This document shows, piece by piece, positions 1-64,000 of a stretch of DNA of 64,000 bases. Numbering within the stretch: the first letter of the stretch is position 1; the number at the start of each line of letters is the position of its first letter. The translations under genes were made by a program, and so were the position numbers. This stretch comes from Bacteroidales bacterium (GTDB lineage Bacteria; Bacteroidota; Bacteroidia; Bacteroidales; UBA932). Under the pieces are notes generated by a model. It was not told the origin of the DNA. It ran no database searches and was given only the letters and a program-made list of their open reading frames with translations. Location: contig DUNA01000064.1 in the NCBI GenBank assembly GCA_012839605.1, positions 1 through 64,000 of the forward strand, read 5' to 3'.

Positions 1-247
1 CTCTTCTTTCTACCCTGTATCCTTGCTGCGTTTTGTATCGGCATACCACATCCTTGATTGCTCTGGAAATCACATGGTGAATACCCGGCATACCGTTTGC
101 GGAAGGCGGCCCTTCAAAAAACACATAAGAGCGCTCTTTGGGTCGCATATCCACACTTCGTTGGAACGTTTTTTCATGGTTCCATTTTTCAACAATTTTT
201 TCCTGCAATGCAGGCAGATCAAAGGTTTTATACTCCGGGAACTTCAT
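1..247 (-). CDS. ileS: Isoleucyl-tRNA synthetase, N-terminal part (truncated by window edge)
   Basis: Own translation of the minus strand from the ATG at 247: MKFPEYKTFDLPALQEKIVEKWNHEKTFQRSVDMRPKERSYVFFEGPPSANGMPGIHHVISRAIKDVVCRYKTQQGYRVERR. GPPSANGMPGIHH is the class I synthetase HIGH-region of IleS. Absent from the ORF track because it has no stop in the window. Confidence 0.9.
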   Translation of the reverse strand, partial: MKFPEYKTFDLPALQEKIVEKWNHEKTFQRSVDMRPKERSYVFFEGPPSANGMPGIHHVISRAIKDVVCRYKTQQGYRVERR

Positions 248-268
248 AACAATCAGCAGTCAAAATAG

Positions 269-299
269 TTTGCAAAGATACGAATCTTAGCTATCTTTG
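269..299 (+). promoter_or_regulatory. Bacteroidetes-type promoter: TTTG (269-272), 19-nt spacer, TATCTTTG (292-299)
   Basis: Matches the -33 TTTG / -7 TAnnTTTG consensus with 19-nt spacing, upstream of the ATG at 305. CAAAGATA (273-280) is a -7-like motif on the opposite strand, facing ileS. Confidence 0.65.
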
Positions 300-304
300 G
301 AAAC

Positions 305-808
305 ATGTTGGCGAAACTTTCTTTCAATTACATAGATGCAATTATCTTACTATTTTGGACTGTTGGAGTCATTGAAGGATTGGCCAAAGGTCTTATCAAA
401 CAAGTTTTCGGAATTCTTGCTGTAGTGCTGGCTTGTTACGTAGCTTACCGCTTTACAGATGTGGCAGCCGATTACATTGTGCAATGGTTTGGGTGGAACG
501 GAGACGGTTTACGTATTGTTGCTTTTTTGGCCACATTTATTGCAGTCGTTGTTGTTGTCCGATTGGTCGGTCATATTTTAGAAAAACTGATAAAAATAAT
601 CCTGTTGGGATGGCTTAACAGGCTGGCCGGAATTCTTTTTGGCTGGATCAAATGGAATATCATATTGGCCGTCCTCATGCATGTGCTGCACCTAATAGAG
701 TCTTATACTCCATTCCTCCCTGATCGTGCATTGGAAGCTTCTGTTTTCTATCCTTTGATTTTGAAGTTTGGAGAAGCTCTCTTGCCGTATTTGCCCTTTC
801 TAAAATAA
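305..808 (+). CDS. CvpA family membrane protein
   Basis: 167 aa, several TM segments; NYIDAIILLFWTVGVIEGLAKGLIKQVFGILAVVLA...GWLNRLAGILFGWIKW is typical of CvpA. Confidence 0.8.
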   Translation: MLAKLSFNYIDAIILLFWTVGVIEGLAKGLIKQVFGILAVVLACYVAYRFTDVAADYIVQWFGWNGDGLRIVAFLATFIAVVVVVRLVGHILEKLIKIILLGWLNRLAGILFGWIKWNIILAVLMHVLHLIESYTPFLPDRALEASVFYPLILKFGEALLPYLPFLK

Positions 809-875
809 GGAAAAAATTCTTCCATTTTCTTCTATCATTTATACCTTTTATCCTCTTTTTTCTATTTCAGGAAAG

Positions 876-883
876 TAGGTTTG
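876..883 (+). promoter_or_regulatory. Putative -7 element TAGGTTTG for the exporter/peptide locus
   Basis: Matches TAnnTTTG, 4 nt before the ATG at 888; no clear -33 TTTG. Confidence 0.4.
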
Positions 884-887
884 TGAC

Positions 888-1172
888 ATGATACCACAAA
901 GTAAGCCGTCCTACTTGGCACTCAAAAGAGCTGCAAATGATGATAGGGTTTTTTCATTCGAGAATAAGAAGGGGTTTTTATTTCTGTTTGCTGCTCTGGT
1001 ATTTGCCACACTGTGCGGGATGGTTTTCTTTATCCATTTTCTGACCACGGAGCTGCCTGTGAAGGAGATTTCTGTATTTGAAATGAACAGGAATGTGCGG
1101 GACCTGTTGATTGAATACGGGGAAGTAGATGTTGTTGAGGCAGCTCCTTATTATTATGCATGTGCTGTATGA
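888..1172 (+). CDS. Small single-TM protein encoded upstream of the C39 exporter, function unknown
   Basis: 94 aa with one hydrophobic segment (KKGFLFLFAALVFATLCGMVFFIHFL). Its TGA overlaps the ATG at 1169 (ATGA), implying coupling to the exporter. Confidence 0.65.
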   Translation: MIPQSKPSYLALKRAANDDRVFSFENKKGFLFLFAALVFATLCGMVFFIHFLTTELPVKEISVFEMNRNVRDLLIEYGEVDVVEAAPYYYACAV

Positions 1173-3394
1173 AAGGAGTCCGTATAAAGCAACACCATAT
1201 AAGTGATTGTGGAGCTGCATGCCTTGCGTCTGTTGCTGCCTGGTTTGGACTGCGTTTGCCTCTGGAACAAATCCGACAATGGAGCGGCACTCAGACGCAC
1301 GGCATTTCCATACAAGGCGTTAGAGAAGGAGCAACACATATGCATTTGGAAACACAAGCTTTCGGTCGGGATGCTTCTGCAGAACCTATAGATGAAGCCT
1401 TGTTTCACTCTCTTCCCGTTCCTTGCGTATTGCATGTTTTGAAGAAAAACGGATACAGCCACTTTGTTGTGTTTTATGGCACATCTCCTTTTGTATTCCA
1501 ACCTTTTTTCACGCTGCGTGTGCCTAAAGGAAAAACCAAATTCCGAATCATGGACCCGGAAGACGGGCGTATACATCATAAAACAGCTTTGGAAATTGCC
1601 GAAACTTGGACAGGGGTCATCGTAACTTTCAAACCGGGTGAATCGTTCCAAAAGGGAAATTTCATCCCTAAGTTCACAGACAGAATACGCGTGTTGCTAA
1701 AAGGAAACAAACAGCCATTAGGCATCGCTCTTACCGCATCCTTGCTGTACACGTTTGCCGGTATCGCCTCGGCTTTGTTTCTACAGCAAATTGCAGACAA
1801 AATCATACCGGGCAGCGCAAGAAACTTCTTACACATGATGGGATTTGCTATAGCGTATATAGCTTGTTGCTCTATGGTACTCAACGTTTTCAGGGTAAGA
1901 ATACTGTTGCGAACAGGACTCAAAATGGCAATCCGCTTGGTAAGCGGTTTTTACAGACACATCTTGTACCTGCCTCAACGCTTTTTTGACCAACGCCAAT
2001 CAGGCGAATTGGTGGCTCGTATGAACGACACCTCTAAAGTAAGTACGTTTTTAAGTGCAGGTATCCTCAATATCGTACTTAGTTTTTTCACGCTCTTCTT
2101 TTCCTTAAGTGTCATGTTCCTGTTTAACAAAACGCTGAGTTTGTTGTGTCTGGGAGCCATCCCGTTGTACGCCCTTATATACTATGTCTTTGACAAGCGC
2201 AATATAGTGACACAAAGAAAGATTATGGTATCCAGAGCGCAGTTGGAAACACATCTGGTAGATTCCTTACGCAGCGTTGCTCAAATCAAATACTGTACGG
2301 CACAAGAATATATGATTGACCAAGTACATGATAAATACAGCAATTATGTGGAAGACGCATGGCAAGGCGGGATGAATCAATTGAGAGCCTCTGTCTTGGG
2401 AGACGCTGTGCATAGAAGCATGGGACTTGCCATTTTGTGGTTGGGCGCTTTATGGGTTACTCGCGATGTACTTACTTTTGGCCAATTGCTCACATTTTAT
2501 GCTTTAACCGCTTACTTTTCAGCACCCGTCAACGATGTCATTTCTTTCAGTCAAAAATACAGGGACGCTCGGATTGCCACAGAGCGTTTGTTTGAAATTA
2601 TGGAACTTGCTCCTGAGCAAAACCCCGTTCCCGATGGTTGCTGCCATCAATATTCCGAGCCGCTTGAAGGAAACTTGGTTTTTAAAAACATCTCTTTTCA
2701 TTACCCCGGAAGACTGACACTCTTTCATGATTTTCACTGTACGTTCCCAAAAGGAGAAATTACAGGTATTGCCGGTGAAAGCGGCTCCGGTAAAAGTACG
2801 CTCGGTTCTTTGATCCTGAAGATGTATCTGCCCGATAGCGGTTCCATTTGGCTTGGAAATACAAATACAGACAACATTCCGCTTGACGACTGGCGCAAAG
2901 TGGTGGGAATTGTGCCGCAGAAAGCAGATCTGCTGGAAGGCAGCCTGTTGGACAACATCGTCTTGGGTGATACGACGCCTGATATGGACCGAGTGGCTGC
3001 TTTGTGCGACGAACTGGGATTGAAGCCTTTCCTATCGTCGTTGCCTCGCGGGATTCTCACCCCCATAGGAGAACAAGGAGTGCAGTTGTCCGGCGGTCAA
3101 CGTCAGCGGATTGCTTTGGCCAGAGCCGCATACAGAAAACCTTCCTGGATTGTCCTTGACGAGGCTACTTCTTCCTTGGATAGCACGTCAGAAGAAGCCG
3201 TGTTAAAGGCATTGCGGAAATGGAGCCGACAAGGAATGGGCATCATCATTATTGGACATCGCATGTCTACTTTATCTATTGCCCAATACATTTACGTCCT
3301 GAACGACGGTCGTATTACAGAAAAAGGCAACCATACGGAATTGATACAACAAAACGGTCAGTATGCCGCCTGGTGCAGGCAGCAAGGACTGTAA
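1169..3394 (+). CDS. Peptidase C39 domain-containing ABC transporter (bacteriocin/peptide exporter-processor)
   Basis: N-terminal MKGVRIKQHHISDCGAACLASVAAWFGL (C39 catalytic Cys), YSHFVVFYG...FRIMDPEDG (His/Asp), TM domain, Walker A GESGSGKST, signature LSGGQRQRIALARA, Walker B WIVLDEA. Start at 1169 preferred over 1160. Confidence 0.93.
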   Translation: MKGVRIKQHHISDCGAACLASVAAWFGLRLPLEQIRQWSGTQTHGISIQGVREGATHMHLETQAFGRDASAEPIDEALFHSLPVPCVLHVLKKNGYSHFVVFYGTSPFVFQPFFTLRVPKGKTKFRIMDPEDGRIHHKTALEIAETWTGVIVTFKPGESFQKGNFIPKFTDRIRVLLKGNKQPLGIALTASLLYTFAGIASALFLQQIADKIIPGSARNFLHMMGFAIAYIACCSMVLNVFRVRILLRTGLKMAIRLVSGFYRHILYLPQRFFDQRQSGELVARMNDTSKVSTFLSAGILNIVLSFFTLFFSLSVMFLFNKTLSLLCLGAIPLYALIYYVFDKRNIVTQRKIMVSRAQLETHLVDSLRSVAQIKYCTAQEYMIDQVHDKYSNYVEDAWQGGMNQLRASVLGDAVHRSMGLAILWLGALWVTRDVLTFGQLLTFYALTAYFSAPVNDVISFSQKYRDARIATERLFEIMELAPEQNPVPDGCCHQYSEPLEGNLVFKNISFHYPGRLTLFHDFHCTFPKGEITGIAGESGSGKSTLGSLILKMYLPDSGSIWLGNTNTDNIPLDDWRKVVGIVPQKADLLEGSLLDNIVLGDTTPDMDRVAALCDELGLKPFLSSLPRGILTPIGEQGVQLSGGQRQRIALARAAYRKPSWIVLDEATSSLDSTSEEAVLKALRKWSRQGMGIIIIGHRMSTLSIAQYIYVLNDGRITEKGNHTELIQQNGQYAAWCRQQGL

Positions 3395-3426
3395 AACCAT
3401 ATGCAAAAGCGCGCTTGCAGGCGGAA

Positions 3427-3449
3427 TCTCACGCGCCTAAACTGTGAGA
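3427..3449 (+). promoter_or_regulatory. Small hairpin TCTCAC-N11-GTGAGA followed by ACCATTTTTT, possible attenuator/processing site
   Basis: 6-bp perfect inverted repeat between exporter and first peptide gene, followed within 4 nt by six T. Confidence 0.35.
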
Positions 3450-3472
3450 ACCATTTTTTAAACCTAAAAGTT

Positions 3473-3703
3473 ATGAACGAATACGTGATGAAGGATTTTG
3501 GGTTCACATCCCTGGATTCGGTTGCACAATGCGCCATTACCGGAGGAGGTTCCGATTACGGAATGTTGGGCGATGTTCTGGAAACCATTTTAGATGGATT
3601 GGCTTCCAAGCTGGGGTCTGCGGGACTCCTGTTAAGTATGCTGGCAAGAAATGTTGACAGCTTTATTGATGGATTTATTGCAGGGTGGAACAAAAACAAT
3701 TGA
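3473..3703 (+). CDS. Putative bacteriocin precursor peptide 1 (double-glycine leader)
   Basis: 76 aa from ATG 3473: MNEYVMKDFGFTSLDSVAQCAITGG | GSDYGMLGDVLETILDGLASKLGSAGLLLSMLARNVDSFIDGFIAGWNKNN. GG at the leader end, hydrophobic Gly-rich core with GxxxG (GSDYG, GFIAG), directly downstream of the C39 exporter. Confidence 0.78.
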   Translation: MNEYVMKDFGFTSLDSVAQCAITGGGSDYGMLGDVLETILDGLASKLGSAGLLLSMLARNVDSFIDGFIAGWNKNN

Positions 3704-3912
3704 TGGAAATGAAAACGAAAGAACATGTACAAGGTTTTGTATTGCTGAGTGATAGTGCTTGTTGTGCACTTACTGCAGGCATGGCTTCATCTAATATAGA
3801 TAAAGAACTTGCCTATCAAATTGGTGAAATATTGGGAATGGCTTTCCGTACTCTTTACGACCTGGGAGAAAGCTTAGTTCATAAGTTCAAATTCCTTATA
3901 GACATCTTTTAG
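3703..3912 (+). CDS. Putative bacteriocin precursor peptide 2 (GA/AG-type leader)
   Basis: 69 aa from ATG 3703 (TGATG overlap with peptide 1 stop): MEMKTKEHVQGFVLLSDSACCALTAG | MASSNIDKELAYQIGEILGMAFRTLYDLGESLVHKFKFLIDIF. Leader aligns with peptide 1 (GF-x-x-L...A-x-C-A-x-T-x-G); GxxxG (GEILG). Confidence 0.75.
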   Translation: MEMKTKEHVQGFVLLSDSACCALTAGMASSNIDKELAYQIGEILGMAFRTLYDLGESLVHKFKFLIDIF

Positions 3913-3922
3913 TTAAACAACC

Positions 3923-3951
3923 ACAGGGCAGGTCCACCTGCCCTGTTTTTT
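3923..3951 (+). terminator. Rho-independent terminator after peptide 2
   Basis: Perfect 10-bp stem ACAGGGCAGG-TCCA-CCTGCCCTGT followed by a T-run. Confidence 0.9.
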
Positions 3952-3966
3952 CTACCCATCACATCT

Positions 3967-4674
3967 ATGCGCAAGTATGCATTTCTTGCTTATCCGTTTT
4001 TCCTGTACCTGATTTTCAGCATATGCACCTTTCCTTTATTGGCTTTTGCACGTTCAAAAGGAGCCGATTTGATGCTGGTCAATGCTTTGGGTTGCCTATG
4101 CATGGGACTTGCTTATGTAAAGAGAAAAAGAAGTAAAATAACGGAGCTTGGCCCTATCCCCTGGACGGGCATCTTCCTTGTTACGGCGTCTCTGATCGTT
4201 CCCGTTGCTGCTCTCTCGTTTCTTCTGATTGGTGACGTTTTCAATGAACTAAAGCACTCGGTTTTTTTGATCAATTGCATGGTGTCGTTTGGTGTTGTTG
4301 CTGTTTGTGAAGAATTGCTTTTCAGGGAATTTTTAACCGTTAGAATGAAATCCATCCATATGCCCGCATGGCTTATTGTATTGCTTCCGGCCTTTTTGTT
4401 TTCCCTATGCCACAGACCTGAATCTGTATCGCTTTTGATTCAGCGCTTTATCCTGGGTGTTGCTCTCTCTTTTCTTTACCGGAAAAAAGGATTGTTGTTG
4501 TGCATTCCCGTACACTGGACATATAATATTATTATTTACACATTTCATACAACGCTCCCCCATGTAACGCTCGTATACGGTGCTCCACATGCAGCTCTGC
4601 ATACGGTTTTGAGTCTCCTTTTAGTTTTGGGAATGGTTATTGTATTTTATTCAAATAGAAGTATATTTGCGTGA
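3967..4674 (+). CDS. CPBP family intramembrane metalloprotease (candidate immunity/processing protein)
   Basis: 235 aa polytopic protein with EELLFR, FSLCH (FxxxH) and HWTYN (HxxxN) motifs of the CPBP/Abi family. Confidence 0.85.
   Translation: MRKYAFLAYPFFLYLIFSICTFPLLAFARSKGADLMLVNALGCLCMGLAYVKRKRSKITELGPIPWTGIFLVTASLIVPVAALSFLLIGDVFNELKHSVFLINCMVSFGVVAVCEELLFREFLTVRMKSIHMPAWLIVLLPAFLFSLCHRPESVSLLIQRFILGVALSFLYRKKGLLLCIPVHWTYNIIIYTFHTTLPHVTLVYGAPHAALHTVLSLLLVLGMVIVFYSNRSIFA
4662..4669 (+). promoter_or_regulatory. Putative -7 element TATATTTG upstream of tolC-like gene
   Basis: Matches TAnnTTTG, 20 nt before ATG 4690; -33 not clear. Confidence 0.35.
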
Positions 4675-4689
4675 TATACTCAGAATATT

Positions 4690-6096
4690 ATGAAAAAATG
4701 TTGCGTTCTCTTTCTGTCATGGCTTCTTTTGTTTCCAGCATTTCTGCAAGCCCAAAACACATGGTCGTTAGAAGAGTGTATCCATTATGCATGGGAAAAC
4801 AACCTGACCATCAAGCAACAAGAACTGGGCGTCCGGCAATCGGAAAACATTCATTTTCAGTCTAAAATGGCTTTTACTCCTTCCCTAAGCGCCAGGGTAA
4901 GTGAAAACATCAACTGGGGACAATCGGTAGACTTATCTACATTAACCATCCTCAACCATGTCAGAAGTAGCAATACCGGTGTAGGAATCTATGCAGACAT
5001 GGACCTGTTTTCCGGACTACAAAGACTCAATACGGTAAAACAAGAAAAATCCAAATGGCATATTGCCGTTGAAGAAGTACAAAAATTAAAAAACGATATT
5101 TCCATAGAAATTACTCGCAGCTATCTGAACGTATTGCTTGCCGGAGAAATTTTACAAGCAGCTATACAAAGCAGGGAAAGCGTTGCTGAACAACGCAACA
5201 GAACTAAAAAATTGGTAGATGCCGGAGGACAACCCCTAAGCGCTTTGCTTGAAATTGAATCCCAATTGGCTACAGAAGAATTGCAAGTAGTTGAAGCACA
5301 AAACAACTTAAGAACGTACTACCTTGTTTTAAAACAGCTTCTTGATATTCCTGCATCATCGGATTTTCAAATTCTGATTCCGCAAGACGAAGATTTTCCT
5401 TCTATGGACCCCGTATCTGTAGAAGAAATGTTTTACACATCTTTGAATTTGCCACAAATCAAAAAGACAGAGTACGGATTGGAACAAAGAAAACACGAAC
5501 TGGCTATTGCCCAAGGCGGTCGCTATCCCAGGATTACACTTTCAGTAGGCTATTCTTCTTTCTATTCAGATGCCAACAAAAGGAGAAAACCGGACCCCGA
5601 TCCTGATGACAACGGAGACGACGACACGAACGGAGGCGGTGGATTGGATGATTTGTTTGGAAATACTTCAGCCGATTTTTGGGAGCAAATGAAGAACAAC
5701 AACAACCCTTCCATCGGCCTGTCCATGACCATCCCTATTTTCAACAGATGGCAAATCAACACAAGTGTAAAAAACGCAAAGCTGGGGGTAGAGATGGCCC
5801 AATTGGAAATGGAAAATGCCAAACAACTGCTCATGAAAGAAGTGCAGCAAGCAGCCAACGACGCCACGTCTACGTACCTTAGAGTAGAGGCAGCAGAAAA
5901 GAACATGTTGGCTATGGAAGAGTCGTTCAGGTACGTACAGCAAAAGTTTGACATAGGTATGCTAAACGGCACAGATTACATAGTATCAAAAACAAATTTG
6001 TTTAAAGCAAAAAGCAACTACATCCAGGCCAAATTTGAACATGTCTTCAAATTAAAAATCCTGGACTTTTATAAAGGAATCCCCATTACATTATAA
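4690..6096 (+). CDS. TolC family outer membrane efflux protein
   Basis: 468 aa, signal peptide, WSLEECIHYAWENNLTIKQ and NNNNPSIGLSMTIPIFNRWQINTSVKNAKLGVEMAQ repeats of the OEP family. Confidence 0.9.
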   Translation: MKKCCVLFLSWLLLFPAFLQAQNTWSLEECIHYAWENNLTIKQQELGVRQSENIHFQSKMAFTPSLSARVSENINWGQSVDLSTLTILNHVRSSNTGVGIYADMDLFSGLQRLNTVKQEKSKWHIAVEEVQKLKNDISIEITRSYLNVLLAGEILQAAIQSRESVAEQRNRTKKLVDAGGQPLSALLEIESQLATEELQVVEAQNNLRTYYLVLKQLLDIPASSDFQILIPQDEDFPSMDPVSVEEMFYTSLNLPQIKKTEYGLEQRKHELAIAQGGRYPRITLSVGYSSFYSDANKRRKPDPDPDDNGDDDTNGGGGLDDLFGNTSADFWEQMKNNNNPSIGLSMTIPIFNRWQINTSVKNAKLGVEMAQLEMENAKQLLMKEVQQAANDATSTYLRVEAAEKNMLAMEESFRYVQQKFDIGMLNGTDYIVSKTNLFKAKSNYIQAKFEHVFKLKILDFYKGIPITL

Positions 6097-6110
6097 CAGC
6101 ATCATACTTC

Positions 6111-7373
6111 ATGAAGAAATCATTACTTTGGATTACAATTGGCGCCACAGTGCTTATAGTTTTACTAATAGTATTGGGCAGAAACAAAGCCGGCAAAGGA
6201 ATAGCTGTGGAAACAGCCCATCCTGTTGTCAGGAATATTACAGAAATCATTCCGGCCAACGGGAAGATTCAGCCGGTTACGGAAGTGAAAATCAGCCCGG
6301 ACGTTTCGGGTGAAATAGTAGCCTTAAATGTAGCTGAAGGTGATTACGTAAAAGCAGGGCAAATATTGCTTCAAATCAAGCAAGACCAATATCGTTCCGC
6401 ACGCGACAGAATGAACGCGGCGCTAAACCAGGCTAAAGCACAACTGGCACAACAAGAAGCACAATTCAACCAAGTAGAGTTGTCTTACAATAGAAATTTG
6501 GCGTTGTACGAACAGCAAGCCATTTCTCAAGCAGAATTTGAATCTTCTTCATCTGAATATTCCATAGCCGGAGAACAGCTTAACGCTGCAAGATTCAATG
6601 TCCAAAGTTCCAAAGCGGCTCTGGCAGAGGCAGAAGAAAGCCTTGCCAAAACAACTATTTTCTCCCCTATGGACGGCATCGTCTCCAAATTGGATGTGGA
6701 AAGAGGAGAACGTGTGGTAGGAACCAGCCAAATGGCAGGTACAGAGATGTTGCGCATAGCAAATTTTGAAGAAATGGAAGTACTGGTGGATGTGAATGAA
6801 AACGATATAGTCAGACTGCGCCAACGCGATACGGCTACCGTAGAAGTAGATGCGTACCCGGGTCGCAAATTTGTAGGGGTTGTGACGCAAATTGCAAACT
6901 CTGCAAAAAACATCGGTTCCGCCTTGGAGCAAGTCACCAATTTTGAAGTACGTGTTTTCATACTGCCTGAATCGTATGCAGATTTGATAACACCGGAATT
7001 TGCAACACCTTTCCGTCCCGGCATGTCAGCATCTGTATCTATACATACAGAAACAAGAAGCAATGTGTTGGCTATCCCCATTCAAAGCATCATCACACGG
7101 CCGGAACTGCTACCGGACAGTATCAGACTACAATTGGGACCGAACGAACTGGCAGAGCAAGTATTTGTCTTGGAAGAAGGCAATACTGTTCGTTCCAAAC
7201 GAGTAACCTCCGGTTTGCAAGACCACTTGTTTATAGAAATCAAAGAAGGACTAACTAAAGACGACAAAGTAGTTGTAGGACCTTATTCCGCCCTTTCACG
7301 TACGTTGGAAAACGGTACTAAAGTGACCCCCAATATAGAGGAGGAAGTTAGTGAAACCCATCCTGTTAATTGA
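6111..7373 (+). CDS. HlyD/MacA-type periplasmic adaptor (membrane fusion protein)
   Basis: 420 aa, N-terminal TM, lipoyl/barrel-sandwich motifs (KISPDVSGEIVALNVAEGDYVKAGQILLQI...TIFSPMDGIVSKLDVERGERV). Confidence 0.88.
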   Translation: MKKSLLWITIGATVLIVLLIVLGRNKAGKGIAVETAHPVVRNITEIIPANGKIQPVTEVKISPDVSGEIVALNVAEGDYVKAGQILLQIKQDQYRSARDRMNAALNQAKAQLAQQEAQFNQVELSYNRNLALYEQQAISQAEFESSSSEYSIAGEQLNAARFNVQSSKAALAEAEESLAKTTIFSPMDGIVSKLDVERGERVVGTSQMAGTEMLRIANFEEMEVLVDVNENDIVRLRQRDTATVEVDAYPGRKFVGVVTQIANSAKNIGSALEQVTNFEVRVFILPESYADLITPEFATPFRPGMSASVSIHTETRSNVLAIPIQSIITRPELLPDSIRLQLGPNELAEQVFVLEEGNTVRSKRVTSGLQDHLFIEIKEGLTKDDKVVVGPYSALSRTLENGTKVTPNIEEEVSETHPVN

Positions 7374-8058
7374 AACTGCTGCGGATCTGTGTTCCGTATC
7401 GCTAGCCAAAGGAACAGAGATTATTGCCAATCGCACTACGTCAGAACCTAGAGCACATGCATCTGTTTTGGCTCCTTTTATTGATCAACTATTAAAAGAA
7501 TGCCAATTGGAGATGGAGGATTGTGCTGCCGTAGCCGTAAGCGGTGGCCCCGGTTCTTACACGGGGTTGAGAGTAGGTGTTTCCACAGCCAAAGGACTTT
7601 GTTTTGGAGCCGGTATTCCTCTGATTCACGTGTGCTCCCTGGAATTGATTGCTCAATTGTATATAGACAAACACATGCAGCAGACACCCAGAGCCATCTG
7701 CCCTATGATAGATGCACGAAGGAGAGAGGTTTACACAGCTCTTTTTGCTGTAACGGAAAGCGAATATGGGAAAATGGCTTCTTCCATAAAGCCGGCACAT
7801 GCTGAGGTGATTAAGGACGACAGTTTTGCCGATATCTTGGCACAAGGTCCTGTCGTTTTTACCGGAGACGGAGCCCGGAAATGCAAAGAATGGATTTCAC
7901 ATGAAAACGCACTGTTTTTCCCTATGGAAGCACATGCAGACGGCATGGCCAAAGCTGCCTTCAAAGCATACGTCCATAAAAATTTTGAGGATGTTGCTTA
8001 TTACGTACCTTACTACTTAAAAGAATATCAAGTCACACAACCTAAAAAAGGCGTTTGA
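7351..8058 (+). CDS. tsaB: tRNA threonylcarbamoyladenosine biosynthesis protein TsaB
   Basis: GTG start at 7351 preceded by AGGAGG; LLIETAADLCSVSLA, VSGGPGSYTGLRVGVSTAKGLCFG typical of TsaB. Confidence 0.92.
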   Translation: MKPILLIETAADLCSVSLAKGTEIIANRTTSEPRAHASVLAPFIDQLLKECQLEMEDCAAVAVSGGPGSYTGLRVGVSTAKGLCFGAGIPLIHVCSLELIAQLYIDKHMQQTPRAICPMIDARRREVYTALFAVTESEYGKMASSIKPAHAEVIKDDSFADILAQGPVVFTGDGARKCKEWISHENALFFPMEAHADGMAKAAFKAYVHKNFEDVAYYVPYYLKEYQVTQPKKGV

Positions 8059-9187
8059 TCTCTGCAATAGCCTCGTCTACGTGACTAACCCTGGATACGA
8101 TATCTCCCTGTTTGTTGATGATAAAAAACGTTGGAATTTCTACTACATTGTAAGAAGTTACTGATGAAGAGTAAATTCCCATACCATCGCAGACGCTAAT
8201 CCATGGTATGTCTTGATCTTTTACAGAAGACGCCCAAACGGCTTTGTCGTTATCCAAGGCTACTTGAAATATTTCCAATCCTTTTTGAGCATATTGAGCA
8301 TACAAATCCAACAATTCTCTGTTATCAAGTCTCATACGAACATTTGTGGAATGCCAGAAAGACAAAAGTATGCTTTTCCCTTTCCATTCAGACAGGCAAA
8401 CCATGCGGCCGTTTCTATCCGGAAGACAAATATCAGGAAAGTCCGACACCTCTGCCTGCAACAAAGCGTGTTCCATTTTCAAAGCTTTTTCCATACTTTC
8501 ATAACGATCCCTAATGGCCATCGTATGAGGCGAAAAAGGATGCGACGTATACAACGAATCGTATACCATCTTCAAAAGCATAGCGTCTTTTGGATCTGAA
8601 AAAACATACAGTTGACCCGGAAAAGAGTGAAAAATCACAGACGTATTTACAAAGGCTCCCGGATATTGATACAGAAAGCGAATGGCTTGCTGTTTGTATT
8701 TGATAAAAATGCTTCCCAACTCCAAACTCATTCTATCTCTCTCTTTCCCGGAAGCTTTTTCATAAGCAGGATAAATTGAATCGAATTTTTTGACCGCTTT
8801 GTAAAAGGTCGTGTTGATTTGCTGCAACAAGGCCGATTCTTCAGAACCGTCCAAGAGACTTACTCTTCCGTCTTTTGTCGTATGAACCGTCACCACGTCT
8901 CCTTTCTGGAGAATCAGAGCAGCCACCTGCCTGTTGCCTAGATAGATATAATAATACCCCGGTTGCTCTATGCCTTTTTTTAAGATGTATTTAAAGCGGC
9001 CTTCCTCATCTGTACGCAGGGTGTCTATAAGCGTCTCTGTACTAAATTCCAGTCTCTTGAGCAGCAACACATCTTCTGCGTCTACATGTTCAACTATACC
9101 GGAAATGTGTACTTGGTCATCTGCCTTGCACGAAAAGAGCAAACCGGCACTTAGTGCCACTGCCATAATTATTACATAGGGTCTCAT
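8042..9187 (-). CDS. TlpA/AhpC-TSA-like lipoprotein with N-terminal DUF4369-like domain, redox motif absent
   Basis: Lipobox LLFSC; thioredoxin-fold C-terminus ICLPDRNGRMVCLSEWKGKSILLSFWHSTNVRMR...VEIPTFFIINKQGDIV. STNV occupies the CxxC position. Confidence 0.75.
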   Translation of the reverse strand: MRPYVIIMAVALSAGLLFSCKADDQVHISGIVEHVDAEDVLLLKRLEFSTETLIDTLRTDEEGRFKYILKKGIEQPGYYYIYLGNRQVAALILQKGDVVTVHTTKDGRVSLLDGSEESALLQQINTTFYKAVKKFDSIYPAYEKASGKERDRMSLELGSIFIKYKQQAIRFLYQYPGAFVNTSVIFHSFPGQLYVFSDPKDAMLLKMVYDSLYTSHPFSPHTMAIRDRYESMEKALKMEHALLQAEVSDFPDICLPDRNGRMVCLSEWKGKSILLSFWHSTNVRMRLDNRELLDLYAQYAQKGLEIFQVALDNDKAVWASSVKDQDIPWISVCDGMGIYSSSVTSYNVVEIPTFFIINKQGDIVSRVSHVDEAIAEIKRLF

Positions 9188-9194
9188 AACGGAA

Positions 9195-9590
9195 TTATTC
9201 GAATTTGTCAGATATCATTTGTGCCAGCTGCTGCATTTGCTCTGCAGACATTTTGTAAACGGGACGAGAGAAGTTCATATCTCCTTCTGCTTCTATAGGA
9301 ATCAAGTGAATATGGGCATGAGGCACCTCCAGCCCCAACACGGCTACTCCTACTCTGTTACAGGGAACTACCTGTTTTATAGCTTTGGCAACACGCTGTG
9401 CAAAACGAAACAAGTCACCAAGATTGCCCTCATCCAAATCAAACAAGTAATCTACTTCTTGTTTTGGAATGACAAGTGTATGGCCGCGTTTCCTGGGGTT
9501 GATATCTAAAAAAGCATAAAAACGATCGTCTTCTGCAATTTTATATGAAGGGATTTCCCCGGCCGCAATACGTGAAAATACAGTCGCCAT
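9195..9590 (-). CDS. HIT family hydrolase
   Basis: 131 aa with HAHIHLIP histidine triad. Confidence 0.92.
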   Translation of the reverse strand: MATVFSRIAAGEIPSYKIAEDDRFYAFLDINPRKRGHTLVIPKQEVDYLFDLDEGNLGDLFRFAQRVAKAIKQVVPCNRVGVAVLGLEVPHAHIHLIPIEAEGDMNFSRPVYKMSAEQMQQLAQMISDKFE

Positions 9591-9592
9591 AA

Positions 9593-10066
9593 TTAAAACG
9601 TTATATCTAAAACTTCAAAGGCTACCATACCGGATGGAGTTTCCACCTCGGCTATTTCCCCTTTCTTCTTACCTAATAGTCCTTTTCCTATTGGGGAGGA
9701 AACGGCCAATTTCTTTTCTTCTAAATTGGCTTCGCTTTCCGCAACCAATGTCACTTCCATAAGGGACTTATTGGCTACGTTCCTAATCTTGACTGTATTC
9801 AAGATTTGGACTATTTCTGTGTTCAATTTGGATTCGTCTATAACACGAGCATTGACAATAGTATTTTGCAATTGAGCAATTTTCATTTCAAGCATACCTT
9901 GTGCATCTTTCGCCGCATCGTATTCTGCGTTTTCAGACAAATCACCCTTATCCCTGGCTTCTGCAATAGCCCGGGCGGCTGCTTCCCTTTCTACGGATGT
10001 CAACCGATGTAACTCTTTCTTCAATCTCTCCAGCCCTTCTGCTGTGAGATAATGAGGTTTAGTCAT
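9593..10066 (-). CDS. greA: Transcription elongation factor GreA
   Basis: 157 aa; YLTAEGLERLKKELHRLTSVEREAAARAIAEARDKGDLSENAEYDAAKDAQG. Confidence 0.95.
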   Translation of the reverse strand: MTKPHYLTAEGLERLKKELHRLTSVEREAAARAIAEARDKGDLSENAEYDAAKDAQGMLEMKIAQLQNTIVNARVIDESKLNTEIVQILNTVKIRNVANKSLMEVTLVAESEANLEEKKLAVSSPIGKGLLGKKKGEIAEVETPSGMVAFEVLDITF

Positions 10067-10084
10067 ACTCTTGTATACTTTTAA

Positions 10085-10399
10085 TTAGAATTTTTGTTTG
10101 AGGATCTCTGAAAACAACACTGCTTTTTTGGCGTCAAATCCCATTTCTTTTAATTTCTTCGAACTTTTCTTTGACGGTATATCCTGTACAGACTGTACTT
10201 CAATAGGTTCAGGTTCAGGTTCACGCGTGGGTTCTGATACCGGCTCTTGAAAAACATCCTCTTCTTCTATGCTTTCCGGATCAAAAAATATTTGCCGAGG
10301 CTTTGCCATCGCCTGTTTCTTCTTCTTTCTGGCGTTGATAATTCCTAAGGAAATAGCTAATATACTTAGCAATAGGGTCACCAATGAATCTGATTTCAT
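10085..10399 (-). CDS. Conserved hypothetical membrane-anchored protein
   Basis: 104 aa with N-terminal TM and C-terminal FDAKKAVLFSEILKQKF. Confidence 0.6.
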   Translation of the reverse strand: MKSDSLVTLLLSILAISLGIINARKKKKQAMAKPRQIFFDPESIEEEDVFQEPVSEPTREPEPEPIEVQSVQDIPSKKSSKKLKEMGFDAKKAVLFSEILKQKF

Positions 10400-11274
10400 T
10401 GCAAAGCCTCTTTATCTTTTAGTAATTGTTCTTTTAGAGCTTCCAAGGAGGGGAAGGCCACTTCTTGTCTGTGGTACTTCAACATCCTAACCCGGATATC
10501 CAGCCCGTATATGTTGTCTTCAAAATCAAAGATATGTGTTTCTATTGTTTGTTCCAAATGTGCAGCCACTGTAGGACGTACTCCTATGTTCATCATTCCC
10601 GGATACCATTTGCCGTTCAGACGGGCTTCTACTTTGTACACCCCGTTGGCCGGAATTTGTTTTAAGGGTTCGTACAATTGCATGTTGGCCGTTGGAAATC
10701 CCAATGTTCTTCCAATGCGATTTCCCTCCACCACAACGCCGTGCAAACAATAGGGATACCCCAACCAACGGTTGGCCGTTTCTATGGACCCTTGAGCCAA
10801 AGCCGCCCGTATTTTCGTAGAACTAATATGTTCTCCCTGTTCAGTTTTGTATTCCGGGACCCATATGATTTCTATTCCACAAGTGCGGGCTTCCTCTTGC
10901 ATATACTCCCGATTTTTCACTCCATCACAGCCCAAACGATGATCAAAACCGGCAACCAACACGTTGACTCCGTATTCTTTTACCAAATATTCTTTACAAA
11001 ATTCTTTAAATGAAAGAGTAGAAAAATCCTTGGAAAACGAAATGATCTTAAAGGCATCGACACCTAGTCTGTGGATCATTTCTTTCTTCTCATCCAAAGA
11101 CGTCAACATACGAAATGTATGGGCATCTTGCTGCAATACAGCTCTTGGATGCGGCCAAAAAGACAGCACCACACTTTGTGCTCCAAGGCTTTTCGCCTTT
11201 TCTGTCAACGTGTCTAGTACAGCCTTGTGTCCCAGGTGTACTCCATCAAAAAAACCTGTAGCTGCTACAACCAT
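10396..11274 (-). CDS. ribF: Bifunctional riboflavin kinase/FAD synthetase
   Basis: GFFDGVHLGHKAVL, AGFDHRLGCDG, GRTLGFPTANM, MNIGVRPT motifs. Confidence 0.92.
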   Translation of the reverse strand: MVVAATGFFDGVHLGHKAVLDTLTEKAKSLGAQSVVLSFWPHPRAVLQQDAHTFRMLTSLDEKKEMIHRLGVDAFKIISFSKDFSTLSFKEFCKEYLVKEYGVNVLVAGFDHRLGCDGVKNREYMQEEARTCGIEIIWVPEYKTEQGEHISSTKIRAALAQGSIETANRWLGYPYCLHGVVVEGNRIGRTLGFPTANMQLYEPLKQIPANGVYKVEARLNGKWYPGMMNIGVRPTVAAHLEQTIETHIFDFEDNIYGLDIRVRMLKYHRQEVAFPSLEALKEQLLKDKEALQ

Positions 11275-14200
11275 TTTACTAAAGCAAAATCTTGCCTATG
11301 CGGCATTTTTGAACTGTATGCATATATACGGGAAGCTATATAATAAGAGCCTGCCGTCTGGGGTGTAATCTTACACACGTAGGTTACCTGCCCGTTAGAT
11401 ACTTCTTCCGGATGGTAGGGAATGATTTCATCCAGCACCGTTTCTCCTTCCTTTGTAAGACGTGTCACAACCATTTCTACTCCAATATCTTCCGCTGACA
11501 ACGTTCCCAAATAAAGCGTAATCTTTGATACGTTTTCACTACCCAAAGTAAGCACGTCTTTTGTATCGTTCGGATGTGTATATTCCAATACTTCTATGGA
11601 ATCCCACTCTCTTTCCATTTTCCTCTTCCAAAACGCCATTTCTCGAGCCTGCTCATAATGATTGGCCGTCATTTCCATATGGCGTTTGGCAAGCGGTCTG
11701 TAATACTGTGTTTCGTAATCTTGCATCATACGAGTAGTAGTAAATCGGTTGGCTACCTGAGTTATGGTATTTCTAATATGTGCCACCCATTCTACCGGAA
11801 TCCCATTTTTATCTCTTTTGTAAAATAACGGCGCTATTTCGTTCTCCAACATATTGTATATGGTAGTGGCATCCAGTTCGTCTTGGTAAGATTGGTTTTC
11901 ATACGTCCTGTCTTCCGGCAATGCCCAACCGGCTCCTTCCCTATATCCTTCAACCCACCAACCATCCAACACACTAAAATGCATGACACCATTCATGGCC
12001 GCTTTTTCACCGCTTGTTCCGGAAGCTTCCAACGGGCGGGTGGGTGTATTCATCCATACGTCCACTCCTTGGACCAACCGTTTTGCCAATTCCATATTGT
12101 AATTAGGCAAGAAAAGGATTTTTCCTATAAAGCGTGGCATACGCGACACTTCTACAATGCGCCGGATGAGATCTTGACCGGCTTTGTCGTGCGGGTGCGC
12201 CTTTCCGGCAAATAAGAATTGAACAGGTTTTTCCGGATTGTTAATGATTTCATCCAATCTGTCCAAGTTGCTGAATAACAAATGCGCTCTTTTGTATGTG
12301 GCAAAACGACGAGCAAAACCAACCGTTAACACTTCTTTATTCAAAGATTCTCTAATGGCCACCACTTCTTTGGGCGAATAGAATTCCGGAACATTTTTGG
12401 TTCCTGACAACGATTCCACTAATCTGTCAATAAGTTTGGATCGCAACACATTTCTTACTTTCCAAATTTCCGCATCATCGGCTGCCAATTCCTCCGGAAC
12501 GGAAGAACGCTCTTTGATCTCTTTCCACTCGTTAGCCGTCCAGGTAGGATAATGTACTCCGTTTGTTACGTGTCCTACGTGCGATTCCAAAGGCAAATAC
12601 CCCGGCCACAACGGATTTAGGATACTCCGGCTTACTTGTCCGTGCAATTTGCTCACCCCGTTGATTTCCTGAGATAAGCTGGCCGCCAGATAACTCATGG
12701 AAAACTTTTGGGCGGGATCGCAAGCATCTGTTTTACCCAAAGCCATCAAAGTATCCCAAGATATTTTCAATCTGTCCGGATAATGCAAAAAGTAGGGACG
12801 TAACATCTCTTCAGGAAAAGAATCGTGTCCCGCAGGTACAGGAGTATGAGTTGTAAAAAGTGAAGATGCGCGTACTACTTCACGAGCCTCTTCAAAAGAA
12901 AGGTTTTCTTCCGTCACATATTCTCGCAATCTTTCCAATCCTATAAAAGCAGCATGGCCTTCGTTGCAGTGGTATACGTCGGTCTCTATACCCAACTGTC
13001 TGAGTGCTCGGATGCCTCCAATACCCAGCAACATCTCTTGCTTAAGTCTGTTCTCCCAGTCTCCGCCGTACAATTGGTGTGTGATGCTGCGGTCTTCTTG
13101 TAAGTTGTCTTCAAAATCTGTGTCTAACAAATAAAGCGGCGTTCTGCCTACATCTGTCCTCCAGACTCTTGCATATACATTCCTTCCCGGAAAGGCAACA
13201 CTGACCAGCATCCAGTTGCCCTGTTCATCTCTTACGGGAGTAACAGGGATTTTCTGAAAATCAACAACTTCCTTATCACTCACCTGGTCGCCTTGCGCAG
13301 AAAGAACTTGCCTAAAGTAACCGTAACGGTACAACAGTCCCACAGCCGTCAAGGGCACACCTTTGTCAGACGCTTCTTTCAAGTAGTCACCGGCCAAAAC
13401 CCCCAGTCCTCCCGAATAAATTTTCAGGCTCCAGTCCAGTCCGTACTCCATGCTAAAGTACGCTATGCTGGGGCCGTTCAATTGTTCTCTTTCTTTCATA
13501 TATGCCGAGAACTGTTTTTCTACCTTATCTAGATTCTTTAGAAACGTGTCATCCCGTTCCAAATCTTTATATTGCGAATAAGAAATCCTGTCCAAAAGAA
13601 GAATGGGATTTTTTTCCACTTCTCTCCACAACTGCGGATTTATTCCTGAAAACAGCCTGCGTGCATCTCTGTTCCAAGACCACCATACGTTTTTAGACAA
13701 CGTATCTAAAAAGGCCAACCGCGCGGGCAATTGTTTTTGAATGGTCACGGCCGACCACGTAGGCGGTGTATACACCCGTGTCTTTTGCACAAAGCCGCAC
13801 TCCTCACGGGTTACAGGGAACTGTTCCATATTTTCATCCATTTTATTTAATGCCATAGCATATGCTTGTTTATAATATTGTAATTGGTTTTCCCACAAAG
13901 CAATGGTAGAAACATCGCGAGCGTTTTCTTTCGCCTGCGCTGCTTCTTCTTCAGAAAGCCGGCTTTTGTTGCGAACAATTGCGGCTACTTCTGTCACTAC
14001 TTGGGTATGGTTGCTGTCGTTACGGTATACAACATTGATGCCTGTTGTTGGCTTTTTATACATTTTTTCAACCCAAACTCCAAAGCCTGCCAAAGATGTC
14101 GTTGCCGTAGGCACAGAAAACGCCAGACTTTCCAACGGGGTATATCCCCACGGCTCGTAATAGGACGGGAACAAGGTTAAATCCAGTCCTATCAATAGTT

Positions 14201-15437
14201 CGTAATACGTTTTGTTGATAAGTCCGTCGTCTCCGTTCAAATAACAAGGAATAAAGAAAACACTCACGTTGTCTTTCTCTGTATTGTACAACCCTTGTTC
14301 CCTCATAACGTTTAACACGGGGTCGTATTCGGGATCGTTCAGATAATGAGATGTAACAGGGTGGTCGTATTCTTTTCTGGGTCCGTTGTGATTGGCCGGA
14401 ACCATGATAAAAGCCAATATGGGTCTGTCGGCTGCTCCTCTCTCTCTGTTAAGCAATGCCAAAGCTTCCAGAAAAATATCTATGCCTTTGTTTTTAAATT
14501 CGTAACGTCCGCTGATTCCTACTAAGAAAGCCGATGGGTCTATGTTGCGGTTTAACATACGCGATGCCAGGTGTAACAACGCTTCTCTGCCTTCCTGCTG
14601 TTTTTCCTTAAAGATTTCCTTGGGCGGTGTGATGCTGTTCTCAAAACCGTTAGGTGTTACAACATCTACTTCTCTTTCTAAGAAACGACTACACTCCCGG
14701 GCCGTTATATCACTGACTGTGGTAAAAACATCTGCGTGCGTGGCAGCTGTTTTTTCCAAAGAGTGTTTTGCCATCACGTTAAATTCACTGGCTTTTTCTG
14801 TAGCGTCGTACTTGTCTATATGATCATAAAGCGGCATTCTGTTTCCCGCAATAGAGCGACCCACCACAGTCGCATGTGTTGTAAAAGCTGTAGCTACAGG
14901 TATATGTGCCCACTTCAAATACAACAATCCCATACCTGTCATCCATTCGTGAAATTGTGCCACACTCTTATGGTGCGACGCCAAGTTGAATCGAACAAAA
15001 CTTTCTATGACCTTGCCTGCAGCATATCCGAACAAAGCCGGCTCTATGTAATCCCATTGTCCGCTAATGGAATCTAAGTGAAATGTCTTCCAATATTCTG
15101 TAAATATTTCGTCTTTATGGGCCACATAAGAAGAGAAATCTACCAAAACGGCTATTGGATTTCCCGATACATTCCACCTACCCACACGAATCCTCAATCC
15201 TTCATCAAAGGCTTTGTCTCGCCAAGCCCTTAACAGTCTGGTATCTTCCAAAAATTCCGGATTTTGTTTTGTTTCCCTCCATACGTCAGGGCCTATAAGT
15301 ATATGTCTGTTGTCCATTTCTTTAGACATATGCAACGCCTTGGTTGCAATGACTGTATGGATGCCTCCTACTTTATTACACACTTCCCAACTTACTTCAA
15401 ACAAATAGTCGGGATTTGCCTTGTCGATCTTTTTCAT
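11265..15437 (-). CDS. Fused GT3-type glycogen synthase and GT35-type alpha-glucan phosphorylase
   Basis: 1390 aa. N-terminus LFEVSWEVCNKVGGIHTVIATKA (eukaryotic-like GT3 synthase); C-terminal half YFSMEYGLDWSLKIYSGGLGVLAGDYLKEASD...HCNEGHAAF...HVTNGVHYPTW (phosphorylase). Confidence 0.88.
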   Translation of the reverse strand: MKKIDKANPDYLFEVSWEVCNKVGGIHTVIATKALHMSKEMDNRHILIGPDVWRETKQNPEFLEDTRLLRAWRDKAFDEGLRIRVGRWNVSGNPIAVLVDFSSYVAHKDEIFTEYWKTFHLDSISGQWDYIEPALFGYAAGKVIESFVRFNLASHHKSVAQFHEWMTGMGLLYLKWAHIPVATAFTTHATVVGRSIAGNRMPLYDHIDKYDATEKASEFNVMAKHSLEKTAATHADVFTTVSDITARECSRFLEREVDVVTPNGFENSITPPKEIFKEKQQEGREALLHLASRMLNRNIDPSAFLVGISGRYEFKNKGIDIFLEALALLNRERGAADRPILAFIMVPANHNGPRKEYDHPVTSHYLNDPEYDPVLNVMREQGLYNTEKDNVSVFFIPCYLNGDDGLINKTYYELLIGLDLTLFPSYYEPWGYTPLESLAFSVPTATTSLAGFGVWVEKMYKKPTTGINVVYRNDSNHTQVVTEVAAIVRNKSRLSEEEAAQAKENARDVSTIALWENQLQYYKQAYAMALNKMDENMEQFPVTREECGFVQKTRVYTPPTWSAVTIQKQLPARLAFLDTLSKNVWWSWNRDARRLFSGINPQLWREVEKNPILLLDRISYSQYKDLERDDTFLKNLDKVEKQFSAYMKEREQLNGPSIAYFSMEYGLDWSLKIYSGGLGVLAGDYLKEASDKGVPLTAVGLLYRYGYFRQVLSAQGDQVSDKEVVDFQKIPVTPVRDEQGNWMLVSVAFPGRNVYARVWRTDVGRTPLYLLDTDFEDNLQEDRSITHQLYGGDWENRLKQEMLLGIGGIRALRQLGIETDVYHCNEGHAAFIGLERLREYVTEENLSFEEAREVVRASSLFTTHTPVPAGHDSFPEEMLRPYFLHYPDRLKISWDTLMALGKTDACDPAQKFSMSYLAASLSQEINGVSKLHGQVSRSILNPLWPGYLPLESHVGHVTNGVHYPTWTANEWKEIKERSSVPEELAADDAEIWKVRNVLRSKLIDRLVESLSGTKNVPEFYSPKEVVAIRESLNKEVLTVGFARRFATYKRAHLLFSNLDRLDEIINNPEKPVQFLFAGKAHPHDKAGQDLIRRIVEVSRMPRFIGKILFLPNYNMELAKRLVQGVDVWMNTPTRPLEASGTSGEKAAMNGVMHFSVLDGWWVEGYREGAGWALPEDRTYENQSYQDELDATTIYNMLENEIAPLFYKRDKNGIPVEWVAHIRNTITQVANRFTTTRMMQDYETQYYRPLAKRHMEMTANHYEQAREMAFWKRKMEREWDSIEVLEYTHPNDTKDVLTLGSENVSKITLYLGTLSAEDIGVEMVVTRLTKEGETVLDEIIPYHPEEVSNGQVTYVCKITPQTAGSYYIASRIYAYSSKMPHRQDFALVKWL

Positions 15438-15442
15438 ACGGT

Positions 15443-16627
15443 TTATTTTGGTGTGCGGAGCGTAAGGTCGCTCAGAACGTTCATATAATTAATAAAAGCA
15501 TCGTACGGTGAACTGTAAGGATTAAAATACTTATGTACATCACCGTCAGAAAAAAGTTTTGTGCACATATAATAAAAATGGTCGCTCGTTTGCAAACGTC
15601 TAAAATCGCGTTGCAAGTCCATGTCCCCGCTCTTTTTAATCCTGTCTTCCAGTGCATACAGGTTGTTGAAAGCTTCTTGTTGCATCTCATTTCCTTGCCA
15701 GGCGCTGATGTCGCGTTCTTCATCTGCCCACGAAATGGCATAGGGTACATGAAGCGGTGCTATAGGCTGGTGTTTGGCAGCTGCTTGAGCCGGTGTGAGG
15801 ATTTCCAAATTTGTGTGGTTCAGAATCATCCCCGGCAACGCTTTCAAAAAATCGAATATACCTGTTTCTGCCGGCTGATGCTCTCCAAAGCTTTCGTAAT
15901 CCATAAAGATATTTACCATTTCATCCTTTTCTAAAGCACCTGCAATCCAACCGGCGTATTTTTCTGCTGTCAAAGGCCAGTCTCCCCACTCTCTGTCAGA
16001 AAAACGGAAAGCAATGTCGTCGCTCAATCTGAAGTTTCTAAGCAACAATTGCAATTTGGGGCTTAGAGCGTTAACATACAAGTAGTTGGGACTCTTCCAT
16101 CCCAATATGTGACGTGCGCCTTCCGCCAACATGGTAGCAAATCCCATCTCGGCAGCCAAGGCGCCGATCGTATCTGAATAGATCAATTCTGTATTGCGGA
16201 AAGTTTTTGGTTTTTGTCCAAAATGTTCCTCCACGGCTTTCTTGTGCATAAGCACTTGGTTCTTGAACTTCTTGGGAGAAATCAAGGACGAAAGCGAATG
16301 AGAATACGTTTCTGCCAAAAATTCAACGTGTCCCGTTGCTGCCAGCTCTTTAAAAGAATCCAACGCTTGCGGCGCATATTGTTCCATTTGTTCTATGGCC
16401 ATACCGCTGACAGAAAACGCTACTTGAAAAGCGCCTCCGTATTCCCGAATCAAATCCAAGATCAAACGATTGGTGGGGATATAACACCGCGATGCCACCT
16501 TGGACATGATGGTTTTGTTGGCAAAATCATCAAAATAAGAATGGTTTTTGCCTATATCAAAAAACCGGTATTGACGAAGCCTGTATGGCTGATGTACTTG
16601 AAAGTATAGACAAATTGTTTTTTTCAT
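15443..16627 (-). CDS. GH57 family alpha-amylase-like glycoside hydrolase
   Basis: MKKTICLYFQVHQPYRLRQYRFFDIGKNHSYFDD...TEL IYSDTIGALAAEMGF...FMDYESFGEHQ. Start refined to 16627 from the ORF-track 16807. Confidence 0.85.
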   Translation of the reverse strand: MKKTICLYFQVHQPYRLRQYRFFDIGKNHSYFDDFANKTIMSKVASRCYIPTNRLILDLIREYGGAFQVAFSVSGMAIEQMEQYAPQALDSFKELAATGHVEFLAETYSHSLSSLISPKKFKNQVLMHKKAVEEHFGQKPKTFRNTELIYSDTIGALAAEMGFATMLAEGARHILGWKSPNYLYVNALSPKLQLLLRNFRLSDDIAFRFSDREWGDWPLTAEKYAGWIAGALEKDEMVNIFMDYESFGEHQPAETGIFDFLKALPGMILNHTNLEILTPAQAAAKHQPIAPLHVPYAISWADEERDISAWQGNEMQQEAFNNLYALEDRIKKSGDMDLQRDFRRLQTSDHFYYMCTKLFSDGDVHKYFNPYSSPYDAFINYMNVLSDLTLRTPK

Positions 16628-17928
16628 ACGTTTGTGTTTTTCAATGATTCTTCCAAAACAGCCCGGTAAATATCTTTGACTTTGGCTGCCGCATGGTCCC
16701 ATTTTAAAGCATTTACTTCTTCCAGACCGTGCTTTACAGTCATAGACCTCAACGCATTGTAGGTAAGCAGGCCGTACATGGCATCTGCCAGTGCATTCAC
16801 ATCCCAAAAATCTACTTTTATGGCGTGGTTCAACACTTCGGCTACGCCGGACTGTTTGCTGATGATGGCCGGCACACCGGCACGCATGGCTTCCAACGGA
16901 GATATTCCAAACGGCTCGGAAACGGAAGGCATGACATATACATCTGAATGAGCAAACATGTTTTTCACGTCTTCACCTCGTAAAAAACCGGTAAAATGAA
17001 AATGAGACGAAATGCCTAATTTTGCTACCCTCCTTATGGAGCGATGAAACATATCACCGCTACCGGCCATGACAAAGCGAACATCTTTCGTTTTCTGCAA
17101 TACTTTATAAGCCGCTTCTATAAAATATTCCGGCCCTTTCTGGTACGTAATGCGTCCTAGGAAAGTAACTATCTTTTCCGGTACACCTCTTACCACATGG
17201 CGGTCTTCCACTGTACTGAAATCTACTGCATTATGGACCGTTACCACTTTGTCCGGATGGATATGGTACTTATTGATGATGGTATTGCGCGTCAAGTCAC
17301 TCACTGCAATAATACGATCTGCCGCTTCCATTCCCCTTCTTTCCAGGTCGTAGACTTGTTGGTTTACGTCTTCTCCCGTTCTGTCGTACTCTGTAGCGTG
17401 TACGTGAATAACAAGAGGTTTCCCGGAAACACGTTTGGCTGCTATACCGGCCATGTTCGTCAACCAATCGTGTGCGTGAATCACATCAAAAGTATGCTGA
17501 CGAGCAATGGCAGAAGCCACGAGCGCATACCGCATGACTTCTTCCATCAAGTTGGTTCCGTATTTCCCTGAAAATTTGTACTTGTTGCCAAACGATATTT
17601 TGAAAGTATTCCATTCTTCTTGTCTGTGCAAATCCATCTGCTCTGTATACTCATCGGGTCCAAGATACGGAATGAGATTGGACGTAACTTGTAAGAATTG
17701 GACCTTCTCAAAAAGCGTATGTGCCTCTTCTTTTGTTTGAAAAGCTACCACATCGCTCGCATTGATGATTTGTACGGCACTTTGGTCTTCATCGCCGGAT
17801 GCAGAAGGCATGACAAACAACACCTCTACCTGATGCTTTGCCAACCCTTTGGTCAAGCCATCACAAGCCGTACCCAATCCTCCCGATATGTGTGGTGGAA
17901 ATTCCCAGCCAAACATCAATATTTTCAT
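16624..17928 (-). CDS. GT4 family glycosyltransferase
   Basis: MKILMFGWEFPPHISGGLGTACDGLTKGLAKHQ...FLGRITYQKGPEYFIEAA...VMPSVSEPFGISPLEAM; 4-bp overlap with the GH57 gene. Confidence 0.87.
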   Translation of the reverse strand: MKILMFGWEFPPHISGGLGTACDGLTKGLAKHQVEVLFVMPSASGDEDQSAVQIINASDVVAFQTKEEAHTLFEKVQFLQVTSNLIPYLGPDEYTEQMDLHRQEEWNTFKISFGNKYKFSGKYGTNLMEEVMRYALVASAIARQHTFDVIHAHDWLTNMAGIAAKRVSGKPLVIHVHATEYDRTGEDVNQQVYDLERRGMEAADRIIAVSDLTRNTIINKYHIHPDKVVTVHNAVDFSTVEDRHVVRGVPEKIVTFLGRITYQKGPEYFIEAAYKVLQKTKDVRFVMAGSGDMFHRSIRRVAKLGISSHFHFTGFLRGEDVKNMFAHSDVYVMPSVSEPFGISPLEAMRAGVPAIISKQSGVAEVLNHAIKVDFWDVNALADAMYGLLTYNALRSMTVKHGLEEVNALKWDHAAAKVKDIYRAVLEESLKNTNV

Positions 17929-19793
17929 GGTTTGTCAAATGTTTCAATAAGTTTTATACTCCTAAGGACTCCCGCTACGCTTCGGGCTCCGGAGGGACAT
18001 CCGTGCGGTCTGTGAGGCGGATCGCCATCGTACAACTCGGCAAGAGAACCAATTCCATGTTCCGTCATGTCTTCTTCAAAAGCCTGTATGATCTCTTTGG
18101 CTACAGGTACGTACCCTTTTCCGTGTAAGCGGAATTGTGCACCCAAATAATGTTCCAGCAACCAAGGTCCCGAAGACCCGTTAAGGAAAGCTTTTTCCCG
18201 TTGTTCCTCCGTTCCCTCGTATTTGCCTTTGTATAAAGGATTTTTGGGAGAAAGCGTTCGAAGCCCTCTTGTAGTCAGAAGTTCCTTGCGACACGCCTCC
18301 AACACCTTGTGTATGGTTTCATCTGCCAACGGCGTAAATGGCAAAGAGCAAGCAAAAAGTTGGTTGGAACGTGTGTCTATATTTTGTTCTTTGTGATTCA
18401 CAAAATCTGCCAGATGAGCTCGCGCTTGACACCAAAAAGTAGGCAGGAAATTTTCTTTTATTAAAGAAGGGATGTGTTTGAAATCTGCTTCAAACGTACT
18501 TGTATCCCTACCTTGGGCCAACTCTAAAGCAAAGCATACGGCGTTGTACCAAAGAGCACACATTTCAACAAGATATCCGCTTCTTTGAGCCCCTTGCCGG
18601 TCATGGACCCAAAGCAAACCGTTCGGGTGCAATTGTACTTTATCCGTTCCCGTTTTGTATTGGTTTAAAATGGATTTTAAAAGCGATCCGTATGTTTTCC
18701 ACAATGCATCCTTGTCTTTTGTCAACGCTACGTATTGTTGTAGCGTATAGAACAACCACAACGGAGTATCAGGAGTCTGGAACAACGATTTTTCGTTTTC
18801 TGTCAACGTTTCCAATCCGCGTTTGAAAATCGTTTCTTTATCATCTGCATAACACACAAGACCGGGTAGAGCAATGGCTGCATTTCGCACATTCGTATCC
18901 AACCAAGGATATCCCTCCATAACAAACAATTTTCCTTCTCTTTCAATCAAAAACTGAGAAGCAGCAATTTTCAAGCATTCTTTAAACGAATCTCTTTCCG
19001 GTCTGTTGTCAAATTGGTTGCGAAAAGTAGCCGTGAAACGCGTGGGATCGACAGGTGTCAGAGCTGCTGAAAAAACAATGCTTTGTCCTTTTCTAATAGG
19101 GCACTCAAAGTAACCGGGAACAAAAAGGTCTTCTCTGTAATCGTACCCTCTTTCCTTTTCCTTAAGGTACTCCACATTTCTATACCAATCGGGTACCTTA
19201 ACAAATTGATTTTGCACGTTCAGTTGCATGTACAAACGCGGAAACCCGCCATACAAACGATACCCTACTCCTTTCTCGACCACTTTGTGAAATGTATCCG
19301 CGGCCATGTTGGCATGCGTAAGAGCATGTATGTTGCGAAACGCCAAGAAAGGTTTCAGCCTTAACACAGTAGGCGATTGCGCTTCCAGAAGGGTATATCT
19401 TATGAGCAATTGTTCTTTGTTATGCAAAAACAACAATTCCTTTTTAAAAACCATTCCGCCAATCCTGTACGTCAAAGATGCTATCCGGTTCAGTTCAAAG
19501 TCCACAATGTATTTGTGCCCCCTTGGATCGTAGATGCCGGGGTATCTATGAATTCCCAAATTAAATGCTTGGTCGTGCTGTATCAGTGTTTCGTCCAAAG
19601 AAGACAACAGTACATGCCTTTCCCCTCCCAGTTCATCTATAGGCAAAACAAAAAGGCCATGGTACTTTCTTGTATTGCAACACGTCAAAGTGGTATTGAC
19701 ATATCCTCCCGCTCTGTTTACAGCAAGAATTTCTCTTTCGAGTGAATACTCAAGATTCCCCAATTCGTGTTTATTGAATTGCAAATACGCCAT
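17925..19793 (-). CDS. Glycogen debranching enzyme (amylo-alpha-1,6-glucosidase family)
   Basis: NRAGGYVNTTLTCCNTRKYHGLFVLPI...WLDTNVRNAAIALPGL...LYDGDPPHRPHG. Confidence 0.85.
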   Translation of the reverse strand: MAYLQFNKHELGNLEYSLEREILAVNRAGGYVNTTLTCCNTRKYHGLFVLPIDELGGERHVLLSSLDETLIQHDQAFNLGIHRYPGIYDPRGHKYIVDFELNRIASLTYRIGGMVFKKELLFLHNKEQLLIRYTLLEAQSPTVLRLKPFLAFRNIHALTHANMAADTFHKVVEKGVGYRLYGGFPRLYMQLNVQNQFVKVPDWYRNVEYLKEKERGYDYREDLFVPGYFECPIRKGQSIVFSAALTPVDPTRFTATFRNQFDNRPERDSFKECLKIAASQFLIEREGKLFVMEGYPWLDTNVRNAAIALPGLVCYADDKETIFKRGLETLTENEKSLFQTPDTPLWLFYTLQQYVALTKDKDALWKTYGSLLKSILNQYKTGTDKVQLHPNGLLWVHDRQGAQRSGYLVEMCALWYNAVCFALELAQGRDTSTFEADFKHIPSLIKENFLPTFWCQARAHLADFVNHKEQNIDTRSNQLFACSLPFTPLADETIHKVLEACRKELLTTRGLRTLSPKNPLYKGKYEGTEEQREKAFLNGSSGPWLLEHYLGAQFRLHGKGYVPVAKEIIQAFEEDMTEHGIGSLAELYDGDPPHRPHGCPSGARSVAGVLRSIKLIETFDKP

Positions 19794-19839
19794 AAAGATT
19801 TTTCTTATTCAATACTCTATAAACTTGCAAGATACTAAA

Positions 19840-21828
19840 TTATTCTGCAACATAGACCGTCGCCGTACGAGCCGGCAAATAAATAAAAAGCCTGTGTGTT
19901 CCCTTTTCCGGCACAGTAAAATGCACGGTATCCCTACTGTTTCTATCAAAGCCTCCGTATAACGAATTGTCTGAATCCAAAACACATGTGTACTTTCCAG
20001 GTGCAACTTCCAAACCATAGTCTGTATACGAACGGTTTGGACTCAAATTGAAAACAAACAGCAAAGTTCCTCTGACAAACGCCAATACTTGCGACCCAAT
20101 ATCTTGTACAACCGCTTGCGGAGGGTAATCAAACAGACGGTACTTCGTAGCCATATGAACCATATCTCTGTCAAAGAGCTCCAATCCCTTATACCGCAAC
20201 AAGTCATTATCAATCAAGGACCATTGTCTACGAGCGTATTGGTAGCTCCAATCGTTTCCTTCTCTGGGAAAATCTATCCATTCCGGATGACCAAATTCGT
20301 TGCCCATAAAGTTCAGATACCCATCTCCTGCAGTAGACAAGGTGAGAAGACGAATCATCTTGTGCAGCGCAATCCCTCTGTCTACTAGTAAAGATTGCGA
20401 ATCTTTGCTCATAGAGGTGTACATTTCCTTGTCTATAAGCCTGAAAATAATGGTTTTATCGCCAACCATGGCTTGGTCGTGGCATTCGGCATACGATATC
20501 GTGCGCTCATCGCTGCGTTTGTTGGTCAACTGATAAAATATATCTCCTACGTGCCATTCCTCGTCTTTCAGCTCTTTAATCCATTTTATCCAATGGTCGG
20601 CTACCCCCATGCTCATACGAAAGTCAAATCCAACACCTCCGAAAGAAGCAGGATAAGCCAACGATGGCATACCGCTTACGTCTTCCGCTATAGTGATGGC
20701 GTTGGAATTGAATTGGTGAATCAAGTGGTTGGCCAAGCCCAGATACACAATGGCGTCTTCGTCTTGCATACCGTCAAAATAATTCCCGTATCCTGTAAAA
20801 TCACGTCCCAATCCGTGGTCGTAGTACATCATAGATGTGACGCCATCAAACCGAAATCCGTCAAAACGAAACTCCTCCAACCAATATTTGATATTGGACA
20901 GCAAAAAATGCAATACGGCATGCTTGCCATAATCAAACAACCTGGAAGACCACAACGGATGTTCGCCTCGGCTCCCTTTGTGAAAATACAAATCGTACGT
21001 GCCGTCAAAACGGCTCAAACCTTCCGATTCGTTTTTTACAGCATGAGAATGTACCAAATCCATCACTACGGCTATACCTCTGGCATGGGCTTGGTCTATC
21101 AAATGTTTCAAATCATCCGGTGTACCAAAACGTGAACTGACAGCAAAAAAATTTGACACCTGGTAGCCAAAAGAACCGTAATACGGATGTTCTTGTACAG
21201 CCATCAACTGCAACGTATTGTACCCCAAACGTTCTATCCTGGGCAATACTTCTTTTGTAAAACTATTGAAATCAGAAACTCCCGGTTCTTCTCCGCTCAT
21301 ACCTATATGTACTTCATATACGAGTGGATTTTTCACTCTTCCCGGTTGCGGATGTTTCCAATCATACGTGTGTTGTGGATTCCACACCTGTGCACTGAAA
21401 ATTTTCGTCACGGGGTCTTGAACACATCTTCTTACGTAAGCGGGCAGACGTTCTCCCGATCCGCCGGGCCATTCCACAAACCATTTATACAATTGCCCGT
21501 GAGAAAGCGTATCTTCCGGCAAGTGCAACTCCCAATTGCCTTGACCCACAGGCTCAAAAGCATAGTCGGGATGTACTTCCCATCCGTTGCATTCGCCAAT
21601 CAAATACAAATCGGTTGCATAAGGTGCCCATTCCCTGCAAACCCAGCCTCCGCCCGTTTTGTGCAATCCGTAATACAAGTGGTTGTTAACGGCTTTGAGT
21701 AACGACCCGTGTGCTCCGGTAATTTCCTGCAATCGCGTTTCCAGCAATTGTTGCCTTCTGAGCAACACATGTCTGTACGGTTTCAGGAATGGATCCTGTT
21801 CCCATATGTAATGGTTTTCTTTCATCAA
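19840..21828 (-). CDS. glgB: 1,4-alpha-glucan branching enzyme (GH13)
   Basis: VYEVHIGMSGEEPGVSDFNSFTKEVLPRIERLGYNTLQLMAVQEHPYYGSFGYQVSNFFA, DGFRFDGVTSMMY, FMGNEFGHPEWIDFPREGN. Confidence 0.93.
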   Translation of the reverse strand: MMKENHYIWEQDPFLKPYRHVLLRRQQLLETRLQEITGAHGSLLKAVNNHLYYGLHKTGGGWVCREWAPYATDLYLIGECNGWEVHPDYAFEPVGQGNWELHLPEDTLSHGQLYKWFVEWPGGSGERLPAYVRRCVQDPVTKIFSAQVWNPQHTYDWKHPQPGRVKNPLVYEVHIGMSGEEPGVSDFNSFTKEVLPRIERLGYNTLQLMAVQEHPYYGSFGYQVSNFFAVSSRFGTPDDLKHLIDQAHARGIAVVMDLVHSHAVKNESEGLSRFDGTYDLYFHKGSRGEHPLWSSRLFDYGKHAVLHFLLSNIKYWLEEFRFDGFRFDGVTSMMYYDHGLGRDFTGYGNYFDGMQDEDAIVYLGLANHLIHQFNSNAITIAEDVSGMPSLAYPASFGGVGFDFRMSMGVADHWIKWIKELKDEEWHVGDIFYQLTNKRSDERTISYAECHDQAMVGDKTIIFRLIDKEMYTSMSKDSQSLLVDRGIALHKMIRLLTLSTAGDGYLNFMGNEFGHPEWIDFPREGNDWSYQYARRQWSLIDNDLLRYKGLELFDRDMVHMATKYRLFDYPPQAVVQDIGSQVLAFVRGTLLFVFNLSPNRSYTDYGLEVAPGKYTCVLDSDNSLYGGFDRNSRDTVHFTVPEKGTHRLFIYLPARTATVYVAE

Positions 21829-22025
21829 CCTTCAAAATCGCTCAACAGTGTTTCTGCATCTTCTTGTACGCTATGCAAGTACTCCCTGCAGAACGTAACC
21901 AATTCAAGGGCTCTCTTTACTTGACCGGCTATGTTGCCCAAATCTGCATCGGGGCGTTCCAGTTCTTCTACCAGTTTTTCCAACTCTTTACGAGCAGCCG
22001 CATACGTCAATTCTTCTTTCTTCAT
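21825..22025 (-). CDS. xseB: Exodeoxyribonuclease VII small subunit
   Basis: 66 aa, LTYAAARKELEKLVEELERPDADLGNIAGQVKRALELV; next to xseA. Confidence 0.85.
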   Translation of the reverse strand: MKKEELTYAAARKELEKLVEELERPDADLGNIAGQVKRALELVTFCREYLHSVQEDAETLLSDFEG

Positions 22026-23195
22026 TTATTTCTCATTTATTGAATCAACAACAGAGGCAATACTTCCGTTGAAAAGTACCGTCTCAATTTTATGACCGGG
22101 CTTCAAATCCTCGGTATTAAGTAAGGCTTTTCCCTGAAACAAAGTAAGGGAATACCCTTTTTTAAGCACTGTCAATGGATTGTTGCTTTCAATGCGTTGT
22201 TCTAACAATTCCAGTTTGTGCAAATGGTTGCGTATTGTCCATGCAGCCGTTCTTTCTACATCTTTAAGCAGATGTTCCAATGCTTTCTTCTCACTTTCAA
22301 GCCTGTAGTTGATGGCTTTTTCCAACGACCGTAAAACAGCAACAACCTCTTGCTCTTCTTCTTCCAGATGGTTGTTTAAAAAATCGGCAACAGCCGTAGG
22401 TGTTTTCAATGACAAATGTGCGACCTTGTCTGCTATATGCACATCTTTGTGGTGTCCCACTCCCGTAATGACCGGAATAGGAAACTGTGCAATATGAGCT
22501 GCCAGATTGTAGTTGTCGTAACTGTGAAGATCTGTGACGGCACCTCCACCACGCAATATCAAAAGCACATCAAAAGAAGTATCATGATTCATCACTTTTT
22601 CCATTGCTTCTATGATGCTGTCCGGTGACTTGTCGCCTTGCATCAGAGCGGGAAAGAGTACCGTTTTAAAAGCAAAGCCTCCCTTTGTAATATGATTTGC
22701 AAAGTCTTGATATCCGGCTGCCGTTGATGAAGAAATAACGGCCAGGCTCAATGGCACATCCGGGAAGGGCAACTGCTTGTTCATCTCTACTACACCCTCC
22801 TTCAGAAGCCTGTCCCATGTCTTTTTTCGTTCGGCTTCTATATCGCCCATCGTATAAGAAGGGTCAATGTTTACAACTACCAAACTCAAACCGTACAAAG
22901 GATGCATATTGGGTTCCACACTAAGCAGTACCTGTATACCGGCTTGCAAATGCATGCCTGTGGCTGTCCTGAAAAACGGTTCCAGCAATGCGTATCTGCT
23001 TGCCCAAATGACAGCGTGTGCTTTGGCAAGCAATTTGTTCGTAGCCTTGTCTTTTTGCACCAATTCCAAATAGCAATGTCCTTTGCTCACAGTTATGTTG
23101 TTGATTTCTGCTCTAACCCAACACGGTCCGTCAAACGCATTGTGAATAGCATCTTCTAAACGTTTCTGTATATCAATCAGATCCATTTTTATCAT
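22026..23195 (-). CDS. xseA: Exodeoxyribonuclease VII large subunit
   Basis: CWVRAEINNITVSKGHCYLELVQKD, LILRGGGAVTDLHSYDNYNLA, ITGVGHHKDVHIADKVAHLSLKTPTAVADFL. Confidence 0.92.
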   Translation of the reverse strand: MIKMDLIDIQKRLEDAIHNAFDGPCWVRAEINNITVSKGHCYLELVQKDKATNKLLAKAHAVIWASRYALLEPFFRTATGMHLQAGIQVLLSVEPNMHPLYGLSLVVVNIDPSYTMGDIEAERKKTWDRLLKEGVVEMNKQLPFPDVPLSLAVISSSTAAGYQDFANHITKGGFAFKTVLFPALMQGDKSPDSIIEAMEKVMNHDTSFDVLLILRGGGAVTDLHSYDNYNLAAHIAQFPIPVITGVGHHKDVHIADKVAHLSLKTPTAVADFLNNHLEEEEQEVVAVLRSLEKAINYRLESEKKALEHLLKDVERTAAWTIRNHLHKLELLEQRIESNNPLTVLKKGYSLTLFQGKALLNTEDLKPGHKIETVLFNGSIASVVDSINEK

Positions 23196-23239
23196 ACCAC
23201 AAACTTACATAAAATATCAAAAAATAGTATCTTAGCCTT

Positions 23240-23848
23240 ATGGAGATAAAACATGCCGTATTTCATTCCTCATCTGTAAAACCGGATGAGCCCGTTGTTC
23301 CGGCGTTACAGGAAGTGGCTTTTATTGGCAGATCCAATGTAGGTAAGTCTTCACTGATAAATACATTGTGTCGCAAACACCAATTGGCACACACTTCCTC
23401 TACCCCCGGCAAAACATTGTTGATTAACCGCTTTATCATTGATGACCGCTGGATGATTACTGACCTGCCGGGTTATGGATATGCAAAAATATCTAAAACA
23501 AAAAGAGCAGCCCTCAGAACCATGATACAAAAGTACATCCGGTATGCTCCCGGAATGGTACTGCTGCTTGTATTGATAGATGCCAGACATCCGTTACAGC
23601 CCATTGATTTGGATTTTATCTTGCAATTGGGTCAATGGCAGATACCGTTTGCCATCGTTCTGACAAAAACAGACAAGCTCTCAAAAACTGCCGTCAAAAA
23701 ACAAGTAGAACACTTTAAACAAGCTCTATCCTCACACTGGGATCCCTTGCCCCCCATATTTCACACTTCTTCAAAAACAGGAGCCGGTACAGAAGAGTTG
23801 TTGGATTATTTAGGTTCCGTCCTTATATTTGTCAAATCTTCTAATTAA
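23240..23848 (+). CDS. engB: Ribosome biogenesis GTP-binding protein EngB/YsxC
   Basis: VAFIGRSNVGKSSLINTL, TSSTPGKTLLIN, DLPGYGYAK, VLTKTDKL. Confidence 0.92.
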   Translation: MEIKHAVFHSSSVKPDEPVVPALQEVAFIGRSNVGKSSLINTLCRKHQLAHTSSTPGKTLLINRFIIDDRWMITDLPGYGYAKISKTKRAALRTMIQKYIRYAPGMVLLLVLIDARHPLQPIDLDFILQLGQWQIPFAIVLTKTDKLSKTAVKKQVEHFKQALSSHWDPLPPIFHTSSKTGAGTEELLDYLGSVLIFVKSSN

Positions 23849-23855
23849 ACGGACA

Positions 23856-24806
23856 ATGGATCATCTGCATTTATTTAAAGTCTTTTCTTGCCGCGGATCC
23901 AGATATCTTGCCGAACGTATTTCCAGCCATCTGGGTTTACCCTTGGGATTGTTATCTGTAACCACATTCAGCGACGGTGAATTTCAACCTGCGTTTGATG
24001 AAAGCGTAAGAGGAGCAACTATTTTTATTATTCAATCTACTTTTCCTCCGGTTGACAACTTGTTTGAATTGTTGCTTACCATAGATGCCGCCAAAAGGGC
24101 TTCTGCCTATCAAGTGATGGCCGTCATTCCTTATTTTGGCTGGGCAAGACAAGATCGTAAAGACCGACCGCGGGTGTCTATAGGCGCCAAGATGGTGGCC
24201 AATCTACTGCACGCAGTAGGCTGTGATCGCGTTATGACCATGGATTTACATGCAGATCAGATTCAAGGCTTTTTTGATTTCCCTGTAGACCACGTGTATT
24301 CCAGTTCTGTTTTTGTACCGTATATCAAAAGCCTGAATTTGGAAAATCTTTCAGTAGCCGCCCCGGACATGGGGGGTGCCAAAAGAGCGAACGCTTACGC
24401 CAGAAAACTGGAATGTCCGTTGATTATTTGCCATAAATCAAGAGAAAAAGCCAATGTGGTGGGCAGTATGACGGCTATTGGAGACGTAAAGGACAGAAAC
24501 ATCATCATACTGGACGACATGATTGACACGGCAGGTACTATGGTAAAAGCAGCCGAAATGATGATAGATAAAGGAGCACGCAGCGTACGAGCCATAGCCA
24601 CACACCCCGTTTTATCAGGGTTGGCATACAACACCATTGCCAATTCGCCTTTGGAAGAAGTGATTGTCACAGATACCATTCCTTTGTGCAAAGACCCCAA
24701 CGTAGATAAAAGTAAAATCAAAGTGTTGTCCATAGCACAAGAATTTGCAGATATCATTGAAAAAGTATATAACTACCAATCTATAAGCAGCAAATTTACT
24801 TTGTAA
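23856..24806 (+). CDS. prs: Ribose-phosphate pyrophosphokinase
   Basis: FSDGEFQPAFDESVRGATIFIIQSTFPPVDNLFELLLTIDAAKRASA, MDLHADQIQGFFDFPVDH, ILDDMIDTAGT. Start refined to 23856. Confidence 0.94.
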   Translation: MDHLHLFKVFSCRGSRYLAERISSHLGLPLGLLSVTTFSDGEFQPAFDESVRGATIFIIQSTFPPVDNLFELLLTIDAAKRASAYQVMAVIPYFGWARQDRKDRPRVSIGAKMVANLLHAVGCDRVMTMDLHADQIQGFFDFPVDHVYSSSVFVPYIKSLNLENLSVAAPDMGGAKRANAYARKLECPLIICHKSREKANVVGSMTAIGDVKDRNIIILDDMIDTAGTMVKAAEMMIDKGARSVRAIATHPVLSGLAYNTIANSPLEEVIVTDTIPLCKDPNVDKSKIKVLSIAQEFADIIEKVYNYQSISSKFTL

Positions 24807-25642
24807 TGAAATCGGTAGAGCAGCTATACAAAACCCTTGTGAACGGTATCAGCCGGTTTTTTGAAGAAGCCGGTAAAAAGAAAGCTGTTTTGGGTATTTC
24901 GGGAGGTCTGGATTCTGCAGTTGTCGCTTGTCTTGCCCAAGACGCTTTGGGCCCGTCTCAAGTACACGGATTGCTTTTACCGGGACCTTTTTCCACCATT
25001 CATTCGTTGACAGACGCGTTCAAACTGTGCTCACTTAACAAGATAAGCCATCACGTGATCTCTATAGATCCCATATACCAAAAATTTGTCCGCGAACTCT
25101 CACCCGTACTTGAACACACATCCCAGGATGTGACGGAAGAAAACCTTCAAGCCCGTATCCGCGGTGTTTGCCTGATGGCTTATGCCAATAAAAAGGATGC
25201 CCTTTTGCTTTGTACAAGCAATAAAAGCGAATTGGCCATGGGATATGGTACATTGTACGGAGACCTTGCTGGTGCTGTAATGGTTTTGGGAGATGTTTAC
25301 AAAACACAAGTATACGAATTGGCCGATTTTTTGAATAGAGAAAGAGAGCGCATTCCGGCCCATACCATAACAAAAGAACCTTCTGCAGAACTGCGCATAG
25401 ACCAAAAAGACAGCGATTCGTTACCTCCTTATCCCATTTTGGATCCCATCTTAAAGGCGTTTATAGAAGAGAAGCGGGCGGCTAAAGAAATTATTACTGC
25501 GGGTTTTCCGTTAGATATTGTCACAAAGATCTGTAAACAATTGGGGATGTCCTCGTTCAAGTATTTACAGACACCTCCTGTTTTAGCTGTTACTGAACAC
25601 CCTCTGCTTCCTAAGAATAAGTGTTACAGGTATTCCACATGA
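24806..25642 (+). CDS. nadE: NAD+ synthetase (ammonia-dependent size class)
   Basis: AVLGISGGLDSAVVACLAQDALG, CTSNKSELAMGYGTLYGDLAGAVMVLGDVYKTQVY, TKEPSAELR; no N-terminal glutaminase domain. Confidence 0.92.
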   Translation: MKSVEQLYKTLVNGISRFFEEAGKKKAVLGISGGLDSAVVACLAQDALGPSQVHGLLLPGPFSTIHSLTDAFKLCSLNKISHHVISIDPIYQKFVRELSPVLEHTSQDVTEENLQARIRGVCLMAYANKKDALLLCTSNKSELAMGYGTLYGDLAGAVMVLGDVYKTQVYELADFLNRERERIPAHTITKEPSAELRIDQKDSDSLPPYPILDPILKAFIEEKRAAKEIITAGFPLDIVTKICKQLGMSSFKYLQTPPVLAVTEHPLLPKNKCYRYST

Positions 25643-25854
25643 CAGTTTTTTTGTTAACATTGGGAGTGTTGGCTTTAGGAATAGCTGCTATGAGCCTTAC
25701 TGTTCTACTAAGAAAGAACCACAATTTTTCCCGTTTTTCTGTTGGACAGAACAGACATATGAGCAAGCGGGAAATCAAGTGTCCGAAAGAAGAAGAAAGA
25801 TTGCTCCATAAAAAAGATAAAAATGGGTATTGTAGCCATTGTGGGAAGGCCTAA
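25639..25854 (+). CDS. Small hypothetical protein, N-terminal TM and C-terminal CSHCGKA
   Basis: ATG at 25639 inside the ORF 25621..25854; overlaps the end of nadE and the start of der. Confidence 0.5.
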
Positions 25855-27127
25855 TGTAGGTAAATCCACCCTCTTTAACAGATTGGCGGGAAGACGTCAA
25901 GCCATTGTAGATCCGGTATCGGGTGTTACAAGAGATCGCCATTACGGAAGAACAGACTGGAATGGAAGAGAATTCTCTATTATAGACACCGGTGGATACG
26001 CAGAAAAATCAGGAGATTTTTTTGAAGAGCAGATTCAGCAGCAAGTTTTGATAGCCATTGACCAATCGGACGTGGTGCTCTTTGTGGTTGATGTTCAAAC
26101 AGGCATAACAGATTACGATGAAATTGTTGCAGAAATTTTAAGAAAATCAGGCAAAAACGTAATCGTTGTTGTCAACAAAGTTGACGACGGCAGGTCTATA
26201 TATGATACGTATGCATTCCACGCCTTAGGCTTGGGAGATCCCATATCTATCTCAGCTATTAGTGGAAGCGGCACAGGAGATCTACTTGATAAAGTGCTGG
26301 AATTGCTTCCTGAAAAAAAAGCAACAGAACAAGAACAACAAATCCCTCGATTGGCCATTGTGGGAAAACCGAACGTGGGGAAATCCTCCCTTGTAAACGC
26401 ATTACTTGACGAAGAAAGAAGTATTGTAACCTCATTACCCGGTACTACCAGAGACTCTATAGCCACACATTACAACAAATTTGGATACGAATTTCTGTTG
26501 ATAGACACGGCAGGACTGCGAAAAAAATCAAAAACAAAAGAAGACCTTGAATTTTATGCTTCCATGCGCTCCATCAGAGCCATTGAACAGTCGGATGTTT
26601 GTATTGTCATGATGGATGCATCGCTGGGAATAGAGGCTCAAGACCTGAACATCTTTCATTTGGTCTGGAAAAATAAAAAGGGTTGCGTGGTAGTCATAAA
26701 CAAATGGGACTTGGTAGAAAAAGACACAAATACGCAAGATGCTTTTGAAAAAGTCATAAGACAACGAATTGCTCCCTTTACGGACGTTCCTATTCTTTTT
26801 ACATCTGTCATTAAAAAGCAAAGAATATTGCATATTTTAAAAACAGCTTCTGAAGTTTTTGAAAGCAAGTCAAAACGTATACCTACATCACAATTGAATG
26901 AAGTAATGCTTCCCCTCATTGAGCGTACTCCTCCACCGGCAACAAAAGGAAAGTACATCAAAATAAAGTACATTACACAATTGCCCACATCCTCGCCTTC
27001 GTTTGCTTTTTTCTGCAATCTTCCACAATATGTGAAAGAACCTTACAAACGATTCTTAGAAAATACTTTGCGTGAACATTTTGATTTTCACGGAGTTCCT
27101 ATTCAGATTTTTATGAGAAAAAAGTAA
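25823..27127 (+). CDS. der: Ribosome biogenesis GTPase Der/EngA
   Basis: Two G domains: [15 protein letters not shown] and [25 protein letters not shown]. Confidence 0.95.
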
Positions 27128-27137
27128 GAATCCCTTG

Positions 27138-27548
27138 TCAGTCCTTCTCAATTCGAACTTGCTGAAGGGTATGTTCACCTCTTTTTGATTTTGCAAAGAG
27201 CGTTACACGAAAACGTTCTCCCCCCGCCACAAGAGTTCCTATGCAATAACGCATGGGCAGTGCTCCGCTCAGGTGAACAATAGTAAAAGATTTTGGAGTG
27301 TAGCGGGCATAAAAATTTCGCATGAGTTGACGAGCTTGGCTTTTGCTACATACCCCGGCAGTTCCCAATATGTCTACCTCTATGTCTTCTGCAAACCATT
27401 GAGCAAACGTAGCGGCATCTCCACTTTTCAGGTCTTCTCCTATAGCCGTGAAAAGTGTTTTTGATTCCTGATCTTGTGCATGTGTCCACAAAGGCGTCAA
27501 CACAAAAAAACTAACTAAAAGAAAGAATGCTGTTGTCTTCCCGGCCAT
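27138..27548 (-). CDS. DUF4783-like secreted protein
   Basis: Signal peptide; LFTAIGEDLKSGDAATFAQWFAEDIEVDILG...RQLMRNFYARYTPKSFTIVHLSG. Confidence 0.7.
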   Translation of the reverse strand: MAGKTTAFFLLVSFFVLTPLWTHAQDQESKTLFTAIGEDLKSGDAATFAQWFAEDIEVDILGTAGVCSKSQARQLMRNFYARYTPKSFTIVHLSGALPMRYCIGTLVAGGERFRVTLFAKSKRGEHTLQQVRIEKD

Positions 27549-27600
27549 AACTATACTCTAAAACATGGGCAAGTTACACATATTTTCTTACTTTTGCCCA

Positions 27601-28074
27601 ATGAATATTGTGCTGCTTTGTATGGGTAAAACGCAGATGCCCTATTTAAAGGAAGGCATTCATGACTATGAAAAACGATTAAAACATTACGTTCGTTTTG
27701 CACGCATAGAATTGCCCGACTTGAAAAACACGGCATCTACTCCTATCCCTTCAATCAAAGAAAAAGAAGGCAAGCAACTTTTAAAACAAGTAAAAAGCGG
27801 AGACCATCTTATTCTTTTTGATGAAAGGGGCAGCACTTATACATCCAAGCAAATGTCGTTCCAAATTGAACAACATTTGCAAAAAGGTACAAAGAGGCTT
27901 GTTTTTGCCATCGGAGGGGCGTATGGGTTCTCTGAAGAAATAAAAAACAGGGCGCAAGAAACGTGGTCTCTTTCCTCATTGACGTTTCCTCACCAATTGG
28001 TACGTTTATTGTGCATTGAACAGATATACAGGTGCTTTACCATCATAAAAAGAGAAAACTACCACCACGAATGA
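27601..28074 (+). CDS. rlmH: 23S rRNA (pseudouridine1915-N3)-methyltransferase RlmH
   Basis: MNIVLLCMGKTQMPYLKEGIHDYEKRLKHYV...LFDERGSTYTS...FAIGGAYGFSEEI; start refined to 27601. Confidence 0.92.
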   Translation: MNIVLLCMGKTQMPYLKEGIHDYEKRLKHYVRFARIELPDLKNTASTPIPSIKEKEGKQLLKQVKSGDHLILFDERGSTYTSKQMSFQIEQHLQKGTKRLVFAIGGAYGFSEEIKNRAQETWSLSSLTFPHQLVRLLCIEQIYRCFTIIKRENYHHE

Positions 28075-31000
28075 AGTACAAAGAAATTCTTAAAAAGATG
28101 TGGAATTACAGACACTTGCTACCTTTTGTGGTAGCTATCGTGTTGCTTATTCTTTCTTTTTCAGAATTGACTCCCCACAACAAACGTATGGTAAGATTGG
28201 TGGGAGTTGAGAAAAAGCTTCACAACAAACAACGTATCATAGAAGAAATCGCAAGTGAAGAATTGGATAAAAACCCTTTGGCTGACTTGGCTGACAATCG
28301 TGTCCAAAACGACATGGTCATTTACAAATACTACAAAGACAGCCTCATCTCTTGGGTCAACACATTTCCCATTGTAAACGACAGCTACAGCCCGGGAACC
28401 ATGTTTCCCGGTTTTTCCTATTTCTCAAGAAATACAATCCTTCACCAACCTCTGTCCGGTGTGGACGGAACGGAACAATATATGAATTTGGGAAGTGCCT
28501 GGTATGTAGTAAGAGCATACAGCAAAGAACATGTCACAATCATTACAGGTATACTTATAAAGACGGATTTCCCGTTCAGCAACAATTTTATTGAATCCCA
28601 AATAAACCGTTCTTTCAAACTGCCCGCACATAGCTCTATTGTTCCTTTGAATTTGGACGAAGGGTTTATAGTATTTGGAAAAGACGATGGAATACTGTTT
28701 ACCATACTAAGCGACACGTCTCTTCAAGATTACTCAGACTCTGTCATCTTACGATGGATTGCCACAGGCTTGGCCCTGCTGTCTTTACTCATAACCTATT
28801 TCAGAAAAAGGAAGGCCGTCTATGCCATATGTGTAATAGCTGTTTTGGGGATGATGAGATATATAATGTTTGTCTATGCCGGTTCTTTGCAATTGGACAC
28901 ACTGTTTTTCTCTCCCCTTCTTTTTGCCGGAGGCACCATGGAGAACTCCTTGGCTGCTATGGTGCTCAATACCCTTTTTGTGTTTCTTGGAGCATGGACC
29001 CTTTATATGGCGCGCCAAGATATAAAAGACATCTATACAACAAGCATCAGAAAGTGCTCCATATGCATACCCATCCTTTTGTGGATACTCATTGCTGCCA
29101 CTCTTTGGTTAACGCACCACACGTTAAAAGTGCTGACAATGGATTCCAACATTGTGTTGGAATTGTTCAAACTAGACGAAATCACCCGGTATTCAGGAGT
29201 AGCTTACATCATTCTTGCATTCCTGTTTCTTTCTGTATTTCTGCTTATACGCACCTTACCCATATACGAGAAACACAAAATACGATCTTTCCTGTTCAGC
29301 AATCAAGCCGCTTTCTTATTCGTCCTATTCTCAGCCCTCTACAGCTTAATTGCCGTTACCCATTACGGCAACGAAAAAGAAATCAACTTGTACAAAGTAT
29401 GGACACAAAAGATGTCTGTAGAGAGGGATTTGAAATTGGAAATGCAGCTCAGACGGATAGAAGAAAGGATTGCCATAGACCCCATACTCTCTATTATGAT
29501 ACAAATGGAGCAGGACCACGACCTGATTTTGTCGCGCATCAGAGAAACGTACTTTACAGATTTTATCCAAAAATACCAGATACAAATTACTATATGCGAA
29601 CCGGGTGATGTACTTGTAGTGGCCGGATTGCCCAAACCCGTTTCCTGCTACCAATACTTCCATAGTGAAATCCTCAAAAACGGAACACCTCTAGCGGAAG
29701 ATTCCAGATTTTACAATGTTGACAACAAATTGGGCACCGTTAGCTATATTGGAGTGTTCACATTTTACAGTTACAGCGGGTCGCAAGATTTATATATAGT
29801 ACTAGATTCCAGATACATAAAAGATGCGCTGGGCTATCCTTCCCTTCTTTCCGACAGGTCGCAGTTGGATCGTTTCAAATTGCCTCACAATTATTCGTAC
29901 GCCAAATACATCAACAACAAACTGGTATCCAACAGCGGAAAATATACATACCCCAGTATATTGACATTTGAGCCTGAGGAAGGGTTCAACATCAGAAAAG
30001 AAAACAAAGACCTACACAGCTATTATAAAATAGACAACAAAGTACTTCTTATTACACGGCCGTTGCGTTCGCCTTTGCCTTATCTGGTCTCTCTATCATA
30101 TCTCTTTCTTTTCTACGGGCTTGTTTTTTTCTTGGTATTGACATTGCTCAGGGAAAACGACCTGAGAATCAACCTACCGCAGCATTCATTCCGGCGAAAA
30201 ATAACAATCATGCTTGTGGGACTTCTTATGGTGGCGCTCATTTTGATGGCAGTCGGCAGCATAGGCTTTGGACTGCGGTTGTACGAAGACACAAACAACA
30301 GTCAAATGAGGCAACAAATGGATGCGGCTCGTGCTTGCCTGGACGAATACGTTCGCTTTGCAGATAGGTCTACAGATCCTGCAGCCAATATGGCGGAACT
30401 GATGAATACCATCAATCGCTTGTCTTCCAACATTCAAATTCACGTCAACTTGTTCGATTTGAGTGGAAGGTTGCTTCGCTCTGCACAACCGGAAATATTT
30501 GAACGTCACTTACTCAGTGCCCGTATGGACGACCAAGCTTTCCGCAGATTGAAAAACAACGAAACACCACAATTTGTACAAAAAGAGAGAATTGGGTCAC
30601 TCGTATATTATTCCATGTACGCTCCGCTATACCATACGAACGGAGAACCGGCAGCTTATATACAAATACCTTATTTTTCCGGTCAAACAGATGTGGCCAG
30701 AGACACAACAGCCATTGTGGCCGCCATCATAAACTTGTACTTGCTTTTGATATTGGGAGCCGTCTTTGTCAGCTACGCTTTCTCCAATCAAATTACAAGG
30801 CCTCTGGCTTTGGTGGGAGAGAAAATCAGCCGCTTGGATGTCACACAAAAGCCGGATCACATCCAGTACACTTCAAACGACGAACTGGGTCTGTTGGTAC
30901 AAGCATACAACAAAATGGCAGACGACTTGAATGAAAGCACAAGACGTTTGGCGCAATCAGAAAGAGAACAGGCTTGGAGAGAAATGGCACAACAAATTGC

Positions 31001-31637
31001 TCATGAAATAAAGAATCCGCTTACTCCCATGCGTTTGAGCATTCAACATCTCATACGCTTGAAACAAGAGGAGTCGCCAAAATGGCAAGAACATTTTGAC
31101 ACCATATTGACTTCTTTGTTGGAGCAAATTGATATTTTATCGCAAGCGGCTTCCGATTTTTCAAATTTCTCAAGGCTCAATACAGAAAGCCCGGTTGAAG
31201 TTGAATTAAACGACTTGATTAAAGAGCAAACGGTCTTGTTTTCCACTTTTGATCATATAAAGATTCACTTTAAATCAACCGTTTCCAAAGCCCTTGTAAA
31301 CGTAAGACGCACCCAATGGGTCAGCGTTTTGGTCAATCTGCTGTCGAACGCAGTACAAGCGGTGGAAGAACAATCTATTGGAGTCATAAGCATACATCTG
31401 ACAGATGAAAAAGACGCCTATCTTATCAAAGTAGCCGATAACGGTCCCGGCGTACCTGAAGAAAACAGACACAAACTGTTCCACCCCAATTTTACAACAA
31501 AAAGCTCCGGTACGGGATTGGGCCTGGCCATTTGCCGAGGCATTGTAGAACAATACGGAGGAAGCATCTTCTACACCTCTTCCGAATGGGGAGGCGCTTG
31601 CTTTAACGTAATGATTCCTAAGACAACGGTTGTTTGA
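28071..31637 (+). CDS. Large membrane sensor histidine kinase (NtrY-like, HAMP + HisKA + HATPase)
   Basis: HAMP-like segment after the last TM; AHEIKNPLTPMRLSIQHLIRLKQEE; NLLSNAVQAVEEQ; KVADNGPGVPEENRHKLFHPNFTTKSSGTGLGLAICRGIVEQYGGSI. Start refined to 28071 (ATGA overlap with rlmH). Confidence 0.9.
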   Translation: MKYKEILKKMWNYRHLLPFVVAIVLLILSFSELTPHNKRMVRLVGVEKKLHNKQRIIEEIASEELDKNPLADLADNRVQNDMVIYKYYKDSLISWVNTFPIVNDSYSPGTMFPGFSYFSRNTILHQPLSGVDGTEQYMNLGSAWYVVRAYSKEHVTIITGILIKTDFPFSNNFIESQINRSFKLPAHSSIVPLNLDEGFIVFGKDDGILFTILSDTSLQDYSDSVILRWIATGLALLSLLITYFRKRKAVYAICVIAVLGMMRYIMFVYAGSLQLDTLFFSPLLFAGGTMENSLAAMVLNTLFVFLGAWTLYMARQDIKDIYTTSIRKCSICIPILLWILIAATLWLTHHTLKVLTMDSNIVLELFKLDEITRYSGVAYIILAFLFLSVFLLIRTLPIYEKHKIRSFLFSNQAAFLFVLFSALYSLIAVTHYGNEKEINLYKVWTQKMSVERDLKLEMQLRRIEERIAIDPILSIMIQMEQDHDLILSRIRETYFTDFIQKYQIQITICEPGDVLVVAGLPKPVSCYQYFHSEILKNGTPLAEDSRFYNVDNKLGTVSYIGVFTFYSYSGSQDLYIVLDSRYIKDALGYPSLLSDRSQLDRFKLPHNYSYAKYINNKLVSNSGKYTYPSILTFEPEEGFNIRKENKDLHSYYKIDNKVLLITRPLRSPLPYLVSLSYLFLFYGLVFFLVLTLLRENDLRINLPQHSFRRKITIMLVGLLMVALILMAVGSIGFGLRLYEDTNNSQMRQQMDAARACLDEYVRFADRSTDPAANMAELMNTINRLSSNIQIHVNLFDLSGRLLRSAQPEIFERHLLSARMDDQAFRRLKNNETPQFVQKERIGSLVYYSMYAPLYHTNGEPAAYIQIPYFSGQTDVARDTTAIVAAIINLYLLLILGAVFVSYAFSNQITRPLALVGEKISRLDVTQKPDHIQYTSNDELGLLVQAYNKMADDLNESTRRLAQSEREQAWREMAQQIAHEIKNPLTPMRLSIQHLIRLKQEESPKWQEHFDTILTSLLEQIDILSQAASDFSNFSRLNTESPVEVELNDLIKEQTVLFSTFDHIKIHFKSTVSKALVNVRRTQWVSVLVNLLSNAVQAVEEQSIGVISIHLTDEKDAYLIKVADNGPGVPEENRHKLFHPNFTTKSSGTGLGLAICRGIVEQYGGSIFYTSSEWGGACFNVMIPKTTVV

Positions 31638-32799
31638 ACAGAGGGTCGGCGTACGCCTTAACCTCTTCATCGCTGATGGTAGCCGGTGAAAGTATGATGA
31701 GCCTCTCCACTACGTTTCTCAATTCTCGCACATTGCCCGTCCAATGCAATTTCTGCAATTCTTCCATAGCTTCCGGCGTGATGTCCTTTGGTGCAATTCC
31801 ATACTCTGCACAAATCTGCTCAATAAAATATTGGGTAAGAAGAGGAATGTCTTCTTTTCTTTCCGCCAACGGAGGCACGTGAATGAGTATGACACTCAAA
31901 CGGTGGTACAAGTCTTCGCGGAAAGCTCCTTTTTCTATCTCGCTCACCAAATCTTTATTTGTTGCCGTGACAATCCTCACATCTACGTGAATGTCTTTAT
32001 CTGAACCTACTCTGGATATTTTGTTTTCTTGAAGTACCCGCAAGACTTTGGCCTGAGCAGCCAACGACATATCTCCAATTTCATCCAAAAACAAAGTTCC
32101 CCCATCTGCCTGCTCAAATTTCCCTTTATGTTGTCTTATGGCAGAGGTAAAAGACCCTTTCTCATGACCAAACAGTTCACTTTCAATAAGTTCTCCCGGA
32201 ATGGCTGCGCAATTGACCTCTACGAACGGCATAGCAGAACGGTGGCTTTTTTCGTGAAGCCATCTGGCGACCAACTCTTTACCGGTGCCGTTGGAACCCG
32301 TTATCAACACCCTGGCATCTGTCGTGGCCACCCGGTCTATCATTGTCCATATACGGCTGATGGCAGCAGATTTTCCTACAAGCGGAGGTACCTTAGAATC
32401 TTTTTTTCGCAAATTTTTGTTCTCTCGAACCAATGTAGCCTTGTCGTTCGCATTCCGTATAGTAATAAGGATCCTGTTCAGATCAAGAGGCTTTTCAATA
32501 AAATCGTACGCCCCTTTTTTGATACACTCTACGGCCGTATCTATATTTCCATGACCGGAAATCATAATCACCGGAATATCCAACCCCATTTCTTGTATCT
32601 TGTCCAATACTTCTATCCCGTCAATACCGGGCATTTTGATGTCACAGAAAATGGTATCTATTTGCTCTTTGCCTGATTCCAGTATAGCAAGAGCCTGTTC
32701 TCCGTTTTCTGCCAACACGACCTTATAGTCTTCGTATTCCAGAATTTCTTTTAATGTATTGCGAATGCTTCTTTCGTCATCAATGATCAATATCTTCAT
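31618..32799 (-). CDS. Sigma-54-dependent NtrC-family response regulator
   Basis: Receiver (ILIIDDERSIRNTL, DIKMPGIDG), AAA+ domain (GSNGTGKELVARWLH, ELFGHEKGSFTSAIRQHKGKFEQADGGTLFLDEI). Confidence 0.93.
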   Translation of the reverse strand: MKILIIDDERSIRNTLKEILEYEDYKVVLAENGEQALAILESGKEQIDTIFCDIKMPGIDGIEVLDKIQEMGLDIPVIMISGHGNIDTAVECIKKGAYDFIEKPLDLNRILITIRNANDKATLVRENKNLRKKDSKVPPLVGKSAAISRIWTMIDRVATTDARVLITGSNGTGKELVARWLHEKSHRSAMPFVEVNCAAIPGELIESELFGHEKGSFTSAIRQHKGKFEQADGGTLFLDEIGDMSLAAQAKVLRVLQENKISRVGSDKDIHVDVRIVTATNKDLVSEIEKGAFREDLYHRLSVILIHVPPLAERKEDIPLLTQYFIEQICAEYGIAPKDITPEAMEELQKLHWTGNVRELRNVVERLIILSPATISDEEVKAYADPLFKQPLS

Positions 32800-32873
32800 A
32801 CGTCCCTCTTTTACGATTGCAAAGATAAGGCGAATTTCAGAAATAGCAGATTTTCGTTACTTTTGGAAGAGAT

Positions 32874-33575
32874 ATGAAAAAATTGATCGTTGCCATAGAC
32901 GGGCACTCTTCCACAGGCAAAAGCACTTTTGCCAAAGCTATAGCCAAAGAGTTGGACTACACCTACCTTGATTCGGGTGCTCTGTACAGGGCTGTAACCT
33001 TGTATGCGCTGGAACAAGGACTCTTCCATGAAAACGGAGAGCCTGTAACGGAACAGCTTACAAAAAAATTATCCCACATCAAGCTTGCTTTTCACAAAGA
33101 CCCCCAAACAGGTGAAAACCATACCTTCTTGAACGGCGTAGATGTGGAACAAGAAATCAGAAGCCCCAGAGTAACGGCCAAGGTAAGTCCCGTTTCCGTC
33201 ATTCCCCAAGTAAGGGAGCATGTTGACAAACACCTGCGCCAATGGGGAGAAGCAAAAGGAGTGGTTATGGATGGCCGAGACATAGGCACGGCGGTATTTC
33301 CACAAGCAGAGCTAAAAATCTTCATGACGGCTCCGGCAGAAATTCGTGCTCAAAGAAGACTTGCCGAGTGGCATGAAAAAGGGAAAAATGCCACTTTTGA
33401 TGAAGTGTTGGAAAACATCCGCCAACGGGATCACATAGATTCCACAAGAGCTGTAAACCCTCTGAAACAAGCACCGGATGCCCTGCTGCTGGATAACGGT
33501 TCCATGACGGTGGAAGAACAAATGGATTGGTTTAAGAAAATAGTGAAAGAAAAATGGGATATCACGTTGAAATAG
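32874..33575 (+). CDS. cmk: Cytidylate kinase
   Basis: IVAIDGHSSTGKSTFAKAIAKELDYTYLDSGALYRAVTLYAL; VMDGRDIGTAVFPQAELKIFMTA. Confidence 0.95.
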   Translation: MKKLIVAIDGHSSTGKSTFAKAIAKELDYTYLDSGALYRAVTLYALEQGLFHENGEPVTEQLTKKLSHIKLAFHKDPQTGENHTFLNGVDVEQEIRSPRVTAKVSPVSVIPQVREHVDKHLRQWGEAKGVVMDGRDIGTAVFPQAELKIFMTAPAEIRAQRRLAEWHEKGKNATFDEVLENIRQRDHIDSTRAVNPLKQAPDALLLDNGSMTVEEQMDWFKKIVKEKWDITLK

Positions 33576-34435
33576 ATACAAATTCCGGGTTTTGTTCCGG
33601 AGTCATCCGTGCCATACGGTGTGCAGAAGAAGCGCTTACAGGCAACAAAAAAGTATATTCTTTGGGGGCTATTGTCCACAACAATGAAGAATTACGCAGA
33701 TTGGGAAAAAAAGGATTGGAAGTAGTCACCTACAAAGACCTGGAACATTTGCCCGCCGGCTCTACCGTACTCGTACGAGCACACGGGGAACCGCCTTCTA
33801 CGTATGCGAAACTAGAAAAACACAACCTGCAATTGCTAGAATGTACATGTCCCGTAGTACTCAAATTGCAAAAGAAAATCAAACAAGAGTACGCCCGTAT
33901 CAAGCAAAAGAACGGACAAATCATCATTTTTGGCAAAAAGGGACATGCAGAAGTAGTGGGGTTGGTCGGACAAGTGGGACAAGATGCCATCGTTATTGAA
34001 ACAGAACAAGAAGTAGATACCCTCATTTTTTCAGGCGGCCCTATATCTCTGTTTTCACAAACGACAAAAGACCCGGAAGAATACAAAGCCACAGCTGAAA
34101 AATTAAAAGAATCCATGGCCACCCACGGCCTCGCTCCAGATTTACTAACTGTTTTTCACACCATTTGCGCCCAAGTAGACAGCCGCCATGAAGCATTGAC
34201 GCGTTTTGCCAAAAGCCGGTCTCTGATTCTTTTTGTAGCCGGGAAAGAAAGTTCCAACGGCAAAGTGTTGTTTCAAACATGCAAACAAGCCAATCCACGC
34301 AGTTACGCCATAGAAAAACCGGATGATATATCTCCTGACTGGTTTGAACCGGAAGACACGGTAGGTATTTGCGGAGCCACTTCCACTCCTTTTTGGCTTA
34401 TGGAACAAGTTGCAGAAACCGTTCGTAATATGTAG
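33554..34435 (+). CDS. ispH: 4-hydroxy-3-methylbut-2-enyl diphosphate reductase
   Basis: SGFCSGVIRAIRCAEEAL, YSLGAIVHNNEELRRLGKKGLEVV, RAHGEPPSTYAKLEK, ECTCPVVLKLQKKI, VGICGATSTPFWLME. Confidence 0.94.
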   Translation: MGYHVEIDTNSGFCSGVIRAIRCAEEALTGNKKVYSLGAIVHNNEELRRLGKKGLEVVTYKDLEHLPAGSTVLVRAHGEPPSTYAKLEKHNLQLLECTCPVVLKLQKKIKQEYARIKQKNGQIIIFGKKGHAEVVGLVGQVGQDAIVIETEQEVDTLIFSGGPISLFSQTTKDPEEYKATAEKLKESMATHGLAPDLLTVFHTICAQVDSRHEALTRFAKSRSLILFVAGKESSNGKVLFQTCKQANPRSYAIEKPDDISPDWFEPEDTVGICGATSTPFWLMEQVAETVRNM

Positions 34436-34438
34436 TCG

Positions 34439-36166
34439 ATGAAAGAAACGTATGCCCACATACTTTTCCCCCTGGCTTTGGATAGTGAATATACTTACCG
34501 CATCCCCCCGGAACTTGCCCCGGCAGCCATCCCGGGAAAACAAGTAACAGCCCCGGTAGGCAATCGCATCCAAACAGGAATCATCACGCATATTTTTGAC
34601 GCTCCACACACCCTTGACGCTCCGCACACCCGTGACACTCCGCACAGCCATGACAGTGCACCCACCCCTGACACTCCACACAGCCCTGACATAAAGGACA
34701 TCCTGAGCGTAGAAGAAAAGCTACCTGTTGTTCCGGAAAAAACACTCCGTTTCTGGCATTGGATAGCCTCCTATTACCTATGCCCCACAGGCCTGGTCGC
34801 CAAAATGGCCTCCTCCTCCTGGAAATTCAAACGCCGCGCCCCCGCTCCGGAAGAACCTTCACTGGAAGCAGCCCCGCAAGAAACCACGCAAGAAGCAGAA
34901 TCTCCTCTTCCCGGTGCTGAACTTCCGTTTTACCTCCAACTCGGCAATCGCACAGAAATCTACAAAAAGGAGATTCTGGCAGCCATTCGTGCAGGAAAAC
35001 AGTGTTTGATTTTATGCCCCGATATGGTTTCCTGCGAAGCCGTTTACAACGCCCTGTTGCCGGAACTGGAAGATCGGTTGTTTTGTTTCCACTCCAAAAG
35101 AGCGGCCAAAGAACTGGGCCGAGCCCGAAGGGAACTGTATGCAGGATACCCCTGCGCAATAGTAGGCATGCACCTGGCGCTTTTGCTGCCGTTTACCCAC
35201 CCGGAACTCATAATTGTTGAACGAGAAGAACATCCCGACCACAAAAGAACAGACGCCCTTCCATTACTTCACGGAAGAGACGCAGCCCTGATGCTGGGAC
35301 ACCTCTTTGAATCGCGTGTGATTTTGGGATCTGCCTCACCATCGCTGGAAACATTGCACAACCTCAACTTCGGCAAATACAAGATGTATACCGACATCCC
35401 GGGACTCAATCTTTCTTTCCAAGAAGTGATCGTCATCAATACGTCACTATCTTACCCGGCTGTTTCTATAACAGAACCAATCGATTTCCGTACCCAAGAA
35501 AGAATAGACCAATGCAAAGCAGAAGGCAGGGAAGTATTGCTCATCCAAGGTAATCCCTCTTTATGGGAAGAATTTTCGGAAGAAGAAAACACCACATGGT
35601 GCCGACCCTTCCAAACACACCACCACTTGAAACCAAATACCGGGTTCATCTGTTTTTTGGGCATGGATGTCTTTCTGTCCGCCAAGAATTTTCGCGCCAC
35701 AGAACAAGCTCTCCACCTGATGGCAGATATCCTCTACTGGGCCGCTGGGCAACCCACGCCCGCTACTATTTGTGTCCAAACGGCTAACGTACAACATCCT
35801 TTTTTTGAATACCTGCAAACAGGGAATATGCAAAGTACTTTTTCCTCTCTGTTGCAAGAAAGGCAAACGTTCCATTACCCGCCTTATACACGTCTGATCC
35901 ATATTACTGTAAGGCATCATAATAAAACAGTAGCTAAAGAAAAAGTCAACCTGTTGCATTCGCACCTTATAAAAGCCGACACAGGCATACGTATAGAAGG
36001 TCCGTTCGTACCCACCGTATGGCGCACCCTCCATTTCACGTACCGCCTGCAATGCACCTTACCCAAAACTTCTAAAGCTCAGGACATCAAAAACACCCTT
36101 GCCACCATCATCAAAAATACTCCCCTGGCCCCCGCCAAATACAGAGTAGATGTAGACCCCGCGTAG
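34439..36166 (+). CDS. priA: PriA-like primosomal protein N', shortened, helicase motifs apparently degenerate
   Basis: 575 aa. N-terminal YAHILFPLALDSEYTYRIPPEL...GKQVTAPVGNRIQTGIIT and C-terminal ERQTFHYPPYTRLIHI...RVDVDPA are PriA-like; VILGSASPSLETLHN matches the GTATPS-LET motif. No GSGKT, no CxxC pairs. Confidence 0.8.
   Translation: MKETYAHILFPLALDSEYTYRIPPELAPAAIPGKQVTAPVGNRIQTGIITHIFDAPHTLDAPHTRDTPHSHDSAPTPDTPHSPDIKDILSVEEKLPVVPEKTLRFWHWIASYYLCPTGLVAKMASSSWKFKRRAPAPEEPSLEAAPQETTQEAESPLPGAELPFYLQLGNRTEIYKKEILAAIRAGKQCLILCPDMVSCEAVYNALLPELEDRLFCFHSKRAAKELGRARRELYAGYPCAIVGMHLALLLPFTHPELIIVEREEHPDHKRTDALPLLHGRDAALMLGHLFESRVILGSASPSLETLHNLNFGKYKMYTDIPGLNLSFQEVIVINTSLSYPAVSITEPIDFRTQERIDQCKAEGREVLLIQGNPSLWEEFSEEENTTWCRPFQTHHHLKPNTGFICFLGMDVFLSAKNFRATEQALHLMADILYWAAGQPTPATICVQTANVQHPFFEYLQTGNMQSTFSSLLQERQTFHYPPYTRLIHITVRHHNKTVAKEKVNLLHSHLIKADTGIRIEGPFVPTVWRTLHFTYRLQCTLPKTSKAQDIKNTLATIIKNTPLAPAKYRVDVDPA
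34598..34687 (+). repeat. 18-bp in-frame tandem repeat, 5 degenerate copies (GACrCTCCrCACASCCnT; D-A/T-P-H-T/S-x)
   Basis: Direct reading: GACGCTCCACACACCCTT GACGCTCCGCACACCCGT GACACTCCGCACAGCCAT GACAGTGCACCCACCCCT GACACTCCACACAGCCCT. Confidence 0.9.
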
Positions 36167-36234
36167 CAGGTGATGGACCCGCCATATAAGTGCATCGCAC
36201 TCAATTGCCATAGCATCATCAAAACTTCAGGCCA

Positions 36235-36277
36235 ACTGTCAGAGGGCGGCTTTCAAGCCGACTGTCAGAGGATGGCT
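36235..36277. repeat. 26-bp-period direct repeat ACTGTCAGAGG[GC/AT]GGCT with a CGGCTT-TC-AAGCCG hairpin between copies
   Basis: Copies at 36235-36251 and 36261-36277; hairpin 36247-36260. Confidence 0.8.
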
Positions 36278-36279
36278 AT

Positions 36280-36655
36280 GGAGGGTAGTAAGTAGCGAAA
36301 ATCGGGAAACGCGTTTAACATGCACATAAACAACCTGTTACGAGCTTATTCAAAATGCTTCTACTTACTACCCTCCCCTGAAATCGTCAAAATACGGCAA
36401 AACGAAGGAGGGTAGTAAGTGGTCATAAATGGCAAAAGCTTGTAACCTGCACATAATCAAAAAACTACGCATCTGTTCAAAATGTTGCTACTTACTACCC
36501 TCCCCTGAAATCGTCAAAATACCGCAAAACGAAGGAGGGTAGTAAGTGATCATAAATGGTAAACGCCTCTAACCCGCGCACAGTCAGAGCACTACGCGCT
36601 TACTCAAAATATTGCTACTTACTACCCTCCCTTAAATCACAGAAATACTGCAAAA
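36280..36655. repeat. 127-bp-period tandem array (about 3 units) with alternating 14-bp inverted repeats
   Basis: GGAGGGTAGTAAGT at 36280, 36407, 36534 and its exact reverse complement ACTTACTACCCTCC at 36363, 36490, 36617; every interval is exactly 127 bp. Confidence 0.95.
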
Positions 36656-36666
36656 ACCAAGAAGGC

Positions 36667-38463
36667 CTACAGCTTACGGATTTTTAATTTCTGGCCGGGG
36701 TAGATTCTGGTGTTGTTGCCCATACCGTTTAAAGAGCGGATGCCTTGAACGGTCAGGCCCAATTTGTTGGCAATATCCCACAAGCTGTCTCCGGATTTTA
36801 CTGTGTAGTATTCAAAATTGCCGTCGTGGGATGTGGAAATGGTGGCGGAGGTATATATTTTCAACGTGCCGCCGGCATAGATGGTGCTGCCTCTCATGTT
36901 GTTCCAGGAACGGATGTTGGCTGCGCTGACTTTGTATTTTTCTGCTATTCCGCCAAGCGTTTCACCTTTTTGTACTTTGTGCGTAATCAAGTTGCCTTTA
37001 GGCTGAGCGGCCGAGGCGGTTGCGGACGAACCGGACGAAGCCGAACGAGCTGCCGGAGCTGCCGCACGGTTTGTATAGATAATCAGTCGTTGGTTGGGGA
37101 CGATTCTATCTGAACGAAGGCCGTTCCAATATTTGATATCGGCAATTCTGGCACCGTATCTATAGGCTATGTGGCTGAGCGTTTCTCCCGAGCGTACTCG
37201 GTGCGTGATTTGCGTATCGGAAGCCGTTGCACGCGTGTTCAATATGAGCGGGCTAAAGTAGACGCTGTCTTTGTACGCATATATGGTATCTTGCATAGCA
37301 GCAAAATCACCGCTGTATTCAAAAGGAATGCGCAATAAATACGGACGTTCCACACCGGGGATCACGTCTTTCGTGTACTGCGGATTCAAATCTCTCAACT
37401 GGTCAATAGAAATATCAATCAAAGAAGTGACTTGCTCAAAATGCAACATTTTGTTGATTTCAAACGTGTCTACATGTGCCGGCATTTCAACGGGCAAAGG
37501 CCTTATCTGGTGTTCCGCATAGTAGCGCATAGTATATAACGCAGCTACAAAAGCAGGTACGTATCCGCGTGTCTCTCTGGGCAGGAAAGGATAAATGTCC
37601 CAAAACTCTTTTGAGCCTCCGGCTCTGCGAATGGCTTTGTTGACATTGCCGGCTCCGCAATTGTAAGAAGCTATAGCCAATACCCAATCTCCAAAGATCC
37701 TATACGAATCCATCAAATACCGTGCAGCCGCATCTCCTGAAACCCACGGATCCAATCGCTCGTCTACGTACGAATTGATAGTCAGGTTGTAGTTCAATGC
37801 CGTCCGGTACATAAACTGCCACATACCTGTGGCTCGAGCTCTTGAGACAGCTCTGGGGTTCAACGCAGATTCTATGACTGCCATGGCTTTTAACTCCACG
37901 GGCATATCGTATGCGTTGAAGATTTCTTCAAAAAAGGGCATGTAATACTGCGCCAAGCCCAATATGGTAGGAATGCGATCGGGCATTTTACTCGTATAGT
38001 GGATGATGTGGTTCTTGACTATGTTGTTGTAGGGAAGCTTGATGAAAGAGTTCATCCTCTTGAGCCTTTCTATGTACACAGAATCCGGTATACTAGAAGC
38101 CAAAACAACCGTATCCAACGTTTCCAAAGTCATGATGGAAGCCATCTGGTTCAACTGGTTTTGGTAGTAATACAAGCTCAACCTTTGCTCTGTACTCAAG
38201 GAATCGTCTCTCAGGTCCGGTATTTCATCCACTTGATCCAAGTCAAACCCTCCTTCGTTTATTTCTTCTTCCAAAAAGAGAGAATCTGTGGCGGGCAATT
38301 TTGCAAAACTCAACACTCTATGAAGAGAATCAGTCAATTGCAGCAAGGAGTCTACTTTTTTTGTCAATTGTTTTTTTGTGGGTTTTCTTAGAATCTGCCC
38401 CTGTAAAACTACGGGTGACAAAAGCAAGAACAAGAAAAGAAAACGAATACATCTGTGTTTCAT
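36667..38463 (-). CDS. MltD-like lytic transglycosylase with three C-terminal LysM domains
   Basis: SLT domain (VIESALNPRAVSRARATGMWQFMYRTALNYNL...ASYNCGAGNVNKAIRRAGG) and LysM repeats (HRVRSGETLSHIAYRYG, HKVQKGETLGGIAEKYK, YTVKSGDSLWDIANKLG). Start refined to 38463. Confidence 0.9.
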   Translation of the reverse strand: MKHRCIRFLFLFLLLSPVVLQGQILRKPTKKQLTKKVDSLLQLTDSLHRVLSFAKLPATDSLFLEEEINEGGFDLDQVDEIPDLRDDSLSTEQRLSLYYYQNQLNQMASIMTLETLDTVVLASSIPDSVYIERLKRMNSFIKLPYNNIVKNHIIHYTSKMPDRIPTILGLAQYYMPFFEEIFNAYDMPVELKAMAVIESALNPRAVSRARATGMWQFMYRTALNYNLTINSYVDERLDPWVSGDAAARYLMDSYRIFGDWVLAIASYNCGAGNVNKAIRRAGGSKEFWDIYPFLPRETRGYVPAFVAALYTMRYYAEHQIRPLPVEMPAHVDTFEINKMLHFEQVTSLIDISIDQLRDLNPQYTKDVIPGVERPYLLRIPFEYSGDFAAMQDTIYAYKDSVYFSPLILNTRATASDTQITHRVRSGETLSHIAYRYGARIADIKYWNGLRSDRIVPNQRLIIYTNRAAAPAARSASSGSSATASAAQPKGNLITHKVQKGETLGGIAEKYKVSAANIRSWNNMRGSTIYAGGTLKIYTSATISTSHDGNFEYYTVKSGDSLWDIANKLGLTVQGIRSLNGMGNNTRIYPGQKLKIRKL

Positions 38464-38479
38464 AAATGCGGAACGGTTG

Positions 38480-39364
38480 TTAAAAAGTAAGTCGTATATA
38501 TACGCCCGCTCCCGGCAAGTCCATGCCGGAATAGGCAATGTGATGCATCAACCCCGGCTGTATCTGCAGGGAAAGGTCATCACTTATGTCAAAATCTTGA
38601 AAATGAGCAAACACATTGGCATCTATGATATTCAATGCGTAAACCAGGACTGTTGCTATGATGGAGTAGTCCCTAAAGCGGCGGAACGTGTCGCGGTACC
38701 ATTTGATATCTTCTACAGACATCCAACCATCGTATTCAGACGGCTGGGCCATAGCGTGGTTGTACATGGTTTTGTAGCGCTTATACTGCAAAGCATTGTA
38801 TTGCCAGAAATATCCGCTGGCCATAAAACCGCCGTAAATGATGGGCAATTTCCAATAGTCCCTGTTGTAGACTTGTCCCAGTCCCGGCAAAAGAGCGGAA
38901 TACAAAGTAGCACGTGCCGGAAACACCGGCCCTTCAAATTTGAATTGTACCACCCCGTCTAGAAGACTTCCCCAATAAAACAGTCCGGCTCCCACGTAAG
39001 ACAACGTGCTGTACAACGCATACGCCCGGTCTTCCGTTTCTTTAAATTTGCGATCAAATTGATACCCCATAGCTATTCCCGTTCCTATACCGGCGTACAC
39101 TACAGGAATTTTCCAATAGTCGCGATTGTACGCTTGTGCATACCCCGGCAAAACTACGGCACCTGAGAAAACCCTAGCCAATTTGAGCGTGTCTTTTCCT
39201 GCCAAAGCCGTAAAATACGTACGCAATTTGAAAGCGTCCTTTGCTTGTACCGTAGTGTCTTCACGAGAACGGTCTCTTCCCTCACCCATATCAACGTCAA
39301 ACTGCCCGTACAATGCAGGGGCAGTAAACAGTAGAAACAAAAGGGGTATGAGAATACGCTTCAC
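38480..39364 (-). CDS. DUF5683-like membrane protein
   Basis: Duplicated PGxxQxYNRDYWKxPxxYxG motifs (LPGYAQAYNRDYWKIPVVYAG, LPGLGQVYNRDYWKLPIIYGG). GTG start at 39364 placed just after the parB stop. Confidence 0.75.
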   Translation of the reverse strand: MKRILIPLLFLLFTAPALYGQFDVDMGEGRDRSREDTTVQAKDAFKLRTYFTALAGKDTLKLARVFSGAVVLPGYAQAYNRDYWKIPVVYAGIGTGIAMGYQFDRKFKETEDRAYALYSTLSYVGAGLFYWGSLLDGVVQFKFEGPVFPARATLYSALLPGLGQVYNRDYWKLPIIYGGFMASGYFWQYNALQYKRYKTMYNHAMAQPSEYDGWMSVEDIKWYRDTFRRFRDYSIIATVLVYALNIIDANVFAHFQDFDISDDLSLQIQPGLMHHIAYSGMDLPGAGVYIRLTF

Positions 39365-39378
39365 AAATTTTGAACCGG

Positions 39379-40278
39379 CTATATGTTTTTTTTCTCCAAC
39401 GCTTCCAAGAACGCTTCCATTTCCCGATCGCTGGAACAATGGATGGTGAACACACCTTCTCCTTTGGTGTTTCTTTTCACACTGATGTTGTGGTTGAAGT
39501 ACCTTCCTATTTTTTCCAACACCCGGTAGTAGACATCAGGCAATTCCTCGATTTCCTTGGCTTCTACTTGTTTTTTTGGCTTGCCGGCAATTCGTACCAT
39601 TTCTTCAACCTGTCTGACCGACAATTCCTTTTCAACAATTTTTCCTGCAAGCTCCAAGCGTCCCGCTTCATCTTCTATAGCCAACAAAGCTCTGGCATGT
39701 CCCATGGACAAGGCTCCCGCTCTTATAAGAACTTGTATCTGAGCCGGTAGCTGTATGAGTCTTAGATAATTGGCTACCGTGGCCCGTTTCTTTCCCACTC
39801 TGTCTGCCAATTGCTCTTGAGTCAACGCACATTCTTCTATCAGTCGTTGAAAGCCAAAAGCAATTTCCATGGCGTCTAAGTTCTCACGCTGGATGTTTTC
39901 CACAAGAGCCATTTCCAATAAGGCTCCGTCTTCTACTTGTCGTACATAAGCAGGTATTTGCGTCAACCCGGCCATACCTGCTGCCCTAAGCCTTCTTTCT
40001 CCGCTGACCAACTGGTATCTTCCGTCGGGCATTTTGCGGAGCGTCACGGGTTGGATCAACCCCAACGTTTTGATAGAAGCAGCCAATTCCGCCAACAGTT
40101 CTTCATTGAACTCCTTACGCGGTTGTTCCGGATTTACATCAATCAGACTTGTATCTACTAAGGATGTACCTTCCATTTGCGGAAGGACTACAGGAGTTCT
40201 GGGCTTCCAGTCTCCCAATGAAGGCGATTCAGATATAAGGGCTCCCAGCCCTTTACCTAAAGCCGGTTTCTTACTCAT
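39379..40278 (-). CDS. parB: Chromosome partitioning protein ParB
   Basis: LGKGLGALI, ELAASIKTLGLIQPVTLR, YQLVSGERRLRAAGMAGL, LVENIQRENLDAMEIAFGFQRLIEE. Confidence 0.94.
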   Translation of the reverse strand: MSKKPALGKGLGALISESPSLGDWKPRTPVVLPQMEGTSLVDTSLIDVNPEQPRKEFNEELLAELAASIKTLGLIQPVTLRKMPDGRYQLVSGERRLRAAGMAGLTQIPAYVRQVEDGALLEMALVENIQRENLDAMEIAFGFQRLIEECALTQEQLADRVGKKRATVANYLRLIQLPAQIQVLIRAGALSMGHARALLAIEDEAGRLELAGKIVEKELSVRQVEEMVRIAGKPKKQVEAKEIEELPDVYYRVLEKIGRYFNHNISVKRNTKGEGVFTIHCSSDREMEAFLEALEKKNI

Positions 40279-41044
40279 GTTGATTTTTCTTTAAAAATTC
40301 CCTGGCCAGATTCAAATAATTGTTGCTTCCCACAGAAGCGGCGTCGTACAATATAACGGGTTTCCCGTGAGACGGAGATTCACTCAAACGCACGTTCCTT
40401 TGGATGACTGTTTTGAAAACCATCTCTCCAAAATGATGCCTTACTTCTTCTACTATCTGGTTGTGTGAACGCAAACGAACATCATACATGGTCAACAAAA
40501 ACCCTTCTATAGCCAAAGCCGGATTCAACCTGCTTTGCACTATTTTGATGGTATTTAGCAATTTTCCCAATCCCTCTAAAGAAAAGAATTCGCATTGTAC
40601 GGGAATGATTATGGAATCTGCAGCCGTTAGGGCATTTACTGTTATCAACCCCAAAGAAGGGGAACAATCAATAAAAATATAATCAAAATGGTGGCGGATG
40701 GTGTCCAGTTTCTGCTTCAGAACCTTTTCTCTCTCCGGTACGGAAAGCAATTCAATTTCCGCCCCCACCAAATCTATATGGGAAGGTATCAGTTTCAATC
40801 CTTCAATCTCTGTTTGAATGACCGTATTTTCAATAGGAGTTTTGCCAATAAGACAATCGTACAAGTTGTCGCCACTACTTGCATTGGGGTCAAAACAGAG
40901 CCCGGACGTAGTGTTTGCTTGCGGATCTGCATCTATTAGCAGAACGTTTTTTTCCATAACGGCCAAAGACGCCGCCAGGTTGATGGCAGTTGTCGTTTTT
41001 CCTACTCCTCCCTTCTGATTTGCGATAGCAATTACCTTACCCAT
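40271..41044 (-). CDS. parA: Chromosome partitioning ATPase ParA
   Basis: MGKVIAIANQKGGVGKTTTAINLAASLA...LLIDADPQANTTSGL...IFIDCSPSLGLITVNAL. Start refined to 41044. Confidence 0.94.
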   Translation of the reverse strand: MGKVIAIANQKGGVGKTTTAINLAASLAVMEKNVLLIDADPQANTTSGLCFDPNASSGDNLYDCLIGKTPIENTVIQTEIEGLKLIPSHIDLVGAEIELLSVPEREKVLKQKLDTIRHHFDYIFIDCSPSLGLITVNALTAADSIIIPVQCEFFSLEGLGKLLNTIKIVQSRLNPALAIEGFLLTMYDVRLRSHNQIVEEVRHHFGEMVFKTVIQRNVRLSESPSHGKPVILYDAASVGSNNYLNLAREFLKKNQHE

Positions 41045-41133
41045 GAGTTGTTTATTTTCGTTTAAGTCTGGCAAATATACATTAAATACCACAAATATTC
41101 TTAATTTTGAGCGCACAACTGAAAATAGGCAGC

Positions 41134-42105
41134 ATGTCTTCTAAAAGATGGATGATCATACTCAATCCCGTGGCAGGCGGTGGAAGAACTGCTGTTATGT
41201 GGCCTCATATTTCAAAATTTTTCATAAGCCACGGAATCCGTTTTGAGTGCGTTTTCACAAAGCACAAATACCACGCCGTAACACTGGCATTGGAAGCCGT
41301 ACGCGAAGGTTTTACCAACATCCTGGTCATAGGCGGTGACGGTACGTTGCATGAAGTGGTGAACGGTGTTTTTTACCAACAAGACATTCCCACCCAAGAC
41401 ATAACCATAGGCGTTATTCCTATTGGTACAGGCAATGATTTTGTACGTGCTTACCATATTCCCACAGATTACGAACAAGCTTTGGAGGGCATCATCCACA
41501 ACCGTCCCATACTTACAGATGTAGGGGTCGTTTCTTTTCAAGATTTTGGGATTGAAAGAACACGGTACTTTGTCAATGCAGCCGGTATGGGATTGGATGC
41601 AGCCGTCATCAAACATTACGAAAAGAAAATTTCTCTAAACAACGGCAGAAGAAAACCACAATACCTCACCAGCCTACTGAATCAATTCCTACTGTACCGT
41701 TCTGCAAATTTGCGTGTACTCATAGACGGACACAAATTCTACGAAGGACCGGTATTGACATGCAGTGTGGGTATAGGAACATGCATTGGCAACGGAATGA
41801 AAGCTCTTCCTTTAGCTATTCCGGACGACGGATTGTTTGACATAACCTTGGTAGAGCCTATGCCTAAAGTGACCTTGGCCGCTCGTATCAAAGATTTCAT
41901 AGAAGGACGTATTTACGCATTTGACGAAGCCCATCACGGCCGAGGAAAAAATATAGAAGTCCTTCCGGCAGGGAAAAGATCCACATTCCTGGAAACAGAT
42001 GGAGAATTGATGGGCACACCGCCCTATTCCTTCAACATTCTGCCCCACTCCTTACGGCTGATTGCCGGTGCCGCTTTTGTGCCGCAACTCAAAAGCGAAA
42101 CCTGA
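41134..42105 (+). CDS. Diacylglycerol/lipid kinase family protein
   Basis: MIILNPVAGGGRTAVMW, LVIGGDGTLHEVVNGV, GVIPIGTGNDFVRAY. ATG 41134 preferred because TAATTTTG at 41102-41109 is a promoter-like -7 motif. Confidence 0.87.
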   Translation: MSSKRWMIILNPVAGGGRTAVMWPHISKFFISHGIRFECVFTKHKYHAVTLALEAVREGFTNILVIGGDGTLHEVVNGVFYQQDIPTQDITIGVIPIGTGNDFVRAYHIPTDYEQALEGIIHNRPILTDVGVVSFQDFGIERTRYFVNAAGMGLDAAVIKHYEKKISLNNGRRKPQYLTSLLNQFLLYRSANLRVLIDGHKFYEGPVLTCSVGIGTCIGNGMKALPLAIPDDGLFDITLVEPMPKVTLAARIKDFIEGRIYAFDEAHHGRGKNIEVLPAGKRSTFLETDGELMGTPPYSFNILPHSLRLIAGAAFVPQLKSET

Positions 42106-43996
42106 CTTGTACCTTTGTTTGCAAAGTCCACGTTTCTTTACAAGTACAGGAAATCTTACACCACAGCTCCAAAAACCGCACAGGCGTATATTTGATGTTC
42201 AGGTAGCTTCTTATGCCTTTCCCATAGAGGGCAGGTATGGAAAAACCGTAAAGCACATCGCGTTCGTAAAGATACAGCCTGCTGTCCCACGAATTTGTAT
42301 AAAAAGCCGAGATGCGAACCGATCCCCTGAATGTTCCGCTCTCGTTTTCGTAATCCAGTTCTGCGTAAACAGCACCTCCCGCATCGGGATCCTGCCCTGG
42401 CCGGTATCCAAACGTTCCGTCGCCGCGCAACACAAGGTCAAAACGTTTGGAAAGAGCAAATCCCGTCCGTACAGAAGCTGTCGTCTTGTCTAAAACGCCT
42501 TTGTCGGATATGTCTCTTTGCTGACGTATTTGAAAACGATGCTCTTTCTTATGAACAATCATACGTCCATCCCAACCGTAGGAAGGAGTACGGCACAAAT
42601 ATCTGGCTACGGGAAACCGATACGCCCACAAGCTCCCATCCAGTTTCCATCGGCGCGGCAACGACTGTGTAACTGCCCATTGAACGCTCCATTCGTTGGT
42701 AGAAGTGCTGTTTCTTCCTCTTGGAGTTCCATAAGCGGCCGTGTATTTGGGAGAAAACCCGCGGATCAACAGCCCCCATTGGTTGCCGTCTTTTCCGTAA
42801 TGTATCACTCCGGCCAGTCCGGCGGGAGCCCTTCCCATATCTAACGCCACCTCTGCAAAAAGCCGATACGAACGCCAACGCAACATCGCATCTGCAGCCA
42901 ATCCTCCAAAAGGCAATGTCCTGTTCTTATACACATTGTAATACGTGATAGTGCCTGCATCGGGGCGGTCGTATCCGTACCCGGCGGCCGTAATGCCCAC
43001 TTTCCAATAATCCCCTTTAGCAGAAACATTTACACCCGCCACAACAGCACCCAAGGTGTTTTTCTTACTCAATTCCAAAGGCGTCCTGTGGTACCCTGTC
43101 TTATCAAACGATGTAAACCCTTCTTCCGTTATCCGGGCATCCAACTTCTTGTAAGAAAGCATCAGGGACGCAGAAAAGATACGGTAGCCAAACGTGGCTG
43201 CCAATCCACGAAAAAACGCGTTCTCGTCCCGGGATGTATACGGTGTCAAGCCCATTTCTTTGTTGCACAAAGCTCCTATAGAAGACGCTTTCCCAAATTG
43301 CGCCCCATTCCATAACAACAGTCCTTGTCCAAAACGGGCCCGGTAATCACCCACAATCGCATGTTTCAATACACCCATTCCTTTTGCCTGTACGTGAAAA
43401 GAAGCAAAATCCACGAAAGCCTTTTCTCCCGGATCGCTTTCCAGAACACACCCCCATTGCCATTTGTTTTGTAAACGAAAATCGTAGCGACCGTACCTGT
43501 ACCAGGGTACTCCCAAGTAGCGGGAATTGGGTTTTTTCAAATACTCGGATTCTGTTATAGGACTGTACTCCGTTCCACGCGGAAAAAAAGTGGCCGTTTG
43601 CATCAGGAGCGTATGCTTTCCTTTTTTCACAAAATCGGACCACTTGATTTTTTCATCCGTTTTTACGTTGTCCAGCGTAAAAAACAGAGCCAGCAACTGC
43701 ACGTCTTCTTGCGAAAACCCCGGTATGAGCAACACCTCTTGCCACGTATAAAACGGACCATACCTTTTTCCATAATCTAAGAGAGAGGCAACTTGGTACG
43801 GCGTCAGAAAACCACTCAATTCCAAATCTTCTTTTGTTGCCCCATTTAGAGAGCCGCGTGTTTGCAACATTTCTTCCAAATCGTGAGAGGAAAATCCTTC
43901 GCTTTCAGCCAAATTTTCCAGAAGCACTTCTTCACTTTGTGCAAGAACTACACAAAAGGTCATGCTGCAAAGCAGCAAAACAAAAACAAATCTCAT
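42089..43996 (-). CDS. Secreted helix-hairpin-helix protein with beta-barrel-like C-terminal region
   Basis: Signal peptide MRFVFVLLLCSMTFCVVLAQ; LNGATKEDLELSGFLTPYQVASLLDYGKRYGPFYTWQEVLLIPGFSQEDVQLL (HhH); long aromatic/alternating strand region ending KVQVRFRF. Confidence 0.7.
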   Translation of the reverse strand: MRFVFVLLLCSMTFCVVLAQSEEVLLENLAESEGFSSHDLEEMLQTRGSLNGATKEDLELSGFLTPYQVASLLDYGKRYGPFYTWQEVLLIPGFSQEDVQLLALFFTLDNVKTDEKIKWSDFVKKGKHTLLMQTATFFPRGTEYSPITESEYLKKPNSRYLGVPWYRYGRYDFRLQNKWQWGCVLESDPGEKAFVDFASFHVQAKGMGVLKHAIVGDYRARFGQGLLLWNGAQFGKASSIGALCNKEMGLTPYTSRDENAFFRGLAATFGYRIFSASLMLSYKKLDARITEEGFTSFDKTGYHRTPLELSKKNTLGAVVAGVNVSAKGDYWKVGITAAGYGYDRPDAGTITYYNVYKNRTLPFGGLAADAMLRWRSYRLFAEVALDMGRAPAGLAGVIHYGKDGNQWGLLIRGFSPKYTAAYGTPRGRNSTSTNEWSVQWAVTQSLPRRWKLDGSLWAYRFPVARYLCRTPSYGWDGRMIVHKKEHRFQIRQQRDISDKGVLDKTTASVRTGFALSKRFDLVLRGDGTFGYRPGQDPDAGGAVYAELDYENESGTFRGSVRISAFYTNSWDSRLYLYERDVLYGFSIPALYGKGIRSYLNIKYTPVRFLELWCKISCTCKETWTLQTKVQVRFRF

Positions 43997-44042
43997 ACGT
44001 TCTACCCTTCATACGCTCCCCTCTGATGAGCTTGTTAAACAT

Positions 44043-44528
44043 TTATTCTATGGAAGCATCGGCATCTTCAACCTTTTTAGCCATAGACTTCCTAAAGTCT
44101 TTCAGTTTTTCTGCCAATTCGTTATCTGCCAACGCCAAAATCTGCACAGCATAAATGGCTGCATTGCGTGCCCCGTTTATGGCCATGGTGGCCACCGGAA
44201 TGCCGGAAGGCATTTGCAATATAGACAAGACCGAATCCAATCCCGCCAAAGATTGTGCAGATCTGATGGGAACTCCAATAACGGGAAGACACGTATGGGC
44301 AGCTATTATTCCCGGCAAATGCGCTGCACCGCCGGCTCCTGCAATAATGACCTGAACCCCTCTTTCTGCAGCCTCCTTCGCATACGTTGCCACCAAGTCC
44401 GGTGTTCTATGTGCAGACAGAGCGCGCACCTCGATCGGCACCTCCATTTTTTTCAAAAAATCGATAGCTTCTTCCATAACCGGCATATCCGACAGACTGC
44501 CCATGATAATACTTACGAGTGGTTTCAT
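44043..44528 (-). CDS. purE: N5-carboxyaminoimidazole ribonucleotide mutase PurE
   Basis: IIMGSLSDMPVMEEAIDFL, SAHRTPDLVATYAKEA, IIAGAGGAAHLPGIIAAHTCLPVIGVPI. Confidence 0.95.
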   Translation of the reverse strand: MKPLVSIIMGSLSDMPVMEEAIDFLKKMEVPIEVRALSAHRTPDLVATYAKEAAERGVQVIIAGAGGAAHLPGIIAAHTCLPVIGVPIRSAQSLAGLDSVLSILQMPSGIPVATMAINGARNAAIYAVQILALADNELAEKLKDFRKSMAKKVEDADASIE

Positions 44529-44570
44529 TTGTTCTATTTATAAATCAAATATAATCATTAATTTTGTCTA

Positions 44571-45107
44571 ATGGAACGTATAACCCTTCACGATAAAACT
44601 TTCCGGACGTATATCCCTTACAAAGATATTGAAAAAGAAATTGTACGCGTAGCCGGAGCCCTCAACAGGGACCTGAAAGACGAGGAAAGCCCTGTCTTTA
44701 TTGGAATCCTTAACGGATCCTTTATGTTTATAGCAGACTTGATGAAACAAGTCACGCTAAATGCTTCTGTTACTTTTGTCAAATTGGCCTCTTACAGCGG
44801 TACGGAAAATACGGGAAAGATTGTGGAAGTGTTGGGGTTGTGCCATGATATAACAAACAAAACAGTAGTCATTGTAGAAGATGTGGTAGACAGCGGAAGT
44901 ACCATAGTCAAATTGAAGCAGGATTTGATGAAAAGAAATCCAAAACAGATTTTGGTATGTACCCTGTTGTTTAAACCGCAAGCATACAAACAAAAAGACC
45001 CCATAGAATACGTGTGTTTTGATATCCCTAACGACTTTGTGGTAGGATACGGCTTGGATTACGACCACTTGGGAAGGCATCTGAAAGACATTTATGTAAT
45101 AGATTAA
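44571..45107 (+). CDS. hpt: Hypoxanthine phosphoribosyltransferase
   Basis: PVFIGILNGSFMFIADLMKQV...VVIVEDVVDSGSTIVKLKQDL...VVGYGLDYD. Confidence 0.92.
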   Translation: MERITLHDKTFRTYIPYKDIEKEIVRVAGALNRDLKDEESPVFIGILNGSFMFIADLMKQVTLNASVTFVKLASYSGTENTGKIVEVLGLCHDITNKTVVIVEDVVDSGSTIVKLKQDLMKRNPKQILVCTLLFKPQAYKQKDPIEYVCFDIPNDFVVGYGLDYDHLGRHLKDIYVID

Positions 45108-45110
45108 ACC

Positions 45111-45686
45111 ATGATAAATATTATTATAGCCGGGCCTCCCGGATCGGGCAAAGGTACCTTGGCAAAAATTGTGGTAGAAAAATACAATTTGACCCACTTC
45201 TCCACAGGCGATATGTTGCGACAAGAAGTAGAAAACAACACTCCCCTGGGGCAAGAAGTTGCCTGTATATTGGAAAGAGGAGATCTTGTTTGTGACGACA
45301 TAGTCATTGGTATGATTACCCACGAACTGGAAGACCATCCCCAAATGACAGGATTTCTTTTTGACGGTTTTCCACGTACGATCGTACAAGCCAAAGCCCT
45401 TGACAAACTTCTGAAAGCAAAAGAGAGTCCTGTGAATCTCATGATTCTATTAGATCTTCCGGACAAAATCTGCATAGAGCGCATTTTAAGAAGAGGTACT
45501 ATTGAAAACAGATCCGACGATACCCATGAGTACAAAGTACAACACCGGCTGAATACGTACCACACCGTCACAAAACCCATAGTGGAGCATTATAAAAAAC
45601 AAGGAAAGTTCATAGCGGTAGACAGTTCAAAAACTCCGGAACACACCTTCAATCAGGTTGAAGCATGTCTGAAACGAATTTTGTAG
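45111..45686 (+). CDS. adk: Adenylate kinase
   Basis: IIIAGPPGSGKGTLAKIVVEKYNLTHFSTGDMLRQEV, GFLFDGFPRTIVQAKALD. Confidence 0.94.
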   Translation: MINIIIAGPPGSGKGTLAKIVVEKYNLTHFSTGDMLRQEVENNTPLGQEVACILERGDLVCDDIVIGMITHELEDHPQMTGFLFDGFPRTIVQAKALDKLLKAKESPVNLMILLDLPDKICIERILRRGTIENRSDDTHEYKVQHRLNTYHTVTKPIVEHYKKQGKFIAVDSSKTPEHTFNQVEACLKRIL

Positions 45687-46663
45687 ACTATGTAAAAATC
45701 TTTTGTAAATCCGGAGACGGAGGCGCCGGTTCCTCCCATCTGTTGCGGGCTAAGTTTGTTCCCAAAGGAGGTCCCGACGGAGGCGACGGAGGCCGAGGCG
45801 GACACGTCATCTTGAAAGTAAACCCCCAACTCTGGACGTTGATCCATCTGAAATACAAAAAACACATCCGGGCCGGTCACGGCCAACCGGGTCGAGGACA
45901 TTGCGCCACGGGAGCCGACGGAAAAGATGTGGTTATTGAAGTGCCTACCGGCACGGTGATAAAACGGGAGTACGAGGACATTCCGCTCGTAGAACTTACG
46001 GAAGACCAGAGCGAATACATCTTATGTACAGGTGGGAAAGGAGGCTTGGGAAACCGACACTTTGCTACTCCCACGCGGCAAACTCCCCGTTATGCCCAAC
46101 CGGGCTTGCCGGGAGAAGAAGGTTGGTTTGTCTTAGAACTCAAATTGTTGGCCGATGTGGGATTGGTTGGCTTACCCAACGCCGGAAAATCCACGCTCCT
46201 GTCTGTTGTATCGGCAGCTCGTCCCAAGATAGCAGACTATCCTTTTACCACGCTCGTTCCCAACTTGGGTGTAGTAGCCTTGTCCGACCACCGATCGTTC
46301 ATCATGGCAGACATACCGGGCATCATAGAAGGAGCTCACAAAGGGAAAGGATTGGGACTTCGGTTTCTAAGACATATAGAACGCAATTCCATGCTCCTAT
46401 TCCTGGTGCCAGCCGACAGTCCCAACATCATGGAAGAATACCGTACTTTGCTCAACGAACTGCAACAACACAATCCGGAATTGGTGGACAAGCAGCATAT
46501 GCTGGTAGTAACAAAAGCAGACCTTTTAGACGAACAGGAGGAAAAAGAAAAATCAAAACAAATCCCCCCGTCCCTGCCGTCGCTGTTTGTATCTTCCGTA
46601 ACAAGTAAAAACATTTCGCAACTGAAAGAAAGCATATGGAAAGTATTATCCAATCCCTTGTAG
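45665..46663 (+). CDS. obgE: GTPase ObgE/CgtA
   Basis: FVDYVKIFCKSGDGGAGSSHLLRAKFVPKGGPDGGDGGRGGHV; VGLVGLPNAGKSTLLSVVSAARPKIADYPFTTLVPNLGVV. Confidence 0.95.
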   Translation: MSETNFVDYVKIFCKSGDGGAGSSHLLRAKFVPKGGPDGGDGGRGGHVILKVNPQLWTLIHLKYKKHIRAGHGQPGRGHCATGADGKDVVIEVPTGTVIKREYEDIPLVELTEDQSEYILCTGGKGGLGNRHFATPTRQTPRYAQPGLPGEEGWFVLELKLLADVGLVGLPNAGKSTLLSVVSAARPKIADYPFTTLVPNLGVVALSDHRSFIMADIPGIIEGAHKGKGLGLRFLRHIERNSMLLFLVPADSPNIMEEYRTLLNELQQHNPELVDKQHMLVVTKADLLDEQEEKEKSKQIPPSLPSLFVSSVTSKNISQLKESIWKVLSNPL

Positions 46664-47220
46664 AACTGGACCATAAACTTTTTTTCTTCCTTAACGGAGC
46701 ACACAACCCCGTTTTGGATTTCGTCATGAAGTGGCTCTCCAATATTTACGTATGGATTCCCCTGTATGCAATCCTCACGGCAGGTCTTTTCTACAGATTT
46801 TCTAGAAAAAAAGCATGGATGGCCTTGGCAGCCGTGCTGCTTGTCTTTGTCATTACAGATTTGGTATCGGCTGCCGTAATCAAAGAAACCGTACAACGTT
46901 TGCGTCCGTCCCATAGGCCGGAATGGGAAGGCATGTTCAGGTTGTTGGAATCAAAAGGAGGTCTGTACTCATTCGTGTCTTCTCATGCGGCCAATGTATT
47001 TGGTCTGGCCTGCATCAGCAGTTTGATATACCGCAAAAAAAGGTATACCGTCGCCATCTATTTATGGGCGGCTGCAGTATCCTACAGCCGCATATACGTG
47101 GGAAAACACTTTCCGTTGGACATCCTTTTCGGAACCCTGCTGGGCCTGTTGGCCGGATGGTTTGTATTTTGGCTGTACAAAAAAGTACTCCGCAAAACAG
47201 ATGTACCGTGCGCTGCATAA
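46636..47220 (+). CDS. PAP2 superfamily phosphatase
   Basis: KETVQRLRPSHRPEW, SFVSSHAANVFGLA, SYSRIYVGKHFPLDILFGTLLG. Confidence 0.88.
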   Translation: MESIIQSLVELDHKLFFFLNGAHNPVLDFVMKWLSNIYVWIPLYAILTAGLFYRFSRKKAWMALAAVLLVFVITDLVSAAVIKETVQRLRPSHRPEWEGMFRLLESKGGLYSFVSSHAANVFGLACISSLIYRKKRYTVAIYLWAAAVSYSRIYVGKHFPLDILFGTLLGLLAGWFVFWLYKKVLRKTDVPCAA

Positions 47221-48194
47221 TCGATCATACGACAGACCCTTTTACCAATCTTGCAGCAGAAGAATACTTGTTGACCGGACAGAAAGACTCCGTATTCAGG
47301 TTGTGGAGGAACGCTCCGGCCATCATTGTAGGCAGGAACCAAAACACCTTATCTGAAATCAACAAAGACTATGTTGTAGAACGCAATATACCCGTTGTAC
47401 GCAGATTGAGCGGAGGAGGAGCCGTTTTTCACGACTTGGGAAACATCAACTACACGTTTGTAGACTCCTACACATCCGGTATGGATACTTCAGAAGCTTT
47501 TGCCCGCTTTACTAAGCCCATTCTGGATATGCTCAGCCGTTTGGGTATACACGCCACACTAGAAGGGCGGAATGACTTGGTTATAAACGGTCGCAAATTT
47601 TCCGGCAACGCCATTGCTCGTCATAAAAACAGAATCTTAATGCACGGCACATTGCTCTTCAGTGCTTCTATGGAAGACCTCTCGCAAGCGCTGCGTATAA
47701 AAGAAAGAGATAACAAACGCGGCGTGGCAAGCCATCCTTCACGCGTGTGCAATTTGTCGGAATTTCTACCCTCAGATATTACTCCCATACGTTTTATGGA
47801 ATTGCTCAAAAAACACATCTCGGAGCAAATGCAAAATTCTTTTGAAGACAAACCCTTTCTACCGGAAGAACTATCCGCCATCGAACGCTTAAGTAATGAA
47901 AAATACCGTACGTACGCCTGGAACTACGGCAGAGGCTGCAAATGGGAACACATCAGAAAAAAACGTTTTGAAGGCGGCAATGTGGAAGTGTGTTTCAAAA
48001 CGTCAGACGGCATCTTACAGAACGTCAACATATACGGAGACTATTTCTTTTACGCTCCTACAGAAGACATTGAAAAAGCGCTAAAAGGATGTCCCTTGAA
48101 CCGGGAAGACATGGCAAAACGCCTGACTCCTTTCGTATGGGACGACTATTTTCGCCACATCTCCCCGGAGGAACTTATAGACTTATTCTTCTGA
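47208..48194 (+). CDS. lplA: Lipoate--protein ligase
   Basis: [62 protein letters not shown] start at 47208 inferred. Confidence 0.9.
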
Positions 48195-50219
48195 CTGTTG
48201 CTCTAGCAGTTCCAGCAACTGCACGGCACAGTGAGATACAGACGTGCCCGGACCAAATACGGCAACGGCCCCGGCATCGTACAATTCCTGATAGTCTTGG
48301 GCAGGAATCACACCGCCTACCACCACCAAGATGTCTTCGCGACCCATTTCTTTCAGGGCATGGACTACTTGGGGAACCAATGTCTTATGACCGGCAGCCA
48401 AGGAAGAGACACCTATGATGTGTACGTCGTTTTCTACAGCCTGACGAGCGGCTTCTTCCGGAGTCTGGAACAACGGGCCCATGTCTACATCAAATCCAAT
48501 GTCTGCATACCCCGTTGCCACTACCTTGGCCCCTCTGTCGTGACCGTCTTGGCCCAATTTGGCCACCATAATCCTGGGCTGACGCCCTTCTCTTTCTGCA
48601 AATGCCCGCGTGAGTTCCGTGGCTTTTGCAAAATGCGGATCGTCTTTGGACTCAGCCAAATAAACACCTCTATTCATACGTATTACTGCTTTATAACGTC
48701 CTGCTACTTTTTCGCAAGCATCTGAAATTTCTCCAAGGGTGGCCCTGTGACGAGCAGCTTCAACAGCCAGTTCCAGCAAATTGCCCGATTGCTCTTCGGC
48801 CGCTTTTGTCAACGCATCAAGCGCTTCTTCCACCTTTTGGGAATCCCTGTTTGCTTTCAGATGGTTCAATCTTTCAATCTGGGACAAACGTACCTTCGTA
48901 TTGTCCACGTCTAAAATTTCAATGGGGTCTTCCTTATCCAATCTGTATTTGTTTACCCCAACAACTACTTGTTCTCCGGCATCTATCTTGGCCTGCGTAC
49001 GAGCAGCCGCTTCTTCAATTCTCAATTTGGGAATGCCTGTTTCTATGGCTTTTGCCATACCGCCCAAATCTTCAATTTCTTGAATCAATTCCCACGCTTT
49101 GTGAGCCATATGGTGCGTAAGGCTTTCTACGTAATAGGAACCGGCCCATGGATCTATGGAGCGGCATATTTCCGTTTCATCCTGCAAGTAGAGTTGCGTA
49201 TTGCGGGCAATGCGTGCAGAAAAATCTGTCGGGAGGGCTATGGCCTCGTCCAATGCGTTCGTATGCAAGCTCTGCGTATGACCCAAAGCCGCAGCCATGG
49301 CTTCCGTACACGTACGCGCCACGTTGTTAAACGGATCTTGTTCCGTAAGCGTCCAGCCCGATGTCTGACAGTGCGTTCTCAAAGACAGCGATTTTGGATT
49401 CTTGGGGTTGAAGCTTTGAACGATTTTTGCCCAAATCATCCGAGCCGCCCTCATTTTGGCAATTTCTCTGAAGTGGTCCATACCTATGGCCCAGAAGAAA
49501 GAAATCCTGGGGGCGAAATCGTCAATGTTCATACCTGCTTTCACTCCCGTACGCAAATACTCCAGTCCGTCAGCCAACGTATAAGCCATTTCAATTTCGC
49601 TGGTAGCTCCGGCTTCTTGCATATGATACCCGGAAACAGATATGGAATTGAAACGCGGCATGTTGCGCGCCGTATACGCAAAAATATCTCCGATAATGCG
49701 CATGGAAAATTCGGGAGGATAGATGTACGTATTACGTACCATAAATTCTTTCAGGATATCGTTCTGAATCGTTCCCGTCAATTCTTCCAATTTTGCTCCC
49801 TGCTCCAGTCCGGCCACAATGTAAAAGGCCATGATGGGCAAGACGGCTCCGTTCATAGTCATAGACACAGACATGGAATCCAAAGGAATTTGATCAAACA
49901 ACACCTTCATGTCTTCCACAGAACAAATACTCACTCCTGCCTTTCCTACGTCGCCTACTACTCGCGGGTGGTCTGCGTCGTATCCGCGGTGGGTAGCCAA
50001 GTCAAAAGCTACCGACAAACCCCTCTGCCCAGACGCCAAATTTCTGCGGTAAAAGGCGTTCGATTCTTCTGCTGTGGAAAAACCGGCATATTGCCGGATG
50101 GTCCATGGCCTCATCACGTACATGGTGCTGTACGGTCCTCTTAAGTAAGGGGGAATACCTGCCGCATAATTCAGGTGTTCCATATGCTCTAGGTCTGCTG
50201 CTGTATAATGTGTTTTCAT
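48183..50219 (-). CDS. mutB: Methylmalonyl-CoA mutase, large catalytic subunit
   Basis: [74 protein letters not shown]-terminal B12-binding [24 protein letters not shown]. Start refined to 50219. Confidence 0.96.
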
Positions 50220-51973
50220 AATCCCAGTTCTTTTTGATAGTGAAGGAGTGTTTCCAGCAGATTGCTGCGTACACCAATAAAGTGAGTGATGCCTGCTGCC
50301 ATCAGGTCTTCTTTGCAAGCCGGTTCACCGGCTACCGTTACAACAGCCTGTTTGCTCAATGCCTTGTGGATTTCAGGTACTGCTTGTGCGTACTCTTCAT
50401 CAGAAGAACAGGCCACCACTATATCTGCTCCGCTCGCTTGGGCCGCGGCAATGCCTTCTTCTACAGAAGCAAAGCGATTGTTGTCCACCACTTTGAAACC
50501 GGCCACTCCAAAAAAGTTGGAAGCAAATTGCGCACGAGCTCTACACATGGTCAAATTCCCGAACGTAAGCAAAAACACTACGGGCACCTTCTCTGCCTGT
50601 TCCGTTTTCAAACGCATCTTTTCAAAATCTGCCGAGGCTCTTTGCCATTTTTCTTCCGGCAACGCATTCAAACCTTCCGGTGCTTTGCCCAGCGGATCGG
50701 GGTATTTGTTGATTCCTACCACCACTTGTCGTCCCGAGGCCAAGCCTTGCAAACGACGCTCTCTGGTGGCTTTGATTTGTTCACGTACCCACTCAGACGC
50801 TTCAGCCTCTCGGAAACCTCCTTTAGCCAGGATTTCTTCCGACATCTTTCCGGCCTCGGCCAAAATAGAAGCCGTCAAGTTTTCTACGTAATAAGAACCG
50901 GCCGCGGGATCCACCACTTTGTTGAACCCGGCCTCTTCCTTCAATACTATTTGTATGTTTCTGGCCAAGCGGCTGCTCTGGTCTGTACCGTTGTTGGTCA
51001 GCACGCTATCAAAAGGCAGCACTTCCATAGAATCCACTCCGGCAATGGCAGCCGACATGGCTCCTGTAGTACCTCTCAGCAAGTTTACGTACATGTCGTA
51101 CCCCGTCTGATCCCAGAAGCTTGTAACGGCATGTATACTCATGTCTTGTGCTGTGCGTTCTTCCCACAATGCTCTGGCTGCCCTGAATTTGGCCATCTCT
51201 AGAAAATAATGCAGCCCTATTCCCATATGAAAATGGAGAGTTCCAACCGCATCTTCCCGGGATATCCCGTTTGCCATCAACACATCTTTGTATTCTTGTG
51301 CCAATGCTATAGAACACGCCAATTCCTGTACTACTCCGCTTCCCATATTTTGCCATTTGTAACCGGGAACGGCCACTATGCGAATTCCTTGGTACGTATC
51401 TGCGGCTTGAACCAGTTCTGCAAGCGTTACCAGATGTTCTTCCACACACTGCGTTTCTTTGAAAAAAGCATCGCCAATGGGATCGAAAGAAAACCGCGCC
51501 CGCACCTCTTGTTTTTCTGTTCCAAGGCTATCCAAGTATGCCAGGAACGAATAAAACGTACCGGGTTGAGCACATGTCATGCCTTCAAAAGACACCTCTA
51601 CGGCAGGCGCACAGACTCCGTCAAACAATACCGCCATCTCTTCTACGGAAAGAACTCTGTCTTCCTGCAGACGAAAACCTACAGATTCAACGCCTCTGTT
51701 CAAAGCATCCAGCACAAGCCTGTTTGTTTCAACCGGATTGTCTGCTACAACGAACGTTTGCCGTGTCAACCAATTGTTGTTTTCTTTTGTCCTCACCCTG
51801 TGGGACAATTCTTTTACATCTTCCTCCCTGTAATAGGGACGTACTTTCAACCCATCCGGAGTTTTCCATACCAATCTCTTTTCATAATCGGCTCCCTTCA
51901 AATCTTTCTCAATCTGGTCTTCCCACTGTTGCGTGGTTACCGGTGGAAAATCATTGAATAATTTTTCAGTCAT
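50216..51973 (-). CDS. mutA: Methylmalonyl-CoA mutase, small subunit
   Basis: [45 protein letters not shown]; 4-bp overlap with mutB. Confidence 0.94.
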
Positions 51974-51979
51974 ATAACA

Positions 51980-53968
51980 TCAGAAATAAATATCATCTAA
52001 TCCATTCAATACAGATGCGTCTACTACAGACGGCACCGTAACTTTAAGCAAAGGTTCTTCTTCCATGGCCCGCTCCAACGCTTCTATGGCGCCTTCGTTT
52101 CTGGCCCATGCCCGCCGCGCAATACCGTTGTTCACGTCCCAAAAGAGCATACTTTTGATGTTTCTATCAGAAGTTTCACTGCCATCGATTACCATACCAA
52201 ACCCGCCGTTTATCACTTCTCCCCATCCCACACCTCCGCCGTTGTGTATGGAAACCCATGTGGCACCACGGAAAGCATCTCCTATCACATTGTGAACGGC
52301 CATATCTGCTGTCAAAGCAGACCCGTCATATATGTTGGACGTTTCCCGGAACGGAGAATCCGTTCCCGACACATCGTGATGGTCTCTTCCCAACACAATG
52401 GGTGCTTTTATACGTCCTTCCCTGATGGCTTTGTTCATGGCCAATGCTATTTGTACCCTGCCTTTGGCATCTGCATACAATATTCGGGCCTGAGAACCTA
52501 CCACCAATTTGTTGGCTCCCGCCTGCCGGATCCAATGCAAGTTGTCTTCCAACTGGCTGCAAATGCTATCGGGAGCGTTTTGGAGCATATCTTCCAATAT
52601 TTCAGCAGCTATTCTATCCGTTTCTTCCAAATCTTCCGGGAGAGAAGACGTACATATCCAGCGGAAGGGTCCAAACCCGTAATCAAAGAACAGCGGTCCC
52701 ATAATGTCTTGTACGTAGGAAGGATAACGGAAAGTTCCTTTTTCATTCAACACGGCGGCACCGGCACGCGACGATTCCAGCAAAAAGGCATTTCCGTAAT
52801 CAAAGAAATACATACCTCTGTCTGACAAAATATTGATGGCCTCTACGTGCCTGCGTAGACTCTTTTTAACCTCTTCTGCAAAACGTTCCGGATCGTTCGC
52901 AATCATGTCTTTGGAGTGCTCAAGCGTATGCCCTACAGGATAATATCCACCTGAGAACGGATTGTGCAAGCTCGTTTGATCGGAACCCAATTCTACCTGT
53001 ATATCAGATGCAGCCAAATACTCCCACAAATCTACCACGTTGCCGTTGTAAGCCAACGATACAGCTTCTCCGCCTTCCTTGGCCGTGCGTATTCTCGCCG
53101 CCAAAGCATCCAGGTCTTCATATACCTCGTCCACCCAACCTTGCTCGTACCTCTTGGCCGTAGCCGCCCGGTCTATTTCTGCCACCACACCCACCACACC
53201 GGCAATCCGTGCTGCTTTGGGCTGAGCTCCCGACATGCCTCCCAAACCGCTTGACACAAAGAGCAAAGATCCTTGGGTGGCTTTTTTGAATTTCCTGGCG
53301 GCGTTCATGATGGTAATGGTCGTGCCGTGAACAATGCCTTGCGGTCCTATGTACATAAAAGAACCGGCCGTCATTTGACCGTACTGGGAAACGCCCAATG
53401 CATTCAATCTTTCCCAATCGTCTCTGGAAGAATAGTTGGGAATAACCATGCCGTTTGTGACTACCACCCTGGGAGCCTCTTTGGACGAAGGGAACAATCC
53501 CAAAGGATGCCCGGAATACAAAACCAACGTCTGCTCATCTGTCATTTCCGACAAATATTGCATACACAATCTATATTGCGCCCAATTTTGAAATACGGCT
53601 CCGTTGCCTCCGTACGTAATCAATTCGTGAGGATGTTGCGCCACTGCTTTGTCCAAGTTGTTGTTGATCATAAGCATAATGGCAGCCGCCTGGCGGCTTT
53701 TGGCCGGATAATCATCTATACTTCCGGCCGTGAGCGGTGTTGCAGGCCTGTAGCGGTACATGTAGATACGACCCGTTTTTTTTAATTCTTCTGCAAACTC
53801 CGGTGCCAACTGTGCGTGCTGGTGCTTGGGAAAGTACCGTAACGCGTTGGCCAATGCCAGTTTTTTCTCTTCTTTCGTTAGTATGTCTTTTCTGATAGGT
53901 GCATGAACAACACTCTCATCATAAGGCAAGACCGGCGGAATGCTGGAGGGAATGCCTTCTATTTTCAT
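51980..53968 (-). CDS. hutU: Urocanate hydratase
   Basis: YGGNGAVFQNWAQYRLCMQYLSEMTDEQTLVLYSGHPLGLFPS, TNGMVIPNYSSRDDW, GQMTAGSFMYIGPQGIVHGTTITIMNA, WVSIHNGGGVGWGEVINGGFGMV. Confidence 0.95.
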   Translation of the reverse strand: MKIEGIPSSIPPVLPYDESVVHAPIRKDILTKEEKKLALANALRYFPKHQHAQLAPEFAEELKKTGRIYMYRYRPATPLTAGSIDDYPAKSRQAAAIMLMINNNLDKAVAQHPHELITYGGNGAVFQNWAQYRLCMQYLSEMTDEQTLVLYSGHPLGLFPSSKEAPRVVVTNGMVIPNYSSRDDWERLNALGVSQYGQMTAGSFMYIGPQGIVHGTTITIMNAARKFKKATQGSLLFVSSGLGGMSGAQPKAARIAGVVGVVAEIDRAATAKRYEQGWVDEVYEDLDALAARIRTAKEGGEAVSLAYNGNVVDLWEYLAASDIQVELGSDQTSLHNPFSGGYYPVGHTLEHSKDMIANDPERFAEEVKKSLRRHVEAINILSDRGMYFFDYGNAFLLESSRAGAAVLNEKGTFRYPSYVQDIMGPLFFDYGFGPFRWICTSSLPEDLEETDRIAAEILEDMLQNAPDSICSQLEDNLHWIRQAGANKLVVGSQARILYADAKGRVQIALAMNKAIREGRIKAPIVLGRDHHDVSGTDSPFRETSNIYDGSALTADMAVHNVIGDAFRGATWVSIHNGGGVGWGEVINGGFGMVIDGSETSDRNIKSMLFWDVNNGIARRAWARNEGAIEALERAMEEEPLLKVTVPSVVDASVLNGLDDIYF

Positions 53969-54016
53969 AATCAGTTGGAAATATTAGAATTTATCACGCA
54001 AATATACGGGATAAGC

Positions 54017-54046
54017 TTTGATTTCCCATTTTTTTAACTACTTTTG
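54017..54046 (+). promoter_or_regulatory. Putative rpsU promoter: TTTG (54017-54020), 18-nt spacer, TACTTTTG (54039-54046)
   Basis: Matches the Bacteroidetes -33/-7 consensus upstream of rpsU. Confidence 0.6.
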
Positions 54047-54058
54047 CAGCCCATAACA

Positions 54059-54068
54059 AAAGGAGGTG
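54059..54068 (+). promoter_or_regulatory. Strong Shine-Dalgarno AAAGGAGGTG for rpsU
   Basis: 10 nt complementary to the canonical 16S 3' end (CACCTCCTTT), 10 nt before the ATG at 54079. Confidence 0.85.
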
Positions 54069-54078
54069 TCTGTAATAC

Positions 54079-54270
54079 ATGATTATTGTTCCTGTTAAAG
54101 AAGGTGAAAACATAGAAAGAGCCTTGAAGAGATTCAAACGCAAGTTTGAAAAGACAGGTGTTGTACGCGAGCTTCGTAGACGACAAGCGTTCAACAAACC
54201 CTCCGTCGTAAAAAGAGAACAAAAAATAAAAGCGGCATACAAACAACGCTTACAAGATAACGAGGATTAA
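54079..54270 (+). CDS. rpsU: 30S ribosomal protein bS21
   Basis: 63 aa MIIVPVKEGENIERALKRFKRKFEKTGVVRELRRRQAFNKPSVVKREQKIKAAYKQRLQDNED. Confidence 0.95.
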   Translation: MIIVPVKEGENIERALKRFKRKFEKTGVVRELRRRQAFNKPSVVKREQKIKAAYKQRLQDNED

Positions 54271-54283
54271 TCCTCGTTTTTTT
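54259..54283 (+). terminator. Intrinsic terminator overlapping the rpsU stop codon
   Basis: AACGAGGA-TTAA-TCCTCGTT perfect inverted repeat (54259-54278) with T-run; the TAA stop (54268-54270) falls in the loop. Confidence 0.85.
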
Positions 54284-54298
54284 GTATATTTGTTAGTG

Positions 54299-55159
54299 AT
54301 GGAAAGGGACGCTTTTATAACGTATCTGCGTGTACAAAAACGGTATTCTGAAAGAACGCAAGCCATTTACAGTCAGGCTATTTCCGACTTTTATACCTTT
54401 ATGGGCTTTTCTCCGGAAAAAGATTCCATGAAGCAAGTGGAATTGGCAGATATTCGAGCCTATACAGGGCACCTTATTGAAAGAGGTTTGAGCCCTGCTA
54501 CCATTTACCAAAGACTTTCCGCGCTCAGTTCGTTTAGTCAATATCTGATACATAAGGGGATACTGGAAGACAACGTACTCAACCTATTGGTACGTCCTAA
54601 AAAAGAACAGAAAATCCCCGTATTTTATCCGGAAGACAAAATCAACCAACTGATTGACAATACCGGTGAAAATCCCACACAAGCAGATACGATGGTTCAT
54701 CTGTTGTACGCTACAGGTATCCGTAGAGCAGAATTGGCAGCCATACGTATTGAAGACTTGGATTTTGACAGATCCATTCTGCGCGTACGAGGAAAAGGGA
54801 ACAAAGAACGGATGGTTCCGTTAACGCCGCGTTTGGTCCAAGATTTGCAATCTTACATTGAAAAAAGAGACGTTGCCTCTGCCTTGCTCTTTTGCAAGAA
54901 AGACGGCAGCCCATTGGCCTTGACAACCATCAGCAAAATGGTACATAAAACGTTGTTGCCGGAACAGGGATTGAAAGGGAAAAAAAGTCCCCACATCTTA
55001 CGCCATTCTTTGGCTACTCATCTGCTCAACAGAGGTGTAGACTTGAACAGCATCAAAGAACTGTTGGGTCATTCCTCATTGGCAGCCACACAAGTATACA
55101 CACACAATTCTTTTGAAACATTAAAAAAAGCATATCAAAAAGCCCACCCCAGAGCCTAA
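54299..55159 (+). CDS. xerC: XerC/XerD-type tyrosine recombinase
   Basis: LSALSSFSQYLIHKGI, YATGIRRAELAAIRIEDLDF, HILRHSLATHLLNRGVDLNSIKELLGHSSLAATQVYTH. ATG 54299 preferred. Confidence 0.88.
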   Translation: MERDAFITYLRVQKRYSERTQAIYSQAISDFYTFMGFSPEKDSMKQVELADIRAYTGHLIERGLSPATIYQRLSALSSFSQYLIHKGILEDNVLNLLVRPKKEQKIPVFYPEDKINQLIDNTGENPTQADTMVHLLYATGIRRAELAAIRIEDLDFDRSILRVRGKGNKERMVPLTPRLVQDLQSYIEKRDVASALLFCKKDGSPLALTTISKMVHKTLLPEQGLKGKKSPHILRHSLATHLLNRGVDLNSIKELLGHSSLAATQVYTHNSFETLKKAYQKAHPRA

Positions 55160-55211
55160 GGTTCCTGGGAAGCTAAGCTATTCATCATAATTTTAAATAT
55201 GGAGGTATATC

Positions 55212-55505
55212 ATGGACATTAGAGTGGAATCCGTAAAATTTGATGCCGACAAAAAACTGCTTGATTTTATTCATGAAAAAGTCGGAAAACTGGAACGATT
55301 CTTTGACGCCATCATTGGAGTTGAAGTCACTCTTTCATTGGTGCCCGGTCATGAAAACAAAAAGGCCGCCATTCGCGTACACATTCCGGGAAACGACCTG
55401 TTGGTAGAACGGAACTATACTACTTTTGAAGAAGCCGTTGCTACGTGTGTAGATATTTTGAAAGAAAAATTGGTGAAAGCTAAAGAAAGGATGCGCGGCG
55501 CATAA
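55212..55505 (+). CDS. hpf: Ribosome hibernation-promoting factor, short form
   Basis: 97 aa; MDIRVESVKFDADKKLLDFIHEKVGKLERFFDAIIGVEVTLSL; preceded by GGAGGT at 55201. Confidence 0.88.
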   Translation: MDIRVESVKFDADKKLLDFIHEKVGKLERFFDAIIGVEVTLSLVPGHENKKAAIRVHIPGNDLLVERNYTTFEEAVATCVDILKEKLVKAKERMRGA

Positions 55506-55521
55506 CCTCCACCACATACAC

Positions 55522-56502
55522 CTACCTAACAGTTCCTTGTACAATATCAAGGATTTCTCTTGTAATGGCTTGCTGACGACTCTTGTTGTACTGCAACCTT
55601 AAGTCTTTGAGGATATCTTCTGCGTTTTCGGAAGCCGTTCTCATAGCCAAGGCCCGTGCCGCGTGTTCAGATGCTTGGGCATCCAACAGAGAAAGGTACA
55701 TCCTGTAATTGAGTACGTGCGGCAACAAGGCGTCTAAAAAACGGGGGCCGTCCGGTTCCGCAAGGTATCCTTCTGTTTCCATGGGGTCGTATACACGTGC
55801 TTGGTGTTCCTGAGGAATAAGCCTCCCGTGCTTGCCTTTTAATTCCGTATCCGGCATGCGCAAAAGAGCTTCTTCCGGTAACGCCTGGAAGGGCAAGAAC
55901 ACATCTCTGCTGATAACTTGAGAGGCCATACTCCTAAAGTGGTAATAAATCAATTCCACTTTGTCCGTTTCCTCTTTCAAATAGAGACTCATCAATTTCT
56001 GTGTAAATTCCACGGCCTCGTCAATGGAAAGCCCCTCTGCCAAGTTTACAAAACTGTCGGACACGTTGTAAGGCACATCTTTTACAGCCTCGCGCATTTT
56101 CTGCCCTATGGGATAGAGTGTAATGTGGTCCTGCGGCAACGCAGCGTAATCTTCCAACACATCGTGCAATTTTCTTTCCATATTGGAATTGTAGGCTCCG
56201 CACAATCCCGTATGGGAAGCCACAAAGACAATGGAAACTCTTTTCACGGGACGAGCATCTATACTGCGGGTCAAAATACAAGGATGGTCTATAAAAAAAT
56301 CCCCTCCGCGACAAGAAGCACATCCTTCATGTACAAAGTCTAAGAGGATGTTCCTCAAACGCTCTTCGTAAGGGAGTACATACCCCAAAGCCGACTGCGC
56401 CCTATGCAATTTGGCAGAAGCTACCTTTTGCATAGCCTCGGTAATCTTCTGCGTTTTTTGCACAGAACTGATCCTTCTTCTTATCTCCCTTAAAGATTTC
56501 AT
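55522..56502 (-). CDS. atpG: F-type ATP synthase gamma subunit
   Basis: MKSLREIRRRISSVQKTQKITEAMQKVASAKLHRAQ; ATP operon position. Confidence 0.94.
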   Translation of the reverse strand: MKSLREIRRRISSVQKTQKITEAMQKVASAKLHRAQSALGYVLPYEERLRNILLDFVHEGCASCRGGDFFIDHPCILTRSIDARPVKRVSIVFVASHTGLCGAYNSNMERKLHDVLEDYAALPQDHITLYPIGQKMREAVKDVPYNVSDSFVNLAEGLSIDEAVEFTQKLMSLYLKEETDKVELIYYHFRSMASQVISRDVFLPFQALPEEALLRMPDTELKGKHGRLIPQEHQARVYDPMETEGYLAEPDGPRFLDALLPHVLNYRMYLSLLDAQASEHAARALAMRTASENAEDILKDLRLQYNKSRQQAITREILDIVQGTVR

Positions 56503-56505
56503 GGT

Positions 56506-58080
56506 TTATCCCACTATTTGTTCTGCTACGTTTCGTATGATGGTTTCTATTTCCTCGTTTATTTCTCCTTTGTTCAACAGATCCAAGACGGCGTAGCTGT
56601 GTTTCGTTTCCAACACCTGTAAGAATTTTTCTTCAAATACAGGTACTTTATCAACGGGAACTCTGCCCAGCAACCCTTTTGTGCCGCAATACAGCAACGC
56701 AATCTGTTTTCCTACAGGTATGGGGTTGTACTGTTTTTGTATAAGCAGTACTGCATTTTTTTGTCCTTTATCCAGAATCTGCAAAGTGGTGGCGTCCATA
56801 TCTCCGCCAAAGCGTGTGAACGATTCCAGTTCCCTGTACTGTGCTTGGTCAATTTTCAATGTGCCCGACACTTTTTTCATGGCATCCAATTGGGCGTTTC
56901 CTCCAACACGCGATACAGAAATACCTACGTTGATGGCCGGTCGGTACCCTTGATTGAACAAGTCTGTGTCTAAGAAAATCTGACCGTCCGTAATGGAAAT
57001 CACATTGGTGGGGATGTAAGCCGAGACGTCACCTGCCTGCGTTTCAATGATGGGCAGTGCCGTAAGCGAACCGCCTCCTTTTACCTTTCCTTGCAGAGAC
57101 TCCGGTATGTCGTTCATTTGTACGGCCACTTGGTCTTGGTCAATGATTCGAGCCGCCCGTTCCAACAACCGAGAGTGCAAATAAAACACATCTCCGGGAT
57201 ACGCTTCCCTTCCGGAAGGCCTGCGCAAAATCAATGAAACCTCTCTGTAAGAGACGGCTTGTTTTGACAAATCGTCATACACCACAAGAGCGTGCCTTCC
57301 CGTATCTCTGAAGTACTCCCCTATGGCCGCTCCGGCAAAAGGGGCAAAATATTGAAGTGCAGCCGGATCCCCGGCCGTGGCCGATACCACAACTGTATAA
57401 TCCATGGCACCGTGTCTCTCCAAGGTATTGACTAAAGAAGCTACGGTAGATCCTTTCTGACCTATGGCCACGTATATGCAATAGACGGGATTTCCGTCCA
57501 AAAAATTGTCCCTTTGGTTGATGATGGTATCTATGGCAATAGCCGTTTTGCCCGTTTGCCTGTCTCCAATAATCAACTCTCTTTGTCCACGACCTATGGG
57601 AATCATGGCATCTATAGATTTGATACCCGTTTGCAACGGTTCAGACACAGGTTGCCTGAATACAACTCCCGGTGCCTTCCGCTCCAAAGGCATATCAAAG
57701 ACAGGCCCCGGAATGGGACCTTTCCCGTCCAAGGGGTTGCCCAGGGGATCTATTACGCGCCCCATCATCTTCTCACTAACGGGAACGGAAGCGATCGTTC
57801 CCGTCCTTTTTACTTTATCGCCTTCCCGCACAGCGCTCGTAGGACCCAACAATACGGCACCCACGTTGTCTTCTTCCAAGTTCATGACTATGGCCATCAG
57901 GCCGTTGTCAAAGACCAACAATTCGTTGGCAGACGCTTGGTGCAAACCATAGATGCGTACTACCCCGTCGCTTACCTGAAGGACTACGCCTTTTTCTTCA
58001 TAAACCGGTCGGTTGTCCATCCCCTCCAACTGCATCCGCAAAATATCTGTTACCTCTCCGGGTTTTATCAAATCTGACAT
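56506..58080 (-). CDS. atpA: F-type ATP synthase alpha subunit
   Basis: [54 protein letters not shown]. Confidence 0.96.
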
Positions 58081-58096
58081 ATTGCAATCAATAATT

Positions 58097-58645
58097 CTAT
58101 GTTAAACCATAAGATTTCTTCACTTGGTGCAAACGCGTTTTTAAAGAAGCGTCCCACTCTTTCATACCCACACTTAACGTAAAGCCACCAATAAGGTCTT
58201 TATCTTCTTTCCATTCCAGTTCCACTTTTTCAGGACTATCAGGCTGCAGCGCTTTTTTTACCTTGACCAACAATTCCTCATCGGGCGGAAAAGTAGTGGT
58301 AAGCACTCCGTATAAAATGCCGTTGTGTTCGCGGTATTTTTCTACATACTGCAACGCAACAGATTGCATAATATGCTCTCTCTTTTGCCTGATGAGCAAA
58401 TCAAGAAAGTCTGACAACACGTGTATAGAATGCGGTGCGTATTCCGGAAACAAGTTCGTAAAAAGCGCTTTGCGTTTTTCTATTTCTATTGTCCTGTTTC
58501 CAAAAAAATCTTGCAAGTTGGGCAGTGCCGTATAACAATCTGCCAACACCTTCATCATTCCATACAGGTCTGTGTCTGCTTTATGCTCTGTCGCATACTG
58601 CAACAGCGCTTGTGCATACCTGCCTGCAATCAATCCTTCATTCAT
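58097..58645 (-). CDS. atpH: F-type ATP synthase delta subunit
   Basis: [18 protein letters not shown]...[26 protein letters not shown]; operon position. Confidence 0.88.
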
Positions 58646-59138
58646 ACAATTGGAAAGATTCTTCTACCAAACGGTCCATCAATTCCCGTTGTTTATCACG
58701 GGATTCTAATTGTTGTCTAAGCAATTTCTCTGCAATTTCAACAGATAAAGTAGCTACTTGAAGACGGATTTCCTGTAAGGCTGCTTCTTTTTCTATGCGC
58801 AGTTGTTCTCTTGTTCTATCAAGAATCACCTTGCTTTCTTTTTCAGCTGCCTCTTTGGCTTCTTCAATCAGTTGTTTACGCAGATCCGTTGTTTGTTCTA
58901 TCAGTTTTTCTTGTTCTTCTCGTGACTGCTGTAAGATTCTCTCTTCCTGCAGTTTTAACGAAGCCAGCAGTTGCCGTGCCGCTGCCGCATCTGACAACGC
59001 TTTGTCTATTCCTTCGTTACGACGTTCCACCATTCCGGTTATCGCCGGCCAGCCAAAGCGAGCCAAGATAAAGAACAAGATGCCAAATGCTATGAGCATC
59101 CAGAACAACAACCCGGAATCCGGAATCATCAAATCCAT
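58638..59138 (-). CDS. atpF: F-type ATP synthase b subunit
   Basis: LIPDSGLLFWMLIAFGILFFILARFGWPAITGMVERRNEGIDKAL. Confidence 0.92.
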   Translation of the reverse strand: MDLMIPDSGLLFWMLIAFGILFFILARFGWPAITGMVERRNEGIDKALSDAAAARQLLASLKLQEERILQQSREEQEKLIEQTTDLRKQLIEEAKEAAEKESKVILDRTREQLRIEKEAALQEIRLQVATLSVEIAEKLLRQQLESRDKQRELMDRLVEESFQLYE

Positions 59139-59150
59139 AGTCGGCTGCTA

Positions 59151-59405
59151 TTAGAGGGCTACCAACAAACAAACAATAATGGCAAAAAGAGATACCCCTT
59201 CAACAAAAGCCCCGATGATAATCATGGACATCCTGATTCCGTCGGCAGCCTCGGGCTGACGTGCAATGGCCTCCATAGCGGAGATTCCAATTTTACTGAT
59301 ACCAAACGAGGCACCTAGTACGACAATCGCCGCACCCAGTACTGCGCCTAATTTCGTCAATACGGTGTACAAACCGGCTGCTTGCAAAAATGTAAAAAGT
59401 AACAT
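59151..59405 (-). CDS. atpE: F-type ATP synthase c subunit
   Basis: 84 aa, SAMEAIARQPEAADGIRMSMIIIGAFVEGVSLFAIIVCLLVAL. Confidence 0.94.
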   Translation of the reverse strand: MLLFTFLQAAGLYTVLTKLGAVLGAAIVVLGASFGISKIGISAMEAIARQPEAADGIRMSMIIIGAFVEGVSLFAIIVCLLVAL

Positions 59406-59417
59406 AAATTATAATTA

Positions 59418-60485
59418 TTAAGAATGAGTTTTACGCGACATGCCAATAAAAATGGCAGAGAGCATAGTAAATATATACGCTTGAATATAAGCCACCAACA
59501 ATTCCAATACCAACATAAGGGCAGTAAACAACACAGAAATCACACTCATAGTGCTGTTGATCATCGGTCCCATGGCTACTGTCAAAAACACAAGCGAGGT
59601 CAAAGCCAAAATGATGATATGCCCGGCAAACACATTGGCAAAAAGACGTATCATCAACGCCAAAGGCTTTGTGATAATACCAAAAAGTTCTATGACTTGC
59701 ATGATGGGTATGGGTGCTTTCATAAAAACCGGCACATCCGGCCAAAGAATCTCTTTCCAATACGCTTTGTTCCCAAATACGTTGACGGCAATCATGGTAC
59801 ATAAAGCCAAACCCATGGTTATGGCTATATTGCCCGTCAAGTTGGCTCCGGCCGGGAAGATGGGAATCAGCCCCAGCAGGTTGTTCAAAAAGATAAAGAA
59901 AAACAACGTAAGCAGGTACGGCGAATACCTTTTGTAATCTTCTCCCACACTCTTTTTCACTACGTCGTAATGGATGCTCATGATGAACCATTCCAACGCT
60001 CCTTTCATGCCGTCGGGGACGGCATCGTATTCCCCGGCTTTCTCTTTCTTCTTGTACCAGCGAGCCAGGCTCAGCACAATGGCCATAAGCAATAAACAAG
60101 AAAAGAAAAGCGCAATTACGTTTTTTGTCAGAGATATATCAAACGGCCTGACTACGTCTCCCGCTTTGTTTGTTTCTACTATTTTTCCCGCTGTATCCCC
60201 TTCTGTAGATAAGACAAATCCTTTATATCCTTCTTCTTGTTCCAGTTTTGAAGAAAGGAACACAAACCAACCGCGTTCTTTACTGCGTACGATAATGGGC
60301 AACGGAAGGGCTATGGACTTGTCTTTTGTATCAAAAAAATGCCAACTGTAGCTGTCTTTCAGGTGTTCCAACAACAGATCCTTAATATCAATCGGAGGTC
60401 TTTCTTTCACTTCTTTTGCAGTAACAGCAAAAGAAACGAAGGCGAACAAGGCCGTCAAAAACACCATCCTGACTGTACGTCTCAT
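59418..60485 (-). CDS. atpB: F-type ATP synthase a subunit with N-terminal extension
   Basis: PYLLTLFFFIFLNNLLGLIPIFPAGANLTGNIAITMGLA...LMIRLFANVFAGHIIILAL. Confidence 0.94.
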   Translation of the reverse strand: MRRTVRMVFLTALFAFVSFAVTAKEVKERPPIDIKDLLLEHLKDSYSWHFFDTKDKSIALPLPIIVRSKERGWFVFLSSKLEQEEGYKGFVLSTEGDTAGKIVETNKAGDVVRPFDISLTKNVIALFFSCLLLMAIVLSLARWYKKKEKAGEYDAVPDGMKGALEWFIMSIHYDVVKKSVGEDYKRYSPYLLTLFFFIFLNNLLGLIPIFPAGANLTGNIAITMGLALCTMIAVNVFGNKAYWKEILWPDVPVFMKAPIPIMQVIELFGIITKPLALMIRLFANVFAGHIIILALTSLVFLTVAMGPMINSTMSVISVLFTALMLVLELLVAYIQAYIFTMLSAIFIGMSRKTHS

Positions 60486-60841
60486 CTTTTATTAAGGCTC
60501 AAAACAGAAAGTAACGAATATAATATAAAAAATCCCATAAAGGACAACAACAATGCCAGACGCGGAGGAGCCGCCAGCACGATGATCAACACCAAAGTCA
60601 ACAACAAAATACCCCAACGGATCAGGCGCTGCACCATCAAGGTGTGCATCCATTTTTTTTCTTGCTGATTATCGGCCACCAAAAGCAGATGTTCTACCAG
60701 ACAAATAGCCACAAAAGAAGCAGGGATGGCCGGGTACGCCCCAAACCACCATTCCGGAATACAATAATACATAACAAGGCCCCATACAAGTCCTGTAAGT
60801 AAAAGAAGTCCTACAAATACAACAGCTCGTTTGTGCTTCAT
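60482..60841 (-). CDS. Small AtpI-like membrane protein in the ATP synthase operon
   Basis: Multiple TM segments, between atpC and atpB; start refined to 60841. Confidence 0.6.
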   Translation of the reverse strand: MKHKRAVVFVGLLLLTGLVWGLVMYYCIPEWWFGAYPAIPASFVAICLVEHLLLVADNQQEKKWMHTLMVQRLIRWGILLLTLVLIIVLAAPPRLALLLSFMGFFILYSLLSVLSLNKR

Positions 60842-60852
60842 GTTTTTATCTT

Positions 60853-62609
<1,757 letters not shown>

Positions 62610-62642
62610 TTATTTTTATACAATTTGCAAATATAATCATAT

Positions 62643-62650
62643 TATCTTTG
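62643..62650 (+). promoter_or_regulatory. Putative -7 element TATCTTTG for the topoisomerase gene
   Basis: TAnnTTTG match, 7 nt before ATG 62658; nearest TTTG (62624) is only 15 nt upstream. Confidence 0.4.
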
Positions 62651-62657
62651 TGCGCTT

Positions 62658-64000
62658 ATGCCAATACTCAAATCAACGTATACAGAAAAAGATTTTCAAA
62701 CACTTGCCTGGAATGAACACATCCGGTTAAGACCCGGTATGTACATAGGCAAATTAGGAGATGGAAGCACACCGGACGATGGACTCTACGTGTTGATTAA
62801 AGAAGTTATTGATAACTCCGTAGACGAATACGCCATGGGACACGGAAAGATCATACGTGTTACCATAGAAGACAACAAAGTCACCGTACGCGACTACGGC
62901 AGAGGCATTCCTTTTGGCAAAGTCATAGATGCCGCCAACAAAATGAACACGGGAGCCAAATACGACAACAAGACATTCCAAAAAGCCGTTGGACTGAACG
63001 GCGTGGGATTGAAAGTCGTAAACGCCACTTCCGTGGACTTTCATATAGCGTCTTTCCGCGACGGAAAAAGCCGTTACGGTACGTTTTCAAAAGGCGAATT
63101 GCTGGATGAAGGAGAAAAAGATTCTACAGAAAAAAACGGCACATTGGTAAGCTTTGTTCCGGATCACGAGCTGTTCAACAACTATACCATCCAACAGGAA
63201 TTTGTGGAAGAGATGCTCAAGCACTATGCTTATCTGAACACAGGACTGAAGTTGCAACTGAACGGAAAAGACTTTGCTTCAAAAAACGGACTCTTAGACC
63301 TGGTCAATGAAAACATGGCAGAAGAGACCCTCTATCCGCCCATTCATCTGAAGGGACACGATATAGAAATGGTCATCACCCACACAGATGACACCGGGGA
63401 AAGCATCATGTCTTTTGCCAACGGACAAAACACTTCGCAAGGCGGTACGCACTTGTCCGTTTTCAGAGAAGCCGTGGCAAGAACCATCAAAGACTTCTTA
63501 AAAAGAGATTTTGAGCTTTCCGATATCCGCCAATCCATAGTGGGTGCCATAAGCATCCGTCTTATAGAACCAAAATTTGCCAACCAAACAAAAACCATTC
63601 TGGATTCCAGAGAAATAGCACAAGGCGGTCCTACGGTACGCAGTTTTATCTCAGATTTTGTGAAAGAACAATTAGACAACTACTTGCACAAAAACCCGAC
63701 GACTGCCGATATCCTGCTTAAAAAGATCATAGAAAACGAAAAAGAGCGGAGGGCTGTAAGCGTAGTACGCAGAAAATCAAGGGAAACGGCCAGGAAAATC
63801 AGCCTCCACAACAAAAAATTGCGCGATTGCCGCGTCCATTTTACAGACAAAAACGAACAGGCAGAACAAAGCACCCTGTTCATTACAGAGGGCGACTCGG
63901 CAAGCGGATCCATCACAAAGAGCAGAGATCCCAACGTGCAAGCTGTGTTCAGTTTACGAGGCAAGCCGGAAAACACCTACGGCATGAACAAACAAGTCAT
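62658..64000 (+). CDS. parE: DNA topoisomerase IV subunit B (ParE-like; truncated by window edge)
   Basis: Own translation: MPILKSTYTEKDFQTLAWNEHIRLRPGMYIGKLGDGSTPDDGLYVLIKEVIDNSVDEYAMGHGK...LFITEGDSASGSITKSRDPNVQAVFSLRGKPENTYGMNKQV. Absent from the ORF track because there is no stop in the window. ParE favoured over GyrB. Confidence 0.85.
   Translation, partial: MPILKSTYTEKDFQTLAWNEHIRLRPGMYIGKLGDGSTPDDGLYVLIKEVIDNSVDEYAMGHGKIIRVTIEDNKVTVRDYGRGIPFGKVIDAANKMNTGAKYDNKTFQKAVGLNGVGLKVVNATSVDFHIASFRDGKSRYGTFSKGELLDEGEKDSTEKNGTLVSFVPDHELFNNYTIQQEFVEEMLKHYAYLNTGLKLQLNGKDFASKNGLLDLVNENMAEETLYPPIHLKGHDIEMVITHTDDTGESIMSFANGQNTSQGGTHLSVFREAVARTIKDFLKRDFELSDIRQSIVGAISIRLIEPKFANQTKTILDSREIAQGGPTVRSFISDFVKEQLDNYLHKNPTTADILLKKIIENEKERRAVSVVRRKSRETARKISLHNKKLRDCRVHFTDKNEQAEQSTLFITEGDSASGSITKSRDPNVQAVFSLRGKPENTYGMNKQV

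Follow-up and report, generated by a model that had tools for sequence, protein, structure and literature searches.

Introduction

Two-peptide bacteriocins have been described mostly from Gram-positive bacteria, and bacteriocins in general are mostly accessory and mobile. Those of class IIb, including plantaricins EF, JK, and S and lactococcin G, each comprise two unlike peptides that are encoded next to each other, carry double-glycine leaders, and are exported by C39-ABC transporters. Both partners contain a GxxxG or GxxxG-like motif and form amphipathic helices, and the peptides are usually cationic. Further criteria of the class are a neighboring membrane immunity protein, synergy of the partners at approximately 1:1, and permeabilization of membranes. 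A Gram-negative two-peptide system is represented by CdzC/CdzD of Caulobacter, a contact-dependent glycine-zipper bacteriocin composed of two small proteins with GxxxG motifs, type I secretion, and a membrane immunity protein (PMC5380434). Its extended GxxxGxxxG zippers are built from small hydrophobic residues, and its distribution is patchy and often horizontal. Within the Bacteroidales, the bacteroidetocins (class IIf) are also provided with a GG leader and a C39-ABC exporter, but each is a single peptide with at least two cysteines that is accompanied by a five-TM protein and usually by a thiol oxidoreductase (PMC6671954). Finally, colicin V/microcin V is a GG-leader peptide that leaves the cell through a C39-ABC transporter, an adaptor, and TolC; it is a single, plasmid-borne peptide (PMC10352776). 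In the open-licence literature, the only bacteriocins found for the Bacteroidales were single-peptide bacteroidetocins, RiPP candidates, and large proteins, and no description of a two-peptide bacteriocin from this order was encountered.

The locus described here lies in the window, namely the entire 64,000-nucleotide stretch of Bacteroidales DNA that was analyzed. We assign a probability of roughly 0.6 to its being a class IIb-like two-peptide bacteriocin of a Bacteroidales family, secreted by a type I system, for which no killing activity has been shown. It resembles class IIb loci in its two adjacent peptides, their leaders, their export, and their motifs and, in the window's genus, in the presence of a nearby CPBP protein. 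Unlike them, it is found in a Gram-negative background with TolC and HlyD, occupies a fixed core locus, encodes peptides of anionic to mixed charge without a sequence match at threshold, and is preceded by a novel RNA leader. It differs from the Cdz system in that each peptide has a single conserved GxxxG motif in what is predicted to be a charged amphipathic helix and in that its site is a fixed, core one. In contrast to the bacteroidetocin loci, it encodes two mature peptides devoid of cysteine and neither of the typical partner genes, its neighbors being CPBP, TolC, and HlyD; its sequences are also different from those of colicin V.

Precursor genes and leaders

The precursor of peptide 1 (76 amino acid residues) is encoded at positions 3473..3703 of the forward strand, on which all of the features of the window given here are located. 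Its leader, MNEYVMKDFGFTSLDSVAQCAITGG, extends from 3473 to 3547 and ends in ITGG, and its mature part, GSDYG...SFIDGFIAGWNKNN, from 3548 to 3700. The precursor of peptide 2 (69 residues) follows at 3703..3912, with the leader MEMKTKEHVQGFVLLSDSACCALTAG at 3703-3780, which ends in LTAG, and the mature part MASS...AYQIGEILGMAFRTLYDLGESLVHKFKFLIDIF at 3781-3909. The stop codon of the first gene overlaps the start codon of the second in the sequence TGATG (3701..3705). Both reading frames and the overlap are found where an earlier note on this DNA had placed them. That note had also proposed coupled synthesis of the two peptides. The overlap is indeed common in the window's genus, occurs in relatives as well, and was observed in all 19 of the g4 loci read. 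In several genera, however, the ORFs are separated by 5-19 nt, and tight coupling is therefore not essential to the pair.

As had likewise been claimed, the leaders share a pattern, with GFTSLDSVAQCAITGG and GFVLLSDSACCALTAG being identical at 8 of 16 positions. When genus-family profiles of the two peptides were compared, only the leader region could be aligned (23 columns, E 2e-7); with wider-family profiles, 51 columns aligned (E 1.1e-8), and the agreement in residues was again mainly in the leader. Judged from these alignments, the leaders truly resemble one another, and this can probably be ascribed to common recognition by the C39 peptidase, that is to say a generic code. The peptide-2 leaders of 94 loci conform to L/I(-12), E(-8), V/I(-4), G(-2), and G(-1), and this pattern is close to the published C39 recognition code of Leu(-12), Glu(-8), Leu(-7), and Val(-4) (PMC6363468). 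Note that in the peptide 2 of the window AG takes the place of the GG observed in most relatives. A recent duplication was considered as the source of the leader similarity and was set aside as unnecessary, given that the C39 code accounts for it.

The pN/pS values for the complete ORFs are 0.28 for peptide 1 and 0.38 for peptide 2. For peptide 1, the value is 0.23 in the mature part versus 0.42 in the leader, and for peptide 2 the corresponding values are 0.35 and 0.43. All are rough, the synonymous sites being near saturation. On the basis of these ratios, both peptides are products of real genes under purifying selection, which constrains the leader less than the mature part. Given that they are short and hydrophobic, the ORFs could be thought to have arisen by chance or to specify small membrane proteins that are not secreted. 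Chance ORFs are excluded because purifying selection acts on both. Additionally, the conservation of the ORFs in 101 loci with pN/pS values well below 1, their C39 leader code, and the C39 exporter adjoining them already refute this explanation, to which we attach next to no weight.

Export machinery

The apparent operon is ordered as follows: a small TM ORF (888-1172), the C39-ABC exporter, peptide 1, peptide 2, a CPBP protease, TolC, and an HlyD-type adaptor, with tsaB coming next. The exporter is a C39 peptidase-ABC transporter (PCAT) encoded at 1169..3394, with a possible alternative ATG start at 1160, and it matches PF03412 (2e-19), PF00664, and PF00005. The Cys, His, and Asp active-site motifs of the C39 peptidase are present as DCGAACL, GYSHFVV, and IMDPEDG. 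The matches to TIGR01193 (1e-117) and TIGR03796 (5e-123) both fall below the curated cut-offs. A TolC-family outer-membrane channel is encoded at 4690..6096 (PF02321, 2e-47) and a HlyD/RND-type periplasmic adaptor at 6111..7373 (TIGR01730, 5.5e-52, above cut-off). Genes for C39-ABC, TolC, and HlyD also adjoin the pair in the 12 additional genomes drawn from 8 other genera, and the end of the exporter was visible in 58 of the 60 short loci. From the gene content and the leader code, it can be inferred that both precursors would be recognized by the adjacent exporter and cleaved after GG or AG, with the mature peptides leaving the cell via HlyD and TolC.

Distribution of the pair

Each peptide is present in all 13 genomes of the window's genus, always next to the other and in constant order; those members of the genus with names are Bacteroidales MAGs such as 'Rikenellaceae bacterium DTU002'. 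The profile for peptide 2 reached g3, a sister genus within the family; there the partner emerged when the stretch between peptide 2 and the exporter was read. A walk along the fixed neighborhood revealed two GG precursors, placed between the exporter gene and tolC, in a further 12 genomes from 8 additional genera. With a broad peptide-1 profile, 112 of 200 family genomes, representing 12 of the 26 genera, were matched at E <= 1e-4. From these matches 60 loci not used before were taken, and a second GG precursor was located directly downstream in every one (60/60), the downstream ORF having been chosen independently of the GxxxG motif. Both ORFs are thus found in 101 of 101 loci (13 + 16 + 12 + 60), and these loci represent 12 genera within a single Bacteroidales family. 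The earlier note had named homologues retaining just one of the ORFs as a finding that would refute the two-component proposal, and none was found in the 101 loci. A pair carried by approximately half of the sampled family genomes would add a new competition (or communication) factor to Bacteroidales communities.

Outside of the family, the narrow peptide profiles led to nothing credible, and the weak matches to the broad profile all look like chance with the exception of two. In L246, from another Bacteroidales family (f8), two adjacent GG precursors are followed by HlyD and C39-ABC (7222-11111, reverse strand of the fetched stretch). The first of these precursors carries FFDGLADGW, and the cassette is positioned at an unrelated site. 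In L247, from a further family, a lone GG precursor with a REGLSDGY (GLSDGY) motif is encoded at 6799-6990 (reverse strand of the fetched stretch); neither an exporter nor a partner was found adjoining it.

GxxxG motifs in the mature peptides

Three GxxxG motifs had been claimed for the mature peptides, and two of these are conserved. GFIAG of peptide 1 (residues 67-71, positions 3671..3685) is invariant in 34 of 34 sequences, and GEILG of peptide 2 (residues 41-45, positions 3823..3837) is retained as GxxxG in 32 of 34 and as [GAS]xxxG in all 34. The third candidate, GSDYG, was rejected, its first glycine being replaced by D or E in relatives. The constant positions among the 34 sequences of peptide 1 are M1, the GG, and Gly 67 and Gly 71 of the pattern F-x-x-G-F-x-x-G-[WYF]. 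In peptide 2, they are the last glycine of the leader and Gly 45, with Gly 41 nearly always kept. In the 60 further loci, G[FYLI]xxG is kept in 59 of the first peptides; GxxxG is found in 51 of the second peptides, and both [GA]xxxG and [GAS]xxxG describe all 60. The AxxxG of the peptide-2 exceptions is a GxxxG-like variant that is accepted for class IIb peptides (PMC6382864; PMC8538875). Both peptides contain GxxxG in 50 of the 60 loci as compared to the 5% expected from shuffled peptide pairs. Related loci are not independent, and the motif counts overstate the number of events, yet the motif holds in every genus. Nothing else in the mature peptides, which have otherwise diverged strongly, is conserved as well as these two GxxxG motifs. 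With approximately 100 natural variants that keep almost only the GxxxG pair, the packing model could readily be tested.

The most amphipathic 18-mer of each window peptide holds the motif, and the fractions of shuffles scoring as high are 0.004 and 0.026. In the AF2 models, helices cover the motifs at residues 61-74 of peptide 1 and 34-68 of peptide 2, albeit with low confidence (mean pLDDT 49 and 64). Motif conservation combined with amphipathic stretches is what a helix-helix pair predicts, although both are read from sequence alone. The two mature peptides would accordingly be envisaged as amphipathic helices packing together, with one GxxxG contributed by each. The packed pair would most likely permeabilize the membrane of related competitors, a step that is inferred and has not been shown. 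The two-component toxin put forward in the earlier note is supported by the constant pairing, the conserved GxxxG motifs, and the C39/TolC/adaptor operon; the word "toxin" itself remains an inference.

The mature peptides of the window contain no cysteine, and their lengths are ∼50 residues (peptide 1) and ∼43 residues (peptide 2). Their net charges are -3 and -2, and they are thus anionic rather than cationic; elsewhere the charge is mixed, with genus means ranging from -5 to +5.5. The lack of positive charge in the window would also suit a contact-dependent toxin that is kept on the surface of the producer and does not diffuse, in the manner of CdzC/CdzD. The Cdz system, from a Gram-negative bacterium, exports two peptides by a type I route, has GxxxG motifs, and includes a small membrane protein for immunity (PMC5380434). 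The window peptides do not, however, meet the Cdz criterion of an extended GxxxGxxxG zipper uninterrupted by charge: the zipper is absent, and charged residues, which the Cdz search definition excludes, lie within the predicted helices. Cdz systems, moreover, are often horizontally acquired. A surface-bound toxin of this type is possible but considered unlikely.

Returning to the class IIb-like bacteriocin, the locus fulfills the criteria of two different, adjacent peptides, of double-glycine leaders with a dedicated C39-ABC transporter, and of GxxxG or GxxxG-like motifs in both partners. It does not display the typical cationic charge, which is not strictly defining, nor a match to a known family, which would be sufficient but is not required. 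Searches of Pfam, NCBIfam, and the PDB yielded no family for either peptide and only chance-level matches. Known bacteriocin families gave no significant match; the best, lactococcin G-beta (NF038034), was to 3 of the 34 peptide-1 relatives (alignment A3) with a best E of 0.019, which is chance level for 34 scans. The bacteroidetocin criteria, namely cysteines in the mature peptide, a five-TM protein, and a thiol oxidoreductase, are not met. The system is thus class IIb-like by pairing, motif, and export, yet it is not filed as a class IIb member because its activity is undemonstrated, the window peptides lack positive charge, and there is no sequence match. The possibility that it represents an undescribed two-part toxin (or signal) can be tested directly.

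Genomic site

In g1, the genus of the window, and in most of g3, the neighborhood is stable, with ileS and cvpA upstream and tolC, hlyD, and tsaB downstream; beyond tsaB, the genes tlpA, HIT, greA, and ribF lie on the opposite strand. The locus is a fixed, core chromosomal site between cvpA and tolC-hlyD-tsaB, and its inheritance is apparently vertical. No plasmid copies of the peptides were found. A strong match to the peptide-1 profile is missing in 14 of the 26 sampled genera of the family, and in six of these 14 tolC-hlyD was seen with no exporter or peptides. In some cassette-free genera, cvpA directly precedes tolC (G441, G410, and G411). Additionally, all 20 of the other families of the order for which the region was read have tolC-hlyD-tsaB with no exporter (in one or two, a tolC or tsaB could not be detected). 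The exporter and peptides therefore reflect either one early insertion in the family, followed by losses in some genera, or repeated gain at one site.

As a separate observation, the tolC-hlyD-tsaB order (4690-8058 in the window) is kept in the sampled families of the order even in the absence of the exporter.

Near-fixed presence at a single site is unusual for a bacteriocin, and it provides the main argument for other readings of the locus. A core, apparently vertically inherited locus would be expected of a signal rather than of a weapon. In such a case the exported pair would be sensed by kin, with the helix-packing motif giving rise to an active heterodimer recognized by a receptor; pheromones are also exported by C39 exporters (PMC6363468). 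Neither a sensor kinase nor a regulator is present in the conserved neighborhood, however, and the mature parts, at 28-51 residues and with long predicted amphipathic helices, exceed the size that would be expected of a pheromone. To our knowledge, there is no precedent for a two-peptide pheromone with GxxxG, and a two-part signal, although possible, seems unlikely. The fixed core position beside cvpA, tolC, hlyD, and tsaB, together with the strong purifying selection on the mature parts, could point to a housekeeping pair, such as an envelope or adhesion component, which is secreted by toxin-like export and is not aimed at other cells. The mature sequences nevertheless diverge strongly between genera except for the packing motif, and the cassette is dispensable because of the 14 genera without a strong match, six of them with tolC-hlyD only. 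This housekeeping role is too improbable to carry much weight. A further proposal, possible but doubtful, is that of a two-peptide, Gram-negative helix-pair system in the core genome of the family, with peptide synthesis under the control of a dedicated pseudoknot RNA, that serves kin recognition or population control rather than being an ordinary mobile bacteriocin.

Candidate immunity proteins

For the two-peptide bacteriocin that we favor, self-protection would be conferred by a membrane protein of the operon, inferred to be the product of the ORF at 888..1172, the CPBP protein encoded at 3967..4674, or both. The former is a small single-TM ORF, situated just upstream of the exporter gene and overlapping its start, that may specify an immunity or accessory protein. 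It is present in those genomes of the genus whose contig covers the site (mean identity 47%), has no family match in Pfam or NCBIfam, and, with a pN/pS of 0.59, is the fastest-evolving gene of the locus. Short single-TM ORFs of ∼50 residues occupy the equivalent place in g3, g211, g224, g221, and g217. The second candidate is a CPBP (Abi/Rce1-like) membrane protease (PF02517, 1.4e-14) in which the motifs EELLFR (EExxxR), FxxxH, and HxxxN are present. CPBP proteins are known to function as bacteriocin immunity proteins, including those for the class IIb plantaricins EF and JK (SkkI, PlnI, and PlnL; PMC8538875). The CPBP gene is at the site in 13 of 13 genomes of g1 and is absent from it in the other genera read. 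No immunity gene common to all of the genera read was found. The small TM ORF is the better general candidate because it evolves fastest and has counterparts in several genera, whereas CPBP is at the site only in the window's genus; immunity has been shown for neither.

RNA element upstream of peptide 1

Preceding the peptide-1 gene is an H-type RNA pseudoknot at 3419..3449. Stem S1 pairs 3419-3423 with 3434-3438, stem S2 pairs 3427-3433 with 3443-3449, and the element ends 23 nt before the ATG. Immediately before it lies a palindromic hairpin, P0 (3403..3418), the arms of which vary; a palindrome is located at the equivalent place in most loci. S1 is AGGCG/CGCCT in the window and GGTG/CACC, AGGT/ACCT, or GGGGC/GCCCC elsewhere, and S2, of ∼7 bp, is represented by many different sequences. 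Of 93 loci, 68 contain the pseudoknot, which stops 14-27 nt short of the ATG; among dinucleotide-shuffled copies, the figure was 1 of 930. The element runs into the 3' end of the exporter gene in some genera. In an alignment made from sequence only, in which stem S2 loses its register from one genus to another, both stems pair in 80% of cells; after sliding, the value is 29-50%. Between 2 and 6 pair types occur per position. The predicted structure is thus shown to be supported by covariation across genera. The sole Rfam hit, WT1-AS_2 (E 0.91), is a chance one, and the RNA is undescribed as far as Rfam shows. Throughout 1.6 million bases of these loci, on both strands, every pseudoknot match that precedes a GG-leader ORF is at peptide 1, and the remaining matches, in coding DNA, look like chance. 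It can be inferred, though it has not been shown, that the RNA influences how the peptide genes are translated or how stable their mRNA is. Lying before the ribosome site of peptide 1, the pseudoknotted RNA would probably set the peptide output from the polycistronic message. In one g211 genome, the region between the exporter and peptide 1 also contains a tandem array of the short unit ATTATGAGATT (L127, ∼6394-6560).
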